NCBI RefSeq assembly: GCF_003367395.1
Contig: NZ_CP031417.1
Location: 4,799,501-4,863,500 of the forward strand
DNA length: 64,000 nucleotides
Direction: 5' to 3'
From: Pseudolabrys taiwanensis
GTDB lineage: Bacteria; Pseudomonadota; Alphaproteobacteria; Rhizobiales; Xanthobacteraceae
Shown: positions 1 to 64,000 of the stretch, piece by piece
Layout of the letters: every line of letters starts with the position of its first letter
Position numbering within the stretch: position 1 is the stretch's first letter
Translations under genes and position numbers: made by a program
The notes under the pieces: model-generated
Database searches by the model: none
What the model was told of the DNA's origin: nothing
The model's input: the letters and a program-made list of their open reading frames with translations, nothing else

Positions 1-1
1 T

Positions 2-436
2 ACGCACTGCATGCGCTGGCTCGGCTTCTCCAAGCGCTGCATGGAGATCGCGCAAGAATACGTCGCCCATCGCGAGGGCTTCGGCATCAAGCTCGCCGAC
101 CGCGAGAGCGTGCAGATCAAGCTCGGCGAGGTGGCGCATCAGATCCAGATCGGCCGCCTGTTGACCATGCACGCGGCATGGAAGCTCCAGCAGGGCTCGC
201 GTGCGCGCAAGGAAGTTTCGATGGCCAAGATCCAGGTCGCCAACACTTTGCACAATGCGGCCGACGTCGCGATCCAACTCAACGGCGCGCGCGGCTATTC
301 CAAGGACACGATCCTGGAGTGGGTCTATCGCTATGCGCGCTCGGCGCGGCTCGTCGATGGCGCTGACGAAGTGCACAAGATGGTGCTCGCGCGCTTCATG
401 CGCGAGGAAGGCCGCGACTTCTGGAAGTGGGGATGA
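2..436 (+). CDS. acyl-CoA dehydrogenase, C-terminal part (cut by window edge)
   Basis: This is the last 144 codons of an acyl-CoA dehydrogenase whose start lies before the window. The frame is open from base 2 and begins with the THCMRW stretch typical of the family's C-terminal helical domain. Further motifs are EYVAHREGFG, where many family members have substrate- or FAD-contacting residues, and QLNGARGYSKD near the end, which resembles the conserved C-terminal GG.GY segment. The enzyme oxidises an acyl-CoA to the enoyl-CoA with FAD, passing electrons to ETF. Substrate length cannot be told from this fragment. A palindromic repeat follows the stop codon at once, and the next gene looks unrelated. 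Confidence 0.9.
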   Translation, partial: THCMRWLGFSKRCMEIAQEYVAHREGFGIKLADRESVQIKLGEVAHQIQIGRLLTMHAAWKLQQGSRARKEVSMAKIQVANTLHNAADVAIQLNGARGYSKDTILEWVYRYARSARLVDGADEVHKMVLARFMREEGRDFWKWG

Positions 437-442
437 GGACTT

Positions 443-546
443 CGGTCATCCCCGCGAAAGCGGGGATCCAGTACGCCGCAGTCTATCGATAGCACACGGT
501 GTACTGGATCCCGGGTCTCGCGCAAGAGCGCTCGCCCGGGATGACA
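443..546. repeat. palindromic intergenic repeat (family A)
   Basis: Two inverted-repeat units sit back to back. The first is a CCCCGCGAAAGCGGGG hairpin; the second pairs CCCGGG near 510 with CCCGGG near 537. The outer ends (GGTCATCC and GGGATGAC) are complementary, so the whole unit can fold as one long structure. The same design recurs at 1609, 17978, 21160 and 35161. It resembles the REP/BIME-like elements seen between genes in many Rhizobiales. Confidence 0.75.
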
Positions 547-680
547 TGGAATTTCTATCCGGTGAAAAATCAGCGCGCGTGTTCACGGCGTCAAAATGAT
601 ATCGGCACGTTGTTACGTTTGTTGTGCTTGGCCGGATGCCATGACGTCGCTATACGACTCCGCGCAACAGAGCGCAGAGC

Positions 681-1607
681 ATGGCGTCACCGATCACGAT
701 CCGCATGGGCGGCTACGGGCCGCCGACCACCAGCTTCTCCAAATCGCTCACCTTCATCGGCGACAAGTTGCGCGCGGCGTTCGGCGACCGCGTTGCCGTC
801 GATTACGTCTTCAACATCATGGATCACGGCTACAAGGCCGAGGATATCCTGACGCTCGTCGAAAACGGCGAGCTCACGCTCGGCTATCAGTCGTCGAGTT
901 ATCTGACCGACCGCGTGCCCGAGCTCGGCTTTGTCGACCTGCCGTTTCTCTTTGCCGACAACGCGCAGGCGCGCGCTGCGATGGACGGCGCGCTCGGCCA
1001 GTATCTCGTCGGCAAGATCGAGGAGCGGGTCGGCTACCGCATCCTCGGCTGGTTCGAGAACGGCTTCCGCCACATCTCCAACAAGCTTCGACCGATCCAT
1101 ACGCCGGCCGACATGAAGGGCATGTCGATCCGCGTGCTGCCGAGCGACGTCCACAAGCGCACTTTTGAATTGCTCGGCGCGGTGGCGATGCGCATGGATC
1201 TCACCGAGGCGATCGCCATGATCAAGGCCGGCACCCTCGACGCGCAGGAAAACCCGCTCGCCAACACGGTCACGTATGGCGTGCACAATTTTCATAAGTA
1301 TCACACGCTGACCTCGCACTTCTACGTGTCGCGCCCGATCTTCCTGCATCGGCCGTCATTCGAAGGCTGGCCGCGGGATGTGCAGGACGCGATGCGCAAG
1401 CTCGTGGCCGACGCGGTCGCCTATCAGCGCAAGCTGGCGCTCGAGGAGCAGGATGCGGCACGCCGAACGATCGAGGCGGCCGGCTGCGAGGTCGTCGCAT
1501 TGACGGCGCTCGAGCATGCGGCCTTCGTCGATGCGGTGCAGCCGCTCCTCGCCGAGGCGCGCAGCGCATACGGCGAGGACATGTTCAGGATGGTTGGGAC
1601 GAGCTAG
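681..1607 (+). CDS. TRAP-type (DctP family) substrate-binding protein without signal peptide
   Basis: The 308-residue product matches the mature part of DctP-family periplasmic binding proteins: an N-terminal beta strand (TIRMGGYGP), the LVENGELTLGYQSSSYL region, the DMKGMSIRV hinge found in most DctP proteins, and the AIAMIKAGTLDAQENPLANT ligand-loop region. Position 1 corresponds to about the first residue after a normal signal cleavage site. The frame is closed by a stop codon at 642, and neither other frame upstream encodes a hydrophobic leader. No DctQ or DctM gene is adjacent. Either the start has been lost by decay next to the repeat at 443-546, or the protein works in the cytoplasm. 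The family call is solid; the function is open. Confidence 0.75.
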   Translation: MASPITIRMGGYGPPTTSFSKSLTFIGDKLRAAFGDRVAVDYVFNIMDHGYKAEDILTLVENGELTLGYQSSSYLTDRVPELGFVDLPFLFADNAQARAAMDGALGQYLVGKIEERVGYRILGWFENGFRHISNKLRPIHTPADMKGMSIRVLPSDVHKRTFELLGAVAMRMDLTEAIAMIKAGTLDAQENPLANTVTYGVHNFHKYHTLTSHFYVSRPIFLHRPSFEGWPRDVQDAMRKLVADAVAYQRKLALEEQDAARRTIEAAGCEVVALTALEHAAFVDAVQPLLAEARSAYGEDMFRMVGTS

Positions 1608-1608
1608 C

Positions 1609-1721
1609 CGTCATTCCGGGACGCGAGCGAGCCGGAATCCATACGCCGCTGCGCTGCAGAATATGGATTCCGGGCTCATCCACCTACGCCCTTCGGGCTC
1701 CGGCGGATGCCCCGCAATGAC
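1609..1721. repeat. palindromic intergenic repeat (family A)
   Basis: The unit starts CGTCATTCCGG and ends in GCAATGACA, so its ends are complementary. Inside are an ATTCCGG/CCGGAAT pair, a CATA...TATG pair around GCTGCGCTGCAG, and a CCTACGCCC/GGGC hairpin. It lies between two converging genes, so it may act as a bidirectional terminator. Confidence 0.7.
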
Positions 1722-1726
1722 AGCTC

Positions 1727-2701
1727 TCACTCGATCCTGATGTTCGCCGACTTGATCACCTTCGCCCACTTGTCGCTTTCGCTCTTCATGTAGGCGGCCA
1801 TCTCGGCCGGGCTCGACTGTAGCGGGTCGATGCCGGCGCCGATCAGCTTCTGCTTGATTTCGGGATCGGTCACCGCCTTGACGTAGGCGTCATGGAATTT
1901 GGTGACGATGTCGGCCGGCGTCTTCGCCGGCAGCACGAAGCCCTGCCATGCCCAGGCCTCGTAACCCGGCACGTCCTTCGACACGGGCGGCACGCCCGGC
2001 AGCCCGTAGAACTCGCCGGGCGAGGCCACGGCGATGGCCTTGATCTGCTTGTTGGTGAGCTGGCCGCGCGCGGTGGCGAAGTCGATGAACATCATGCCGA
2101 TCTGGCCGCCGACGAGGTCCTGGATCGCCGGCGCCGCGCCGCGATACGGCACATGGTTGAGCTTGATGCCGGCCGATTGCGCGAACAGTTCGGCGGCGAG
2201 ATGGAACGGCGAACCGACGCCGACCGAGGCGTAGTCGATCTTGCCCGGCGCCTTCTTGGCTTCGTCGATCAGTTCCTTGACCGAGTTCACCTTTAGCTTG
2301 TCGGTGTTGACCAGCAACACCACAGCGAAGCGGCCGGTCAATGAGATCGGCGCGAAGTCCTTCTCGGCATCGAAATTGAGCTTGGCGTACAGGCTCTTGT
2401 TGGCGGCGTAAGTCGCGGTGTCGCCGAGCAGGAACGTGTAGCCGTCCGGCTGCGCGCGCGCGACCTGCTCGGCGCCGAGATTGGTGCCGGCGCCGGGCCG
2501 GTTCTCGACCACGATTTGCTGTCCGAGCGTCTGGCTCATCGGCGTCGCGACCAGCCGTGCGAAATAGTCGGTGCCGCCGCCGGCGGGGTAGGGGACGATC
2601 AAATGGATCGGTCGGCTCGGCCAGCTTTGTGCGAACGATGAAGATGGGGCAGCCAGAACGGCGCCCGTTGCCATGAGAAATGTACGGCGGTCGAGTGTCA
2701 T
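1727..2701 (-). CDS. Bug-family (TctC-like) substrate-binding protein, Tat-exported
   Basis: The 324-residue protein begins MTLDRRTFLMATGAV, a twin-arginine signal (RRTFL), with a probable cleavage site after SFAQ. The mature part has the hallmarks of the tripartite tricarboxylate transporter receptor (Bug) family: IHLIVPYPAGGGTD, VENRPGAGTNLGAE, QPDGYTFLLGD and HVPYRGAAPAIQDLVGGQI. Bug proteins bind small carboxylates in the periplasm; the ligand here is unknown. No TctA/TctB membrane genes are near. Its only operon partner is the MFS carrier upstream (83-bp gap, same strand), so the pair may serve the same substrate. The upstream open frame is only a shadow of the MFS gene, so the ATG at 2701 is the sensible start. 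Confidence 0.88.
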   Translation of the reverse strand: MTLDRRTFLMATGAVLAAPSSSFAQSWPSRPIHLIVPYPAGGGTDYFARLVATPMSQTLGQQIVVENRPGAGTNLGAEQVARAQPDGYTFLLGDTATYAANKSLYAKLNFDAEKDFAPISLTGRFAVVLLVNTDKLKVNSVKELIDEAKKAPGKIDYASVGVGSPFHLAAELFAQSAGIKLNHVPYRGAAPAIQDLVGGQIGMMFIDFATARGQLTNKQIKAIAVASPGEFYGLPGVPPVSKDVPGYEAWAWQGFVLPAKTPADIVTKFHDAYVKAVTDPEIKQKLIGAGIDPLQSSPAEMAAYMKSESDKWAKVIKSANIRIE

Positions 2702-2784
2702 TATCGGTTTCCTTCCCTCTGGGCGGTCTGAAGAGAGCCGCTTTGGGAAGATGATTGCACGTGAAACCAAATTCCGCCAGAGGG

Positions 2785-4005
2785 TCAGGCGGGGACCGGG
2801 CGCATGCGCACGCGCAGCACCAGCGCGGCGATGATGACGACGTTGAGCAGATTGGTGCCGATGCCGACGCTGAAGGCCGGCGCGTAGTAGCCGAAGTGGT
2901 CGTAGAGCAGCCCGGCGAGCCAGCCGCCCGCCGCCATGCCGCCGCCGCTGAACAGCAGCAGCGTCGGAATGCGCCAGGAAGCCTCCGACGCCGGAAACAG
3001 TTCGCGCAGGCTCAGCACGTAAGCCGGAATGATGCCGGAAAAGCCGAGGCCGAACGCGGCGCTGACCGTGAATAGACCGGCTTCGCTCTGCGTCAGCAGC
3101 AGGCCGATCATCGATGCGGTCTGCCAGACCGAGCCGATCAACACGGTCGACAGCCCGCCGATACGATCCGAAATGGCGCCCCAGGCCTGGCGGCTGAGGA
3201 AGGCGGTGCCGAGCAGCACCGACAGCATCAACGCGCCGACCGAGCGCGAGAAGCCGAGGTCGCTGCAGAACGCGACCAGATGGCCCTGCGGCATGGACAT
3301 CGGAATGCAGCACAGGACGGAGGCAACGCATATCGCGCCGAAGACGACATTCGGCGGCCAGCCGAGCACATGGTCCGCGGTGCTGCCCTTGCGTTGCGCG
3401 GGGGCGGCGACGACGACTTCCGGCGCCGGGCCGAAATAACGCAGCGCCAGCGGCACGATCACGATAACCGCCGCCGCTCCGTAAAAGAGCATCGTCTCGC
3501 GCCATCCGACCGTTGCGATGGCGCGCTCGAAGATCGGCGGCCAGAGAGCGCCGGCGAGATAGCTGCCGCTCGAGATGAGCGCCAGCGCCGAGCCGCGCCG
3601 GCGGTCGAACCAGCGGCTGACATAAATGTAGAGCGGCGCGTTGATGCCGCCGAGGCCGATGAACCCGATGAACAGGCCGTGGCCGATCCATAACGGCCAT
3701 GGTGCGCCGAGCGTGGAGATCGCAAGGCCGAGCGCGATCATGAAAGCGCCGGCCAAGACGGTCCAGCGCGTGCCAACGCGCTCGGCGAGCGTGCCCATGA
3801 GAATGCCGCCGATGCCCGAGCCGAGCCAGGCGAGCGAACTGCCGAGCGCCGGGACCGAACGCACACCGCCGACTTCGGCGGCAATTTCCGTCAGCGCCAC
3901 GGCGGTGATCCACGCGCCGCCCGACGCCATCAGCAACGTCACCAACGCCACGAAGGCGACGACCCACGAGGCTTTGGTTTCGATCGAGGTGGTGGATTGC
4001 AGCAT
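2785..4005 (-). CDS. MFS transporter, oxalate/formate-antiporter or monocarboxylate type
   Basis: The 406-residue protein has about twelve hydrophobic segments. The first, with a GGAW motif, begins near residue 12; the cytoplasmic loop after TM2 carries GTLAERVGTRW, a form of the MFS signature; the loop between TM4 and TM5 has WFDRRRGSALAL, common in the monocarboxylate/oxalate branch. TM8-9 contain GAISDRIGG, the second copy of the signature. It is an inner-membrane carrier, probably for an organic acid. It is first in a two-gene minus-strand operon with a Bug-type binding protein. Its ATG lies about 100 bp from the convergent-side end of prmB on the same strand. Confidence 0.85.
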   Translation of the reverse strand: MLQSTTSIETKASWVVAFVALVTLLMASGGAWITAVALTEIAAEVGGVRSVPALGSSLAWLGSGIGGILMGTLAERVGTRWTVLAGAFMIALGLAISTLGAPWPLWIGHGLFIGFIGLGGINAPLYIYVSRWFDRRRGSALALISSGSYLAGALWPPIFERAIATVGWRETMLFYGAAAVIVIVPLALRYFGPAPEVVVAAPAQRKGSTADHVLGWPPNVVFGAICVASVLCCIPMSMPQGHLVAFCSDLGFSRSVGALMLSVLLGTAFLSRQAWGAISDRIGGLSTVLIGSVWQTASMIGLLLTQSEAGLFTVSAAFGLGFSGIIPAYVLSLRELFPASEASWRIPTLLLFSGGGMAAGGWLAGLLYDHFGYYAPAFSVGIGTNLLNVVIIAALVLRVRMRPVPA

Positions 4006-4106
4006 TCAAAGGACCCGGCTGGGCCGTTTGTACCGCGTTTGGGCGATTTGGCCACTGAACCGGGCGCAGGTGCGCCATGCTTGGTGCACAGCGGAAGAGA
4101 GAGCGA

Positions 4107-5063
4107 TCAGTCGTCCTGCAAGGCGGTCGCCGGCAGCCAGAAGACTTCGCCGGAGCTCTCGGCTGTATCGAGCCAGAGAAATTCCGTCTCCGGATAATCG
4201 CGTTCGAGGATGTCGCGGCCGCGGCCGATCTCGCACAGCAAGCCGCCTTCGGGGTTCAGGTGCGCGCCGGCCTCGGCCAGGATGCGCCGCACAATGTCGA
4301 GGCCATCGTCGCCGCCGGCATGGGCCATGCGCGGCTCTTTCGTGAACTCGGGCGGAAAGTCGGCGACGGCCTCGGCGTCCACATAAGGCGGATTGGTCAG
4401 GATGATGTCGTAGACCGTGTCGCCGACGGGCGCGAAGAGATCGCCTTTCATCAACGTGATGCGGTCCTCGAGGCCATGCTCGGCGACGTTGATCTTGGCA
4501 ACGTCGAGCGCATCCTTCGACAGGTCGACCGCATCGACATGCGCGTTGGGGAAGATGTCGCAGGCGAGGATCGCCAGGCACGCCGAGCCGGTGCACAGCT
4601 CGAGCACATTCGTCACCGCTCCGGGATCGATGAGCGGCTGTTCGCCGGTGAACAGGTCGCCATAGAGCAGTTCGGAGAGATACGAGCGCGGAACGATGAC
4701 GCGCTTATCGACGTAGAAGCGGTGGCCTTGAAGGTAGGCGCAGTTCAGGAGATAGGCCGCCGGCACGCGCTGCCGCACCCGTGTCTCGATGAGGCCGAAC
4801 ACCTTCTTGCACTCGGCCGCCGTCAGCCGCGCCGGCAGGAACGAGTCGACGCGGTCGTGCGGCAGGCCGAGCGACTCGGTCACCAGGAAGATCGCTTCCT
4901 CGACGGCGTCGTGGGTGCCCTGGCCGAAGGCGAGCTTGGCGTCGGTAAACCGCGTCACCGCGTAGCGCACGAAGTCCAGGACGGAGGCGAGTTCGCGGGG
5001 CGGGGTCTTCGTTCCGGTCGTCGCCGCGGACTTCTTTACGGTCTTGCTTACGGTCTTGGCCAT
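4107..5063 (-). CDS. prmB: ribosomal protein L3 N5-glutamine methyltransferase PrmB
   Basis: The 318-residue protein is a class I SAM-dependent methyltransferase with the N5-glutamine signature LTNPPYVD, an AdoMet-binding segment VLELCTGSACLAI and an acidic loop DAVDLSKDAL. The N-terminal helical region (SVLDFVRYAVTRF, GTHDAVEEAIFLV) and the VPRSYLSELL stretch are typical of PrmB rather than of PrmC/HemK. PrmB methylates a glutamine of ribosomal protein L3. The ATG at 5063 was chosen because AGGATG precedes it and the upstream sixteen in-frame codons look like random sequence; it is followed by a lysine-rich tail typical of rhizobial homologues. Confidence 0.9.
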   Translation of the reverse strand: MAKTVSKTVKKSAATTGTKTPPRELASVLDFVRYAVTRFTDAKLAFGQGTHDAVEEAIFLVTESLGLPHDRVDSFLPARLTAAECKKVFGLIETRVRQRVPAAYLLNCAYLQGHRFYVDKRVIVPRSYLSELLYGDLFTGEQPLIDPGAVTNVLELCTGSACLAILACDIFPNAHVDAVDLSKDALDVAKINVAEHGLEDRITLMKGDLFAPVGDTVYDIILTNPPYVDAEAVADFPPEFTKEPRMAHAGGDDGLDIVRRILAEAGAHLNPEGGLLCEIGRGRDILERDYPETEFLWLDTAESSGEVFWLPATALQDD

Positions 5064-5353
5064 TTCACATCCTGTCGGGCGCCGGGGCTCGGCGCTTCGT
5101 GTGATTATCACAGCCTTGCCGGGATACGGCGCCCCTTGGCCGGGCGATATCGCATTGCACCAAAATGCGTGACAAAAAGGCCGGACGAAATTTCATTTCG
5201 AGACGTGCGGTAGCCACGAAATTCTCCGCAGGCATTTGAATAAACGGGCTTATTTCACCTTTACGTGTTTCCTGTCGGGAGGCGTTCGCCTATATGGTAG
5301 AGGCAAGCCGGCCGATACCACAGCGCCAACGGGCGCCGTTCGAGGACACGCTG

Positions 5354-8300
5354 ATGACGCTCCGACCCGTCTCCCTCGACGACAAATACGATCTGAACCA
5401 GCAGCACGTGCTGGTGACCGGTTATCACGCGCTCGTCCGTGCCTGCCTGATGCAGAAGGAGCGCGACCGCCGGGCTGGCCTGAATACCGGCGGCTTCGTT
5501 ACCGGCTATCGCGGCTCCCCGCTCGGCGGTCTCGACCAGCAGTTCATGCGCGCGTCGCGCCAGATCACCGCCGCCGACATCAAGTTTCAGCCGGGCCTCA
5601 ACGAGGAACTGGCGGCGACGGCCGTCTGGGGCAGCCAGCAGTCCGAACTCCGCGGCGAAGGCAAGTTCGATGGCGTCTTCGGCATGTGGTACGGCAAGGG
5701 CCCCGGCGTCGATCGCTCCGGCGACGTGTTCCGTCACGCCAACATGGCCGGCACGTCGAAGCATGGCGGCGTACTCGCCTTGATGGGCGACGACCACACC
5801 GCCGAGTCCTCGACCACCGCGCACCAGTCCGAATTTCATTTCGTGGACGTGATGATGCCGATCCTGAACCCGGCCGGGGTGCAGGAGATCATCGATTACG
5901 CGCTCTACGGCTGGGCGATGTCGCGCTACACCGGCACCTGGACCGCCCTCAAATGCATGCACGAGACGGTGGAGTCGACCGGCGTGGTCGATGGCCGCGT
6001 CGATCGCATCGACCTCGTCACGCCGGCCGACTTCGTCATGCCCGACGGCGGCCTCAACATCCGTCTGGTCGACACCATTCTCGGGCAGGAAGCGCGGCTG
6101 CACGACTTCAAGCGCGACGCGATGCTCGCCTTCGTGCGCGCCAACAAGCTCAACAAGATCATCACGACCGGCGGACGCGCGCCCAAGATCGGCATCGTCA
6201 CGACCGGCAAGGCCTATCTCGACGTGCGCCAGGCCTTCGACGAACTCGGTATCGACGAGGTCAAGTGCAACGACATTGGCATCCGCCTGTTCAAGATCGG
6301 CTGTGTCTGGCCGATCAGCCGGCAGGAACTGGCCGCGTTCGCGGAAGGGCTCGACCTCATCATCGTCGTCGAGGAGAAGCGCTCGCTGATCGAAGTGCAG
6401 GTGCGCGAGGAGCTTTACGGCACCGCCAATCAGCCGGTCTGCATCGGCAAGAAGGATGAAGAGGGCAACTGGCTGTTCCCGGTCAAGGGCGCGCTCGATC
6501 CGAACGATGTCGCCATCTGCATTGGCGATCGCATCCTGCGCTACATCGGGGCGAATGACGAGATCGCGGCGCATGTGGCGCGCCTGAAGTCGGCGCAGCG
6601 CGCTTTGGCCGAGACCGGCGACGTCGCGGTGCGCATCCCCTATTTCTGCTCGGGCTGCCCGCACAACACCTCGACCCGCGTGCCGGAAGGCTCGCGCGCT
6701 TATGCCGGCATCGGCTGCCACTTCATGGCGCAGTGGATGGAGCGCAAGACGCTCGGCTTCACGCAGATGGGCGGCGAGGGCGCCAACTGGATCGGCGAGT
6801 CGCCGTTCTCCAAGCGCGACCACGTGTTCCAGAACCTGGGCGACGGCACCTACAATCATTCGGGCTATCTCGCCATTCGCGCCGCGATCGCGTCCGGCGT
6901 GACCATGACCTACAAGATTCTCTACAACGACGCGGTTGCGATGACCGGCGGCCAGCATCACGACGGCACGCTGACCGTGCCGCAGATCGCCGCCCAGGTG
7001 GCGGCAGAAGGCGCCAAGCGCATCGTCGTCGTCTCCGACGAGCCGTGGAAATATGCCAAGGACACCGAGTGGCCGCGCGGGCTGACGATCCATCACCGCG
7101 ATGAGCTCGACGCCGTGCAACGCGATCTCGCGACCGTGCCGGGCGTCACCGTGCTGATCTACGACCAGACCTGCGCCGCCGAGAAGCGCCGCCGCCGCAA
7201 GCGCGGCACCTTCCCCGATCCCGACAAGCGCGTCGTCATCAACGATCTCGTCTGCGAGGGCTGCGGCGACTGCGGCCAGAAATCGAACTGCGTCTCGGTG
7301 CAGCCTTTGGTGACCGAGTGGGGCCGCAAGCGCACCATCGACCAGTCCAGCTGCAACAAGGACTTCTCCTGCCTCAACGGCTTCTGCCCGTCCTTCGTCA
7401 CGGTGCACGGCGCCAAGCTCAAGAAGGGCGAGAGCGTCGCCGAGCCGGCCGGCTGGCAGCCGCTGCCGGCGCCGACCCTGCCGCAGACGAACCATCCGTT
7501 CGGCATCATCGTGACCGGCGTCGGCGGTACCGGCATCGTCACCATCGGCGCCGTCATGGCCATGGCCGCCCACCTCGAAGGCAAGGGCGTCGGCGTCATC
7601 GACATGGCCGGCCTCGCGCAGAAGGGTGGCGCGGTCTACAGCCACATCCGCATCGCCAACACGCCGGAAGAAATCCACGCCATCCGCATCGCCGCCGGCG
7701 GTGCCGACCTCGTGCTCGGCGGCGATATCGTCGTTGCCGGCAACAAGAAGGTGCTGACCGCGATCAAGGAAGGCAACACGCGCGTCATCGCCAATACGAC
7801 GGAGTTCCTGCCGGGCGATTTCACCCGCAATGCCGACTTCTCGCTGCCGACCGAAAGGCTCAAGCGTGCGATCGCCGGCGCCGCCGGCCGCGACAACAGC
7901 CATTTCATTGATGCGACCAAGCTCGCGACCGCGCTGCTCGGCAATTCGATCGGCGCCAACATGTTCATGCTGGGCTATGCCTATCAGCTCGGCGCGCTGC
8001 CGCTGTCGGACGAATCGATCGAGAAGGCGATCGAGATGAACGGCGAAGCGGTGAAGATGAATCTCGCCGCCTTCCGTTACGGCCGCCGCGCCGCGATCGA
8101 CCTTGCCGCCGTGCAGTCGCTGGTCGAGCCGAAGCAGGTCGAGAACGATTCACTGACGCTGTCGCAGAGCTTCGACGAGATCGTGGCGCGCCGCGAGGCG
8201 TTCCTGACGGCGTATCAGAGCAAGCGTTACGCGCGCCGCTACCGCAAATGGGTCGATAAGGTGCGCGCCGCCGAAGGCGCGAAGGTGCCCGGCCAGAATG

Positions 8301-8830
8301 CGCTGAGCGAAGCGGTCGCGCGCTATCTGTTCAAGCTGATGGCCTACAAGGACGAATACGAGGTGGCGCGGCTTTATACCGACACTTCGTTCTTCGAGCG
8401 GGTGAAGGGCTCGTTCGACGGCGATTTGCGCTTCGAGTTCCATCTGGCGCCGCCGCTCCTCGCCAAGAAGGATCCGCTCACCGGCGAGCCGAAGAAGATG
8501 ACCTTCGGTCCCTGGATGCTGAAGGCGTTCGGTGTGCTGGCCAAGTTCAAGGTGTTGCGCGGCACGCCGCTCGACATCTTCGGCTACAGCGAGGAGCGCC
8601 GCACCGAGCGCAAGCTGATCGCAGACTATGAGGCGTTGCTCGAAAAGCTGATGGCGGAGCTCACGCCCGATAACCACCAGACCGCCGTGGCGCTCGCCTC
8701 CATTCCGGAGAAGATCCGCGGCTACGGCCCGGTGAAGGCGCGGCATCTAACTGCCGCCAAGGCGGAAGAGGCGGGCTTGCGCGAGCAGTTCGCCGCCGGC
8801 AGCACGCCGTTCCTCAAGGCGGCGGAATAG
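5354..8830 (+). CDS. indolepyruvate ferredoxin oxidoreductase, fused alpha/beta form
   Basis: The 1158-residue protein is the fused IorA-IorB type that oxidatively decarboxylates aryl 2-oxo acids such as indolepyruvate to the aryl-acetyl-CoA with thiamine diphosphate and ferredoxin. The order is: pyrimidine-binding region (TGYRGSPLGG near residue 43), thiamine-diphosphate region (GGEGANWIGE and NLGDGTYNHSG near 470-505), a cysteine-rich Fe-S region (CEGCGDCGQKSNC at about 633, and a second cluster to CPSF), then the gamma-type domain (GVGGTGIVTIGAV at about 717, MAGLAQKGGAVYSH) and a long C-terminal helical part. The ATG at 5354 has GAGGA seven bases upstream; a GTG-like alternative 60 bases earlier lacks this. 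It stands before an acyl-CoA ligase and a Liv importer on the same strand. Confidence 0.92.
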   Translation: MTLRPVSLDDKYDLNQQHVLVTGYHALVRACLMQKERDRRAGLNTGGFVTGYRGSPLGGLDQQFMRASRQITAADIKFQPGLNEELAATAVWGSQQSELRGEGKFDGVFGMWYGKGPGVDRSGDVFRHANMAGTSKHGGVLALMGDDHTAESSTTAHQSEFHFVDVMMPILNPAGVQEIIDYALYGWAMSRYTGTWTALKCMHETVESTGVVDGRVDRIDLVTPADFVMPDGGLNIRLVDTILGQEARLHDFKRDAMLAFVRANKLNKIITTGGRAPKIGIVTTGKAYLDVRQAFDELGIDEVKCNDIGIRLFKIGCVWPISRQELAAFAEGLDLIIVVEEKRSLIEVQVREELYGTANQPVCIGKKDEEGNWLFPVKGALDPNDVAICIGDRILRYIGANDEIAAHVARLKSAQRALAETGDVAVRIPYFCSGCPHNTSTRVPEGSRAYAGIGCHFMAQWMERKTLGFTQMGGEGANWIGESPFSKRDHVFQNLGDGTYNHSGYLAIRAAIASGVTMTYKILYNDAVAMTGGQHHDGTLTVPQIAAQVAAEGAKRIVVVSDEPWKYAKDTEWPRGLTIHHRDELDAVQRDLATVPGVTVLIYDQTCAAEKRRRRKRGTFPDPDKRVVINDLVCEGCGDCGQKSNCVSVQPLVTEWGRKRTIDQSSCNKDFSCLNGFCPSFVTVHGAKLKKGESVAEPAGWQPLPAPTLPQTNHPFGIIVTGVGGTGIVTIGAVMAMAAHLEGKGVGVIDMAGLAQKGGAVYSHIRIANTPEEIHAIRIAAGGADLVLGGDIVVAGNKKVLTAIKEGNTRVIANTTEFLPGDFTRNADFSLPTERLKRAIAGAAGRDNSHFIDATKLATALLGNSIGANMFMLGYAYQLGALPLSDESIEKAIEMNGEAVKMNLAAFRYGRRAAIDLAAVQSLVEPKQVENDSLTLSQSFDEIVARREAFLTAYQSKRYARRYRKWVDKVRAAEGAKVPGQNALSEAVARYLFKLMAYKDEYEVARLYTDTSFFERVKGSFDGDLRFEFHLAPPLLAKKDPLTGEPKKMTFGPWMLKAFGVLAKFKVLRGTPLDIFGYSEERRTERKLIADYEALLEKLMAELTPDNHQTAVALASIPEKIRGYGPVKARHLTAAKAEEAGLREQFAAGSTPFLKAAE

Positions 8831-9002
8831 CCGACCGCTTGTTGCAAATCATTCTGCGTCGTTTGCGACGAATTGCTGGACCGCGGCAGGCTTGACCGGC
8901 GTCCGGCGGTGTTTTCATATCGATACAACGAGACTGTCCTGAAAGAGACAGCCGGGGAAACGCGGCCGCGCGGTAAAGCGGGGCCTTTGGGAGGAGGGGT
9001 CT

Positions 9003-10973
9003 GTGGCGTTGGGCGCCGCCGGTCAGGCTGATACGTTTGCGAAGCTGTTGATCCGCAACGCCGATCTGTACGGCGCGCGGCCGGCCATGCGGCACAAGGA
9101 CCTGGGCATCTGGCAAAGCTGGACCTGGCAGGACACGCTGGCGATCGTGCGTGCCTATGCCGTGGGCCTGCACAAGCTCGGCCTCAAGCGCGGCGAGACC
9201 ATTGCCATCGTCGGTGCCAACCGGCCGAAGCTCTATTGGTCGGTGATGGCGGCGCAGATGATGGGCGCGATCCCGGTGCCGGTCTATGCCGACGCCGTCG
9301 CCAACGAACTCGCCTTTGTGCTCAACCATGCCGAGGTGCGCTTTGCCGCGGTGGAGGACCAGGAACAGGTCGACAAGATCCTGCAGGTGCAGGAGCAACT
9401 GCCGAAACTCGAGCAGGTGCTGTACGACGAGCCACGCGGCCTGCGCGACTACGACCATGCCCGCTTGCATGCGATCGACAGTGTGATCGCCAACGGCCGC
9501 AAGGCGCTGGCCGAAGATGCCGCGGCGCGCGCGTGGCTGGATGACGAAATTGCCGCCGGCAAGGGGTCCGATCCGTCCATCATCCTCTACACCTCCGGCA
9601 CGACCGGCACCTCGAAAGGCGTGGTGCTGTCGAACGAGCGCTCGATCAAGGCCGCGTCCGATACGGTGGCGTTCGATCATCTGACCGAGCAGGATGTCGC
9701 GCTCGCGTATCTGCCGCTGGCCTGGGTCGGCGACCACTATCTCAATTACGCGCAAGGCATGGTCGCGGGTTTTTGTCTCGCCTGTCCGGAAAGCGCCGAT
9801 ACGGCGATGGCGGACCTGCGCGAGATCGGTCCCAGCTTCTACTTCGCGCCGCCGCGCACGCTCGAACTGCTGCTGACGCGCGTGATGATCCGCATGGAGG
9901 ACGCCGGCCTCCTCAAGCGTAAGCTGTTCCATTATTTCATCGGCGTCGCGCGGCGTTATGGCGAGCGCATCCTCAACGGCGAGCCGGTGCCGCTGCAGGG
10001 GCGGCTGCTCTATGGGCTCGGCAATCTGCTCATTTACGGGCCGCTCAAGAACGTGCTTGGCTTCACGCGCGTGCGCACGGCCTACACCGCCGGCGAGGCG
10101 ATCGGTCCGGATCTGTTCGCCTTCTACCGCTCGATCGGCCTGAACCTGAAGCAGCTCTACGGTCAGACCGAGGCGTTCCTCTACGTCACCGCGCAGCCGG
10201 ACGGCGCCATCTACTCCGATACGGTCGGCCCGGCCTGCCCGAATGTCGATATCCGCATCGCCGACAATGGCGAGGTGCTGTTCAAGTCGCCCGGCATGTT
10301 CACCGGTTATTTCAAGGATGCCGAGAAGACCGCCGAGGCGCTGACGCCCGACGGTTTCGTCAAGACCGGCGACGCCGGCTTCTTCGACGAGAAGACCAAG
10401 CAGCTCAAGATCATTGATCGCGCCAAGGACGTCGGCAAGCTCACCGACGGCACGTTGTTCGCGCCGAAATACATCGAGAACAAGCTCAAGTTCTTCCCCA
10501 ATATCCGGGAGGCCGTGGCCTTCGGCGACAAGCGCGATTTCGTCTGCGTGATGCTCAACATCGATCTCACCGCGGTGAGCAGCTGGGCCGAGCGCAACAA
10601 CGTCGTCTACGCTTCGTATCAGGAATTGGCCGGTCATCCGCTCGTCTACGACATGCTCGAGAAACACGTCGCCGAGGTGAACCGCTCGCTCGCCGCCGAC
10701 AAGATGATGGCGGGCGCGCAAATCAGGCGCTTCCTGATCCTGCATAAAGAACTCGATGCCGACGATGGCGAACTGACGCGGACACAGAAAGTGCGCCGCA
10801 ACTTCATTGCCGAGCGCTACGCGCCGCTCATCACCGCGTTCTACGACGGCTCGAGCGAGGCCGATATCGCGACCGAGGTGACGTTCGAAGACGGCCGCAA
10901 GGGCGTGATCAAGGCGCGGGTGAAGATTAGGGACATGCAGCCGGTGTCGCCGACGTTGGAGAAGGCGGCATGA
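9003..10973 (+). CDS. long-chain fatty-acid/aryl acid--CoA ligase (AMP-forming)
   Basis: The 656-residue protein is an ANL-superfamily ligase. It has the P-loop IILYTSGTTGTSKG, the adenine motif LKQLYGQTE, and KTGDAGFFDEKTKQLKIIDR for the hinge and ribose contact. A catalytic-lysine region follows near the C-terminus. The reaction converts an acid, ATP and CoA to the acyl-CoA. It starts at a GTG preceded by GGGAGGAGGGG. Ligases of this long type often stand first in rhizobial Liv-importer clusters, as here (livG begins 200 bp downstream across a repeat), which suggests it activates the imported acid. Substrate is inferred only from context. Confidence 0.9.
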   Translation: MALGAAGQADTFAKLLIRNADLYGARPAMRHKDLGIWQSWTWQDTLAIVRAYAVGLHKLGLKRGETIAIVGANRPKLYWSVMAAQMMGAIPVPVYADAVANELAFVLNHAEVRFAAVEDQEQVDKILQVQEQLPKLEQVLYDEPRGLRDYDHARLHAIDSVIANGRKALAEDAAARAWLDDEIAAGKGSDPSIILYTSGTTGTSKGVVLSNERSIKAASDTVAFDHLTEQDVALAYLPLAWVGDHYLNYAQGMVAGFCLACPESADTAMADLREIGPSFYFAPPRTLELLLTRVMIRMEDAGLLKRKLFHYFIGVARRYGERILNGEPVPLQGRLLYGLGNLLIYGPLKNVLGFTRVRTAYTAGEAIGPDLFAFYRSIGLNLKQLYGQTEAFLYVTAQPDGAIYSDTVGPACPNVDIRIADNGEVLFKSPGMFTGYFKDAEKTAEALTPDGFVKTGDAGFFDEKTKQLKIIDRAKDVGKLTDGTLFAPKYIENKLKFFPNIREAVAFGDKRDFVCVMLNIDLTAVSSWAERNNVVYASYQELAGHPLVYDMLEKHVAEVNRSLAADKMMAGAQIRRFLILHKELDADDGELTRTQKVRRNFIAERYAPLITAFYDGSSEADIATEVTFEDGRKGVIKARVKIRDMQPVSPTLEKAA

Positions 10974-11000
10974 CGCGGGCCGTCGCACGCCGGCCTTTCT

Positions 11001-11148
11001 TTCCCTCCCCCCGCGAAGCGGTGGGGAGGGTCGGTTCATATCGCGATAGCGATATGAACCGGGGTGGGGGGCGCTTTGCCACCTGCAAGAATCCCCCCCA
11101 CCCCCGACCCCTCCCCACCACTCGCTTCGCTCGCGGGGGGAGGGGAGC
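11001..11148. repeat. palindromic intergenic repeat (family B, CCCTCCCC type)
   Basis: The unit runs from CCCTCCCCCCGCG to CGCGGGGGGAGGGG, with complementary ends. In the middle lies a near-perfect palindrome, GGTTCATATCGCGA followed by TAGCGATATGAACC. The same kind of element is at 12021, 15779 and 19150. It sits between two genes that appear to belong to one transcription unit. Confidence 0.75.
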
Positions 11149-11172
11149 AGAAGCGCGCGGCGGAGCGTTGCC

Positions 11173-11976
11173 ATGAGAGCCCCGAGCAGCGGTCCGGAGA
11201 TTGCGGCCGGCGACGTGCTCCTCGCGGTGGAGAACGTGTCGCTGGCGTTCGGCGGCGTCAAAGCGGTCACCGACGTTTCGTTCGACATCCGCAAGGGCGA
11301 GATCCGCGCCATCATCGGCCCGAACGGCGCGGGCAAGACGTCGATGCTGAACATCATCAACGGCTTCTATCAGCCGCAACAGGGCCGCATCACGTTCAAG
11401 GGCAAGACACGGCCCAAGATGCAGCCCTATGAGGCGGCCGAAGGCGGCATCGGCCGCACCTTCCAGAACGTCGCGTTGTTCCGCGGCATGACCGCGCTCG
11501 ACAACATCATGGCGGGCCGTACGCTGAAGATGAAGCGGGGCTTCTTCTGGCAGCTCTTCCGCTACGGCCCGGCCATGCGCGAGGAGGTCGAGCACCGGCT
11601 GTTCGTCGAGGAGATCATCGACTTCCTCAAGATCCAGGAGATCCGCCGCACGCCGGTCGGCCGCCTGCCGTATGGCCTGCAAAAGCGCGTCGAGCTTGGC
11701 CGCGCGCTCGCCATGGAGCCGGAGCTGCTGCTGCTCGACGAGCCGATGGCCGGCATGAACATCGAGGAGAAGGAGGACATGTCGCGCTTCATCCTCGATG
11801 TGAACAACTACTACGGCACGACGATCGCGTTGATCGAGCACGACATGGGCGTCGTCATGGATCTGTCCGACCGTGTCGTGGTGCTCGACCACGGCGTCAA
11901 GATCGCCGACGGCACGCCGGACGAGGTCAAGCGCGATCAGGCGGTGATCGATGCGTATCTCGGTGTGGCGCATTGA
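11173..11976 (+). CDS. livG: branched-chain-type ABC transporter ATPase LivG
   Basis: The 267-residue protein is an ABC ATPase of the LivG class. It has Walker A GPNGAGKTS near residue 55, a Q-loop (GRTFQNVALF), the signature region LPYGLQKRVELGRAL (a LivG-like variant of LSGGQ), Walker B LLLLDEPMAGM, and the switch His in IALIEHDMG. The C-terminus (DEVKRDQAVIDAYLGV) is the usual LivG ending. With livF it energises the LivHM channel at the cytoplasmic face. The gene is second in the plus-strand cluster after the ligase. Homologues in this setting import aryl or short branched acids; the real ligand cannot be read from sequence. Confidence 0.92.
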   Translation: MRAPSSGPEIAAGDVLLAVENVSLAFGGVKAVTDVSFDIRKGEIRAIIGPNGAGKTSMLNIINGFYQPQQGRITFKGKTRPKMQPYEAAEGGIGRTFQNVALFRGMTALDNIMAGRTLKMKRGFFWQLFRYGPAMREEVEHRLFVEEIIDFLKIQEIRRTPVGRLPYGLQKRVELGRALAMEPELLLLDEPMAGMNIEEKEDMSRFILDVNNYYGTTIALIEHDMGVVMDLSDRVVVLDHGVKIADGTPDEVKRDQAVIDAYLGVAH

Positions 11977-12020
11977 GGATTGATGACGTGAGCAAAGAGC
12001 GCGCGACAGGCACGGCATCG

Positions 12021-12140
12021 TTCCCTCCCCCCTTGCGGGGGAGGGTTAGGGAGGGGGGTAAACTGCAAGCACGTCGCTTGGTGCTTACCCCCCTCCCGAC
12101 CGGCCTGCGGCCGGTCGACCTCCCCCGCAAGGGGGGAGGT
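12021..12140. repeat. palindromic intergenic repeat (family B)
   Basis: The element carries TTCCCTCCCCCCTTGCGGGG at one end and CCCCGCAAGGGGGGAGG at the other, plus an inner ACCGGCCTGCGGCCGGT hairpin. It fills nearly all the gap between livG and livH. Confidence 0.75.
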
Positions 12141-12169
12141 GGGGGCTGCGGCAAGCGGCGAGGGCGTTG

Positions 12170-13153
12170 ATGGACATCCTCTACAAAATCCTCATCGATC
12201 CCTTCGTGCAGATGGGCGCGGCGCCGGATCTGTTGGTGCAGACCTTGTGGGAAGGGCTCGTCGGCGGCGTGCTCTACGCGCTGATCGCCCTCGGCTTCGT
12301 GCTGATCTTTAAGGCTTCCGGCGTGTTCAATTTCGCCCAGGGCATCATGGTGGTGTTCGCCGCGCTCACCTTGGTCGGCGTCTACGAGGCCTTGAGCAGT
12401 TGGGGCGTGCCGCGCGGTATGCTCGCCGCTTATCTCGCGCTCGCGGTTGCGATCCTGGTCATGCTCGGCCTCGCCTTCGCGGTCGAGCGTGTGATGCTGC
12501 GGCCCTTGGTCAATCAGCCCGACATCATCCTGTTCATGGCGACGTTCGGGCTCACCTATTTCCTCATCGGCCTCGGCGAACTCGTGTTCGGCGGCAATCC
12601 CAAGCGCATGATCGCCGGCGATCTCGGCCTGCCGAGCGGCAGCTACGACATCAAGATGGCCGGCGGTTTCGTCAGCTTGCAGAAGATCGACATTGCCGCG
12701 GTGATTATCGTTTCCGTCATGGTGGCGGGGCTCGGCTTCTTCTTCCAGCGCACGCGTATCGGCCGCGCGCTCCGCGCCGTCGCCGACAGCCACAAGGCGG
12801 CCTTGTCGGTCGGCATCTCGCTCGAACAGATCTGGGTCGTGGTCTGGTTCGCCGCCGGCATTGTCGCGCTGGCCACCGGCATCATGTGGGGCGCACGCTC
12901 GGAGGTGTCGTTCTCGTTGCAGATCATCGCGCTCAAGGCGTTGCCGGTGCTGATCCTCGGCGGCTTCACCTCGATCCCGGGCGCCATTGTCGGCGGCCTC
13001 ATCATCGGCATCGGTGAGAAGCTCGGCGAATTCTACTGGGGGCCGCTGCTCGGCTCCGGCATCGAGAGCTGGCTCGCTTACTTCATCGCGCTCGCTTTCC
13101 TGCTGTTCCGGCCGCAGGGACTGTTCGGCGAGAAGATCATCGAGAGGATTTGA
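12170..13153 (+). CDS. livH: branched-chain-type ABC transporter permease LivH
   Basis: The 327-residue inner-membrane permease has about eight to nine hydrophobic segments. The conserved LivH stretch is present: FVLIFKASGVFNFAQG near residue 45, GRALRAVADSHKAALSVGI (EAA-like loop contacting the ATPase), and ALPVLILGGFTSIPGAIVGG near the end. It forms the translocation channel with LivM. The ATG at 12170 is preceded by GCGAGGGC; a TTG one codon earlier is also possible. The gene is separated from livG and livM by palindromic repeats, so co-transcription passes through these structures. Confidence 0.92.
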   Translation: MDILYKILIDPFVQMGAAPDLLVQTLWEGLVGGVLYALIALGFVLIFKASGVFNFAQGIMVVFAALTLVGVYEALSSWGVPRGMLAAYLALAVAILVMLGLAFAVERVMLRPLVNQPDIILFMATFGLTYFLIGLGELVFGGNPKRMIAGDLGLPSGSYDIKMAGGFVSLQKIDIAAVIIVSVMVAGLGFFFQRTRIGRALRAVADSHKAALSVGISLEQIWVVVWFAAGIVALATGIMWGARSEVSFSLQIIALKALPVLILGGFTSIPGAIVGGLIIGIGEKLGEFYWGPLLGSGIESWLAYFIALAFLLFRPQGLFGEKIIERI

Positions 13154-13177
13154 GGGATGACGAAGGAACAGTGCCGT

Positions 13178-13213
13178 CCCCCTGAGGTGCGAGCGCAGCG
13201 AGCCTCGAAGGGT
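13178..13213. repeat. short inverted repeat between livH and livM
   Basis: CCCCCTGAGGTGCGAGC is followed by GCAGCGAGCCTCGAAGGG. The two halves are partly complementary (GAGG...CCTC, GCTCGC-type core). This is a common short intergenic element in Rhizobiales; here it lies within the liv operon. Confidence 0.5.
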
Positions 13214-13253
13214 CGCGGCGCGGCCGCCATTAGCCTCCGTACGGGGACTTGAA

Positions 13254-14330
13254 ATGCTCTATCGCGAAGCCGGCCAGTTCAAGACGAGCTACGTCGCCGA
13301 TCAGGCGATCTTCCCGATCCGGCAGGACCGCATCGGCCTTGCGCTGATCCTGCTCATCGCCTTCGTCGTGCTGCCGCTGACGGCGTCGGACTTCTTCCTC
13401 AGCGTGGTCATGGTGCCGCTGCTCATTTTCTCGCTGGCGGCGATCGGCTTGAACATTCTCACCGGCTACACGGGCCTGCTCTCGCTCGGCACCGGCGGCT
13501 TCATGGGGGTGGGCGCGTTCGCCTGCTACAAGCTGACCAGCATCTTTCCCGAGGTGAATATCGTCATTTGGATTCTGGTGTCGGGGCTGTTCGCCAGCGG
13601 CGTCGGCATTCTGTTCGGCCTGCCGTCGCTGCGCATCAAGGGCTTTTACCTGGCGGTGGCGACGCTCTCGGCACAGTTCTTCCTCGATTGGGCTTTCGTG
13701 CGCCTGCCGTGGCTCGTCAATTATAACATCTCCGGCGCCATCGAGGTGCCGACGCGCACTTTGTTCGGCATTCCGGTGACGGGCCCGAACGCGACGCCGC
13801 AGGTCCGCTATCTGGTCATTCTCGGCGTCGTGACTTTGTTGACCTGGTTCGCGTCGAACCTCGTGCACGGCCGTATCGGCCGCAGCTGGATGGCGGTGCG
13901 CGACATGGATCTCGCCGCCGAGCTGATGGGCATCAGACTCTATCGTACCAAGCTCCTGGCCTTCGCCGTGTCCTCTTACTTCTGCGGCGTCGCCGGCGCG
14001 CTGATGGTCTTTCTCTGGTACGGCAGCGCCGAGCCGGGCGTGTTCGGCATCGACCAGTCGTTCTTCATTCTGTTCATGGTCATCATCGGTGGTCTGGGCA
14101 GCCTCATCGGTTCGTTCTTCGGCGCCGGATTGATTTACGGCCTGCCGATCATCCTGCGCGGTTTCGTGAACGCCGTCGGTCTCGAGATTGCACCGGCCAC
14201 CGTCGAACATCTGACGTTCATGACCGTCGGCGCCTTGATCGTCTTTTTCCTCATCATCGAGCCCGAGGGGCTTGCACGCCTTTGGCAGATCGCGAAGCAA
14301 AAACTGAGGGTCTGGCCATTCCCGTACTGA
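13254..14330 (+). CDS. livM: branched-chain-type ABC transporter permease LivM
   Basis: The 358-residue permease has about ten hydrophobic stretches and the LivM hallmarks: NILTGYTGLLSLGTGGFMGVGA near residue 65, LPSLRIKGFYLAVATLSAQF near 125, the EAA-like loop GRSWMAVRDMDLAAELMGI near 205, and FFILFMVIIGGLGSLIGSFFG near 265. It pairs with LivH in the inner membrane. The start is an ATG at 13254 in weak ribosome-binding context (GGGGACTTGAA). It belongs with livG, livH, livK and livF in one gene order typical of Liv-type clusters with an attached ligase gene. Confidence 0.92.
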   Translation: MLYREAGQFKTSYVADQAIFPIRQDRIGLALILLIAFVVLPLTASDFFLSVVMVPLLIFSLAAIGLNILTGYTGLLSLGTGGFMGVGAFACYKLTSIFPEVNIVIWILVSGLFASGVGILFGLPSLRIKGFYLAVATLSAQFFLDWAFVRLPWLVNYNISGAIEVPTRTLFGIPVTGPNATPQVRYLVILGVVTLLTWFASNLVHGRIGRSWMAVRDMDLAAELMGIRLYRTKLLAFAVSSYFCGVAGALMVFLWYGSAEPGVFGIDQSFFILFMVIIGGLGSLIGSFFGAGLIYGLPIILRGFVNAVGLEIAPATVEHLTFMTVGALIVFFLIIEPEGLARLWQIAKQKLRVWPFPY

Positions 14331-14407
14331 CAGTGCAGACTGAGCGTCAAATTCCGCCATGCGCGGAGCGCCTTAAACGGGCGTGAAAACATAAAGGGAG
14401 GATACCC

Positions 14408-15733
14408 ATGAGACTGCGAACATCCGTGCTTGCGGGTGCGCTGGTGGCGGCGACGATCTGCGTCTCCGCGCTGCCGGCTGCGGCGCAGGATTCCATCTAC
14501 GTACCGTTGTTCACTTACCGCACCGGTCCGTTCTCCGGCTCCGGCATCTTCATCGCCGAGGGCATGCACGACTACCTCGAAATGCTCAATCAGCGCGACG
14601 GTGGTATCGGCGGCGTCAAGCTGGCGATCGAGGAGTGCGAGACCGGCTACGACACCAAGAAGGGCCTCGAATGCTACGAGGCCGTCAAAGACAAGAAACC
14701 GGTAATGGTGAACCCGTGGTCCACCGGCATCACGCTGCCGCTCATTCCGCGCGCGGCGGTCGACAAGATTCCGGTGCTGTCGATGGCCTATGGCCTGTCG
14801 GCGGCCGCGATCGGCGACACCTTCCCGTGGATCTTCAATCCGCCGGCCACCTATTGGGACGGCCTGTCCATGATCCTCAGCTACATCGGCAACAAGGAAG
14901 GCGGGCTGGACAAGCTCAAGGGCAAGACGATCGGCTACATCTATCTCGACGCCGGTTTCGGCAAGGAGCCGATCCCGCTATTCGAGCAGTTCGCCAAGGA
15001 CTACGGCTTTACCTTGAAGCTCTATCCGGTCGCGGCGACCGAGATGCAGAACCAGTCGTCGCAATGGCTGAACGTGCGGCGCGACCGTCCCAACTACATG
15101 GTGATGTACGGCTGGGGCGCGCTCAATCCCACGGCCATCAAGGAAGCCGTGAAGATCAACTATCCGATGGACAAGTTCGTCTCGATCTGGTGGCCGAGCG
15201 AGGATGACGCGAAGTCGGCCGGCGACGGCGCCAAGGGCTTCAAAGAGCTCAATTGGCACGCCGTGGGCGCGAACTTCCCGGCGATTCAGGACATCAAGAA
15301 ATATGTCACCGACAAGAACCTGACCCAGACCGACAAGAACCATCTCGGCCAGGTGCTTTATAATCGCGGTGTCTATAACTCGATGCTGATCGCCGAAGCG
15401 ATCCGCAACGCGCAGAAGATCACCGGCAAGAAGGTGGTGACGGGCGAGGACGTGCGCCGCGGCCTCGAGACGCTGGACGTCGACAAGGCGCGGCTGAAGG
15501 AGATCGGCCTCGACGGCTTCACCGATCCGGTGAAGCTCACCTGCGCCGACCACAACGGCCACTTCCCGGCCTTCATGCAGGAATGGGACGGCACCAAGTG
15601 GGTCAAGGTGTCCGAGCCGATCAAGCCGGATATGGCCAAGGTCGGCCCGCTGCTCTCCGCCGCGGCGAAGGAGTACGTGGAGAAGAACACCGGCTGGCCG
15701 AAGCGCACCGAGGCCTGTGACAAGGCGTCGTGA
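14408..15733 (+). CDS. livK: Liv-type ABC transporter periplasmic substrate-binding protein
   Basis: The 441-residue protein starts with a Sec signal peptide (RLRTSVLAGALVAATICVSA, cleavage after AAAQ) and continues with a type I periplasmic-binding fold: IYVPLFTYRTGPFSGSG, an LNQRDGGIGGVKLAIEECETGYD segment and GKTIGYIYLDAGFGKE at the second lobe. An AGGGAGGATA ribosome-binding site lies before the ATG. It is longer than the classic LivK (about 370 residues), as is usual for members that bind aryl or fatty acids. Two cysteines near the end may form a disulfide. It delivers the ligand to LivHM. Confidence 0.9.
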   Translation: MRLRTSVLAGALVAATICVSALPAAAQDSIYVPLFTYRTGPFSGSGIFIAEGMHDYLEMLNQRDGGIGGVKLAIEECETGYDTKKGLECYEAVKDKKPVMVNPWSTGITLPLIPRAAVDKIPVLSMAYGLSAAAIGDTFPWIFNPPATYWDGLSMILSYIGNKEGGLDKLKGKTIGYIYLDAGFGKEPIPLFEQFAKDYGFTLKLYPVAATEMQNQSSQWLNVRRDRPNYMVMYGWGALNPTAIKEAVKINYPMDKFVSIWWPSEDDAKSAGDGAKGFKELNWHAVGANFPAIQDIKKYVTDKNLTQTDKNHLGQVLYNRGVYNSMLIAEAIRNAQKITGKKVVTGEDVRRGLETLDVDKARLKEIGLDGFTDPVKLTCADHNGHFPAFMQEWDGTKWVKVSEPIKPDMAKVGPLLSAAAKEYVEKNTGWPKRTEACDKAS

Positions 15734-15778
15734 ACAGAACGCCGATGCTTCGCATCGGCTATGGAGCGTAAGCGAGCC

Positions 15779-15863
15779 GGGGTGGGGGGCGTTGTGATTG
15801 CGATCACCCCACCCCGCTCACCTCGCTCCGCTCGGTGAGCGACCCTCCCCACAAGGGGGAGGG
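15779..15863. repeat. palindromic intergenic repeat (family B)
   Basis: GGGGTGGGGGGCGTTGTGA is followed by a TCACCCCACCCC arm, then GCTCACCTCGCTCCGCTCGGTGAGC, a separate hairpin of complementary GCTCACC/GGTGAGC arms, and CCCTCCCC...GGGGGAGGG. It lies between livK and livF. Confidence 0.7.
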
Positions 15864-15881
15864 TAAAGAAAGGCAGAGATC

Positions 15882-16724
15882 GTGACTTCTTCTGCAGCGA
15901 CAGCAAGCGTTGCCCCCGCGACGGAGACCATCCTCGCCCTCAACAACATCGAGGTGATCTACGATCACGTCATCCTGGTGTTGAAGGGCGTGTCGCTTGC
16001 TGTGCCGAAAGGCGGCATCGTCGCGCTGCTCGGGGCCAACGGCGCGGGCAAGACCACCACGCTGAAGGCGATCTCGAATCTGCTGCATGCCGAGCGTGGC
16101 GAGGTGACAAAGGGCTCGATCGTCTTCAACGGCGACGAGGTGCAGGCGCTGTCGCCGAACGAATTGGTGCGGCGCGGCTGCATCCAGGTGATGGAAGGCC
16201 GCCATTGCTTCGGCCATCTCACCATTGAAGAGAATTTGCTGACCGGCGCCTTCACGCGCCGCGACGGCAGCGCCGCGATCAAGCGCGACATGGACATGGT
16301 CTACGGCTACTTCCGCCGCCTGTCCGAGCGCAAGAATTCGCTCGCCGGTTACACTTCGGGCGGCGAGCAGCAGATGTGCGCCATCGGCCGCGCGTTGATG
16401 TCGCGGCCGAAGATGATCCTGCTCGACGAGCCGTCGATGGGACTCGCGCCGCAGATCGTCGAAGAGATCTTCGAGATCGTGAAGGACCTGAACGCCAAGG
16501 AAGGTGTGTCGTTCCTGCTCGCCGAGCAGAACACCAACATGGCGCTGAAGTACGCGACCTACGGCTACATCCTGGAGAACGGCCGCGTGGTGATGGATGG
16601 CGACGCGCGGTCGTTGTCGGAGAATGAGGACGTCAAGGAGTTCTATCTCGGCATATCGGAAGGCCGTCGCAAGAGCTTCCGCGAAGGCAAGCATTACCGG
16701 CGCCGCAAGCGCTGGCTGGCGTGA
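15882..16724 (+). CDS. livF: branched-chain-type ABC transporter ATPase LivF
   Basis: The 280-residue ABC ATPase has Walker A GANGAGKTTT near residue 50, signature YTSGGEQQMCAIGRAL, Walker B MILLDEPSMGLAP and switch region LAEQNTN. The C-terminus (DVKEFYLGISEGRRKSFREG, then a basic tail) is a longer version of the LivF ending. It starts with GTG after a weak AGGCAGAG site, fifteen bases past the repeat. It is the second ATPase of the importer; the next gene (a PaaK-like ligase) starts 19 bases after its stop, so the two are almost surely co-transcribed. Confidence 0.92.
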   Translation: MTSSAATASVAPATETILALNNIEVIYDHVILVLKGVSLAVPKGGIVALLGANGAGKTTTLKAISNLLHAERGEVTKGSIVFNGDEVQALSPNELVRRGCIQVMEGRHCFGHLTIEENLLTGAFTRRDGSAAIKRDMDMVYGYFRRLSERKNSLAGYTSGGEQQMCAIGRALMSRPKMILLDEPSMGLAPQIVEEIFEIVKDLNAKEGVSFLLAEQNTNMALKYATYGYILENGRVVMDGDARSLSENEDVKEFYLGISEGRRKSFREGKHYRRRKRWLA

Positions 16725-16743
16725 CAACAAGACGAAAGTGCCC

Positions 16744-17976
16744 ATGACCGACCATTACGACTCTCTGGAAACCCGGTCCCCCGCGATGCGTGCGCGCGGC
16801 GAGGCATCGGCGCTGCCGCAGATTCTCGTCCGCGCGCTGAAGGCGCCCGGCTGGGCCAAGCACCTCGCCGGCGTCAATCCGAAGGCCATCGAGTCGCGCG
16901 CGGCGCTCGCCACGCTGCCGGTGCTGCGCAAGTCCGATCTTGCCGCCTTACAGAAGGAGAATCCGCCGTTCGGCGGCTTCAACCTGACGCCGGCCAACAA
17001 GGCCAAACGCTTGCACATGTCGCCGGGCGCTTTGTTCGAGCCGGAAGGTCACGGCAAGGACTACGCCAACGCCGCGCGCGCATTGTTCGCCGCCGGCTTC
17101 CGCACAGGCGATATCGTGCACAACGCCTTCTCGTACCATCTCACGCCCGGCGCCTACATGCTGGAAGAGGGCGCCTTCGCGCTCGGCTGTGCCGTCATTC
17201 CCGGCGGCGTCGGCAATACCGAGCAGCAGCTCGACGCGATCGCCCATTACAAGCCGAGCGGTTATGTCGGCACGCCCGACTTCCTGAAGATCCTGCTCGA
17301 TACCGCGGATAAGACCGGCAAGGACGCATCGTCGATCAAGCGCGCGCTGGTGTCGGGCGCGGCCTTGCCGGCGTCGTTGCGCGACGAACTGGGCCGCCGC
17401 GGCGTCCAGGTGCTGCAATGCTACGCCACGGCGGAGCTCGGCGTGATCGCCTACGAGAGCAGCGCGCGCGAGGGCATGATCTGCAACGAGACCTTGATCG
17501 TCGAGATCGTGCGGCCGGGCACCGGCGAGCCGGTGACCGAGGGTGAGGTCGGCGAGGTGGTCGTCACCTCGTTCAACGCAGACTATCCGATGATCCGTCT
17601 CGCCACCGGCGATCTCTCGGCGTTCCTGCCGGGGCCGTCGCCTTGCGGCCGCACCAACCGGCGCATCAGAGGCTGGCTGGGCCGCGCCGATCAGACGGCG
17701 AAGGTGAAGGGCATGTTCGTCCACCCCAAGCAGGTGGCCGACGTCGGTGCGCGCCATCCCGAGCTCAAGCGGCTGCGGCTCGTGGTCGGCCGCGATTCCG
17801 AGCAGGACACGATGACGCTGATCGCGGAATGCGACGCGCCCGCAACGGCGTTGGAAAGCGCGGTCGGCGATACGCTGCAATCGGTGACCAAGCTCAAAGG
17901 CGCGGTGAAGCTGGTCGCGCCCGGCTCGCTGCCGAACGACGGCAAGGTGATCGCCGACGAACGGCCTGTTTCATGA
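16744..17976 (+). CDS. PaaK-like AMP-dependent ligase with altered P-loop
   Basis: The 410-residue product resembles phenylacetate--CoA ligases: an N-terminal LVRALKAPGWAKHL segment, LPVLRKSDL near residue 60, HYKPSGYVGTPDFL near 175, ALVSGAALPASLRDELGRRG near 205, CYATAELGVIAYE near 230, RLATGDLSAFL near 285, and KVKGMFVHPKQV in the C-terminal lid. The usual Ser/Thr/Gly-rich ATP loop (SSGTTG-like) is replaced by MSPGALFEPEG near residue 95. It overlaps no neighbour and follows livF by 19 bases. It may activate an aryl acid imported by the Liv system, or have lost full ligase activity. ATG at 16744 was preferred to an upstream in-frame start inside livF. Confidence 0.82.
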   Translation: MTDHYDSLETRSPAMRARGEASALPQILVRALKAPGWAKHLAGVNPKAIESRAALATLPVLRKSDLAALQKENPPFGGFNLTPANKAKRLHMSPGALFEPEGHGKDYANAARALFAAGFRTGDIVHNAFSYHLTPGAYMLEEGAFALGCAVIPGGVGNTEQQLDAIAHYKPSGYVGTPDFLKILLDTADKTGKDASSIKRALVSGAALPASLRDELGRRGVQVLQCYATAELGVIAYESSAREGMICNETLIVEIVRPGTGEPVTEGEVGEVVVTSFNADYPMIRLATGDLSAFLPGPSPCGRTNRRIRGWLGRADQTAKVKGMFVHPKQVADVGARHPELKRLRLVVGRDSEQDTMTLIAECDAPATALESAVGDTLQSVTKLKGAVKLVAPGSLPNDGKVIADERPVS

Positions 17977-17977
17977 T

Positions 17978-18067
17978 CGTCATGGCCGGGCTTGTCCCGG
18001 CCATCCACGTCTTTTGTGCCGTTCGGCCGTGAAGGCGTGGATGCCCGGCACAAGGCCGGGCATGACG
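17978..18067. repeat. palindromic intergenic repeat (family A)
   Basis: CGTCATGGCCGGGCTTGTCC and CCGGCACAAGGCCGGGCATG form complementary outer parts, with inner CCATCCACG/CGTGGATG arms. It starts two bases after the stop codon of the ligase gene and may serve as its terminator. Confidence 0.75.
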
Positions 18068-18110
18068 GTGCCATCTTGACCCCATCCGCCATTTCCCGCT
18101 GATAGCGGCC

Positions 18111-19142
18111 ATGAGCGACGTATCCCTCAAACCGCCCGGCCATCCGGCTCTCCCGCCGCGCCGCATCGGCGTGCTGCTGGTCAATCTCGGCACGCCCGAC
18201 GCGACCGACTACTGGTCGATGCGGCGCTACCTCAAGGAATTTCTGTCCGACCGCCGCGTGATCGAGGTCAATCCCGTCAAGTGGTGGCTGATCCTCAATC
18301 TCATCATCCTCACGGTGCGGCCGGGCCGTAAGGGCCGCGACTACGACAAGATCTGGAACAAGGACAAGAACGAGTCCTTCCTCAAGACCATCACGCGGTC
18401 GCAGGCGGAGAAGCTGGCGGCGGCCTACGCGGGCGATGCGCGCATCCTGGTCGACTGGGCGATGCGCTACGGCAATCCGTCGATCGCCTCGCGTCTCGAG
18501 GCGATGCGGAAGGCCGGCTGCGACCGCATCCTCATCGTGCCGCTTTATCCGCAATACGCCGCGGCGACGACCGCCACAGTCGCCGACAAAGCGTTCGATG
18601 CGCTCGCCGCCATGCGTTGGCAGCCGGCGCTGCGCGTCGCGCCCGCCTATTACGACCGGCCGGCTTACATCGAGGCGCTTGCCTCGTCGCTGGAGGAGGG
18701 GCTGACGAAGCTGCCGTTCAAGCCGGATGTGATCGTCGCCTCCTATCACGGCATGCCGGAGGAGTATCTGCACAAAGGCGATCCTTATTACTGTCAATGC
18801 GCGGTGACGACGCGGCTGCTGCGCGATCGCCTCAAGCTCGACGAGAGCAAGCTGATGATGACCTTCCAGTCGCGCTTCGGCACGGCGGAATGGCTCAAGC
18901 CCTATACCGACATGACCGTGAAGGGCCTCGCCGAGAAGGGCGTGAAGAACCTCGCTGTCATTACGCCGGGCTTTGCCTCGGATTGCCTGGAGACCCTGGA
19001 AGAGATTGCGATGGAGAACGCGCATATCTTCAAAGAGGCCGGCGGCGAGAACTTCGCGCACATCCCCTGCCTGAACGACTCCGATGCCGGCATGGCCGTG
19101 ATTAGCGACGTGGTCGGCCGGGAACTGATGGGCTGGCTCTGA
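18111..19142 (+). CDS. hemH: ferrochelatase
   Basis: The 343-residue enzyme inserts Fe2+ into protoporphyrin IX, the last step of protoheme synthesis. Family motifs are VLLVNLGTPDA near residue 22, the porphyrin-side segment LIVPLYPQYAAATTATV near 142, the catalytic histidine in VASYHGMPEEYL, and FASDCLETLEEI with the conserved acidic residues near 288. Length fits bacterial ferrochelatases. The ATG at 18111 is in GCGGCC context without a strong Shine-Dalgarno site. Repeats bound the gene on both sides, so it looks monocistronic. Confidence 0.95.
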   Translation: MSDVSLKPPGHPALPPRRIGVLLVNLGTPDATDYWSMRRYLKEFLSDRRVIEVNPVKWWLILNLIILTVRPGRKGRDYDKIWNKDKNESFLKTITRSQAEKLAAAYAGDARILVDWAMRYGNPSIASRLEAMRKAGCDRILIVPLYPQYAAATTATVADKAFDALAAMRWQPALRVAPAYYDRPAYIEALASSLEEGLTKLPFKPDVIVASYHGMPEEYLHKGDPYYCQCAVTTRLLRDRLKLDESKLMMTFQSRFGTAEWLKPYTDMTVKGLAEKGVKNLAVITPGFASDCLETLEEIAMENAHIFKEAGGENFAHIPCLNDSDAGMAVISDVVGRELMGWL

Positions 19143-19149
19143 GCCTCTT

Positions 19150-19282
19150 ATCCCTCCCCCGAAAGGGAAGGGTCGTCCGCCAAGCGTGAGCGAAGGCGGG
19201 CGGGGTGGGGCAACGATCACGGCCCGACAACTCCACCCGGCTCGCTGACGCTGGCCACCCCTCCCCGCACGCGGGGGAGGGA
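19150..19282. repeat. palindromic intergenic repeat (family B)
   Basis: It opens with TCCCTCCCCCGAAAGGGAAG, has an inner CGCCAAGCGTGAGCG unit, and ends CCTCCCCGCACGCGGGGGAGG, itself a hairpin. It follows hemH. Confidence 0.7.
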
Positions 19283-19404
19283 TGAAGAACATCAACCCCT
19301 CGTTAACCATCCCGTTTTAGCGTCCGTTAACCACTTCCCGCCGGCGGCGTGGGTGCGCGTCCATTGCGTGCCCCGCCGCTGGCCAAAGGAGGCTTACGGC
19401 GGAC

Positions 19405-21147
19405 GTGCCGCGCATTCGTTTTCCCCTGAAGGTGGCGCTGTCTGGCGCCTGCCTGCTCGTGACCGTTTGGTCCGGGGGGAGCGGCAGCGCGTTCGCGCAG
19501 GTGATGGTGGCGCCGACGGATCCGCTGGCGCCCAGGCTGCAATCCGATCCGCGCAAGCCGCTGCCGACTTTTCAGCGTTCGAATCGCGCGCCGTTTGCGC
19601 AGGCACCGGCGTCGTCGGTGTTCACGCCGCCGGCATCGGGTGCCGGCCGCACCGGCTTTGACTCCACCAACAGCCGCAAGTCTCGGCCGCCGCGCGCCGC
19701 GCGCACCGGCAGCAGCACGGCGACGACGACGGCGCCCGTGGACGACGCCCGCGCGATCGCCCCAGGCGTGCCGCAGCCGCTTCCCGCCTCGCCTTATCAG
19801 ACACCGCCGAAAACGGGGCAGGGCGCTTATGCGCAGGCCCCGGGTTCGCCGCCCGAACCGGAGATCGGCCCGATCCGGCGACCGCTGCCAAAGCGCAAGC
19901 TGCCCGCGGTCGTGGACCCTTACGCGCCGCTCGGCCTGCGCGCCGGCAGCTTCGATCTCTTCCCCGCCGTCGAACTCATCGGCGGTTACGACACCAATCC
20001 CGGCCGCAGTCCTAATGCCAAGGGCGCGTCGCTCTACACTGTCGCGCCCGAATTCCGGGCGCAGTCGAACTGGTCGCGGCACGAGCTGAAAGCCGATCTG
20101 CGCGGCACCTATACGGGCTATTCGCCGGACCAGACGCCGACGCTCAGCCGCCCCAACTTCATTGGCAAGGTCGACGGCCGTGTCGACGTCACGCATGCGA
20201 CACGCATCGATCTCGCGGGCCGCTTGCTGGTCGCGACGGACAATCCGAACAGCCCGAATCTTCCCGCCGGCATCGACAAGCTGCCGATCTACACGACAGT
20301 CGGCGGCACGGCGGGGCTGGGGCAGAAGTTCAATCGCTTCGACGTCTCGATCAAAGGCGATATCGATCGCACCGCCTACCAGGACTCCAAGCTGCTCGAC
20401 GGCTCGACCGCCAGCAACGAAGACCGCAACTACGATCAATATGGCGGGCGGCTGCGCGGCGGCTACGAACTGTCGCCCGGTCTGAAGCCCTTCGTCGAAG
20501 TCGGCATGGACCGCCGCAAGCACGACCTCAATGCCGACTTCTTCGGCTATCAGCGCGACTCGCGCGGCGTGACCGGAAGCGTCGGCGCCACGTTCGAGAT
20601 GACCCGTTTGCTCACCGGCGACGTTTCGGTCGGCTATGTGAAGCGCACCTATGAAGACCCGCGGCTGTCCGATCTCAGCGGGTTGATCGGCAATGCATCG
20701 CTGATCTGGCAGGCGACTGCGCTCACCACGGTGAAACTCACGGCCGCGTCGTCCATCGGCGAGTCGACCATTCCCGGCGTGTCCGGCGTCTTCTATCGCG
20801 ACGTCGGCGTGCAGGTCGATCACGCCTTCCGGCAATGGCTGATCGGCAGCCTCAAGCTCGGCTTCGGTGTCGACACCTACAAGAACGGCGCCATCGAGAC
20901 CTCGACCGGCACCACCACGACCATTTGCGATTGCACGCCGGCAACGACGACCACCACGACAACGACGACCCAGACGATCACCGACCGTATCGATAACCGT
21001 TATTCGTTCGGCCTCGGCATCACCTACAAGATCGACCGCAATGTGCAGGTGAAGGGCGAATTCCAGCAGCTCTGGCTGCGCTCGAACGTCACGGGCGTCG
21101 ATTACAATGCCAGCATTTTCATGTTGGGGCTGCGGCTGCAGAAGTGA
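19405..21147 (+). CDS. outer-membrane beta-barrel protein (BBP2-like)
   Basis: The 580-residue protein has a signal peptide (LKVALSGACLLVTVW..., cleavage near AFAQ), then about 150 residues rich in Pro, Ala and Ser with little structure, and a barrel domain of alternating strands from about residue 180 (FDLFPAVELIGGYDTNPG; ELKADLRGTYTGYS; ASLIWQATALTTVKLTAAS). The last residue pattern (ASIFMLGLRLQK) is near a barrel C-terminal strand, though it lacks a terminal Phe. This matches the rhizobial outer-membrane beta-barrel family with no known transport role. A run of threonines (residues about 515-530) lies in a late loop. GTG at 19405 is thirteen bases after AAAGGAGG, a long spacing. Confidence 0.75.
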   Translation: MPRIRFPLKVALSGACLLVTVWSGGSGSAFAQVMVAPTDPLAPRLQSDPRKPLPTFQRSNRAPFAQAPASSVFTPPASGAGRTGFDSTNSRKSRPPRAARTGSSTATTTAPVDDARAIAPGVPQPLPASPYQTPPKTGQGAYAQAPGSPPEPEIGPIRRPLPKRKLPAVVDPYAPLGLRAGSFDLFPAVELIGGYDTNPGRSPNAKGASLYTVAPEFRAQSNWSRHELKADLRGTYTGYSPDQTPTLSRPNFIGKVDGRVDVTHATRIDLAGRLLVATDNPNSPNLPAGIDKLPIYTTVGGTAGLGQKFNRFDVSIKGDIDRTAYQDSKLLDGSTASNEDRNYDQYGGRLRGGYELSPGLKPFVEVGMDRRKHDLNADFFGYQRDSRGVTGSVGATFEMTRLLTGDVSVGYVKRTYEDPRLSDLSGLIGNASLIWQATALTTVKLTAASSIGESTIPGVSGVFYRDVGVQVDHAFRQWLIGSLKLGFGVDTYKNGAIETSTGTTTTICDCTPATTTTTTTTTQTITDRIDNRYSFGLGITYKIDRNVQVKGEFQQLWLRSNVTGVDYNASIFMLGLRLQK

Positions 21148-21159
21148 TCTTGGATTGAC

Positions 21160-21240
21160 CGCTCGTCCGCGCGAGAGCGGGACGAGCGCACAAATTCAAT
21201 TTTGCACGGGTGCCCCTGGATTCCCGCTTTCGCGGGAATG
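21160..21240. repeat. palindromic intergenic repeat (family A, two hairpins)
   Basis: CGCTCGTCC and GGGACGAGCG form one hairpin at 21160-21189, and ATTCCCGCTTTCGCGGGAAT forms another at 21219-21238. The element lies between two converging genes (outer-membrane barrel and galU). Confidence 0.7.
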
Positions 21241-21304
21241 GGCGGCGTGTGTGGCGCGCCCACCGACTAAAACGGGCGCGGCTCCCTCAGGATGACGGCG
21301 CCGG

Positions 21305-22186
21305 TTACTTCTCTCCGACCAGCCGCTTGATCTCGCTGCGGAGTTCGTCGGCAAGATCGGCGCGCTGCAGGCCGTAGGCGACATTGGCGGCCAAAAAGCC
21401 GATCTTGGAGCCGCAGTCATAGCTGCGGCCTTCGAACTTCAGGCCATAGAACGGTTGCGCTTTGGCCAGCGCGACCATCGCGTCGGTGAGCTGGATTTCG
21501 CCGCCGGCGCCGGTCGCCTGGTTTTCCAGGATATCGAAGATCTCCGGCTGCAGGATGTAGCGGCCGGTGATCGACAGATTGGAGGGCGCTTCCGCTTTCT
21601 TCGGCTTCTCGACCATCTTCGTGATCGAGAATGCCTTGCCTTTCGTCTCGCCGACGCCGACCACGCCGTACATGTGCACGCGATCCATCGGCACTTCCTC
21701 GACGGCGATGATGTTGGCCTTGGGATCGAGATGGGCCGCGGCATCCATCATCTGCGCGAGACAGCCGCGCGGATGCTGCACCAGCACGTCCGGCAGCAGC
21801 AGCGCAAAGGGCTCGTGTCCGATCAGTTCTCGCGCGCACCACACCGCGTGGCCAAGGCCAAGCGGCGACTGCTGACGCGTGAAGCTCACCGTGCCGGCCG
21901 GCGGCAGGTTCTCTTCGAGCAGCTTGAGTTCCGCCTTCTTGTGGCGCTCGACCAAGGTGACTTCGAGTTCGAACTGTCGGTCGAAGTGATCTTCGATGAC
22001 GGCCTTATTTCGGCCGGTAACGAACACCAGATGCTCGATACCGGCTTCGCGCGCCTCGTCGACCACGTGCTGGATCAGTGGCCGGTCGACGACCGGCAAC
22101 ATCTCCTTGGGCATGGCCTTGGTGGCGGGAAGGAACCGGGTTCCGAGACCGGCGACAGGGAAAATGGCTTTGCGGATGCGCGTCAT
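21305..22186 (-). CDS. galU: UTP--glucose-1-phosphate uridylyltransferase
   Basis: The 293-residue nucleotidyltransferase makes UDP-glucose for envelope polysaccharides. It begins with the sugar-nucleotide motif AIFPVAGLGTRFLPATKAMPKEM; further GalU motifs are LLPDVLVQHPRG (near 130), VEKPKKAEAPSNLSITGRYI (near 200) and GAGGEIQLTDAM near 238. Length is normal. ATG at 22186 is the first good start. It faces mltB-type transglycosylase divergently, and both contribute to the envelope. Confidence 0.95.
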   Translation of the reverse strand: MTRIRKAIFPVAGLGTRFLPATKAMPKEMLPVVDRPLIQHVVDEAREAGIEHLVFVTGRNKAVIEDHFDRQFELEVTLVERHKKAELKLLEENLPPAGTVSFTRQQSPLGLGHAVWCARELIGHEPFALLLPDVLVQHPRGCLAQMMDAAAHLDPKANIIAVEEVPMDRVHMYGVVGVGETKGKAFSITKMVEKPKKAEAPSNLSITGRYILQPEIFDILENQATGAGGEIQLTDAMVALAKAQPFYGLKFEGRSYDCGSKIGFLAANVAYGLQRADLADELRSEIKRLVGEK

Positions 22187-22367
22187 TCGCTCGATGATGG
22201 TTGGTGACGGAATTTGCCACGGGTTCTGGGACGAGAAAGCACGCTGGAACTCTGAGGTCCAGCGGACCGGGGTCGTAAGGTAACTAGGGCCGCGTGATTA
22301 ACGGCGTCGAAACGATATCGCGGTTTCCATAGGGGCTCCGAGGCGGGAAGCGAGCAAGCAGATCGGC

Positions 22368-23708
22368 ATGCGAAGGGGCCATATTCATCTAATTGCGGCG
22401 GCGCTTGCGGTAACCGCATGCTCCACCGCGACAGCCCAGACCCAACGCGCAGACCTCTATTCGGGTCCAACAGGCAGCATTGGGCCTGCAAAATCTGTCG
22501 CAAGAACGGCAGCGCCGGTCTGGAGCGGCGAATCGGGGGCATCCGGCCACCCGCAGATGGATGCCGCAGCCATTCGCTCCGGCGCCGCCAACTTCCATAC
22601 CTGCATCGAACGCATGTGGCCTTTGGCCGCGCGTCGGGGTGTCAGCCGCAACACGTATCAGGCGTTTACGGCGCCGCTGACGCCCGATCTGCGGATCATG
22701 GATCTTCTCGACAATCAGCCGGAATTCACAAAGTCGTTCTGGGATTACCTCGACGTGCTCGTCACCGACGAGCGCATTCGGAAAGGGCGTGAGATCCTCG
22801 AGAAGCATCGCGCGACCTTTGACGCGGCGGAGCGCGCCTATGGCGTCGACCGTTACGTCATTGCCGCGATCTGGGGTGTCGAAACGAATTACGGGACGAT
22901 CGCCGGCGACAGGCCCGTGCTGCGCTCGACCGCGACGCTCGCCTGCATTGGTCGTCGTCAGGCCTATTTCCGTGACGAGTTTCTCGCGACCATGGAAATT
23001 CTGCAGCACGGCGACGTGCGGCCGGAAAAGCTGGTGGGCTCATGGGCCGGAGCATTCGGGCCGACGCAGTTCATGCCGACCGCCTTCAAGCGTTATGCGG
23101 TCGACTTCGATCACGACGGGCGTCGTGACGTCATCGACTCCATGCCCGATCTCATTGCTTCGACGGCCAACAATCTGAAGAAGAATGGCTGGGTGCCGGG
23201 CCAGACCTGGGGCTACGAAGTGGTCGTGCCGGCGAATTTCAATTTTCTTCTGGCAGAGAACCGCCGACGCATGTCGCTGCGTGAATGGCAGCGGCACGGA
23301 ATTCTGCGCGCCAATGGTCAGCCCTTTCCGCGTGGCGACGACATGGCGTTTCTTCTGGTACCGGCCGGCGTGCAAGGCCCCGGTTTCCTGATGCTGGAGA
23401 ATTTCCGGGCCATCATGAGGTACAACCCGGCCGAAGCCTATGCGCTCGCGATCGGGCATCTGTCGGACCGGCTGCGCGGCGGCGGCCCCTTCGTCCAGGA
23501 TTGGCCGCGGTACGAGAAGGTGCTGACGCGCGCGGAGCGGCTGGAGCTGCAGGAGCTGCTGGCGCGTCACGGCTACGACGTCGGCGAACCGGACGGCCGG
23601 CTGGGGGCCCGCACCCGCTCGGCGATTCGTGATTTCCAGGCCCGGCTCGGCCATGTGCCGGACGGCTTTGCCTCCGCCAGCGTGCTGGAACAGCTCAGGG
23701 CGCGATAG
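22368..23708 (+). CDS. lytic murein transglycosylase, MltB type, with peptidoglycan-binding domain
   Basis: The 446-residue protein opens with a hydrophobic leader ending in LAVTAC, a lipobox, so it is probably an outer-membrane lipoprotein. The SLT/MltB catalytic domain spans about residues 65-360: WDYLDVLVTDERIRKG, then IWGVETNYGTIAGDR, with the catalytic Glu in GVETNYG, and GSWAGAFGPTQFMPTAF. The C-terminus from about 385 is a peptidoglycan_binding_1 repeat (RLELQELLARHGYDVGEPDG...DFQ). It cleaves glycan strands to leave 1,6-anhydro-muramyl ends. ATG at 22368 fits the lipobox. Confidence 0.92.
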   Translation: MRRGHIHLIAAALAVTACSTATAQTQRADLYSGPTGSIGPAKSVARTAAPVWSGESGASGHPQMDAAAIRSGAANFHTCIERMWPLAARRGVSRNTYQAFTAPLTPDLRIMDLLDNQPEFTKSFWDYLDVLVTDERIRKGREILEKHRATFDAAERAYGVDRYVIAAIWGVETNYGTIAGDRPVLRSTATLACIGRRQAYFRDEFLATMEILQHGDVRPEKLVGSWAGAFGPTQFMPTAFKRYAVDFDHDGRRDVIDSMPDLIASTANNLKKNGWVPGQTWGYEVVVPANFNFLLAENRRRMSLREWQRHGILRANGQPFPRGDDMAFLLVPAGVQGPGFLMLENFRAIMRYNPAEAYALAIGHLSDRLRGGGPFVQDWPRYEKVLTRAERLELQELLARHGYDVGEPDGRLGARTRSAIRDFQARLGHVPDGFASASVLEQLRAR

Positions 23709-23838
23709 CCGCGCCTTAGGCAGGGTAACCAGGGCGCCACCTTCGAGTTGACATTTTTGGCGTGCTATTGGCCCATGGGCGCTGGCATCGGCCCGCCTCA
23801 GGCGGTGTTTCCGTCCCACAAGTCCCTGGGCGAACGGC

Positions 23839-25593
23839 ATGTTTGGCAAATTCCGTTTTTCGCGCTGGCTGCTCGCGACGGCGCTTTTGGTCGCCGTCGA
23901 GGGCGTCGGCGTGGCCGGACTCATGCTGGCGACGACCGCGCCCCTGCGGGCGCAGTGGTTCGGCGGTGACGACAACTATCGCCGCCAGCGACCGCCGCAG
24001 CGTTCCGGCGGCGGCTTCTTCCAGAACCTGTTCGGGCCATTCGATCAGCGGCCGTCTTATCCAAACGGCCGCGACCGCGGTTATTACGAACAGCAACCGC
24101 ACGTCACGCATCCGCAGCAATCGAACGAAGCCGCAGGGGGGCGCGCGCCGCCGCCAAAGAAGGCCGACAAGGACGCGCCTGCGCCGACGACCTCGATCGT
24201 CGTCATGGGCGACGCCATGGCCGACTGGCTCGCCTATGGTCTGGAAGACGCGTTCGCCGATGCGCCGGAAATCGGCATCGTGCGCAAGAACAAGCCGAAC
24301 TCGGGTTTGTTGCGCTACGACCCGAAGGGCGATCTCGACTGGTGGCATGTCGCCAAGGATCTCCTGGCGACGGAGAAGCCGAACTACGTCGTGATGATGC
24401 TTGGCTTGAGCGATCGTCAGAGCATCCGCGAGCGCGATCTCGCCAAGGAAGCCGAGAAGAAGGCGAAGGAAGCGGACAAGAAAGACGCGGCGGATAAGAA
24501 GGACAGCGATAAGCAAGAGGCGCAGCAGAAGCCGGCTGATGGCGCCGCGCCCGCCGAACAACAGGACGCCAAGAAGGAAGCGGCGGACGAGCCGGACGAC
24601 ATCGTTGCCCCCGAGCCGCAGCGCGGCAAGCTCGCCAATGGTGTGATCGAATTTCGCACCGAGCGGTGGGAGCAGATTTATTCGCGGCGCATCGATGAGA
24701 CCATCGCCGCGCTGAAGAGCAAGGGCGTGCCGGTGTTCTGGGTCGGCATGCCGGCGATCCGCGGCACCAAGTCCACCGCCGACATGGTCTATCTCAACGA
24801 TCTCTACCGTGGCCGCGCCGAGAAGGCGGGCGCGATCTACATCGACGTGTGGGACGGCTTCGTCGACGAGAACGGCAAGTTCACGACCTTCGGTCCCGAC
24901 TTCGAAGGTCAGAACCGCCGCCTGCGCAGCGCCGACGGCGTGTTCTTCACCAAATACGGCGCGCGCAAACTCGCGCATTATGTCGAGCGTGAGATCCGCC
25001 GCTACATGTCAAACCGCGGCCCGATCGCGCTGCCGTCGGGCCCGATCGCGCCGGCGCCGAGCGATGGCCGGCCGGCCGAGCGGCCGCTTGCCGGCCCGGT
25101 CGTGGCGCTGACGACGACGCCGGCCAATTCCGACGCGCTGCTCGGCGGCACTGGCGGCTCCGGTAATTCCTACGGCGACGCGCTGGCGAGCCGTGTGCTG
25201 GTCAAGGGCGAGACGCTTTATGCGCCTTATGGCCGCGCCGACGATTTCGTCTGGCCGCGCAGCGAGACCAACCGGCCCGCGCCGCCGCCGGTCGCCGAGA
25301 CAACGCCGGCCGCTGCCAGCGCGTCTGCCGCGCTGCCGCCGGCCGCGCCGCCCGTGATCGCGACGCCCGAGCCCGTTGGAGCCGCGGCCGCCGATCGGGC
25401 CGCGCCCAAGGCTGAAACCAAGCCGGAAGCGCAACGTGCGCCGCGCGGCGAAACGGCGGAGCGCACCGCGCAGACCGCCAAGCCGCGCCGCGTCGAGCCA
25501 CGCGCCGAACTGCGGCCGTCGTCGAATGCGCCGCGTCCGCCGGCGCCCGTCGGCCGCCAGCAGCAGCGCGGCCCGTTCGATTGGTTCAGGTGA
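23839..25593 (+). CDS. exported DUF459 / SGNH-fold protein with charged insert
   Basis: The 584-residue protein has an N-terminal hydrophobic segment (residues 10-32) ending PLRAQ. After a Gly/Gln-rich linker comes an SGNH-like core: IVVMGDAMADWLAYGLEDAF, then WWHVAKDLLATEKPNYVVMMLG, and later VPVFWVGMPAIRGTKS and a YIDVWDGFVDENG/FGPDF... pattern with a late FFTKYGARKLAHYVEREI. These match the DUF459 family, whose members are thought to be acyl/acetyl esterases of the envelope. A Lys/Glu/Asp-rich stretch of about 65 residues (from about 195) splits the core. The C-terminal 180 residues are Pro/Ala-rich. Confidence 0.75.
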   Translation: MFGKFRFSRWLLATALLVAVEGVGVAGLMLATTAPLRAQWFGGDDNYRRQRPPQRSGGGFFQNLFGPFDQRPSYPNGRDRGYYEQQPHVTHPQQSNEAAGGRAPPPKKADKDAPAPTTSIVVMGDAMADWLAYGLEDAFADAPEIGIVRKNKPNSGLLRYDPKGDLDWWHVAKDLLATEKPNYVVMMLGLSDRQSIRERDLAKEAEKKAKEADKKDAADKKDSDKQEAQQKPADGAAPAEQQDAKKEAADEPDDIVAPEPQRGKLANGVIEFRTERWEQIYSRRIDETIAALKSKGVPVFWVGMPAIRGTKSTADMVYLNDLYRGRAEKAGAIYIDVWDGFVDENGKFTTFGPDFEGQNRRLRSADGVFFTKYGARKLAHYVEREIRRYMSNRGPIALPSGPIAPAPSDGRPAERPLAGPVVALTTTPANSDALLGGTGGSGNSYGDALASRVLVKGETLYAPYGRADDFVWPRSETNRPAPPPVAETTPAAASASAALPPAAPPVIATPEPVGAAAADRAAPKAETKPEAQRAPRGETAERTAQTAKPRRVEPRAELRPSSNAPRPPAPVGRQQQRGPFDWFR

Positions 25594-25879
25594 GTTTTTC
25601 ACCCTCCTCCGGGTGAGCAGGGTCACCCGCCTCAGGCGCGCGCGGTGGGGCTGGCCTTCATGTGGGTCCTAAGCGGCCCCGACCCATGGCCGATAATTTA
25701 GAGTGGACTGCGAAACCCATCCCCATTTCGACATTGCGTGGCGTGAGTTGCTGTCGCGTTTGCCGGACAATCTGGATCTCGATCAAGCGCGCGCGAGCAG
25801 GGCGCGTTGAAGCGCAGACGCGCAGCGCGGGATCGTAATTTGGGACAGTGGGCGACGGATGCAGCATGCCCTCTTGTTG

Positions 25880-26272
25880 CTAAATCTGCTCCGCCAACCC
25901 TCCGTTTTTTCTCGATGTGTCATAGGCACGCTGCGCCGTTTCCAGCGCGGCGCCGTTGGCGAGCGACCAGTTATAGAGGGCGGCGAAGGGTTCGCGCAGC
26001 GAGCAGCCAAGATCGGTGATGGTGTACTCGACGCCGACCGGCTGCGTCGGCAGGACTTTGCGACTGACTAGGCCGTTGCGCTCCAGACGCTTCAAGGCCT
26101 CGGACAGAGCCTTGTGGGTGATGCCGTCGAGGCGGCGCTTGAGGTCGTTGAACCGCGCCGGCTGCGTGCAGAGGACGCTCAGGATCAGCACCGTCCACTT
26201 GTTGGCGATATGTTCGAGGATCGGCCGCGTCGCGGCGACATCAAGCGGCAGTGTGAGCCCGTCTTTGGACAT
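25880..26272 (-). CDS. HxlR-family transcriptional regulator
   Basis: The 130-residue protein is a single winged-helix domain of the HxlR/DUF24 type: ILEHIANKWTVLILSVLC near residue 16, RFNDLKRRLDGITHKALSEALKRLERNGLVSRKV (recognition helix and wing entry), and VEYTITDLGCSLREPFAAL. The single Cys typical of redox-sensing HypR/YodB members lies in LSVLCTQPA at about 35. It is transcribed away from an SDR gene, with an inverted repeat in the 97-bp gap that could be its operator. Confidence 0.9.
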   Translation of the reverse strand: MSKDGLTLPLDVAATRPILEHIANKWTVLILSVLCTQPARFNDLKRRLDGITHKALSEALKRLERNGLVSRKVLPTQPVGVEYTITDLGCSLREPFAALYNWSLANGAALETAQRAYDTSRKNGGLAEQI

Positions 26273-26286
26273 GGGTATACGCCTCT

Positions 26287-26328
26287 ATATCTGATCACCA
26301 TCCGGTGCGTTCTTGTGATTAGATATAA
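26287..26328. promoter_or_regulatory. 13-bp inverted repeat, candidate HxlR operator
   Basis: Left arm TATATCTGATCAC (26287-26299) and right arm GTGATTAGATATA (26316-26328) are complementary at 12 of 13 positions and separated by 16 bases. They lie between the divergent HxlR and SDR starts. Spacing of the half-site centres is about 29 bp, nearly three helical turns, so a dimer or dimer pair could bind one face. No computed promoter is claimed. Confidence 0.6.
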
Positions 26329-26369
26329 GAAAGATATCTGCTGCGTCATCACCAAGAATGTGAGGACGT

Positions 26370-27095
26370 ATGAGCAGGCTTTCAGGAAAAATCGCCGTCG
26401 TGGTCGGTGGCCATGGCGGCATCGGCGGCGCCATTGCAGAGCGGTTCGCGGCGGAAGGCGCTACGGTGTACGCGACCAGCCGTCGCGCCGACGAGGGGGA
26501 GGTCGAGCTTGGGGCCGGCAGGCTGCGGGCGCGCCGCGTCGATGCTTCCGATCTCACGGCGCTCGCCGCCTTCTTCGAGGCGGTGCGCCGTGAGGCCGGA
26601 CGGGTGGACCTGCTGGCCGTAAACGCCGGCATCTCCGAGTTCGCGACCCTCGACGACGTCAGCGAGGATCATTTCGACCGGACCTTCGACCTCAACGTGC
26701 GCGCGCTGCTGTTTGCCGCCAAGGCGGCGACGGCGATCATGCCGGATGGCGGCTCGATCGTGCTGGTAGGCTCGATTGCCGGCGCGATCGGCACCAAAGG
26801 CTATGGCGTCTATGGGGCAACCAAGGCCGCCGTGCGCTCGTTCGCACGGACCTGGGCCAACGAGTTGGCGCCGCGCAACATTCGCGTCAACGTCGTGGCG
26901 CCGGGACCGACCGACACCGCCATGATGGCGGCGGCGTCCGAGGAGGTGCGCGAGACGCTGAACAAGCTGATCCCGCTCGGCCGTATGGCGCGTGCCGACG
27001 AAGTGGCCTCGGCCGCGCTGTTCCTCGCCAGCGATCAAAGCAGCTTCATCACTGGCGCCGAGCTGCCGGTCGATGGCGGCATGGCGCAGGTCTGA
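26370..27095 (+). CDS. short-chain dehydrogenase/reductase
   Basis: The 241-residue classical SDR has the cofactor motif [13 protein letters not shown] (TGxxxGxG type), NAGIS near residue 88, the catalytic Ser in VLVGSIAGA and the YxxxK motif in [14 protein letters not shown]. The C-terminal ends in [12 protein letters not shown], as in family members. A substrate cannot be named. It is expressed away from the HxlR gene and could be its regulatory target, as often seen for HxlR-controlled reductases. Confidence 0.9.
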
Positions 27096-27162
27096 TCTGC
27101 GCCGCCTGCCAAACGACATGCGGCGCTCGCTTCGCTTGGTTTTGCTGGACCTGCTGCCGCGT

Positions 27163-28605
27163 TTACCGCGGCAGCGTGGTCGAGCCCATCAGGTACTTGT
27201 CGACCGCGTGCGCGCACTGGCGGCCTTCGCGGATTGCCCACACCACCAGTGACTGGCCGCGGCGCATGTCACCCGCCGCGAACACCTTCGGCACCGACGT
27301 GATGTAGCTGTTCGTGTCGGCCGAGACGTTACCGCGGTTGTCGAGCGCGACGTCGAGCGTCTTGAGCATGCCCTCGTGCACCGGATGCACGAAGCCCATG
27401 GCGAGCAGCACGAGGTCGGCTTCGATCTCGAACTCGCTGCCGGGGATCGGCTGGAATTTCGCATCGGCATGCACGCAGTGCAGCTTCTTCACCTGACCGT
27501 TCTCGCCCGAGAACTTCTGGGTCAGCACGGAGAATTCGCGCTTGGCGCCTTCTTCGAGGCTCGACGAGATGCGCAGCTTGAGCGGCCACAGCGGCCAGGT
27601 GAGGTCCTTGTTCTCTTTCTGCGGCGGCTCAGGCGCCACCTCGAGATTGACGACCGAGACGGCGCCCTGGCGGATCGAGGTGCCGACGCAGTCGGAGCCG
27701 GTGTCGCCACCGCCGATGACGACCACCTTCTTGCCGGTGGCGAGGAGCGGCGCGACGTCGCCTTGCGCTTCGCCGGAGACGCGGCGGTTCTGCTGCGGCA
27801 GGAACTCCATCGCGAAATGGATGCCCTTGAGCTCGCGGCCCGGGATCGGCAGATCGCGGCCTTTTTCCGAGCCGCCGGAGAGCACGACGGCGTCGTAGTC
27901 CGCGGTCAGCTTGTCGACCGGCAGATCGACGCCGACATGGACGCCGTAATGGAAGGTCACGCCTTCCGCCGTCATCTGCTCGACGCGGCGGTCGATATGC
28001 ACCTTCTCCATCTTGAAGTCCGGAATGCCGTAGCGGAGCAGGCCGCCGGCCTTCGCCCAGCGCTCATAGACGTGCACGTCGTGACCGGCGCGCGCGAGCT
28101 GCTGCGCGCAGGCAAGGCCCGCCGGCCCTGAGCCGATGACGGCGACCTTCTTGCCGGTCTTGTGCGCGGCGATCTCGGGCTTGAGGCCCTGCTCGATGGC
28201 GCGATCGGCGATCGCGCATTCGATCGATTTGATGGTGACCGGATTGTCGTCGATGTTCAGCGTGCAGGACGCTTCGCACGGCGCCGGGCAGACGCGGCCC
28301 GTCACTTCCGGGAAGTTGTTGGTCGAGTGCAGGTTGCGCGCGGCCTCGTCCCAGCGCCCGCGATAGATGAGATCGTTCCAGTCGGGGATCTGGTTGTTGA
28401 CCGGGCAGCCGGTCGGCGCGTTCGAGATGCGCGTCGTGCCGTGGCAGTAGGGCACGCCGCAATCCATGCAGCGCGACGCCTGCTGACGCAGCTCATCCTC
28501 CGGCAGCGGCAGGACGAACTCGTGCCAATGCTTGATGCGCTCCGCGACCGGCTGATAGTCGCGGTCTTCGCGTTCGAATTCGAGAAACCCTGTGACCTTA
28601 CCCAT
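27163..28605 (-). CDS. gltD: glutamate synthase [NADPH] small chain
   Basis: The 480-residue FAD/Fe-S protein feeds electrons from NADPH to the GltB subunit. Visible motifs are an N-terminal adrenodoxin-reductase-like Fe-S region ([31 protein letters not shown]), FAD-binding [19 protein letters not shown] near 155, an NADPH-binding [15 protein letters not shown] near 290, and [20 protein letters not shown] near the end. It begins one base after the gltB stop, so the two form one operon transcribed from gltB. Confidence 0.96.
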
Positions 28606-28606
28606 G

Positions 28607-33331
<4,725 letters not shown>

Positions 33332-33807
33332 TTCGCCCTACCTCGCCGTCTCGCCCCGTTTGGGCCCGCGGCGTACCCACCTCGTGCGCAGCACCTCTCA
33401 GCGCCGCGCGGACAAACCGCAAACCGATCTCGAGAAGGGCAGCCTTGCCCGGCGATTGCCGCTTGGCTGCTCCCGTTGGATGCCGTCCGTCGCGCCCCTG
33501 CCGAGAAGGCCAACCCAGACGGCACCGCCATTAGGACAGCATTGCTGTCCTAATGGACATTGCCAAATTTTGCACCGCCGTACAAGACCGGTCCACGTTA
33601 GAATGCATGCAACCTAGTCTTTTGTTGCGGCCGCGCTCAGCGCCTCGGCAAGAGAAGACCACGGTCCCCCCGTCCAGCGCAACGGCGTTGCGCGTGGACG
33701 CCCTCCAAAAATGCCCACCGATTAACCGTTTAACCGTGGTCGCGGGATTTACGCGCGGCTTTTTCGGCTTTGGCTAAGGTGACGCAAACAGGGAGAGGAA
33801 CTCTGCC
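33332..33807. other. 476-bp intergenic region upstream of gltB
   Basis: The gap separates the divergent gltB and DoxX genes. Short open frames here look random in composition. Apart from the 29-bp palindrome (listed separately) no repeat, RNA or promoter was recognised with confidence. The part nearest gltB is probably a long 5' leader; the part nearest DoxX contains AGGGAGAGGA, the probable ribosome-binding site of that gene. Confidence 0.5.
33528..33556. promoter_or_regulatory. perfect 29-bp palindrome, candidate gltB operator
   Basis: Arms CCATTAGGACAGCA (33528-33541) and TGCTGTCCTAATGG (33543-33556) are perfectly complementary around a single T. The centre is 211 bp upstream of the gltB start, within the divergent promoter zone. 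An Lrp/AsnC-type or other dimeric regulator of nitrogen or amino-acid metabolism would suit such a site, but no such match was verified. It lacks a run of T, so it is not a terminator. Confidence 0.6.
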
Positions 33808-34527
33808 ATGAGCGACATCGCCGCCACGCCGCGTCCGCTCAAGTCCATGCCCGGTGATATGGCCATGTCCCGCCTTGCGGACCGGTTGGCCGCGCTGGCG
33901 CCGCAGGAGCCGCTGAATCTGACCTCACTGCAGGCGACTTCCATGCCGCGGCCGTCGCCCGCCGTCGCCGCAGCGATGGCCACCAGCAAAGCGATCGCCG
34001 CTCGGGCCGCCGAACGCGCGCGCCGCTCGCGCTCGGTCACGGGCCTGCTGATCGACGGCTTCATATCGGCCTGCGCGCTGGTGCCTTACGCGCTGGTCGC
34101 GCTGGCCCTGCGGCTGGTGATGGCCCGGGTCTTTTTCCTCGACGGGCAGGCGCACATCGACGGCCCGCGCATACCGCTGCAGGTTCAGGATTTCAGCTTC
34201 GCGGCGATGCTGCCGCTGCAGGTCAGACCGGAGACGTTCGGCGGCCTCTTCACGCAATATCCGCCGCTGCCGGTGCCGCCGGCGCTCGTCGCGACGGTCG
34301 TGAGCTATGCCGAGTTCGCGCTCCCGGTTCTGCTCGTGCTGGGCCTGGCGACGCGCTTTGCGGCGCTGTCGTTGTTGGCCGTCACCGTGCTGCTCCAGGT
34401 CTATGTGATGCCGCAGGCGCTGTGGACTACTCACGTTTATTGGGCGGCCGCGCTGCTCGTGCTGCTGTCGCAGGGCCCGGGACAGCTTTCGCTCGACGCG
34501 TTGATCCGCCGCATCGCGCGGCGCTGA
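33808..34527 (+). CDS. DoxX-family membrane protein
   Basis: The 239-residue protein has a basic, polar N-terminal 75 residues (ERARRSRSVTGLLIDGF), then about four hydrophobic helices (ALVPYALVALALRLVM..., VPPALVATVVSYAEFALPVLLVLG, FAALSLLAVTVLLQVYVMP and WAAALLVLLSQG). The pattern YAEFALPVLLVLGLATR fits DoxX. Such proteins sit in the inner membrane with roles only partly known. It begins at an ATG with GGGAGAGGA upstream and is followed 13 bases later by a proline-rich exported protein. Confidence 0.8.
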   Translation: MSDIAATPRPLKSMPGDMAMSRLADRLAALAPQEPLNLTSLQATSMPRPSPAVAAAMATSKAIAARAAERARRSRSVTGLLIDGFISACALVPYALVALALRLVMARVFFLDGQAHIDGPRIPLQVQDFSFAAMLPLQVRPETFGGLFTQYPPLPVPPALVATVVSYAEFALPVLLVLGLATRFAALSLLAVTVLLQVYVMPQALWTTHVYWAAALLVLLSQGPGQLSLDALIRRIARR

Positions 34528-34540
34528 GGGGGGGGCCGAC

Positions 34541-35143
34541 GTGAAGCGCGCCCTGACAATCGGAATTGTCGGCGCGGCGCTCGCCGCCACGTTCTGCGGC
34601 GTCACCGCATACGGCGAGGAGCCGTCGTCGATGCAGGTCGCGCAAGCCGCCGATGCTTACGCGCCGCGCTATGACTTCGGTCCGCGCATCATCCATGTGC
34701 CGCAGCCGGACGAGGAGGATGCCGCCTACGTACCGAACGGGCGCGCGATGCCCGATGAGGATGACGATGCCGACGCGCCGCCGCCGCCGCCGCGCCGGCA
34801 AAGCGGGCCGCGCCCGCGGCTGCAGCAGAGCAGCGCGCCGCCGTCCGCGCCGCGCCGCAAGCCTTATACGGTCGCCACGCCCGAGCCCTCGGCTCCCGTG
34901 AAGCGGCGCACCGTCCTGAGCGCTCCCCTTCACGATGGGCCGACGCCGATCCGGCCGACACCGCGCTACGTCAAGGAGACCGGCGCGAAGTTCGCGCCGT
35001 CGCCGCCGCCCGGCTATACGCCGCCGTCGAATGTGCCGGCGGAGGCAGCTGCGGTGCCGCCAGAACCGGCGCCGGACGTCGCGCCACGGAGCGCCGCGCC
35101 CCAAAGCAGCGTGCCACCGAACGATACGCCGGCGAGCGAATAA
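34541..35143 (+). CDS. proline-rich exported hypothetical protein
   Basis: The 200-residue product starts at GTG and carries a Sec signal (ALTIGIVGAALAATFCGVTA). What follows is low-complexity: an acidic stretch (DEDDDADAPPPPPRR) near residue 72, then Pro/Ala/Ser-rich linker to the end. No domain could be named. It is next to DoxX in what is probably a two-gene unit (13-bp gap), so it may be an envelope partner. Function unknown. Confidence 0.6.
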   Translation: MKRALTIGIVGAALAATFCGVTAYGEEPSSMQVAQAADAYAPRYDFGPRIIHVPQPDEEDAAYVPNGRAMPDEDDDADAPPPPPRRQSGPRPRLQQSSAPPSAPRRKPYTVATPEPSAPVKRRTVLSAPLHDGPTPIRPTPRYVKETGAKFAPSPPPGYTPPSNVPAEAAAVPPEPAPDVAPRSAAPQSSVPPNDTPASE

Positions 35144-35160
35144 ACCGATCCGCATACGCG

Positions 35161-35276
35161 TCGTCATGCCCGGGCCCGACCCGGGCATCCATGAGGCCGT
35201 GCCGCAGGCTTAAACGAACGCACAGCTCTCAAGCGCGAGATTCAGCATGGATTGCCGGATCAAGTCCGGCAATGAG
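35161..35276. repeat. palindromic intergenic repeat (family A)
   Basis: CGTCATGCCCGGG and CCCGGGCATCCATG form the first hairpin (35161-35192). A second, GGATTGCCGG plus CCGGCAATGAG, follows at 35247-35276. It lies between the exported protein gene and the hsp20 terminator. Confidence 0.7.
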
Positions 35277-35310
35277 TGCATGGAGATGCGCGGGCTGCGA
35301 GGGAATGCGC

Positions 35311-35345
35311 AAAAAAAAGCGCCCCGGGGCATCCGGGGCGCTTCT
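35311..35345 (-). terminator. Rho-independent terminator of hsp20
   Basis: On the minus strand the stem AGCGCCCCGG/CCGGGGCGCT (10 bp, loop of five bases) is followed by eight T. It lies 24 bp downstream of the hsp20 stop. This is as strong a terminator as any in the window. Confidence 0.85.
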
Positions 35346-35368
35346 CTTTGGAGGTTGTCGCTGGGTGA

Positions 35369-35824
35369 TTAAGCGGCGACCTTGGTGTCAATAACTTCCG
35401 GCTTGGCCTGACCGTTCCCGATCGGAATCTGGCGCGGCTTCTTGGCCTCCGGAATCTCGCGCACGAGATCGACGTGCAGGAGACCGTTCTCGAGCTGCGC
35501 GCTCTTCACGACCACATGGTCGGCGAGCTGGAAGACGCGCTCGAAGGCGCGTGCGGCGATACCCTGGTGCAATACCTGGCCGCGCTGCTCTTCCTTCGCC
35601 TGCTTGGCGCCTTTGATGGTCAGGGTGTTTTCTTTGGTCTCGATCGAGAGGTCGTCCTGGCCGAAGCCGGCGACCGCGACCGTGATGCGGTAGTCGTTCT
35701 CACCCGTGCGCTCGATGTTGTAGGGCGGATAGCCCGGGGCGGACTCGAAGCCATCCAGCATCGAGAACAGGCGGTCGAAGCCGACGGTGGAACGGTAAAG
35801 GGGAGCAAGATCGAATGTACGCAT
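35369..35824 (-). CDS. small heat-shock protein, Hsp20 / alpha-crystallin family
   Basis: The 151-residue protein begins MRTFDLAPLYRSTVGFDRLF, the usual class A start of rhizobial Hsp20. The alpha-crystallin domain follows: YPPYNIERTGENDYRITVAVAGFGQDDL, ENTLTIKGAK, and FERVFQLADHVVVKSAQLENGLLHVDLVREIPE, ending near the IPI motif (RQIPIGNG). These ATP-independent chaperones hold unfolding proteins under heat. The ATG at 35824 was selected because GGAGGA precedes it at the right distance and because the ROSE thermometer (35828-35908) ends at this site. Other starts upstream would place the RNA element inside the frame. Confidence 0.93.
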   Translation of the reverse strand: MRTFDLAPLYRSTVGFDRLFSMLDGFESAPGYPPYNIERTGENDYRITVAVAGFGQDDLSIETKENTLTIKGAKQAKEEQRGQVLHQGIAARAFERVFQLADHVVVKSAQLENGLLHVDLVREIPEAKKPRQIPIGNGQAKPEVIDTKVAA

Positions 35825-35827
35825 AAG

Positions 35828-35908
35828 CATATCCTCCGTGTTGAGCGACATGCGGCGGTCCGCCATCTGGCCGGACCACGCCGTGCGCAGCCGTGATTGG
35901 CCTGCGCA
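35828..35908 (-). promoter_or_regulatory. ROSE-type RNA thermometer of hsp20
   Basis: Read on the minus strand, three hairpins occur in a row. The first (35884-35908) is TGCGCAG...CTGCGCA with a CC/GG extension. The second (35857-35877) is GGTCCG...CGGACC. The third (35828-35852) pairs CATGTCGCTC with GAGGATATG with one unpaired G, so UCGCU covers the Shine-Dalgarno GGAGGA. The U(U/C)GCU motif facing AGGA is the known hallmark of ROSE elements, which melt on warming and permit translation. Confidence 0.85.
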
Positions 35909-35915
35909 TAAAACG

Positions 35916-35944
35916 ATATGGGTAGGTGCCTCCGGCGCCGCAAG
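35916..35944 (-). promoter_or_regulatory. candidate heat-shock (RpoH-like) promoter of hsp20
   Basis: On the minus strand CTTGCG (35944-35939) is followed after 15 bases by ACCCATAT (35923-35916). They resemble the heat-shock consensus (CTTGAA and CCCCATNT). Transcription would start just before the first ROSE hairpin. Agreement of position with the RNA element supports this, but the -35 match is only partial. Confidence 0.5.
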
Positions 35945-36075
35945 AGGGTGAGGGCTGTCGCGATAAGTCTATGAATTATAAATGGATTTATATCCGGCAG
36001 CACGCTGACATTGAGCGCGTCCGCCGCCCTGCTATAAGGCCCGAGGCACTTTCCGCCCGGTCGATTCCGGCTTTC

Positions 36076-37020
36076 ATGAAGCTCGTTTCCATTCCCGCCA
36101 ATCCGGTGCCCGACAATGTCGTGTCGGGCGTGGTTAAGACGCCGGACAATGTGAGCTTACGTTTTGCGCGCTGGGCGCCGCCGCCCGGCCGGCGCGGCAC
36201 CGTGGTCGTGCTGCAGGGCCGCGCCGAGTACATCGAAAAGTATTTCGAGACGGTGCGTGATCTGCGCGCGCGCGGTTTCGCGGTGGCGACGTTCGATTGG
36301 CGCGGGCAGGGGCTGTCCGACCGCGCGCTGTCGGACAAGCGCAAGGGCTACGTCCGCAACTTCAAGGAATACGCCACCGACCTTGCCGCCATCATGGAGC
36401 AGGTCGTGCTGCCGGATTGCCCGCCGCCGATATACCTGCTGGCGCACTCGATGGGCGGCGCCATTGCCGTCGCCGCCTGCCACGACGGCAGCCGGTGGTT
36501 CGAAAGGGTGGTCTTGTCGGCGCCGATGATCGCGTTGCCGCCGTCGCCGCTGACCCGCGTGGCGGGCCCGCTGGCCCGCACCTTGCGCCTGTTCGGCAGC
36601 GGTTCGGCCTATGTGCCGACCGGCAACGGCGCGCTCACCGGCAAGCAGGAATTCATCGAGAATCCGCTCACCTCCGACCCGGTGCGCTACGCGCGCAACG
36701 CCGCGGTGCTGGAGGAGGAGCCGGAACTGGGGCTGGGCGCGCCGACGGTCGCATGGGCGGACGCCGCGCTGCGCCTCATGAAGCGCTTCGCCCAGCCGAG
36801 CTACGCCGGCCGCATTCGCCAGCCGATGCTGATGGTCGCGGCCGGCCGCGACCAGGTCGTCTCGACGCCGGCCATCGAGCAGTTCGGCATGAACCTGCTC
36901 GCCGGCCGGCATCTCATCCTGGCGGGCGCCAAGCACGAACTCCTGCAGGAGCAGGATCACTACCGCGGCCAGTTCTGGGCCGCCTTCGATGCCTTCGTGC
37001 CCGGCACACCGCGTTATTAA
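36076..37020 (+). CDS. alpha/beta hydrolase, lysophospholipase (PldB) type
   Basis: The 314-residue protein has an alpha/beta hydrolase fold: oxyanion region VVLQGRAEYIEKYF near residue 55, nucleophile elbow LAHSMGGAIA near 140, a cap region with TGNGALTGK, and a His near the end (AGAKHELLQE). The FDWRGQGLSDR motif is shared with PldB-like lysophospholipases and monoglyceride lipases. It probably hydrolyses lyso-phospholipid or another monoester; the cell position is not shown. ATG 36076 was preferred, since the longer upstream frame crosses the divergent hsp20 promoter. Confidence 0.85.
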   Translation: MKLVSIPANPVPDNVVSGVVKTPDNVSLRFARWAPPPGRRGTVVVLQGRAEYIEKYFETVRDLRARGFAVATFDWRGQGLSDRALSDKRKGYVRNFKEYATDLAAIMEQVVLPDCPPPIYLLAHSMGGAIAVAACHDGSRWFERVVLSAPMIALPPSPLTRVAGPLARTLRLFGSGSAYVPTGNGALTGKQEFIENPLTSDPVRYARNAAVLEEEPELGLGAPTVAWADAALRLMKRFAQPSYAGRIRQPMLMVAAGRDQVVSTPAIEQFGMNLLAGRHLILAGAKHELLQEQDHYRGQFWAAFDAFVPGTPRY

Positions 37021-37031
37021 GGCGACGGCGC

Positions 37032-38195
37032 TCAGTCAGCCGCCGCCGGCTTCTCCTGCGATGCCTGCTTCACCGGCAACGGTTGCACCGGCGAGCCGGG
37101 TCCGATCTTCTGCAGGTTGCCGCTGATCACGTTGTCGCCTTCGGCGACGCCCTTGTCGATGGCGACGAGCGGACCGTCGGTGGGCCCAAGCGAGACGAGA
37201 CGCATCTCCGCCTTGCCGTCCTTGCCAACGACATAGACGAACTTACCGAGCTGGCTCGAGCCGAGGGCAATCTGCGGCACCACCAGCGCGTCGGGCTTCT
37301 CGCTCACGGCCAGGCGGACGCGGACGTATTGGCCCGGCAGCAGTGTGCCCTTGGCGTTGGCGACAGTCGCCCGCGCGACGATGGTACCGGTCGACCGATC
37401 GATGTTGTTATCGATGAAGGTCACCGTGCCGGTGTAACGCGCCTTGTCGTCGCCCGGCACGAACACTTCGGCCTGGATCGGGCCGCGAGCCCGCGCCTTT
37501 TCGATCGTCGCAAGATCGGTCTCGCTCGGATTGAACGTCACGTAGATCGGGTCGAGCTGCACCAGCGTGTTGACGGTCGAATTGGCGGCCGTCACCAGCG
37601 CGCCGACGGACGCCTGGTTGCGGCCGAGGCGGCCGGAGAACGGCGCGGTGATCTTGGTGTAGCCGAGATTGATCTCGGCGGTCCGCACCGCCGCCTGGTC
37701 GATCGCCAAAGTCGCTTCGGCCTGGCGCAGCGCCGAGGTGCGCTGCTCGTAGGTGTTCTTGTCGAGATAGCCGCTGCTGGCGAGGCTGGAGCCGCGGTCG
37801 ACATTGCCGCGCGCGTAATCGAGCGCGGCGGTGTCGCGCTGCAGCTGGGCTTTGGCCGAGTCGAGCGCCGCCTGGAAGTCGCGCGGATCGATCGTATAGA
37901 TCAGATCGCCTTCCTTCACGTCCGACCCGTCCGGCACGTGCTGCTGTTGCACGTAGCCGGCGATCTTCGCCTGCAGCGCGATGTTGCGGATCGCCTCGGT
38001 GCGCGCCGAATACTCGAGATAGATCGGGATCGTCTTTTTCACGATCTTCGTCACCGGCACCGGCATCGCCATCATCGCCGGATTCGGCGTCGCGGCGCCC
38101 GCGCTTTCACTGAACAGCGGCCGGATGGCGAGGACGGCCCCGACAAGGACAACCGCGCCAACGGCAACGCCGGCATAGAGTTTCCATTTGTTCAT
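37032..38195 (-). CDS. RND efflux pump periplasmic adaptor (MFP) subunit
   Basis: The 387-residue protein has an N-terminal membrane anchor (LYAGVAVGAVVLVGAVLAI). Then comes the membrane-fusion fold: TEAIRNIALQAKIAGYV, the lipoyl halves (VPDGSDVKEGDLIYTIDPRDF and LGYTKITAPFSGRLGRNQASVG), an alpha-hairpin (ALDSAKAQLQRDTAALDYAR), and a beta-barrel (FVPGDDKARYTGTVTFIDN). It bridges the RND pump to an outer-membrane channel. The gene follows the pump gene by 19 bases, the reverse of the usual adaptor-first order. ATG 38195 has AGGAG upstream; a TTG three codons earlier is an alternative. Confidence 0.92.
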   Translation of the reverse strand: MNKWKLYAGVAVGAVVLVGAVLAIRPLFSESAGAATPNPAMMAMPVPVTKIVKKTIPIYLEYSARTEAIRNIALQAKIAGYVQQQHVPDGSDVKEGDLIYTIDPRDFQAALDSAKAQLQRDTAALDYARGNVDRGSSLASSGYLDKNTYEQRTSALRQAEATLAIDQAAVRTAEINLGYTKITAPFSGRLGRNQASVGALVTAANSTVNTLVQLDPIYVTFNPSETDLATIEKARARGPIQAEVFVPGDDKARYTGTVTFIDNNIDRSTGTIVARATVANAKGTLLPGQYVRVRLAVSEKPDALVVPQIALGSSQLGKFVYVVGKDGKAEMRLVSLGPTDGPLVAIDKGVAEGDNVISGNLQKIGPGSPVQPLPVKQASQEKPAAAD

Positions 38196-38214
38196 GAGAT
38201 CCAACTCCTAATTC

Positions 38215-41200
38215 CTATTCGGCCGGCTCTGCATGGCCGTGGACATGGTGACCGCCCGATGCGTGCGCCCGGTCGGCCCGGCGCTCGCGCATCCGCTCGA
38301 TGATCACGTAGAACACCGGGACGAAAGCGAGCGTGAGAACGGTGGCGGCGAGCATGCCGCCGAACACTGTGGTGCCGATCGACTGACGGCTGGCGGCGCC
38401 AGCGCCGCTCGCGATCATCAACGGCACGACGCCGAGGATGAAGGCGAAGGCCGTCATGAGGATCGGACGCAGTCGCAGACGCGCGGCCTCCATGGCGGCA
38501 TCGACGATGTCGAGGCCTTCCTCGCGCCGGCGCTTGGCGAACTCGACGATCAGAATCGCGTTTTTGGCGGCGAGGCCGACCAACATCACGAAGCCGATCT
38601 GCGAGTAGACGTCGGTCTGCATGCCACGCATCCACAGGGCAAACAGCGCGCCGAACAAAGCGAGCGGCACGGCGAGCAGCACCATGAACGGCATCGACCA
38701 GCTTTCATACTGAGCCGCCAGGATGAGGAACACGAACACGACGGCGAGCGAGAACACCACCGTGGCGATCGAGCCCGCTTTGAGTTCCTGGTAAGTGATA
38801 CCGGTCCACTCGTAACCGAAGTCCTTCGGCAAGGCGGTCGCCGCCGCGCGCTGCATCGCCTCGACCGCCTGGCCCGAACTGTAGCCGGGCGCCGGTCCGC
38901 CATTGATGAGCGCCGACGGATAGTTGTTGTAATGCGGCACGGTCTCCGGCCCGACGATCGGCTTGAGCTCGCCGAGCGTATTCAGCGGTACCATGCCGCC
39001 GGTGTTGTTTCGCACATAGAGGCGCGAGAGGTCGGTCGAAGACGCGCGCGATTCTTCGTTGGCCTGCAAGGTCACGCGGAAGGTGCGGCCGAACAGGTTG
39101 AAGTCGTTCACGTAGAGCGAGCCGAGATAAATCTGCAGGGTGTTGAACACGTCCGGCAGGTTCAGGCCGAGCAGCTTCGCCTTGTTGCGATCGAGGTCGT
39201 ATTGGTATTGCGGCGTCGACGTGCTGAACGACGTGAACAGCTGATGCGCGTTCAATTCCGGCTGCTTGCGCGCCTCCGCGATCAATGCCTGTGCGGCGTC
39301 GTTGAGAGCGACGCTGCCGCGTCCGGCCAGATCTTCGAGTTGGAATTCGAAGCCGCCCGTGGCGCCGAGACCGGGAATAGAAGGCGGATCGAAGCTCAGC
39401 ACGATGGCTTCCGGAATGCCGAGCAATTTCGGCCGCACCTGGTTGACCAGGTTGGTCGCGCTCTGCTCCGGCGGTCGCTCGCTCCAAGGCTTCAGGATGG
39501 CGAACTCCACCGCCGAATTCGACTGCTGGGCATTGGTGAGGAAGTTAAGGCCGCTGATCGAACCGACAATGTCGACGCCCGGGGTTGCCTGCAGGATGTC
39601 GCGCACCTTGGCGGCGACGGCGTCGGTACGTTCCAGCGCCGCGCCGTCAGGCAATTGGATCACGACGAAAAAGTAGCCTTGGTCTTCCACCGGCAGGAAG
39701 GTCGATGGAATGCGCAAGGACACCAGGTAGGTGACGCCGAGCGTCGCCACAAACAACGCCATCATGGCCCAGCGGAAGCGAACCAAGGTGCGCACGCTGT
39801 TGGCGTAGACGTGCGACATCCAGCCGAAACCGTCATTGAACCAGCGGAAGGGCGCGAAGGTCGTCTCGCCGCGATGGCGCAGGAACACGGCGCTGAGCGC
39901 CGGCGACAATGTCAGCGAGTTGAAGGCGGAGATGCCCACCGAAATCGCGACGGTGAGCGCGAACTGGTTGTACATGCGGCCGGTGACGCCGGGGATGAAG
40001 GCGACCGGGATGAACACGGCCATCAGCACCGCGGTGGTGGCGACGATCGGGCCGGTCACCTCCTTCATGGCGACTCGTGTCGCTTCGAGTGGCGGTAACC
40101 CGGCCTCGAGTTGTCGCTCGACGTTCTCCACCACGACGATGGCGTCGTCGACCACGAGGCCGATCGCCAGCACCATGCCGAGAAGGCTGAGCATGTTGAG
40201 CGAGAAGCCCAGGAGATACATCACCGCCATGGTCGCGACGAGCGAGACGGGGATGGCGATGATCGGAATGATCGTCGTGCGCCAGCTTTGCAGGAAGACG
40301 AAGACCACGAAGACGACCAGCACCAGCGCTTCGAGAAGCGTGACGACGACGTCGTGCATCGACTCGGAAACGAAGCGCGTCGTGTCGTAGTGCATCGCGT
40401 ATTCGATGCCCTTCGGGAAGCGCTGCGATAGCTCCTCCATTTTGGCCTTCACGTGGGCCTGAAGGTCGAGGGCATTCGACCCGGGTCGCTGGAACAGCGC
40501 AACGACGACGGTCGGATCTTTGCCGAAGTAGGCGGACGACGAATATTGCAACGCGCCGAGCTCGATGCGCGCGACGTCGCGCAGGCGCACGACGGAGCCC
40601 GCCTGCGAATCGGAGCGCACGACAATGTCGCCGAACTGCTCAGGCGAGCTCAGACGGCCCGTCGTGTTCACCTGCATTTCGAAGGCGGTGCCCGGAGGGG
40701 CGGGCGACTGGCCGATCTTGCCGGCCGCGACCTGCACGTTCTGTTCCTGGATCGCCTGCTGCACGTCGACGGCGGTGATGCCGAGATTGGCGAGCTTGTC
40801 CGGGTTGAGCCAGATGCGCATCGAGTAGCGCCGCTCGCCGAAGATCTGGACGTCGCCGACGCCGTCGAGCCGCTTCAACGGATCGACGATCTGCAGATAG
40901 GCATAATTGCTGAGCGTGACCGGATCGACCGAGCCGTCCGGCGACGTCAAGTTGACGATGAGGACGAAGTTCGGGTTCTGCTTCTTGATGGTGATGCCGG
41001 CCTGGTTGACGATCGGCGGCAGTGCGGCCGAGGCTTGCGCCACGCGGTTCTGCACGTCCACCGCGGCGATGCTCAGCGGATAGCCGACGTCGAAGGTCAC
41101 CGTGATGGTGGACGAGCCGTCGTTCGACGACGACGAGGACATATACGTCATGCCCTGCACGCCGTTGATCTGCTGCTCGAGCGGCGTCGTCACGGTGTCG

Positions 41201-41373
41201 GCGACGACCTGGGCGCTCGCGCCGGGGTAAACGGCGCTAACCACGACCTGCGGCGGCGTAATGTCCGGGAACTGCGAAACGGGCAGCAGGAAATAGCAGA
41301 TGGAACCCGCCAGAACCATGATGACGGCGATGGCCGACGAGAAGATGGGGCGGTGCGTAAAAAAGCTGACCAT
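38215..41373 (-). CDS. RND efflux transporter permease, HAE1 (AcrB/MexF) type
   Basis: The 1052-residue pump belongs to the hydrophobe/amphiphile efflux-1 branch. It starts VSFFTHRPIFSSAIAVIMVLAG (TM1), has the two large periplasmic loops, and the proton-relay helix TM4 with the two aspartates in LAIGLVVDDAIVVVENVER. The second TM repeat has GLAAKNAILIVEFAKRR. It exports drugs, solvents or lipids using the proton gradient. It is the first gene of a two-gene operon with its adaptor. No outer-membrane factor follows, so a TolC-like channel elsewhere is needed. It faces tetR across two operator-like palindromes. Confidence 0.95.
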   Translation of the reverse strand: MVSFFTHRPIFSSAIAVIMVLAGSICYFLLPVSQFPDITPPQVVVSAVYPGASAQVVADTVTTPLEQQINGVQGMTYMSSSSSNDGSSTITVTFDVGYPLSIAAVDVQNRVAQASAALPPIVNQAGITIKKQNPNFVLIVNLTSPDGSVDPVTLSNYAYLQIVDPLKRLDGVGDVQIFGERRYSMRIWLNPDKLANLGITAVDVQQAIQEQNVQVAAGKIGQSPAPPGTAFEMQVNTTGRLSSPEQFGDIVVRSDSQAGSVVRLRDVARIELGALQYSSSAYFGKDPTVVVALFQRPGSNALDLQAHVKAKMEELSQRFPKGIEYAMHYDTTRFVSESMHDVVVTLLEALVLVVFVVFVFLQSWRTTIIPIIAIPVSLVATMAVMYLLGFSLNMLSLLGMVLAIGLVVDDAIVVVENVERQLEAGLPPLEATRVAMKEVTGPIVATTAVLMAVFIPVAFIPGVTGRMYNQFALTVAISVGISAFNSLTLSPALSAVFLRHRGETTFAPFRWFNDGFGWMSHVYANSVRTLVRFRWAMMALFVATLGVTYLVSLRIPSTFLPVEDQGYFFVVIQLPDGAALERTDAVAAKVRDILQATPGVDIVGSISGLNFLTNAQQSNSAVEFAILKPWSERPPEQSATNLVNQVRPKLLGIPEAIVLSFDPPSIPGLGATGGFEFQLEDLAGRGSVALNDAAQALIAEARKQPELNAHQLFTSFSTSTPQYQYDLDRNKAKLLGLNLPDVFNTLQIYLGSLYVNDFNLFGRTFRVTLQANEESRASSTDLSRLYVRNNTGGMVPLNTLGELKPIVGPETVPHYNNYPSALINGGPAPGYSSGQAVEAMQRAAATALPKDFGYEWTGITYQELKAGSIATVVFSLAVVFVFLILAAQYESWSMPFMVLLAVPLALFGALFALWMRGMQTDVYSQIGFVMLVGLAAKNAILIVEFAKRRREEGLDIVDAAMEAARLRLRPILMTAFAFILGVVPLMIASGAGAASRQSIGTTVFGGMLAATVLTLAFVPVFYVIIERMRERRADRAHASGGHHVHGHAEPAE

Positions 41374-41490
41374 GGGGTCACGTCCTAGGGGCGCGCTTAA
41401 GCCCGCCCGCGGTATCTCGGGATGGCTATGAAAAATCAGGGTTTTTTGGTCTGACTCGGCCCAATCGAGCTTGACGGAGTCATGACAGGG

Positions 41491-41533
41491 TGTTACTTGT
41501 CAGTAACATCCTATATGTTACAAGCCGGTAACA
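41491..41533. promoter_or_regulatory. two tandem palindromes, candidate TetR operators
   Basis: TGTTAC-N6-GTAACA occurs twice, at 41491-41508 and 41516-41533 (start-to-start 25 bp), each with perfect 6-bp arms. They lie between the divergent RND pump and TetR genes. On the minus strand TTGACC (41542-41537) and TAACAT (41520-41515) with a 16-bp gap form a plausible promoter of the pump; the second palindrome covers its spacer and -10 box. Binding by the adjacent TetR protein would block pump transcription. Confidence 0.75.
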
Positions 41534-41588
41534 TCCGGTCAAGTGGTGCACCGCAAAAATTGTCGGGGGAGGCAGAGGACGAGGCAAA

Positions 41589-42260
41589 ATGGCCACAGTC
41601 GATGCGGGTCCTGCGCGGCCCCGGGAACGGATCATCAAGACGGCGCGCGATCTCTTTCGCCGCCACGGCATTCGCGGCATCGGCGTTGACGCCATCGCCG
41701 AGCAGGCCGGCACCAATAAGATGACCCTCTATCGTCACTTCGGCTCGAAGGACGAGTTGATTATCGCCTGCCTGCGTGACTTTGCGAACGACGTCGAGGG
41801 ACTCTGGCAGAGCCTCGAGATGTCCCATCCCGGCGATCCCATGGCACAGATCTATGCCTGGATCCGCATGGCCGCCGAATGCACCATCGGCGATCTGCGC
41901 GGCTGCGACATGGCCAATGTCGCGATCGAGCTGGCGGAAGACGATCATCCCGCCCGGCACGTGATCGAAGAATTCAAAACGACGCACCGTAACCGGTTGG
42001 CGGACCTGTGCCGGTCCGCCGGCATCGCGAAAGCCGACCAGCTCACCGACACCTTGTGCCTGCTGATGGAGGGCGCGCGCGTCAGCATGCAGAGCGTCGG
42101 GCCCGAAGGGCCTGGTGGCCGCTTCATCTCGATCGCCGAAGCGGTGATCGCCGCCTTCGCGCACGAAGCGCAGGCGCAGCGCGACGGCGTCCTGCAAGAC
42201 GAAAGCGAGAAGGCACGGAGCACGTCGCGCGCTTTCACGCGCGAGCCGGTGCACGCTTGA
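41589..42260 (+). CDS. TetR/AcrR-family transcriptional regulator
   Basis: The 223-residue protein has an N-terminal HTH of the TetR family: RERIIKTARDLFRRHGIRGIGVDAIAEQAGTNKMTLYRHFGSKDELI (residues 12-60). The remaining alpha-helical part senses a ligand, with a single cysteine pair region (ECTIGDLRGCD). It probably represses the divergent RND operon, as is common for such pairs. The ATG at 41589 is preceded by GAGGCAAA. Ligand and export substrate are not known. Confidence 0.93.
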   Translation: MATVDAGPARPRERIIKTARDLFRRHGIRGIGVDAIAEQAGTNKMTLYRHFGSKDELIIACLRDFANDVEGLWQSLEMSHPGDPMAQIYAWIRMAAECTIGDLRGCDMANVAIELAEDDHPARHVIEEFKTTHRNRLADLCRSAGIAKADQLTDTLCLLMEGARVSMQSVGPEGPGGRFISIAEAVIAAFAHEAQAQRDGVLQDESEKARSTSRAFTREPVHA

Positions 42261-42346
42261 ACTCTCACAGCCGTTGGAATTTCGGCGCTTGAGCGCCATG
42301 CGCCGCCGCGCGCACCGATGCGACGGTGCGAGCCGGTGCTGATTGA

Positions 42347-43435
42347 TCAGCTCGACGAGTTCGCCTGAGCATAAGCCGTGGCCGGCGTGACATGCGGCAC
42401 GACGATCAATTGATCGACCTCGCCGCTGCTATACGCCGCCAGGAACTTGTCGTAGTCCTTGAATGACACGCAGCCGTTCGACTGGCCGTTGGGGCCGAGC
42501 ATGTAGCTGTGCGCCAGCATGCCGTCGCGGCCGTACATCTTGGCGTCGCCGACGGGCGTCAGCCGCAGTGCCTTGACGCCGTGAAACAGCTTCTCGCGCA
42601 GCGTGATCTTGTAGGTCGCCGGCGGGGTGACGCCGCGATCCTTGCGATGGAACGAGCTCGGGTCGTCCAGCCATTCGCCGAGACCCGAATGCGCTTCGAG
42701 CGTCTCGCCGCTCGGCATGTACACGGCGCGCGCGCTGATGTCGTAGATCGCGGTGCGCGGATTGGCGGCGAGCACGGGCGCGACGTGCTTCTTCTCTTCC
42801 GGCGTGAAGAGACGCTTGAACGCGCCGAACAAGCCGTCCGACGACGGTTTCGTCTCGGCTGTCGCTTCCGGCGCGGTCGCGATGATCGAGGGCGGCGCGT
42901 TCTTCGGCGTGACCGGCACCGTGGCGATGTTCAACGGATGTGCGCGCGGCAAGGGCACGTCGTCGGCTTCCGCTGTAGTGGTGGCGGGCGGCGGGTTTGC
43001 CGCGGTGACCATCGGTGCCTGCATCGGCAGGATGGCGACGCGATTATTCGGTGCGGCCGACGGCGCCATCATCATGATCCCAAGGCCGCCCGCCGGACTC
43101 CAGGCGGACGACTCGGAAAAGCGCAGCGTCGGATCGGCCAGCAGGCCGTCGAGCTTGTCGACCTGATCATGCGTCTTGGCGATGATCGTGGTGGCGAAGG
43201 GCACGGACGGCGTTTGCTGCGTATCGGCCAGTGGCTGAGCGGCGGCGCTCGTCGCGTGCTTGGGCCTCGAAGCGCCATCGATCCAGGTCATGGCGCCCGC
43301 GATCACGGCCGCGGACACAGTCGCGATCGCGATGGTTCGTACGTTGGCGCGCGTCGCCGTAACCGGAGCACGCAGGATCCACGCGCCCGAAAGTATGCGA
43401 TCACGCAAACCCGGTATTACGAACGTGTCGGACAT
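42347..43435 (-). CDS. membrane-anchored DUF2778 (Tlde1-like) L,D-transpeptidase-fold protein
   Basis: The 362-residue protein has one hydrophobic helix near residues 35-58 (TIAIATVSAAVIAGAMTWI), then a long Ala/Pro/Thr-rich linker, and a C-terminal domain of about 130 residues (from AIYDISARAVYMPSGE). It carries HSGLGEWLDDPSSF, the RGVTPPATYKITLRE strand and HSYMLGPNGQSNGCVSFKDY, with a Cys after an NG turn as in L,D-transpeptidase-like active sites. Domain layout matches rhizobial DUF2778 proteins. It may modify peptidoglycan at the periplasmic face. The ATG at 43435 was chosen because the long upstream frame is of shadow type. Confidence 0.78.
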   Translation of the reverse strand: MSDTFVIPGLRDRILSGAWILRAPVTATRANVRTIAIATVSAAVIAGAMTWIDGASRPKHATSAAAQPLADTQQTPSVPFATTIIAKTHDQVDKLDGLLADPTLRFSESSAWSPAGGLGIMMMAPSAAPNNRVAILPMQAPMVTAANPPPATTTAEADDVPLPRAHPLNIATVPVTPKNAPPSIIATAPEATAETKPSSDGLFGAFKRLFTPEEKKHVAPVLAANPRTAIYDISARAVYMPSGETLEAHSGLGEWLDDPSSFHRKDRGVTPPATYKITLREKLFHGVKALRLTPVGDAKMYGRDGMLAHSYMLGPNGQSNGCVSFKDYDKFLAAYSSGEVDQLIVVPHVTPATAYAQANSSS

Positions 43436-43599
43436 TGCTGGCGGCTGACGTCCCCGTTGAGCGCACCCCGATTCCAACTCACGTGGCGCAAGAGTCAAGA
43501 AGTCCGGTAACCGTGGAAGAATTATGGTGGGGATGGTTATTGCCTCACCAAAATCCGGAAAATTGTACCACGGCGGGAACTTAGCGCGATTCGGGCGGG

Positions 43600-44379
43600 T
43601 CAGGCCTGCAGGATTTCCAGCGCCGCGGCGTGAACCCGCTTGTCCCCGGCGGCGATAATGCGGCCGCCGCCTTGCGCCGGGCCGTTTTCCCAGGTGGTGA
43701 CGATGCCGCCGGCCCCGGCGATGATGGGGATGAGCGGCACGATGTCGTGCGGATTGATCTCGGTCTCGATGACCAGGTCGATGTGCCCGGCCGCCAGCAT
43801 GCAATAGGCGTAGCAATCGCCGCCGTAGCGCGACAGCTTCACGGCGTTCTCGACACGCTGGAAAATGGCGCGGTCGGCCGGCTGCATCAGCAAAGGCGAG
43901 GTGGTGAACAGCACGGCGTCCTTGAGGGAGGCGCAAGGGCGCACGTGCAGCGCGCGGTCGCCCGCTGGCCCACGGTAGCCGGCTGCGCCGCCGTCGCCGC
44001 TGAAGCGCTCCCGCACAAACGGTTGATGCATCATGCCGAATACCGGCTCGCCGAAGCGCATCAGGCCGATGAGCGTGCCCCAGGCGACCATGCCGGAGAT
44101 GAAGGACTTGGTGCCGTCGATCGGATCGAGCACCCAGACATATTCGGCGTCGGCGTGCTCGCTGCCGTATTCCTCGCCCAGGATGCCGTGCGCCGGGAAA
44201 TTCTTGCGAATGAGGGTGCGCATGGCGTCCTCGGCCGCCCGGTCCGCCGCGGTGACGGGGTCGAAACCGCCGGTCTTCTTATTGTCGACGGTGAGGGAGG
44301 TTCGGAAGAACGGGAGGATGGTGTCGCCCGAGGCGCTGGCGAGCCGGTCTACGAAGCTTGTGAAATCGACTGCCGTCAT
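43600..44379 (-). CDS. hisN: inositol-monophosphatase family, histidinol-phosphatase type
   Basis: The 259-residue enzyme is a Mg2+-dependent phosphatase of the IMPase superfamily. It has FDPVTAADRAAE, the metal motif GEEYGSE near residue 75, DPIDGTKSFISG near 92 (DPIDGT is the hallmark), and the later metal ligand region in INPHDIVPLIPIIAGAGG near 215. In alphaproteobacteria this form often performs histidinol-phosphate dephosphorylation, with hisN as the usual name. Start ATG 44379 has AAGGCGAG upstream. Role in histidine synthesis is inferred from family and is not shown by neighbours. Confidence 0.8.
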   Translation of the reverse strand: MTAVDFTSFVDRLASASGDTILPFFRTSLTVDNKKTGGFDPVTAADRAAEDAMRTLIRKNFPAHGILGEEYGSEHADAEYVWVLDPIDGTKSFISGMVAWGTLIGLMRFGEPVFGMMHQPFVRERFSGDGGAAGYRGPAGDRALHVRPCASLKDAVLFTTSPLLMQPADRAIFQRVENAVKLSRYGGDCYAYCMLAAGHIDLVIETEINPHDIVPLIPIIAGAGGIVTTWENGPAQGGGRIIAAGDKRVHAAALEILQA

Positions 44380-44647
44380 GCCGCTCGCCTTGTGAAGCCC
44401 CGAAGTAGCCAAGACTTGAGGGGCTAGCAATCAGAGGTTTTTGCAGAGCAGATTCGGCCCGATTGGCGCAAGATGCGCTCAATTTGGCCGAAGCGCGAGC
44501 AATATTCTGACTTTTGTGGCAGTTCGGCCACGAATTCGGGAAGAAATACGATTTCAGGGTTCGAAAAGTAGGCTTTACCTATGCGTTTTTTGCATGAGAT
44601 TTCACGTCTTCGGTCTTGCTTTTTGTGCGTCGCGGTGTAACTTATTG

Positions 44648-44732
44648 CAATGCGGTAGCGATACCGCTGCCCTCCTTGGGCGTTTCCTCCCTAGACTTGG
44701 GCCGCTTGCAACCGCGAGCGGCCCTTTTTTTT
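44648..44732 (+). ncRNA. probable trans-acting sRNA with CCUCC motifs
   Basis: A compact unit between two minus-strand genes holds a hairpin GCGGTA/TACCGC (loop GCGA, 44652-44667), a small stem GCCC-TCCTT-GGGC (44669-44681), an unpaired GTTTCCTCCCTAGACTT stretch, and a terminator (44699-44732). Exposed CCUCC-type loops that can pair with Shine-Dalgarno sites are known in several alphaproteobacterial sRNA families (such as the MmgR/ar8 type). A weak promoter (TTGCTT 44616, TAACTT 44638, spacer 16) places the 5' end near 44648. No coding frame fits. The family name is an inference. Confidence 0.65.
44699..44732 (+). terminator. Rho-independent terminator of the sRNA
   Basis: GGGCCGCT (44699-44706) and AGCGGCCC (44717-44724) form a perfect 8-bp stem with a ten-base loop, followed by eight T. 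On the plus strand it has no protein gene upstream, which supports a small RNA. Confidence 0.9.
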
Positions 44733-44747
44733 GTGCCGAGGCGATCG

Positions 44748-45635
44748 TTATTCGGCCGCCGCGCGATAGGGGCGCAGCTCTTCATACGGGAGGTCGGCCA
44801 GCCGCAGCGCCAGCGTTTCCATGTCGGCCGCCACCTTCGCGAAGCCGGCCGTGCGCTCGTAGCGGCGCTCGTCCATATAGAGCGCGCGATTGAGCTCGAG
44901 CTGGATGGTGTGTAGGCCAGCGGCCGGGTTGCCGTAGTGCTCGGTGATGAAGCCGCCGGCATAAGGCTTGTTGCGGCTCACCGAATAGCCGAGGTCGCGC
45001 AAGGTGTCCTCGACGGTCTCCGACACCGCGCCGACGCAACTGGTGCCATAGCGATCGCCGAGCACGAATTCCGGGCGCGGGCGCTCGTCGCGGTTGCCGG
45101 CGGTCGACGGCATCGAATGACAATCGACCAGCACGGCGGCGCCGAAATCCCGGTGCAGCCGCATGAAAAGGCGCCGCAGCGTGCGGTGATAGGGCTTGTA
45201 CAGCGCCTCGATGCGGGCGAGCGCGTCGTCCACCGGAATGCGGTGATCGTAGATTTCCTGGGCGTCGCCGACCACGCGCGCCACGGTGCCGAGACCGCCG
45301 GCCACGCGCATCGAGCGGGTGTTGGCGAAGGAGGGCAGCCGGCCGTCGAACATGCGCGGGTCGAGTTCGTAAGGCTCGCGATTCACGTCGACGAAGCAGC
45401 GCGGAAAATGCGCCCGCATCAGCGGAAAACCGTGGCCGACGACGCCGGAGATCAGTTCGTCGACGAAGCTGTCCTCGGAGCGCCGCAGGGTGGCGATGTC
45501 GAGCCGCGATTCCGCGAGAAAATCGCGTGGATAGGTCGAGCCGCTATGCGGCGAATTGAACAGGATCGGCGCCCGGCAGGCGGGTGGCTCGATGACCTCG
45601 AACGGCGGGTCAAGCTCGTCGCGGAATTCGCTCAT
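44748..45635 (-). CDS. N-formylglutamate amidohydrolase
   Basis: The 295-residue protein is of the FGase family: NSPHSGSTYPRDFL near residue 28 with the metal-binding region, DVNREPYELDPRMF near 103, VLVDCHSMPST near 172 (HS motif), and FITEHYGNPAAGLHTIQLELNR near 225. The reaction releases formate and glutamate from N-formylglutamate, usually at the end of histidine degradation. No other hut gene is near, so its role here may be different or its partners lie elsewhere. It starts with an ATG at 45635 in a region that faces cpdR on the opposite strand. Confidence 0.9.
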   Translation of the reverse strand: MSEFRDELDPPFEVIEPPACRAPILFNSPHSGSTYPRDFLAESRLDIATLRRSEDSFVDELISGVVGHGFPLMRAHFPRCFVDVNREPYELDPRMFDGRLPSFANTRSMRVAGGLGTVARVVGDAQEIYDHRIPVDDALARIEALYKPYHRTLRRLFMRLHRDFGAAVLVDCHSMPSTAGNRDERPRPEFVLGDRYGTSCVGAVSETVEDTLRDLGYSVSRNKPYAGGFITEHYGNPAAGLHTIQLELNRALYMDERRYERTAGFAKVAADMETLALRLADLPYEELRPYRAAAE

Positions 45636-45852
45636 GGCAGAGTGACGGCCATCAGGACGCTGGTTACTCTCGCGGGGCGGTCGGGCACTATGTCTTATAC
45701 CGTCTATTGTCTATGCGCCGGAGTACAATTCCAAGCCGGGCCTTCGGTTCACCCGATATTTACCCGGGATAACGCTTATGGACCGGGTGCGGCCGGCTGG
45801 TGGGACAGTCGGAGCCGGGGGCAAAAAGTTCAGGGCTGGGGCGAAAGAAGTA

Positions 45853-46212
45853 ATGTCCAAAATCCTGCTGGCTGAAGACGATACCGATATGCGCCGCTTC
45901 CTGGTCAAGGCGTTGCAGAACGCCGGATTCGAAGTGACCTCCTACGATAACGGCCTGTCGGCCTACCAGCGGCTGCGCGAGGAACCGTTCGAACTGCTGC
46001 TCACGGACATCGTGATGCCGGAAATGGACGGAATTGAGCTCGCCCGCCGGGCCTCGGAACTCGACCCGGACATCAAGATCATGTTCATCACCGGCTTCGC
46101 TGCGGTGGCGCTGAACGCCGATTCCAATGCGCCGAAGCAGGCCAAGGTGCTGTCCAAGCCGGTGCACCTGCGCGAACTGGTCAGCGAAGTGCAGAAGATG
46201 CTGGCCGCCTGA
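45853..46212 (+). CDS. cpdR: single-domain response regulator CpdR
   Basis: The 119-residue protein is only a receiver domain: acidic pocket LAEDDTDMRRFL (E8-D10), phospho-acceptor D52 in LLLTDIVMPEMDG, and K102 in VLSKPVHLRELV. In alphaproteobacteria CpdR, when not phosphorylated, primes ClpXP for cell-cycle substrates such as CtrA control proteins. It ends in LAA; the C-terminal alanine pair is known in Caulobacter to matter for its own ClpXP turnover. The ATG at 45853 has GAAAGAAG before it. The longer open frame upstream is not needed. Confidence 0.93.
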   Translation: MSKILLAEDDTDMRRFLVKALQNAGFEVTSYDNGLSAYQRLREEPFELLLTDIVMPEMDGIELARRASELDPDIKIMFITGFAAVALNADSNAPKQAKVLSKPVHLRELVSEVQKMLAA

Positions 46213-46279
46213 CGGCCGAATGTCCTTAACCGGACGGCGCTTGCCACGGGGCCGGCAAGCCGATAAATGGTCCCCATTC

Positions 46280-46354
46280 GGGCGCGTAGCTCAGCGGAAG
46301 AGCACTACCTTGACATGGTAGGGGTCACAGGTTCGATCCCTGTCGCGCCCACCA
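46280..46354 (+). tRNA. tRNA-Val (anticodon GAC)
   Basis: The 75-base gene has acceptor stem GGGCGCG/CGCGCCC, D-stem GCTC/GAGC, anticodon stem CTACC/GGTAG with loop TTGACAT (anticodon GAC), T-arm ACAGG/CCTGT around TTCGATC, and the encoded ACCA end. It starts 67 bases after the cpdR stop. A weak stem AAAATCT/AGATTTT follows at about 46358. Confidence 0.96.
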
Positions 46355-46552
46355 TCTAAAATCTGAAACATTTGAAGATTTTGGATGCCCCTCGGCCCTG
46401 AGGGCGACACGGCACCGCAAGCAGACCGGATGCATCCGGCTCCATGTCGAGCCGAAGCTCCCATCCGTGTGGCGTGATTGGCGTCCCGGTGTGTGCCGGC
46501 ACGATCAAGAGCAGCCGTAAGCCTCGCTGGTCATGCCGGCGCATGATCTAGA

Positions 46553-47470
46553 CTACTTCTGCCCGGCCCAGACCATGTCGAGAAAGGCGAACATGCGCCG
46601 CTTTGTATCGGCGGTGACGTCGCCGTCGAACCGGTAGGTGATGCGATTCCCGCGGAAGTCGACTTTCGAATAGCCGTCGAGGTGTGCGCAATCCCAGCAA
46701 TGCGTGGCGTGGGGAAATACGTACCACTCCACGGGCGCGCCGGACCACTCGGCCGCCTGTAGTTTCGAGACGCATTGGCTCGCCGGGGCTTCCAAATCCT
46801 CGCCGCCAAGCAGAATGAGCCCCGGTCTATTGATATCGCGTAAGACGATCTCGTAGGGCGAGCCATGCGGCGTCACAAACGTGAAGCAGGCAGGATAGAT
46901 CGACACAAAGGCGGCGAAGCCCGAGCCAGTCTTAAAGGCCGTTTGATAGAGTTTGCTCGCGGCGATGAGATCCGCCATGGCACCCCAAGAGAATCCGACG
47001 GCGGCGATCCGCTTTTTGTCGACATAGTCGATCGTGCGTAGATGCTGCGTCGCCTGTAATACGTCGAGCGCGCCGCGAACGTGATAGACGGCCCCCTTCG
47101 GCTCAAAACAAGTGCTATCGACGCCGCGTGCGCCCTGTGAATCGATCAATAAAACTATGTAACCGTGGTCGAGCATCTCTTTGGCCCAGCGACCTATCGA
47201 AAGATTAGGCGAGCCGCCGTTCACGCCAAGTCCGCTGCAATGCGGTGCCAGCACGATCGCAGGGAATGGACCGGGGCCCGCTGGCTTGTACAGACCCATT
47301 CGCGGGCTGGTGACCGACAGCGCTGTTGGTTCGGTAGGAAAGGTCAGGTCGTCCGCTTGGGCAGCGGCAGCCAATATTCTCGCCGAGAGCCAGTCGACGC
47401 GATCCTGACCGGCCGCCGGATAAGCCAGCAGTAAGAGTAAGAGCAAAAGCCGCGGAGACATCGGAGACAT
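46553..47470 (-). CDS. secreted dienelactone-hydrolase-like alpha/beta hydrolase
   Basis: The 305-residue protein has an N-terminal leader of leucines (PRLLLLLLLLAYPAAGQ). The hydrolase fold has the oxyanion segment AIVLAPHCSGLGVNGG near residue 73, YIVLLIDSQGARGVDSTCFEP near 105, the nucleophile region IAAVGFSWGAMADLI (GFSWG) near 160, and the His in VFPHATHCWDCAH near 255. This is the plan of the dienelactone hydrolase family. It appears to act outside the cytoplasm. Four cysteines (HCSG, TCFE, HCWDC) could form disulfides. Substrate unknown. Confidence 0.82.
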   Translation of the reverse strand: MSPMSPRLLLLLLLLAYPAAGQDRVDWLSARILAAAAQADDLTFPTEPTALSVTSPRMGLYKPAGPGPFPAIVLAPHCSGLGVNGGSPNLSIGRWAKEMLDHGYIVLLIDSQGARGVDSTCFEPKGAVYHVRGALDVLQATQHLRTIDYVDKKRIAAVGFSWGAMADLIAASKLYQTAFKTGSGFAAFVSIYPACFTFVTPHGSPYEIVLRDINRPGLILLGGEDLEAPASQCVSKLQAAEWSGAPVEWYVFPHATHCWDCAHLDGYSKVDFRGNRITYRFDGDVTADTKRRMFAFLDMVWAGQK

Positions 47471-47881
47471 CGAGCCTTGTCCGATTACAGTCAGCCGGAC
47501 CGCGTGCGCAATGTGTCAGCAGCCTCAATCTATGCCGAGGCTTGAAAGTTTTCGTTGGCGGTACCGCTAGACTACCGTTGCTGTCAGCTTGCCTGATCCG
47601 AACATCGCTTGCCTTTGACAAATATCATGTGCGGGCGTCTGCCAAAGCTTGGCGGAGGTTTGCGTGGCGCGACCTATCCGTAAGGCTGCGTAGCGGGCGT
47701 AAGGTGGCCAACTCGGCAAAGGTGTGCGCCAGGGAATATGCGCCCGCAAACGACGAGGCCGCTGACCAAAGCGCCTGCAGCATCGATTACAGCCAATTGT
47801 ACCGCCGAAAACGAGAAGCACCAGACCGGTGAAGCCGATTGAGTACGTGAAGGCTTCCGGGATTCTCGTCAGAACAATCGC
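47471..47881. other. 411-bp region without a convincing gene
   Basis: Open frames exist on both strands (about 96 and 122 codons) but neither shows a known motif, a good ribosome-binding site, or neighbour-like codon use. The minus-strand frame starts inside a terminator. This might be a decayed gene. No repeat unit was seen. Confidence 0.5.
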
Positions 47882-47883
47882 CA

Positions 47884-47914
47884 GAAAAAAGAAACGCCGC
47901 CCGAAGGCGGCGTC
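47884..47914 (-). terminator. Rho-independent terminator after the Bug-type gene
   Basis: On the minus strand CGCCGCC-TTCG-GGCGGCG (47895-47912) is followed by TTTCTTTTTTCT. It lies about 30 bp downstream of the stop codon of the Bug-family gene at 47945. Confidence 0.85.
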
Positions 47915-47944
47915 CATCAGATCGAAGCGTGGCACCGGCCGGTA

Positions 47945-48934
47945 CTACTGCCGTGCGATACCGGCTGTTTTGATCAGCTGTCCCCAGCGCACGATATCGC
48001 TCTTGAGCGTGTGTTCGAGTTCACCGGGGCTCGATACGGAAGGCACCAAGGCGAGCGCGGCAAGTCTCTCCTTCACGTCCGGGGCAGCGGCATAAGCATT
48101 CAGCTCGGCGCCGAGCGCGCGGACAATGTTCGGCGGCGTGTCGGCCGGCGCGAACAGTCCGTACCACAGGTCGACGTCGAACTTGGGATCGTGAATTTGC
48201 GCCGCGATCGTTGGCACGTTCGCCAATTGCGGCGCCGACACCGGGCTCGATATGCCCAACGCGCGGATGCGGCCGTCGCCAAGATTGGGCAACGCCGACT
48301 GGACCGGCACGAAGGCCATGCTGTTTTCGCCGCGAATGGTGCCGAGCAAGGCATCGGCGGCGCCTTTGTAAGGGATATGCACCACGTTGATCCCGGTTGC
48401 CGACTTGAGCAGTTCCATTGCGAGGTGTTGCGGCGTTCCCGTTCCGGGAGAGCCGTAATTGAGGGTGCCCGGCGCGCTCTTCGCGAGCGCGATCAGTTCG
48501 GCGGTGCTTGTGGCCTTTACGTCGCGATTGACGACGAGCACCAGCGCTCCGCGCAGCAGCATGCCGACCGGCGTCAAATTCGTGAGCGGGTCATACGACA
48601 GATCGTAGAGGCTTGGGCTCATCGCCAGCGTATTGGCGACCAGCAGCAGCGTGTAGCCATCCGGCTTCGCCTTGGCGACAAAAGCCGAGCCGAGATTGCC
48701 GGCGGCGCCGACGCGGTTTTCAACGATCACCGGCTGCTTGAGACGTTGCTGCATCTTGTCGGCGAGCAGACGCGCCGCGATGTCGATGCCGGTACCGGCG
48801 CTATAGGGAACGACAAGAGTGATGGTGCGCGACGGATAAGTCTCCGCCCGCGCGACATGAATTGATAAGAGAGTCGCGAACGACAGGGCGAATGCCGCAA
48901 GCGCGCCGCGCGCGCTCATGATGGTCGATTTCAT
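47945..48934 (-). CDS. Bug-family (TctC-like) substrate-binding protein
   Basis: The 329-residue protein has a Sec signal (GALAAFALSFATLLSIHVARA) and the Bug motifs ITLVVPYSAGTGIDIAARLL, VENRVGAAGNLGSAFV, KPDGYTLLLVANTLAM and VVHIPYKGAADALLGTIRG. It binds a small carboxylate or other acid in the periplasm. There is no TctA/TctB gene near. It has its own terminator, so it seems monocistronic. The ATG at 48934 has GAGGTG upstream; a more upstream ATG at 48970 would put polar residues before the signal. Confidence 0.88.
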   Translation of the reverse strand: MKSTIMSARGALAAFALSFATLLSIHVARAETYPSRTITLVVPYSAGTGIDIAARLLADKMQQRLKQPVIVENRVGAAGNLGSAFVAKAKPDGYTLLLVANTLAMSPSLYDLSYDPLTNLTPVGMLLRGALVLVVNRDVKATSTAELIALAKSAPGTLNYGSPGTGTPQHLAMELLKSATGINVVHIPYKGAADALLGTIRGENSMAFVPVQSALPNLGDGRIRALGISSPVSAPQLANVPTIAAQIHDPKFDVDLWYGLFAPADTPPNIVRALGAELNAYAAAPDVKERLAALALVPSVSSPGELEHTLKSDIVRWGQLIKTAGIARQ

Positions 48935-49037
48935 ACCGGGTGCACCTCGCTGCAAATAACGACGCGTCAAGATTGACGATGCCCCGGCGCCGGCTTTCTG
49001 CGCCGGGACATTTTATCGGATGCAAGAAGCGCGAAAC

Positions 49038-50246
49038 CTAGACGGGGAACACGAGGGTTTCTCGGCTCGGCGTCGCTTCCTGCTCCGGTGCCCGGCGCCC
49101 TTGCAGTTTCTGTGCCGTGAATGCCGCCGCGATGCGGCGGCGAATGCGCACCATGTCGCGATCCGGCGACAGCAGCATTTCGTTGGCGCGCGATTCAACG
49201 AGATCGCCACCGACAGACGCCATCAGCCGATCTTCGGCCGAGGTCTTGAGTTGCCGCGGCTTCACGACCTTTTCGAAATGCTGCTTCAGATGTGTGCGTT
49301 CGCTCTCGGTCTCCGCGCGCCATGCGGCATAACGGAACATGCGCGTCTGCGTGTAGGAGATCGGCACCTGAAACAGCCGCGACACGTATGGCGCGGCATT
49401 GTCGACGGGACGCAACGCGTTGGTGATCAGCCCCGGCAGGTTGAACCGTTCGCCGCGCAACGGCGCGAGCTTGTGGCCGTGTTCGAGGTGATTGCCCTCG
49501 AGGTCGACGGAGATGCCGCGCAGACCGTGACCGTCGGTTTCCACGATGCGGACGCGCCGGTCGGCGAGCGGGATGGAAGCGCGCTTGGCGTTGCCGTCAT
49601 TGCCTTTGAGCTGGGTGACGACATCGTTGTCGAGATACTGCATCACCGCGTCGTGCTGCTGCGATTCAACGTGCAGTGTGACCGCGTGATAGGCATCGCT
49701 GCCGTCCACGACGAGCAGCCAGTTGGCGTCCCAGACTTCGGTCGGCAGCCAGAAGTGCACGAACTTGTCGTCGGCGAAGAGTTCTTCCGGAAGGCTTTGT
49801 TCGATCGGCGGCGCCGGAAAGGCTTTCTCGTCGCCGAGATAGGCCCACACCATGCCGCCGACTTCCGCCGCCTTGTAGGCCCGCACGCACAGCTTCTGTT
49901 GGATGCCCGCATTGGGTTGCTGCTCCCAGGGGATCAGCGTGCAATCGCCGGAGCCGGCGAAGCGGAGGCCGTGATAGGCGCATTGCAATTCGTCGCCGAA
50001 GACGCGGCCGATCGAGAGCTTGACGTAGCGGTGCGGGCAGCGGTCGAACAGGACCTGCGGGGCGCCTTTGGAGTCGCGGAAGACGACGAGGTCCTCGCCG
50101 AGGCAGGTGAGGCCGACGGGCTGGCCTTGCGGCAGTTCGGCGCTGTGCATGATCGGGTACCAGTAGTTCCGGAGACCAAGCTCCAGGCCCGCGGGTACGT
50201 CGCGGACGAGTTCGGAAAGGCGCTGGTTCTGCGCGGCTTCGGCCAT
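49038..50246 (-). CDS. Rieske-type aromatic-ring oxygenase, alpha subunit (orphan)
   Basis: The 402-residue protein has the Rieske 2Fe-2S motif C70-x-H72 (DRCPHRY) and C89-x2-H92 (QCAYHGL). The mononuclear iron ligands appear as D181, D184, H187 and H192 (DxxDxxHx4H; N is more usual at the first site). It oxidises an aromatic or related substrate with O2 and electrons from a reductase. It has no ferredoxin or reductase next to it; the VanB-type reductase at 55757 could serve. The LysR gene 120 bp upstream on the same strand may control it. It could be a ring-hydroxylating or demethylating enzyme; substrate is not known. Confidence 0.85.
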   Translation of the reverse strand: MAEAAQNQRLSELVRDVPAGLELGLRNYWYPIMHSAELPQGQPVGLTCLGEDLVVFRDSKGAPQVLFDRCPHRYVKLSIGRVFGDELQCAYHGLRFAGSGDCTLIPWEQQPNAGIQQKLCVRAYKAAEVGGMVWAYLGDEKAFPAPPIEQSLPEELFADDKFVHFWLPTEVWDANWLLVVDGSDAYHAVTLHVESQQHDAVMQYLDNDVVTQLKGNDGNAKRASIPLADRRVRIVETDGHGLRGISVDLEGNHLEHGHKLAPLRGERFNLPGLITNALRPVDNAAPYVSRLFQVPISYTQTRMFRYAAWRAETESERTHLKQHFEKVVKPRQLKTSAEDRLMASVGGDLVESRANEMLLSPDRDMVRIRRRIAAAFTAQKLQGRRAPEQEATPSRETLVFPV

Positions 50247-50366
50247 GGGATCCCCTGACGTCGTTCGTGTTGGCGCCGCGGCCGACGACGCCGCAGACGT
50301 TCTTTGGAATGACTCGAGGCTATGCGCGCGGGGCGGCGGAGCTCAAATCCGCGGGCCTCATAAGCT

Positions 50367-51317
50367 TCATGACCGAGGTTCATGTTCCCGGCGCCGGCCC
50401 TCCCACACCGCCCCGTTCCCCCGGAAAAGCTTCACGAATGCTCGACGCAGCCACCTGTTGGCCGGGTCGCGATGAAATCGCTCGTGCCAATAAATCTTAA
50501 GATCATACTTCGGCAGCGGTATCGGCGACGGCATGACGTTGAGCGGCAAGCGCTTCGCGAACGCATTGGCGAGGCCCGCCGGCATGATCGCGACGAGATC
50601 GGAGTCCGCGAGCAACATCGGAAGCACGACGAAGTCGGGGATGTTGAGCTGTACGAAACGCTGTCCCGCGTGCTTATGCAGGGCCTGTTCAATCACTGCA
50701 TGCGCCATGCCGCTCGGATCGGCAATGGCATGCTCGGCATTCAAGAACGCCGCCAAAGACATGCCCGCTTGGAACAAAGGATGTTCCGCACGCGCAACGC
50801 AGACGTACTGCGCTCTATAGAGCAGGCTTTGATGAAAGCCCGAGGTGAGATTGGTGAAGAAGCCAATCGCAAGATCCACCTCGCCCGCAGCAAGCGCGTG
50901 GCGCGCACGCTCAGTGGGGACCTGATGAACCTTCAGTGAAGCGCGCGGAGCCTCGCGGCTCAGTAGCGATATGAGCTGCGGCAGAAAGGCCAACTGTCCG
51001 ACGTCGTTCAGGTAGATATTGAAGCGACGCGTCGCCGTGACAGGGTCGAAACCATGCTCTGTTGCAAGGCCTTCCGTTAGGCTCTCCAGCCCTTTCTGCG
51101 CCGCTTTGCTCAGTCGTGCGCCGAAGGGTGTCGGCGTTACACCGCCGCCGCTGCGCACGAAGAGCGAGTCTCCGACCTGCTTGCGCAGCTTAGCGAGGGC
51201 ATGGCTCGCTGCCGATTGAGTGATGCCGATCCTTGCCGCTGCAGCGGACAGATTGTTCGTCTCCGCCAGCGAAGCAAGCAGCCGCCACTGTGTCATATCG
51301 ATGCCGTCGAGCAACAT
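50367..51317 (-). CDS. LysR-family transcriptional regulator
   Basis: The 316-residue protein has an N-terminal LysR HTH: MTQWRLLASLAETNNLSAAAARIGITQSAASHALAKLRKQVGDSLFVRSGGG (residues 8-60). The effector-binding part follows (QVPTERARHALAAGEVDLAIGFF). Closest plan is of the NodD/LinR-like group that acts on aromatic catabolic genes, judging by the ITQSAASHAL turn. It stands upstream of the orphan Rieske gene on the same strand and divergent to the TRAP operon, so either or both may be targets. An ATG nine codons inside the listed one is also possible. Confidence 0.9.
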   Translation of the reverse strand: MLLDGIDMTQWRLLASLAETNNLSAAAARIGITQSAASHALAKLRKQVGDSLFVRSGGGVTPTPFGARLSKAAQKGLESLTEGLATEHGFDPVTATRRFNIYLNDVGQLAFLPQLISLLSREAPRASLKVHQVPTERARHALAAGEVDLAIGFFTNLTSGFHQSLLYRAQYVCVARAEHPLFQAGMSLAAFLNAEHAIADPSGMAHAVIEQALHKHAGQRFVQLNIPDFVVLPMLLADSDLVAIMPAGLANAFAKRLPLNVMPSPIPLPKYDLKIYWHERFHRDPANRWLRRAFVKLFRGNGAVWEGRRREHEPRS

Positions 51318-51668
51318 GGGGCGACGCTATACCGCAATATCCGGGTTGAGAAGCAATCGGAGGATGCGACCGAGTGTTGAAGTGCCTCGGCGAGGACGAT
51401 GAACCTCGCGGCTCTCATCCGTGCATAAGATCATGTTGTAGCCCTTGCTCGCGGGCGCCGGTTGCTGGTGCCGGCATGTGAATGCCGACCTGTGCGTCGC
51501 ACCATCATTGACGAAATCTTTTGCAGCGCATGCCCAATTTTGACCCTAGACAGCCCGGCGCCTCGTAAGATTAGATAGCAATCAATGTAAATGCCGATGA
51601 ACGGTTACGAATAAAACTAACATCAGCAAATTTGGCGCTCCAAAAGGCGCGCCGGCTAGGGGAGCTGC
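51318..51668. other. 351-bp divergent promoter region of lysR and TRAP operon
   Basis: The region has no coding frame of interest. It holds the 22-base operator-like sequence at 51572-51593 (listed separately), possible promoter elements TAGACA (51547) and TTAGAT (51571, spacer 18), and a purine-rich ribosome-binding site AGGGGAG before the dctP start. Next to lysR lies a T-rich segment of about 60 bases. Confidence 0.55.
51572..51593. promoter_or_regulatory. MarR-type operator candidate (site 1, TRAP promoter)
   Basis: TAGATAGCAATCAA (51572-51585) followed by TGTAAATG. All 22 bases occur again at 54648-54669. It matches the perfect palindrome TAGATTGCAATCTA at 58931 at 12 of 14 positions. 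It lies about 76 bp before the dctP start. Confidence 0.7.
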
Positions 51669-52736
51669 ATGATTATCGAGACTTGGTGTCGGCTGCGGGC
51701 CGGCATGACGGCGTTCGCGTTGCTGGCCACCATGGTCGCTGGCTCAACTTCCGAGCTGCGCGCCGACGAGGTTCGGCTGAAGCTGCACACTTACGTGCCG
51801 TTGAGCGTGCCGCCCATGCAGCATCTGCTCAAGCCCTGGGCCGATCATTTGTCGCAAGCCTCCGGCGGCAAGCTGAAGATCGATATATATCCCCTGATGC
51901 AGCTTGGTGGCCGGCAGCCGCAACTTGTCGATCAGGTCAAGGACGGCGTCGTCGATATGGTGTGGACGCTGCTCGGCGCGACGCCGGGTCGGTTCCCCCG
52001 CACCGAGGTGTTCGAGCTGCCGTTCACGCATCGCAGTACGCTGGCGACCAACCTGGCGTTGCGCGACATGTTGCCGAAAGAGCTCGCCGACGACTTCAAG
52101 GACTATAAAATTCTGCTGCTTCACGTTCACGCGGGCAACGCGATCCACATGAAGGACGCCGCCGTGGAGCGATTCGACCAGTTCAAGCTGAAAAAAATAC
52201 GTTCGCCCGGTCAGATCTCGACCGAGATGCTTGAGGCGATTGGCGCCACGCCCATCGCGACAACATTGACGGACGTGTCGTCCATGATGTCGCGTGGCGT
52301 GATAGACGGTGCGTTGCTGCCGTTCGACGTCCTGCCGTCGATCAAGCTCAACAGTCTTGTCCGCTATCACGTCCTGATGGCCGGCGATCAGCGGCCAACG
52401 ACCGCGGTCTTCATGCTGGCGATGAACAAGAAGAGTTACGAGTCGCTGTCGCCGGATCTGCAGAAACTGATCGATGATAGTACCGGCATCGAAATGTCGA
52501 AGAAGGCGGCCGAGGTGATGGATCGCTTCGACCAACTCGGAATGAAGGCCTCGAAGGACGGAGGTGCGACCTTCATCACGTTGTCGGCGGAAGAGACTGC
52601 GAAGGTTCGCCAAGCGTCGGAAAGCGTGGTTGCAGCCTGGGCCAAGAAGCTGGACGCCGCTGGCGGCAATGCTCAACAGGTGCTTTCACGGGCACAAGAG
52701 TTGGGTGCGAAGTATTCGCCGAAGGCTGGACAATGA
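51669..52736 (+). CDS. dctP: TRAP transporter periplasmic binding protein (DctP)
   Basis: The 355-residue protein has a signal peptide (MTAFALLATMVAGSTSELRA). The DctP fold shows HTYVPLSVPPMQHLLKPWADHL, GGKLKIDIYPLMQLGGRQPQL, an arginine-containing KKIRSPGQISTEMLEAIGATPI (the conserved Arg that pairs with substrate carboxylates), and DVSSMMSRGVIDGALLPF. This predicts an anionic ligand, such as an aromatic acid. It is first in the dctPQM operon and overlaps dctQ by four bases (ATGA). The promoter carries operator site 1. Confidence 0.92.
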   Translation: MIIETWCRLRAGMTAFALLATMVAGSTSELRADEVRLKLHTYVPLSVPPMQHLLKPWADHLSQASGGKLKIDIYPLMQLGGRQPQLVDQVKDGVVDMVWTLLGATPGRFPRTEVFELPFTHRSTLATNLALRDMLPKELADDFKDYKILLLHVHAGNAIHMKDAAVERFDQFKLKKIRSPGQISTEMLEAIGATPIATTLTDVSSMMSRGVIDGALLPFDVLPSIKLNSLVRYHVLMAGDQRPTTAVFMLAMNKKSYESLSPDLQKLIDDSTGIEMSKKAAEVMDRFDQLGMKASKDGGATFITLSAEETAKVRQASESVVAAWAKKLDAAGGNAQQVLSRAQELGAKYSPKAGQ

Positions 52737-53272
52737 GCGGAGAGTGGCTGTCCCCGCCGGCCACCACGCTGCAGGGAACGGGCCGTGTGCTCAATGCGCT
52801 CTGCCTGTACTTTGCCTTGGCCGGTGGCGTTGTGCTTGTCGGCATGATCCTGATGGACGTCGCCAGCATCGTCGGACGCGTGCTGGTGGCGCGCACCGTG
52901 CCTGGGGACTTCGAGCTTATCGAGATCGGTACGGCGGTCACCGCGCTGCTTTTTCTCCCCTACTGCCAGATCAAGCGGCAGAACGTTGCGGTGGATCTTC
53001 TGGTTAAGGATCATCACACGCGATTGATGCCGCTCTGCAGCGCCATCGGCAATGTCCTGCTCGGGGCATTCGCCGCCGTGGCGGCGTGGCGTTCGGTCGA
53101 TGGCGGTCTCGATTTGTGGCACGGCGGCGATATCACGAGCACGCTGAAGCTTCCCCTGTGGCCCGTGTTCAGCGTGGTGGTTCTCGTCTTCGTCCTTCTG
53201 GCGATCGTGTGCGCCTACAACGCAGTCTGCGACATCGCAGCGCTGCGCCGCCGTGACCCCGTTTCAATCTAA
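52733..53272 (+). CDS. dctQ: TRAP transporter small permease (DctQ)
   Basis: The 179-residue membrane protein has four hydrophobic segments (LYFALAGGVVLVGMILMDV; FELIEIGTAVTALLFLPYCQI; MPLCSAIGNVLLGAFAAVAAW; LPLWPVFSVVVLVFVLLAIVC). The pattern ELIEIG...LPYCQIKRQNVAVDLL is the family signature. Its start overlaps the dctP stop; the large permease starts nine bases past its stop. It forms the small helper of DctM. Confidence 0.9.
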   Translation: MSGEWLSPPATTLQGTGRVLNALCLYFALAGGVVLVGMILMDVASIVGRVLVARTVPGDFELIEIGTAVTALLFLPYCQIKRQNVAVDLLVKDHHTRLMPLCSAIGNVLLGAFAAVAAWRSVDGGLDLWHGGDITSTLKLPLWPVFSVVVLVFVLLAIVCAYNAVCDIAALRRRDPVSI

Positions 53273-53281
53273 GTGATTCAT

Positions 53282-54607
53282 ATGACGCCCGTTGAGACCG
53301 GCCTGATCGGCATCGCCATTCTGCTCGTCATGCTCTTCCTGCGCATCCCGATCGGGGTGGCGATGATATCGGTCGGTCTTGGCGGATACGCCGCCCTCAA
53401 CGGCGTCGGCAATACACTCAACTATATCAAGACCGCTACCTATTGGCGCTTTTCGACCTATGACCTCTCTGTCATCCCGATGTTTCTCCTGATGGGGGAG
53501 TTCGCGGCTGGCGCCGGCTTGAGCCGAAGCTTGTTCAGAGCCGCCGCCGCAATGGTCGGGCACCGCAAGGGCGGCATTGCGATTTCGGTGATCGCGGCAT
53601 GTGCTGCCTTCGGCGCGATCTGCGGCTCGTCGCTCGCCACGGCGGCGACAATGACTCGCGTCTCCCTGCCCGAGTTCTCGCGATATAAATACAGCCCCGC
53701 TTTGGCCACCGGTTCTCTTGCGGCCGGCGGAACACTCGGCATCCTCATTCCGCCGTCGATCGCACTGGTGATCTACGCGATCATCGTCGAGGGCAACATT
53801 GTTTCGATGTTTGCCGCTGCCTTGATCCCAGGGCTATTGGCGGCTTGCGGTTATGTCGTCGCCACACGGGTCTATGTCTGGCTCAATCCGGAAGCCGGTC
53901 CGGCCGGTGAGCGCATCGGCGGGCGGGAGCGGGTGCTAGCTCTCATAGAAACGTGGCCGATCGCCTTGATCTTCTTTCTGGTTATCGGCGGCATCTATCT
54001 TGGCTGGTTCACGCCGACCGAAGCTGCGGCCATCGGCGCGTTCGGTACGGGTGCCGTCGCGGTATGGCGTGGCGGCATGCGTTGGGAAGGATTCATCGAA
54101 GCTGTTCTGCGCACGGCGTCGGCGACGGCCATGATCTTCCTCATCGTTCTCGGTGCGGAGTTCTTAAACTCCTTCTTCGCCCTGACACGGATATCGATGG
54201 AAGCGGCGGACTGGATCACCACAAGCTCGCTCTCTCCCTTCATGGTCGTTGCCGTGATCATGGTTATCTACCTGATCCTCGGCTGCGTCATGGATAGCCT
54301 GTCCATGATCTTGCTCACCTTGCCGATCTTCTGGCCGATATTGTCGACGATGGACTTCGGTATGGACCCGGAGCACATGAAGATGTGGTTCGGCGTGCTG
54401 GTGCTTGTGGTGGTCGAGTTCGGATTGATCACGCCGCCGGTCGGCTTGAACATAGCGATTATCGGCTCGATGGCTCCCCACATCGCCACGCGCGATATCT
54501 ATCGCGGCGTCGTGCCGTTCATCGTGTCCGATATCGTTCGGATCGCATTGCTGTTCTTCTTCCCGATCATCTCGCTCGCGCTGCCGCTTCTGCTCGGCGC
54601 GCGCTAA
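53282..54607 (+). CDS. dctM: TRAP transporter large permease (DctM)
   Basis: The 441-residue inner-membrane protein has about twelve hydrophobic segments: LIGIAILLVMLFLRIPIGVAM, then SVIPMFLLMGEFAAGAG (family motif), GTLGILIPPSIALVIYAIIVE and GLITPPVGLNIAIIGSMAP (second repeat). It carries the sodium-dependent transport step. ATG 53282 was taken; a GTG three codons earlier is possible. With dctP and dctQ it makes a complete importer, feeding the catabolic genes that follow. Confidence 0.93.
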   Translation: MTPVETGLIGIAILLVMLFLRIPIGVAMISVGLGGYAALNGVGNTLNYIKTATYWRFSTYDLSVIPMFLLMGEFAAGAGLSRSLFRAAAAMVGHRKGGIAISVIAACAAFGAICGSSLATAATMTRVSLPEFSRYKYSPALATGSLAAGGTLGILIPPSIALVIYAIIVEGNIVSMFAAALIPGLLAACGYVVATRVYVWLNPEAGPAGERIGGRERVLALIETWPIALIFFLVIGGIYLGWFTPTEAAAIGAFGTGAVAVWRGGMRWEGFIEAVLRTASATAMIFLIVLGAEFLNSFFALTRISMEAADWITTSSLSPFMVVAVIMVIYLILGCVMDSLSMILLTLPIFWPILSTMDFGMDPEHMKMWFGVLVLVVVEFGLITPPVGLNIAIIGSMAPHIATRDIYRGVVPFIVSDIVRIALLFFFPIISLALPLLLGAR

Positions 54608-54620
54608 CGCCCGCAGTGCT

Positions 54621-54669
54621 TTGACAGAGGCTTGTCGGGCGGATAAATAGATAGCAATCAATGTAAATG
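54621..54669 (+). promoter_or_regulatory. promoter of the Rieske oxygenase gene with operator site 2
   Basis: TTGACA (54621-54626) and TAAATA (54644-54649) are 17 bases apart, a good sigma-70-type promoter. The 22-base sequence also found at 51572-51593 begins at 54648, so it covers the end of the -10 box and the likely start site. Occupation by a repressor would block RNA polymerase. The ATG is 16 bases further on, with AGGAG upstream. Confidence 0.75.
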
Positions 54670-54684
54670 AACTAGGAGCCGACC

Positions 54685-55719
54685 ATGTACCTCAGAAATC
54701 ACTGGTACGTCGCCGCGCGGACGGAAGAGGTGGGCCGCGGCCTCCTGCGCCGGCTTATTCTGAATGAGCCGGTCTTGCTCTATCGCACAAAGGCGGGCGA
54801 GGCCGTCGCGATGGAGGATCGCTGCTGTCACCGGAGCGTGCCGCTGTCGATCGGCAAACTGGTCGATGACAACGTGCAGTGCGGCTATCACGGGCTTGTT
54901 TTCGATCGCGACGGACGTTGCGTGTTCATGCCGGGTCAAGACAAGATTCCGGCCGCGGCGAAAGTGAAGGCGTATCCGCTGATTGAACGGTGGGGCATGA
55001 TTTGGCTCTGGATGGGCGAGGGTAAAGGTGATCCCGCGCTCATGCCGGACTTCGGCATTGTCGATCGGCCGGGTTGGGCTGCGCTCGGGGACCGGGTGCA
55101 CCTGAAGGCAAACTACCTGCTCGGCATCGATAACATTCTCGACCTGAGTCACCTGTCCTACGTGCACGAACGGACCATTGGCACCGTCGACGTCGCGCGC
55201 ACGGCGGTGCGGACGACGCGTGAAGGCGACATGGTGAAGGTGACGCGGTGGATGATGGACGTTCCGCCGCCGCCGATGTTCGCCAAGTTCGGGCTGACCG
55301 GCAACATCGATCGTTGGCAAATCGTGACGGCCGCGCCGCCTTGCTATCTGTGGCTCGAAGTCGGTGGCGCCAAAACCGGCACCGGCGCCGCCGAGGGCAA
55401 TCGCAGCGAGGGCATCGAGCGCTGGAACTTGAACTGCATCACGCCGGAAACGGACAAGTCTGCCCACATGTTCTGGACCGAAGTACGCAATTTTCAGGTC
55501 GACGATGCCGCCGCCGGCGAGATGCTGAAGAGCCAGATGGTGCTGACTCTGCAAGAGGACGCCGACGTGCTGGAAGTGCAACAGCGCACGATGGACGAAA
55601 TGCCGGACGCGCCGACGATTGACATTACGTTCGACGCCGGCTCGATCCAGTTCCGCCGTGCGGTTAAGCGGCTGCTCGAGGAGCAGGCCAACAGCGCCAG
55701 AGAGAAGGCGTTGGCGTGA
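54685..55719 (+). CDS. Rieske oxygenase of VanA/DdmC (aromatic O-demethylase) type
   Basis: The 344-residue protein starts MYLRNHWYVAARTEEV, a start shared with VanA and DdmC. The Rieske site is C47-x-H49 and C66-x2-H69 (QCGYHGLVF). The iron site is N150, D153, H156, H161 (NxxDxxHx4H). It ends without a long C-terminal extension. VanA-class enzymes O-demethylate or hydroxylate aromatic acids. Note Cys 48 between C47 and H49. The reductase follows 38 bp later. The exact substrate is open; O-demethylation of a methoxylated acid is one option. Confidence 0.92.
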   Translation: MYLRNHWYVAARTEEVGRGLLRRLILNEPVLLYRTKAGEAVAMEDRCCHRSVPLSIGKLVDDNVQCGYHGLVFDRDGRCVFMPGQDKIPAAAKVKAYPLIERWGMIWLWMGEGKGDPALMPDFGIVDRPGWAALGDRVHLKANYLLGIDNILDLSHLSYVHERTIGTVDVARTAVRTTREGDMVKVTRWMMDVPPPPMFAKFGLTGNIDRWQIVTAAPPCYLWLEVGGAKTGTGAAEGNRSEGIERWNLNCITPETDKSAHMFWTEVRNFQVDDAAAGEMLKSQMVLTLQEDADVLEVQQRTMDEMPDAPTIDITFDAGSIQFRRAVKRLLEEQANSAREKALA

Positions 55720-55756
55720 ACGTCCCCAGCGGCGGTGCTTTGGAGCTTGGCAAATA

Positions 55757-56758
55757 ATGGTTGCTATGAGCTTGGAACAGTCGACGTCCACTCTCGGCCA
55801 TGCGGCCCAATCTGGGCTCATCGAGGTCGTCGTCGTGCGTCGTGCGGTGGTCGCGGATGGCGTCGTGCTGCTCGATCTGCATCGTAGGGACAGCGGACAT
55901 TTGCCGGTTTTCGCGGCAGGGGCTCATATCGATCTTCACCTCACTGGCGGCCTTGTACGTCAGTATTCGCTTTGCGGCGATCCGGCGGACCCCGCGTGCT
56001 ATCGGCTGGCCATAAAGTTGGAGGCGTCCTCGCGGGGTGGCTCCGCGGCGGTCTGGGCCGTCGCGGAGGGTGAGCGGCTTTTTATCGGTGCGCCGCGCAA
56101 CAACTTCAGATTGGCCGAGGGGGCGGGGCCGTTCGTTCTTGTCGCCGGCGGCATCGGGGTCACGCCCCTTCTGGCCATGGCGCACGAGTTGGAGCGTCGG
56201 AAGGCCGATTATCACTTGCACTATTGCGTCCGGAATGCCGATGGGGCCAAGGGGCTGGCAGCGCTCGGCGCGGCCCCGTTGATGGGACGCATTTCAGTGC
56301 ATGCTGACGATGACCCGAAGACACGACTCGATCTTGCTTCGGTGCTGCAGCCGCGCGGCCATGAAGCGCGTCTTTATCTGTGCGGTCCGGCCGCCTTCAT
56401 GGATCTCGTCGTCGGTCGTGCCCTGGCTGCGGGCTGGCCTTCCGACAACATCCACCTGGAACGCTTTGCAGCGACAGTCGATCAGGCGGGCGATGCCTTT
56501 ACCGTGACGGCGCAACGGAGTGGGGTGACCGTTACGGTCGGCCCCGGCGTGTCGATCGCGGAAGCGTTGACGCGGGCAGGGGTGGCCGTGCCGCTCTCGT
56601 GTGAACAGGGTGTGTGCGGCACCTGCCTGCTCGACGTGATCGAGGGCATTCCCGACCATCGCGACAGCTTTCTGACAGACAACGAGAAGGCCGCCAATGC
56701 GCAGCTTGCGGCGTGTTGTTCTCGGGCCAAGACCGCGCGGCTCGTGCTCGATATTTGA
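55757..56758 (+). CDS. oxygenase reductase, VanB/phthalate-dioxygenase-reductase type
   Basis: The 333-residue protein has an N-terminal ferredoxin-reductase domain (FMN/NAD-binding: RQYSLCGDP near 70, FVLVAGGIGVTPLLAM near 128, RLYLCGPAAFM near 205) and a C-terminal plant-type 2Fe-2S domain. Its cysteines lie in LSCEQGVCGTC (about residues 282-290) and near 318 (AACC). It passes NADH electrons to the Rieske oxygenase next to it and perhaps to the other Rieske protein at 49038. Reductases of this order belong to VanB and PDR. ATG 55757 was chosen; a second ATG three codons in also fits. Confidence 0.92.
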   Translation: MVAMSLEQSTSTLGHAAQSGLIEVVVVRRAVVADGVVLLDLHRRDSGHLPVFAAGAHIDLHLTGGLVRQYSLCGDPADPACYRLAIKLEASSRGGSAAVWAVAEGERLFIGAPRNNFRLAEGAGPFVLVAGGIGVTPLLAMAHELERRKADYHLHYCVRNADGAKGLAALGAAPLMGRISVHADDDPKTRLDLASVLQPRGHEARLYLCGPAAFMDLVVGRALAAGWPSDNIHLERFAATVDQAGDAFTVTAQRSGVTVTVGPGVSIAEALTRAGVAVPLSCEQGVCGTCLLDVIEGIPDHRDSFLTDNEKAANAQLAACCSRAKTARLVLDI

Positions 56759-56853
56759 CGCGGTGACAAGCTCGGGGTTTTCTTTGCAGTCGGGCTTAAG
56801 CGTCTTGTCAGCGGGGAAACCTGGCGGGTAAAAGAACGACAGGGCGCGTCAAC

Positions 56854-57432
56854 GTGACATCGAGATATGTCCATGTTGTTCGGGCCGAACATCGGACCGT
56901 ACACAGGATGGCAAAGTCCCGCACCTTGAACCCCGCGCGTCGGGTCCTCGAGTACAAGCTCGATGACAGCGTCGGATTCATGATCACAGTTACTGAGCGC
57001 AGGCTAAAGCCGCTTTTCCGGGAATGCGTCGCGGCCGAGGGGTTCGCCTACGGGATGTGGTACTTCCTGCGTGTCCTCTTCGAGGAGGACGGTCTGACGC
57101 AGAAGGAGTTGAGCGAACGCGTTGGCATGATGCAGCCGACGACCGTGACGGCGCTGCGCGCCATGGAGCGAGACGGCTACGTTTCGATCAAGGAAGACAA
57201 GAAGGACAAGCGCCGTATGCGCATCTTCCTGACCGACGCGGGACGTCGCATCGGTTCGCGAATTCTTCCCATGCTGCGCCAAATCAACGACTTCGCGCTC
57301 AAGGACGTGACCGAGGAGGAGTTCAAGGTTCTCCGCAACGTTCTGCGCAAGATTAGGCACAACATCGATTCAGGCACTTTCAAGCCGGTGCGGCAGCCAC
57401 AGCGGCGGCCTTCGACCGCAAAGCGCGCCTAG
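56854..57432 (+). CDS. MarR-family transcriptional regulator
   Basis: The 192-residue protein carries a winged helix of the MarR type: WYFLRVLFEEDGLTQKELSERVGMMQPTTVTALRAMERDGYVSIKEDKKDKRRMRIFLTDAGRR, with a long basic C-terminal tail. It begins at GTG 56854 (AGGG eight bases before); ATG 56908 (MAKSRTLNPAR) is an equally likely start. It is the best candidate for the regulator that binds the three TAGAT-type palindromes. Its stop overlaps the amidase stop convergently (shared CTAG). No operator of that type was seen before its own start. Confidence 0.9.
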   Translation: MTSRYVHVVRAEHRTVHRMAKSRTLNPARRVLEYKLDDSVGFMITVTERRLKPLFRECVAAEGFAYGMWYFLRVLFEEDGLTQKELSERVGMMQPTTVTALRAMERDGYVSIKEDKKDKRRMRIFLTDAGRRIGSRILPMLRQINDFALKDVTEEEFKVLRNVLRKIRHNIDSGTFKPVRQPQRRPSTAKRA

Positions 57433-58841
57433 GCGAAGGCCGGGGCAGTGGCGGGCCAGGGGTGCCGGGCCTCGATCGCTTCGGCAAGCCGGAGCAAGGA
57501 TCGGTCGGCGCCGAACGCCGCGGCAAGCTGCATCCCAACCGGAAGAGGCGTTTCGATGTCGCCGATCGGGAGGCTGATGGCTGGGATGCCGGCGACATTG
57601 ACGAATGGCAGAAAAGTCGCGGCGCCCCGCGGTCCGGCATCTTTGCCGCCGATGACCTTGGGATAGGGCTCGGTCGTGCTCCAGGGGAAGCACGGCGAGG
57701 TGGGCGAAAGAAGGACGTCATAGCGTTCGAAGAGTTCGTCGAACTGCCGCCTGATGCGGTTGATGCTCTCGATGGCCTCGACATATTGGGCGGCCGAAAG
57801 CTTTGTTCCGCGATCGACCAAGCCTCGGATGGTCGGCGTCAACTCGGCGAGCGGCAGTGCGCTCGCCGTGACGGCCGCGGCGGTGCCGGCGCCGATAAGG
57901 GCCGACCAGATGGCCTCTATTTCCTCGAGCGAGAATGGCGCCGCGTCGCTAATCACGTCGTGCCCCATGTCCGAGAGACGACCGGCGGCCGTGTCGAGCG
58001 CGGCCGCGATTCGGTCATCAACGGGACTGCTGCCGACCGCACTAAAGTAAAGGATGCGCAGCGGTCTATCGCTGGGGGGGCGCGTTGCCGCGGGCAGAAG
58101 GCTCGTCGACGACGTACGGTCGTTGACGTGCGGCGCGGCGAGAACGTCGAGAGTCATACGGATGTCGGCGATGCTGCGGGCCATCGGCGCGACGACCTGG
58201 CAGTCTGACGTCGTGGTGGGGAAGAAGCTGCCGCGCGGGATCATGCCGTTTGAGGGACGCAATCCGACCGTGCCGGTGTAGGCCGCCGGCCGCCGGGCGG
58301 AGCCGCCGGCGTCGGTGGCCAGCGCCAACGGGCCAATGCCGGCCGCAAGCGCAGCCGCGGCTCCGCCGCTCGATCCGCCTGGCGTCAGACTCGTATCCCA
58401 AGGATTTCGGGTTGCGCCGAACAGCTCGTTGTCGGTGACGCCGGCAAGTGCGAGCTCGGGCAGATTTGTTTTCGCCCAGATCACTGCGCCAGCCGCGCGC
58501 AACAGCGCAACGGAAGGGTCATCGTGCGGCGCGATCCGATGCGCGAGGGCTTTGCTGCCCCAGGTGGCTTTCATGCCCTTAACGGCGAGGTTGTCTTTGA
58601 CGGTGACCGGAATTCCGTCGAGGGGACCGAGCGAACGCGCGTCTCGCCGCCGTCGATCGGATTGGCGGGCGGCGGCGCGCGCGGCATCGGCATCGACGTC
58701 GATGCAGGCATTCAGAGCCGGATGCAGTCGCGCATTGCGCGCCAGAACCGCATCGACAATCTCGAGCGCGCTGACCTGCTTCTGTTCAAGCAGCCTGCTC
58801 ATTTCCGAGGCGGATTTCTGCGCGACATCGTCGTGAGGCAT
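57429..58841 (-). CDS. amidase-signature family amidohydrolase
   Basis: The 470-residue enzyme has the full AS triad: K82 (VTVKDNLAV), S157 (GGSSGG, cis Ser) and nucleophile S181 (DAGGSARRPAA), with spacings of 75 and 24 residues identical to those in FAAH. The SLTPGGSSGGAAAALAAGIG region is the signature. It hydrolyses an amide to an acid and ammonia or amine; the substrate is open, though an aromatic or pathway amide is likely. ATG 58841 with AGGATG upstream was chosen; earlier in-frame starts lie in the shared divergent promoter. It faces ligA across the palindrome at 58931 and may be controlled with it. Confidence 0.92.
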   Translation of the reverse strand: MPHDDVAQKSASEMSRLLEQKQVSALEIVDAVLARNARLHPALNACIDVDADAARAAARQSDRRRRDARSLGPLDGIPVTVKDNLAVKGMKATWGSKALAHRIAPHDDPSVALLRAAGAVIWAKTNLPELALAGVTDNELFGATRNPWDTSLTPGGSSGGAAAALAAGIGPLALATDAGGSARRPAAYTGTVGLRPSNGMIPRGSFFPTTTSDCQVVAPMARSIADIRMTLDVLAAPHVNDRTSSTSLLPAATRPPSDRPLRILYFSAVGSSPVDDRIAAALDTAAGRLSDMGHDVISDAAPFSLEEIEAIWSALIGAGTAAAVTASALPLAELTPTIRGLVDRGTKLSAAQYVEAIESINRIRRQFDELFERYDVLLSPTSPCFPWSTTEPYPKVIGGKDAGPRGAATFLPFVNVAGIPAISLPIGDIETPLPVGMQLAAAFGADRSLLRLAEAIEARHPWPATAPAFA

Positions 58842-58907
58842 CTGACATCCTGTGATCGGATAGCGTTGTGGGGACCAGCTTTCGTACCTCAAAGGCGGCG
58901 GCATTGT

Positions 58908-58944
58908 TTGACTCTAAACGGCAAAATAACTAGATTGCAATCTA
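58908..58944 (+). promoter_or_regulatory. ligA promoter with perfect 14-bp palindrome (operator site 3)
   Basis: TTGACT (58908-58913), a 17-base spacer and TAGATT (58931-58936) form a plus-strand promoter. The -10 box is the first half of TAGATTGCAATCTA (58931-58944), a perfect palindrome. The other strand carries TTGCAATCTA, which may be part of the amidase promoter. The match to sites 1 and 2 is 12 of 14. Confidence 0.75.
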
Positions 58945-58981
58945 ACTAATTTCAGCGATCGCGGCTGTGGTGGAGGCATTC

Positions 58982-59296
58982 GTGGCAGGCTTCGAAGTCG
59001 AACGGTTCATCTTCGAGCTCAAGAAGGATGAGGCGCTCCAAGCCGCGCTGAAGGAGCGCGCCGCCGGCACATTCGAGGGCTTCGATCTCGATCCGGATGA
59101 ATTGGCGGCGTTGCGCGACGGCGATGTCGAGACGTTGTATCGGATGGGCGTGCACCCGCTTCTGCTCGCTCCCTATTCGCGTTACGCCGGCATCGCGCCT
59201 CCCGACTATCACAAGCGGCTCGACGTTCTGAAGGGCGTGCAGAAGTTCAACAGCGAACGGCGTTTCGCGAAGCCAGGGGAAAGCAATCATGGGTGA
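58982..59296 (+). CDS. ligA: extradiol dioxygenase small subunit (LigA type)
   Basis: The 104-residue protein is the small, non-catalytic partner of class III extradiol dioxygenases: FEVERFIFELKKDEALQAAL, LDPDELAALRDGDVETLYRMGVHPLLLAPYSRYAGI. GTG 58982 has TGGAGG five bases upstream; an earlier GTG at 58967 would place the ribosome-binding site inside the gene. Its end overlaps ligB by eight bases, so translation is coupled. Confidence 0.9.
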   Translation: MAGFEVERFIFELKKDEALQAALKERAAGTFEGFDLDPDELAALRDGDVETLYRMGVHPLLLAPYSRYAGIAPPDYHKRLDVLKGVQKFNSERRFAKPGESNHG

Positions 59297-60101
59297 GCTG
59301 GTTATGGCCGCGGCGATGAGCCACGCCCCCGGTATCGCGGCCTTCACCGAACGGGCGACCGAGGAGGAGCGCGCCGGATTCCTCGGCGCGGCGGCAGAGC
59401 TCCGCCAGGTTCTCGCGGATGCGAAGCCGGATCTGCTCGTCTTCCTGGCGCCGGATCATTTCACGAACTTCTTCGTCGACAAGATGCCGGCCTTCTGCAT
59501 CGGTGTGAACGAGGCTTATCAAGGACCGGTCGAGAAGTGGCTGCGTATCGAGAAGGGCAAGGTGAACGGCGCGCCCGATTTCGCCACCCAGTTGCTCGAA
59601 GAGGCGATGGACAGCGGCTTCGATCCGGCCTTCTCGCGCGGCCTGCAGCTCGAGCACAGCGTCATGGTGCCGATGAACCTGATCCGGCCTGAGCGCGATC
59701 TGCCGATCGTCTGGGTCATGGCCAATTGCCAGATTCCGCCGATGCCGTCGCTGAAGCGCTGCTATCAGTTCGGCGAGGTTCTCCGGAAGGTCATCGACGG
59801 CCGTAACGAACGTGTCGCCGTCATCGGTACGGGCGGGCTATCGCATTCGCCGGGCGCCGCAGAAGCTTATGATCTGGACCCCGAGTTCGATCAGGAGTTT
59901 CTGGCGCTGCTCGACAGCGACAACCCGAAAGCCATCCTCGACATCCCGGCCTCGCGACTCGATCGCGCCGGCTTCGGCACTTGGGAAGTAAGGCTCTGGG
60001 CGATCGCCCTCGGTGCGACCAAGGGGCGTCCCGCGCGCACGTTGAGCTATGCTCCCATCAAGGCGTGGCAGACGGGCTGCGCCGTAAGCGTCTTCCGATA
60101 A
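59289..60101 (+). CDS. ligB: class III extradiol ring-cleavage dioxygenase catalytic subunit (LigB type)
   Basis: The 270-residue protein has all expected residues: Fe ligands H12 (AMSHAPGI), H57 (FLAPDHFTNFF) and probably E233 (TWEVRLW), and the catalytic base H186 (GTGGLSHSP). A second His at 123 (LEHSVMVP) matches the substrate side. Features such as APDHFTNFF...MPAFCIGV recall MhpB as well as LigB, so catechol-type substrates with an adjacent carboxyl or alkyl group are possible. It opens the ring next to the hydroxyls. It is second in the operon after ligA and before the SBP-fold gene. Confidence 0.92.
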   Translation: MGELVMAAAMSHAPGIAAFTERATEEERAGFLGAAAELRQVLADAKPDLLVFLAPDHFTNFFVDKMPAFCIGVNEAYQGPVEKWLRIEKGKVNGAPDFATQLLEEAMDSGFDPAFSRGLQLEHSVMVPMNLIRPERDLPIVWVMANCQIPPMPSLKRCYQFGEVLRKVIDGRNERVAVIGTGGLSHSPGAAEAYDLDPEFDQEFLALLDSDNPKAILDIPASRLDRAGFGTWEVRLWAIALGATKGRPARTLSYAPIKAWQTGCAVSVFR

Positions 60102-60115
60102 GTAGGACTGCGCTT

Positions 60116-61048
60116 GTGACGGATCGCTCGCGCGTGCGTTTGGCTATCGGTCTTCGTTCGACCGCACAAAGCCTGTCCCTGGTAGGGCTGGCCGCCGATA
60201 CGTTCGCGCAATGCGGTATCGATCTTGAAATTGCGCAGATCGAGACCGCGGGACCGGCCGGTATCGACGGCCTGTTGCAGGGCCGCTGGGAGTTTGCCGA
60301 ATTCGGCGCGATCCCGGTCGTGCAGTGGGCGATGGAGGGCAAGGATCCCGTCATCCTCATGGCGGCTGAGCCAGTGTCGGCGCTTTACATCCTCGGCGGT
60401 CCGGGCGTGTCCACGGCCAATGATCTCGTGGGCGGCCGGATCGGTGTACTCACGCGCGCCGGGCAAACAGGCTACAGCGCGCTGGAGATGCTCGACCGGT
60501 GGGATTTGCGGGACGGCGTCGATCTTGCGGAGTTGATGAAGTATCCGGCAATTTACGACGGACTTCTGCGCGGCGACATTCGCGGCGGCGTGTTGACGGC
60601 GGACTATCGCTTCGCGGCGCCGGAGGGGGCGTTGTCGGTTCTGGCCGACCTCGGCAAGGAGTTCGGCTTTCAGGGACCGCTCCTGGCAACCACACGGCAA
60701 TTTCTGGCGGCCAACCGCGACATCGTCGAACGCGTAGTCGAAGGCTACTCCGGGGCCATTCGCGCGTTTAAGACCCGGCCGGACATTGCAGTTCCCGTCC
60801 TTCAGAAGCACCTGCCGTTCGTCGATGTGGATGGTATCGCGCGGATTCACGCATTCTATGCCGCCCGGTTCTCCGACATTCCGCGACCGTCGGTCGCCGG
60901 CCTCGAAGCTGTGATTGAATCGTGCAGCCAGAAGGCAGCGGGTGAGCGCCTCCTTGCCGTGGGCGACGTCTACGAGCCTGGCGTGCTTGACGCTCTGGAA
61001 CGTCGCGGCATTTTTGACGCAAATGTCTCTTCAACAATGAAGGTCTAA
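60116..61048 (+). CDS. NMT1/SBP-fold protein without signal peptide
   Basis: The 310-residue protein resembles the NMT1/taurine-type binding fold: VRLAIGLRSTAQSLSLVGLAADTFAQ, WEFAEFGAIPVVQWAMEGKD, and VGGRIGVLTRAGQTGYSALEML. No hydrophobic leader exists; the sequence begins MTDRSRVRLAIGL. There are no ABC permease or ATPase genes near. Leaderless members of this fold include 4,5-dihydroxyphthalate decarboxylase (Pht5). It could be such an enzyme in a ring-cleavage pathway or a cytoplasmic ligand binder. GTG 60116 with AGGA before it was chosen because the longer frame overlaps ligB. Operon member between ligB and an SDR gene. Confidence 0.8.
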   Translation: MTDRSRVRLAIGLRSTAQSLSLVGLAADTFAQCGIDLEIAQIETAGPAGIDGLLQGRWEFAEFGAIPVVQWAMEGKDPVILMAAEPVSALYILGGPGVSTANDLVGGRIGVLTRAGQTGYSALEMLDRWDLRDGVDLAELMKYPAIYDGLLRGDIRGGVLTADYRFAAPEGALSVLADLGKEFGFQGPLLATTRQFLAANRDIVERVVEGYSGAIRAFKTRPDIAVPVLQKHLPFVDVDGIARIHAFYAARFSDIPRPSVAGLEAVIESCSQKAAGERLLAVGDVYEPGVLDALERRGIFDANVSSTMKV

Positions 61049-61049
61049 C

Positions 61050-61826
61050 GTGGATCTTGGAATCAAAGGTCGGACGGCGTTGGTCACTGCCGCAAGCCGC
61101 GGCATCGGCCGTGCCTGTGCCCTCAGTCTGGCGGCCGAAGGCTGCAATCTCGCAATTTGTGCGCGCGGCGACGAAGAGCTGCAGAAGACGGCGGCAGAGA
61201 TTCGCGCGCAGACCGGCGTTCAGGTGCTCGCGCACACCGCCGATCTCAGTTCTCTCGACGATCTGCAGAAGCTCGTCGCCAAAACCGAGAGCACCTTCGG
61301 CGGCATCGATATTCTGGTTGCGATTTGCGGCTCGCCCAAGCGAGGATCGTTCGACGACATCACCGACGAGGATTTGACGAATGCCTTCGCGGCGACGGTG
61401 CTGTCGCTCGCCCGGCTGGTTCGCCTCGTCACGCCGTCCATGCGGGCGCACAAATGGGGACGCGTCGTAACGGTTCAGTCGCGGTCGGTGCGCGAGACCA
61501 TTCCCGAACTGTTTGCATCGAATTCCACCCGTCCCGGCGCGGCGGGCCTCATGAAGAACATGTCGCGCGAACTCGCGGCCGATGGCGTTCTATTCAACAC
61601 CATCGTGCCGGGACGCATCATGACGGACCGTTTTCTCGGCGGTGTCGAGAGTTCGAAGCTCGGCGCCGAGGCGTACCTGAAGTCCAAGATCGGTGACGTG
61701 CCGGTTCAGCGCTTTGGGACCCCGGAGGACATTGCCGGGGTTGTCACCTTCCTCGCTTCGGAAAAGGCGGCCTACGTCAATGGTGCGGCCATTCCTGTCG
61801 ATGGCGGTGTCATTCGCGGAATCTAA
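61050..61826 (+). CDS. atypical SDR-fold protein, YxxxK absent
   Basis: The 258-residue protein has the SDR N-terminus (ALVTAASRGIGRACALSL) and the end AAIPVDGGVIRGI. The active region reads TVQSRSVRETIPELFASNSTRPGAAGLMKN: where YxxxK is expected there is SNSTRPG. This is the pattern of a known subgroup of SDR-like proteins with a lost tetrad, often called BKR-like. It may still bind NAD(P) and act with another residue, or be regulatory. GTG start overlaps nearly the stop of the gene before (one-base gap). It is the last gene in the ligAB operon. Confidence 0.85.
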   Translation: MDLGIKGRTALVTAASRGIGRACALSLAAEGCNLAICARGDEELQKTAAEIRAQTGVQVLAHTADLSSLDDLQKLVAKTESTFGGIDILVAICGSPKRGSFDDITDEDLTNAFAATVLSLARLVRLVTPSMRAHKWGRVVTVQSRSVRETIPELFASNSTRPGAAGLMKNMSRELAADGVLFNTIVPGRIMTDRFLGGVESSKLGAEAYLKSKIGDVPVQRFGTPEDIAGVVTFLASEKAAYVNGAAIPVDGGVIRGI

Positions 61827-61958
61827 AAACCTTGAGGTCCGCCTTCTCTCCATTCTCGCGCGGTGCTTAAAACCCTCGCTCGCAGCGGCGTACGTGCATG
61901 CGCGGGGATGTCCGCGTTCACCCTTTCAACGAAGGCGACGAGGCAAAGGCCTCGTCCA

Positions 61959-62276
61959 TCAATTGCCTTCGGCGGTCTTGGGCGCGGCAGCCGGATTCCA
62001 CTGGCCGCGGCGCATACGGGTGATCTTGACCGACGAGAACAGCCCCGCCTTGCGGAACGGCTCGTTCTCGGAAAACTTCTCCGCCGCGGCGCGGTCGGGA
62101 ACATTGACGATGAGAACGCTGCCGACGCGCGTGTTCTTGTCATCATCGCCGAGAAGCGCGCCGCCGAGAACCAGGATGTCTTCGTGCTTGGCAAGATAAG
62201 CGAAGTGCTGTTCGCGGTTCGCGTCGCGGATCGCGGTGCCGTCGGGGCGGTCTTCTTGGTAGATGATGTAGAGCAT
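61959..62276 (-). CDS. YciI-family protein
   Basis: The 105-residue protein is of YciI type (ferredoxin-like fold): MLYIIYQEDRPDGTAIRDAN, REQHFAYLAKHEDILVLGGALL (His in HFAYL and the EDI.. region) and AEKFSENEPFRKAGLFSSVKI. YciI-like proteins act in small-molecule metabolism, some as lactone or dehalogenation helpers; this one may act on a ring-cleavage product. GGAG lies six bases before the ATG. It is downstream of the RidA gene (30-bp gap), same strand, and convergent to the SDR gene. Confidence 0.85.
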   Translation of the reverse strand: MLYIIYQEDRPDGTAIRDANREQHFAYLAKHEDILVLGGALLGDDDKNTRVGSVLIVNVPDRAAAEKFSENEPFRKAGLFSSVKITRMRRGQWNPAAAPKTAEGN

Positions 62277-62306
62277 GACGATCTCCAGGCAGATGAATTC
62301 TAGCGC

Positions 62307-62780
62307 TTACTTCAGCAGAAACTGTGCTTCGACTTCGATTGCGGCGTTATACGGCATCATCGCGACGCCAATCGCGGTCCTCGCGTGGGCCCCGGCGGCA
62401 CCGAACACCTCGATCATCAGATCCGAGGCGCCGTTGACCGATTGTGCGATCTCGATGAAATCCGGCGTGACGTTCACGTAGCCGCGTAGATAGGTCACTT
62501 CGGCGATGCGATCGAGATCGCCGCCAAGCGCGCCGCGCGCTTGTGCAATCACATTCAATGCGGACAGACGTGCTGCCGCCTGTGCTTCGGCCAACGTGAA
62601 CTCGCGGCCGACTTTGCCGACGTAGCGAAGCTCGCCATTCCAGCTCGGCAACTGGCCGGAGACGTAGAGCGATCCGCCTGCGATCTTGGCCATGAGGATG
62701 CGCGCGGTCCGCGGCGGCGGCGGCGAGGGAAGTTCGATGCCGAGCTCGCGCAGGCGAGCGTCGATTTTGCTTTCTGTCAT
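62307..62780 (-). CDS. RidA (YjgF/YER057c/UK114) family protein
   Basis: The 157-residue protein has RidA fold features: ARILMAKIAGGSLYVSGQLP, VGREFTLAEAQAAARLSALNV, and the key Arg in GAHARTAIGVAMMPYNAAIEVEAQF. RidA proteins hydrolyse enamines/imines; relatives include 2-aminomuconate deaminase of aromatic amine degradation. It is longer at the N-terminus than RidA of about 130 residues. Operon with the YciI gene. Position in the island supports a role in nitrogen-containing ring products, an inference. Confidence 0.88.
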   Translation of the reverse strand: MTESKIDARLRELGIELPSPPPPRTARILMAKIAGGSLYVSGQLPSWNGELRYVGKVGREFTLAEAQAAARLSALNVIAQARGALGGDLDRIAEVTYLRGYVNVTPDFIEIAQSVNGASDLMIEVFGAAGAHARTAIGVAMMPYNAAIEVEAQFLLK

Positions 62781-62880
62781 TGCTGCGATCGGCCGTTTGA
62801 CTTCGGTCCGGTCGCATTAGGGCACGGGGGCCGCCCACGCAAGCGCTTAAAATCAGAGGGCGCGGGATGCCGCGCGCCCG

Positions 62881-62896
62881 TGGCACGAAGTTTGCT
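62881..62896 (+). promoter_or_regulatory. sigma-54 promoter of the globin gene
   Basis: TGGCACG (62881-62887), four bases, then TTGCT (62892-62896) match the RpoN consensus TGGCACG-N4-TTGCW at every position. Transcription would start near 62907, about 160 bp before the globin ATG. Position within an otherwise non-coding 286-bp gap between RidA and the globin gene, both reading away from it, supports function. No clear NtrC site was seen close by. Confidence 0.85.
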
Positions 62897-63066
62897 GGAC
62901 TTTATCAGCGAGCAATGGAGCTCGGTGGCCCGTGAGCCGATCTTGGCCGGGCTGCGACTAAGACAGCGCGGTTCAACGGCGATCCGCACTCAGTCGTCCG
63001 CGGCCGATCCAGCCCAAAATTGGCAGGCGGCACGGACATCCATTATCGCAATCAAGAGAGTGCATC

Positions 63067-63507
63067 ATGACGCCCGAACAAGTGAGCATGGTCCAAGACA
63101 GCTTCAGGAAAGTCGTGCCGATCGCCGACACCGCGGCGGATCTCTTTTACGACCGCCTGTTCACCATAGCGCCCGATGTGCGAGCGATGTTCCCCGCCGA
63201 TCTGCGCGAGCAGAAGAAAAAGCTGATCGCGATGCTGGCGACCGCCGTGACCAATCTGCATCAGGTCGATACGATCCTGCCGGCGGTACAAAGCCTCGGT
63301 CAGCGGCATATTGCTTACGGCGTGACCCCGCAGCACTACGAGCCGGTGGGTACGGCGCTGTTGTGGACCTTGGAGCAAGGGCTGGGGCCGGAATTTACGC
63401 CGCCGCTCAAAGCGGCCTGGACCGAAGCCTACACGACCCTGGCGGGGGCCATGATGGCGGCGGCGCAGGACGGCGCCGCGAGCCGCTCGCCCGCCGCTGA
63501 AAGCTAA
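63067..63507 (+). CDS. single-domain bacterial globin
   Basis: The 146-residue protein fits the Vitreoscilla/flavohemoglobin globin domain: VQDSFRKVVPIADTAADLFYDRLFTIAPDVRAMFPADL, then the proximal-His region GQRHIAYGVTPQHYEPVGTALLWTLEQGLG. There is no reductase domain. Such globins are known in Bradyrhizobium nitrate assimilation clusters, where they bind or remove nitric oxide. The sigma-54 promoter and NasT-like neighbour agree. A weak AAGAGA lies before the ATG. Confidence 0.93.
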   Translation: MTPEQVSMVQDSFRKVVPIADTAADLFYDRLFTIAPDVRAMFPADLREQKKKLIAMLATAVTNLHQVDTILPAVQSLGQRHIAYGVTPQHYEPVGTALLWTLEQGLGPEFTPPLKAAWTEAYTTLAGAMMAAAQDGAASRSPAAES

Positions 63508-63652
63508 ATTAGATCAGCGCCTTGGTCGATCGCCGCAAGCGGTCGGCCAAGGCACTTAGCACGAGTCTTGCATGAAAACCGTGATCGTGAGAGCCGTGGC
63601 CCAGGCCGCCGAGGGGCGGTACGGCCTGCGAGGGACCAGCGATTTGACCGTG

Positions 63653-64000
63653 ATGGGTAAAGGATCGGATCTGTCCGGCGCGGGCGCGCCCTCGGCCGGC
63701 GAGCAGCGAGACGCCTCGCTGAAGATCGCCATCGTCGATGAAAGCCCGATCCGCGCCGCGATCCTTGCCGACGGTCTGCGCGAGGCCGGTCTCACGCATG
63801 TCGAGCTCATCCCTGAGACGCACAATCTGCTGGCGCGCATTTACGCGCTCGACCCCGACGTCATCGTCATAGACCTGGAAAGTCCGAGCCGCGACACGCT
63901 CGAGCAGATGTTTCAAATGAGCCGCGTCGTGAAACGGCCGGTGGCCATGTTCGTGGATCAGAGCGATGCCGCGTCGATCCAGGCCGCCGTCGACGCCGGC
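63653..64000 (+). CDS. NasT-like ANTAR-type response regulator, N-terminal part
   Basis: The frame runs to the window edge (116 codons shown from 63653). The receiver reads LKIAIVDESPIRAAILADGL, LIPETHNLLARIYALDPDVIVIDLESPSRDTLEQMF, VKRPVAMFVDQSDAASIQAAVDAG. This matches NasT, whose ANTAR domain (past the window) binds leader RNA to prevent termination of nitrate-assimilation genes. DxxxP-region Asp is in VIVIDLESP. The start may also be the ATG at 63572, in frame with the rest; neither has a strong ribosome-binding site. It follows the globin gene, 145 bp on. Confidence 0.85.
   Translation, partial: MGKGSDLSGAGAPSAGEQRDASLKIAIVDESPIRAAILADGLREAGLTHVELIPETHNLLARIYALDPDVIVIDLESPSRDTLEQMFQMSRVVKRPVAMFVDQSDAASIQAAVDAG

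Follow-up and report, generated by a model that had tools for sequence, protein, structure and literature searches.

Proposed regulator binding sites in an uptake and ring-cleavage cluster

Do three copies of a short palindrome, found in front of genes for uptake, oxygenation and ring cleavage, mark a single regulon, and if so, which protein would bind them? The initial annotation of the window (the whole stretch of DNA that was analysed, 64,000 nucleotides) had proposed a regulon under a MarR-type protein encoded within the cluster. The genes considered are listed below, with Pfam profiles and bit scores in brackets.

50367..51317, - strand: LysR-type regulator (PF00126 and PF03466), divergent from dctP
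51669..52736, + strand: dctP, TRAP substrate-binding protein (PF03480, 130.9 bits)
52733..53272, + strand: dctQ, TRAP small permease (PF04290, 67.4 bits)
53282..54607, + strand: dctM, TRAP large permease (PF06808, 276.4 bits)
54685..55719, + strand: VanA-type Rieske oxygenase (PF19112 VanA_C and PF00355 Rieske)
55757..56758, + strand: VanB-type reductase (PF00111 Fer2 above cut-off; DmmA-like_N and NAD_binding_1 slightly under cut-off)
56908..57432, + strand: MarR-family regulator (PF01047, 37.6 bits, cut-off 24.6)
57429..58904, - strand: amidase (PF01425, 339.9 bits), divergent from ligA across site 3
58982..59296, + strand: LigA-like dioxygenase subunit (PF07746, 20.8 bits, below the cut-off of 25.3)
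59289..60101, + strand: LigB, catalytic subunit of a class III extradiol dioxygenase (PF02900, 138.2 bits)
60119..61048, + strand: NMT1/THI5-like protein (PF09084, 21.6 bits, cut-off 20.5), kept in G001 and G132
61050..61826, + strand: short-chain dehydrogenase (PF13561, 157.7 bits), kept in G001 and G132

A MarR reading frame is indeed present within the cluster. It is open from GTG 56854, the start annotated initially, while ATG 56908 is a possible and perhaps the actual start. Its product scores above the curated cut-off for the MarR winged-helix domain, i.e., PF01047. The named NCBIfam MarR equivalogs (HpaR, SlyA, OhrR, BilQ and others) were rejected as labels for this protein, given a best score of 52 bits against a cut-off of 240; for BilQ and HpaR, the respective values are 49.4 (cut-off 125) and 46 (cut-off 121.2).

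The ligA start at 58982 follows from the comparison with the relative G001 (the frame is open from 58967). The LigA-like subunit adjoins ligB and its G001 counterpart is 72% identical. The NMT1/THI5-like and short-chain dehydrogenase genes are probable members of the ligAB operon.

The closest solved structure to LigB is a gallate dioxygenase; for the VanA-type oxygenase, dicamba O-demethylase comes second, after a Rieske protein. Plasmid matches are all below 60% identity (best among those listed: 38% for LigB, 48% for VanA). Together, the nearest structures and plasmid matches do not fix the substrate of the pathway.

Rarity of the palindrome

Exact copies of TAGATWGCAATCWA occur three times in the 5.59-Mb genome. 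Each lies upstream of a different gene, namely dctP for TRAP uptake, vanA for the Rieske oxygenase and ligA for the extradiol dioxygenase, and together they fall inside 7.4 kb:

51572..51585, + strand: candidate operator site 1, TAGATAGCAATCAA, about 84 bp upstream of dctP; ortholog at L036:6102
54648..54661, + strand: candidate operator site 2, TAGATAGCAATCAA, about 24 bp upstream of vanA; ortholog at L036:9310
58931..58944, no strand assigned: candidate operator site 3, perfect palindrome TAGATTGCAATCTA, before ligA; ortholog at L036:13589

All three were found where the initial annotation had placed them (51572, 54648, 58931), including the perfect symmetry of site 3. The 22 identical bases it had reported for sites 1 and 2 are exact as well, i.e., TAGATAGCAATCAATGTAAATG. 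Each of the three inverted repeats is at most about 5.3 kb from marR.

The genome search that it had suggested was run, and beyond the three sites no place with 0 or 1 mismatch exists in the whole 5.59-Mb genome. That is, the motif is not scattered at similar density, the outcome named beforehand as speaking against a regulon. With up to 2 mismatches allowed, the window holds 6 strand matches (0.27 expected), a number reached in 0/100 shuffles. Genome-wide, two-mismatch copies of TAGATWGCAATCWA are at control level: at this same tolerance, we count 9 hits forward and 11 reverse (6 of these 20 being the three sites themselves) compared to 10 and 9 for the reversed pattern. The half-site pattern TWGAT-N4-ATCWA by itself is not special to the cluster; it is found at 17 genome places, the three sites included, with 2 for the reversed control. 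A search for TAGATNGCAATCWA in 199 relatives returned 5 genomes including the own one, the remaining four with one match each.

Placement at predicted promoters

Two promoters were predicted at the sites:

54621..54649, + strand: predicted vanA promoter TTGACA-17-TAAATA, 9/12 consensus bases, missing from the stricter scan
58908..58936, + strand: predicted ligA promoter TTGACT-17-TAGATT, 9/12 consensus bases, listed by the stricter scan too

As annotated initially, site 2 overlaps the end of the predicted vanA -10 box and site 3 contains the predicted ligA -10 box as its first six bases. The promoter fit at site 1 is weaker (8/12). Over window, G001 and G132, 7/8 sites show a -35/-10 fit of at least 8/12, compared to 65/2000 random window positions; the G001 site before dctP, the weakest of the three there, has the poorest fit (7/12). 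In the stricter scan, promoter-like sites are no commoner in the region than in shuffles (1 vs. 2.4). In position, on the -10 region of promoters as predicted here, the sites match what a repressor would need.

Conservation in related genomes

G001 carries the same cluster, with a MarR protein 71-75% identical and a copy of the palindrome at each of the three corresponding promoters. Here, we scored its 20-kb cluster with a matrix built solely from the window's own three sites, and the three best matches are these promoters (3/3). Across 100 random sequences with matched dinucleotide composition, hits that reach the respective scores occur 0, 0 and 0.04 times per 20 kb. The G001 sites form conserved blocks amid diverged spacers, and the G001 assembly (3.8 Mb, 83% complete) has no places with at most 1 mismatch other than two of them. 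A contig scan with two peptide patterns yielded one relative, L037, whose sites are the same as on the G001 contig. Window shuffles, genome-wide uniqueness and G001 matrix scores rule out a chance origin of the palindrome.

It could still be asked whether sites 1 and 2, given their 22 identical bases, are a recent 22-bp duplication that resembles site 3 by chance; with counterparts of all three sites at the same promoters in G001, the matrix scan leaves this reading with hardly any probability. The downstream TGTAAATG is not common to the G001 sites, which leaves the palindrome as the part that has been conserved.

In G132, which belongs to another genus, the MarR ortholog (64% identical) again lies in the cluster, and LigB is 73% identical. 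PF01047 scores 34.5 and 43.5 bits in the orthologs of G001 and G132, respectively. The sites before ligA and vanA in G132 are two degenerate candidates with 3 mismatches each, and 3-mismatch matches are at background genome-wide (222 and 232 vs. 213 and 216 for the control). As support for a conserved regulon, they may be read as suggestive only. The amidase is the divergent neighbour of ligA in G001 and G132 as well.

MarR orthologs were sought at E<=1e-34 in genome sets that overlap and are all samples. They were found in 3/391 family genomes (own included) and in 6/385 class genomes (the own and five at 41-44% identity); beyond the own genome, there are none in 397 order and none in 398 phylum genomes. 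Among 150 relatives (own included), no genome with oxygenase and dioxygenase but without the MarR protein was found. In this set, from which G132 is evidently absent, LigB matches at E<=1e-60 are limited to G000, G001 and, at 37% identity, G150.

Which protein would bind the sites

A shared operator for uptake, oxygenation and ring cleavage is well supported: the motif is unique genome-wide, and in G001 it is kept at the three equivalent promoters. This part of the initial proposal stands. Its other part, the MarR protein as binder, is weaker: that marR encodes the binding protein is our best inference, drawn from conserved linkage and family logic. The gene lies within the cluster in all three genomes (own, G001, G132), and the protein is favoured since, of the window genes compared, no other regulator has a match in the clusters of both G001 and G132, and since relatives of it adjoin palindromes of the same 5-N4-5 geometry. 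On these sequence data, we consider it probable that a single repressor uses the three palindromes as its operators, the likeliest candidate being the MarR-family protein (56908-57432).

The cluster's second regulator is the divergent LysR-type protein (50367-51317), which might bind the sites and activate the cluster. Its gene adjoins site 1 and is kept beside dctP in G001 (71% identical). In the 19.5-kb G132 locus examined, by contrast, neither LysR nor TRAP genes have a match, while marR is kept and the vanA and ligA sites appear kept (in sequence alone, at background level). LysR activators usually bind near -65, unlike the sites on the -10 region, and the dyad is T-N12-A instead of the classical LysR T-N11-A. 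We thus regard binding by the LysR-type protein as unlikely.

A CRP/FNR-family protein encoded elsewhere was considered because TAGAT-N4-ATCWA resembles the FNR/FixK box TTGAT-N4-ATCAA, from which sites 1 and 2 differ at one specified position. The 17 places of TWGAT-N4-ATCWA (vs. 2 for the control) include two that are 44 bp apart (4264460, 4264504), between a CRP/FNR-like and a narK-like gene (both named by eye); this pair looks like FNR boxes before the narK-like gene. In the cluster, however, the left half is TAGAT at all three sites, and the right half ATCAA is confined to sites 1 and 2. The resemblance to TTGAT is weaker still at site 3 and at the sites of G001, and the full TAGATWGCAATCWA is absent elsewhere in the genome. 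An FNR activator would not be expected to bind over a -10 box, and the window genes that were compared with those of G001 and G132 include no CRP/FNR gene. Binding by such a protein is, in our judgement, quite improbable.

Proposed regulation by the MarR protein

Under repression by the MarR-family protein, each half-site of the 14-bp inverted repeat (TAGAT-N4-ATCTA) would be occupied, as long as inducer is absent, by one winged helix of a dimer. With the -10 region covered in this way, RNA polymerase would be kept from the promoters of dctPQM, vanAB(-marR) and ligAB-NMT1-SDR. The pathway substrate or an intermediate would release the protein, such that uptake, oxygenation by the Rieske enzyme and ring cleavage are switched on together, i.e., the joint response proposed initially. 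The window scan gives no palindrome match with at most 2 mismatches at marR's own promoter; marR, without an operator of its own, may be co-transcribed behind vanAB, which would result in indirect autoregulation. Repression as sign of control, the aromatic ligand and the operon structure are what we infer.

The prediction is firm and testable (three promoters, one repressor) and concerns an uncharacterised aromatic pathway of a little-studied soil lineage. Once the ligand is identified, the predicted operator could become a biosensor part.

Comparison with known systems

The regulatory principle is already well known, and the cluster is a tidy new example of it. CouR of Rhodococcus jostii RHA1 is a MarR-type repressor that controls aromatic acid catabolism through the cou genes (PMC4737184). 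As in the window, an inverted repeat common to the four cou promoters overlaps promoter elements; it is needed for binding in gel shifts. The CouR box ATTGA-N5-TCAAT lies over the -35 box, and one such box serves the divergent couN-couR promoters (PMC4737184). In the window, TAGAT-N4-ATCTA lies over the -10 region, and none is present at marR. Against the CouR structure, the window's MarR protein gives a match of only E = 1.9e-5, and we therefore do not regard the two as orthologs.

BadR, known from Rhodopseudomonas palustris and Aromatoleum, resembles the proposed MarR role as a MarR-type repressor of a catabolic cluster (PMC9795900, PMC13118786). Its published site is given as ATTTGAT-N4-ATCAAAT in PMC13118786, with the N4 spacing of the window's sites. 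PMC9795900 is at odds with this and gives CAATnnATTG. A further difference is the BadR effector in Aromatoleum, cyclohexane carboxylate-CoA (PMC9795900, PMC13118786).

AcsR of Corynebacterium glutamicum, a host from a different phylum, is likewise MarR-type and represses the extradiol dioxygenase gene c23o. The gene of a substrate-binding protein for uptake is under AcsR control too, but is activated; catechol disrupts the DNA binding of AcsR, and its site is AATTTA-N9-14-TAAATT (PMC13118786), unlike that of the window. PMC13273656 was discarded as a parallel system, since its regulator is of the IclR family. In open-licence PMC papers, TAGATTGCAATCTA was not found, and no report on the cluster appeared by title and start of abstract among the matches listed.

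Palindromes next to distant MarR relatives

Finally, we consider distant relatives of the window's MarR protein (L010-L031; 32-41% identical), 21/22 of which come from the same family group f1. CTTAG-N4-CTAAG is present within about 1.5 kb in 13/22 of their loci and in 0/19 loci chosen for other patterns; the exact motif is absent from the examined DNA of the other 9/22. It is also missing from all four of the 20-kb relative loci scanned in addition to L045, L049, L050 and L052, namely L046, L047, L048 and L051 (34-44% identity). L050 and L052, the two loci with profile-searched neighbours, both hold Rieske oxygenase genes.

This palindrome shares the 5-N4-5 geometry of the cluster's, with half-site CTTAG instead of TAGAT. 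As the half-sites differ, the relatives support the geometry of the operator and not its sequence. The recognition helix carries E in 23/27 distant relatives (L010-L031, L040-L044), among them all 13 with the CTTAG palindrome, and Q in the 3 cluster orthologs. A tentative and rather doubtful reading is that a MarR clade guarding Rieske-oxygenase clusters may have kept a fixed 5-N4-5 geometry while the half-site was rewritten from CTTAG to TAGAT along with the E-to-Q change. Paralogs in one genome could then run separate aromatic pathways without cross-talk. The CTTAG-N4-CTAAG relatives and this cluster form a natural series for how MarR proteins change DNA specificity. The own genome has a single CTTAG-N4-CTAAG, which lies about 1.3 kb away from a MarR paralog.

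Operator sites in the cluster

The initial annotation claimed that the same palindrome stands at three aromatic-degradation promoters and proposed a regulon controlled by the cluster's own MarR protein; all three copies were confirmed at the positions given. The sites and the two regulator genes beside them are:

51572-51585, palindrome (site 1), before dctP
54648-54661, palindrome (site 2), before vanA
58931-58944, palindrome (site 3), before ligA
50367-51317 (-), LysR gene, divergent from dctP
56908-57432 (+), MarR gene of the cluster

Within the organism's own genome (a single contig of 5,593,641 bases), a whole-genome pattern search finds TAGATWGCAATCWA at these three sites only, and no one-mismatch copy exists elsewhere in it. 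Matches with at most two mismatches are not more common genome-wide than those of the reversed control (9 and 11 vs. 10 and 9, sites counted in). Random recurrence of the motif at similar density, named in the initial annotation as a possible refutation, was thus not observed. The marR gene itself has no operator of its own when the window is searched with up to two mismatches.

Promoter placement

We evaluated the best -35/-10 pair near each of the eight sites from the window, its relative G001 and G132, a genome of another genus. At least 8/12 consensus bases are reached at 7/8 sites compared to 65/2000 random window positions. At the sites, part of the -10 match comes from the motif itself, but the -35 elements are independent of it and read TTGAC in 6/8 cases. 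Poorer fits are observed for site 1 and the dctP site of G001. A stricter promoter scan of the region reports one promoter-like site (that of ligA) vs. 2.4 in shuffles. For the predicted promoters in the window, the -10 box of ligA lies inside site 3, and that of vanA is overlapped at its edge by site 2, in agreement with the initial annotation. Since a protein bound on the -10 region is expected to block polymerase, this placement points to repression as the mode; PMC13118786 states the same rule.

Conservation in related genomes

The cluster is syntenic in G001 (3.8 Mb, 83% complete), i.e., from the second Rieske gene via LysR, TRAP, vanAB, marR, amidase and ligAB to the dehydrogenase, with 60-83% protein identity. 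A scoring matrix built from the window's sites only was used to scan 20 kb of G001. Here, the three best scores are the promoters of dctP, vanA and ligA, for which random sequence gives 0, 0 and 0.04 hits at the respective scores. Over the whole G001 assembly, TAGATNGCAATCTA is matched with no more than one mismatch at two of these three promoters and nowhere else. The spacers of window and G001 align poorly except for blocks at the sites. This conservation is the strongest evidence that the palindromes are working operators, and the shared operator is almost certainly real and conserved. The dctP site of G001 lies within a wider inverted repeat, TAGATAG-N8-CTATCTA (L036:6098-6119), such that the spacing of this operator may be different.

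The gene order in G132 is altered (marR, amidase, ligAB, NMT1-like, dehydrogenase, vanA, vanB), and no counterpart of the TRAP and LysR proteins of the window is found in its 19.5-kb stretch. Three-mismatch sites precede ligA and vanA, each with a TTGACC element ahead. Because three-mismatch matches are at background level in that genome, these candidates are only suggestive of conserved operators. An MFS transporter gene (L039:1-1113, cut by the locus end) follows vanB, while window and G001 have TRAP genes, possibly a swap of uptake systems within the same pathway. Beyond the shared genes, at a distance of some 5 kb from marR, there is a gene of the GntR type.

Candidate binding proteins

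Of the window genes compared, MarR is the sole regulator matched in both the G001 and G132 clusters. Family support comes from its distant relatives (32-41% identical), inspected in 22 loci (L010-L031) of about 3.4 kb each. CTTAG-N4-CTAAG is present in 13 of them, which are related and not independent events, and absent in exact form from the other 9; it is found in 0/19 other loci (about 3 kb each; fetched for other patterns, three being the window's own sites). The palindromes that accompany this MarR clade thus combine two 5-bp half-sites with a 4-bp spacer, and the window's sites share this geometry but differ in the half-site. The recognition helix carries E in 23/27 distant relatives, among them all 13 with the palindrome, and Q at that position in the three cluster orthologs, a difference that could possibly cause the changed half-site.

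Three such palindromes each are present over 20 kb in G010 and G008 (L049: 10495, 15292, 15399; L050: 10560, 15378, 15481). By profile search, reductase, dehydrogenase, NMT1-like and Rieske genes adjoin a MarR gene in the G008 cluster, and this cluster resembles a phthalate-type pathway. The organism's own genome has one copy (G000:C1:3927736-3927749; L052:8736), which forms part of TTCTTAGATATCTAAGAA, a perfect palindrome of 18 bp. It is flanked by genes for a LigXa-type Rieske oxygenase and a GFO/IDH/MocA dehydrogenase, with a MarR paralog about 1.3 kb away. Near the MarR genes of many relatives, close copies are found.

The 20-kb loci L046, L047, L048 and L051 have no CTTAG-N4-CTAAG. At L046:16248 and L048:5661, in two related genomes, there is GATTGCATGCAATC, an inverted repeat whose sequence is close to that of the core in the window's sites; it lies 4-6 kb from the 43-44%-identical MarR genes of these genomes.

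An FNR/FixK-type protein is a less likely binder. The half-sites TWGAT-N4-ATCWA resemble FNR/FixK boxes and are common on their own (17 genome places, control 2), and a similar pair of boxes (L066:3460 and 3504, i.e., G000:C1:4264460 and 4264504; 44 bp apart) separates a CRP/FNR-like gene from a NarK-like gene, both named by eye. However, the sites differ from the FNR box in a conserved manner and are positioned on the -10 region. The NarK-like gene past this pair is a 912-aa open frame that, by eye, resembles a fusion of two NarK nitrate transporters. The LysR protein, encoded next to site 1, is weakened as a candidate by its missing match in the 19.5-kb stretch of G132, where vanA and ligA have candidate sites. 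The MarR protein is probably the binder of the shared operator.

No NCBIfam equivalog cut-off is passed by the window's MarR protein, which is thus not assigned to any named regulator. Comparable systems are CouR (PMC4737184), BadR (PMC9795900, PMC13118786) and AcsR (PMC13118786), all of the MarR type, which regulate the catabolism of aromatic or alicyclic compounds and have several promoters with inverted-repeat operators. The regulon is a good prediction, ordinary in kind.

Gene content of the cluster

Profile searches back the gene calls for the TRAP transporter (DctP, DctQ, DctM), the Rieske oxygenase with VanA C-terminal domain, the ferredoxin-type reductase, MarR, amidase, LigB, the NMT1-like protein and the short-chain dehydrogenase, as well as for the divergent LysR gene upstream of dctP. 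LigA scores under the Pfam cut-off, but its call is backed by the position of the gene ahead of ligB and by conservation in the relative. The LigA-like subunit (58967-59296) also shows weak matches to Os1348-family NHLP and Frankia peptide profiles, both under cut-off.

A second Rieske oxygenase gene (77%) and the LysR gene (71%), at 49038-51317, are kept beside the cluster in G001; neither is preceded by a motif copy with at most two mismatches. The NMT1/THI5-like protein (60119-61048), encoded between ligB and the dehydrogenase gene, has no obvious signal peptide by eye and may act in the cytosol as a decarboxylase-like enzyme, not as part of a transporter.
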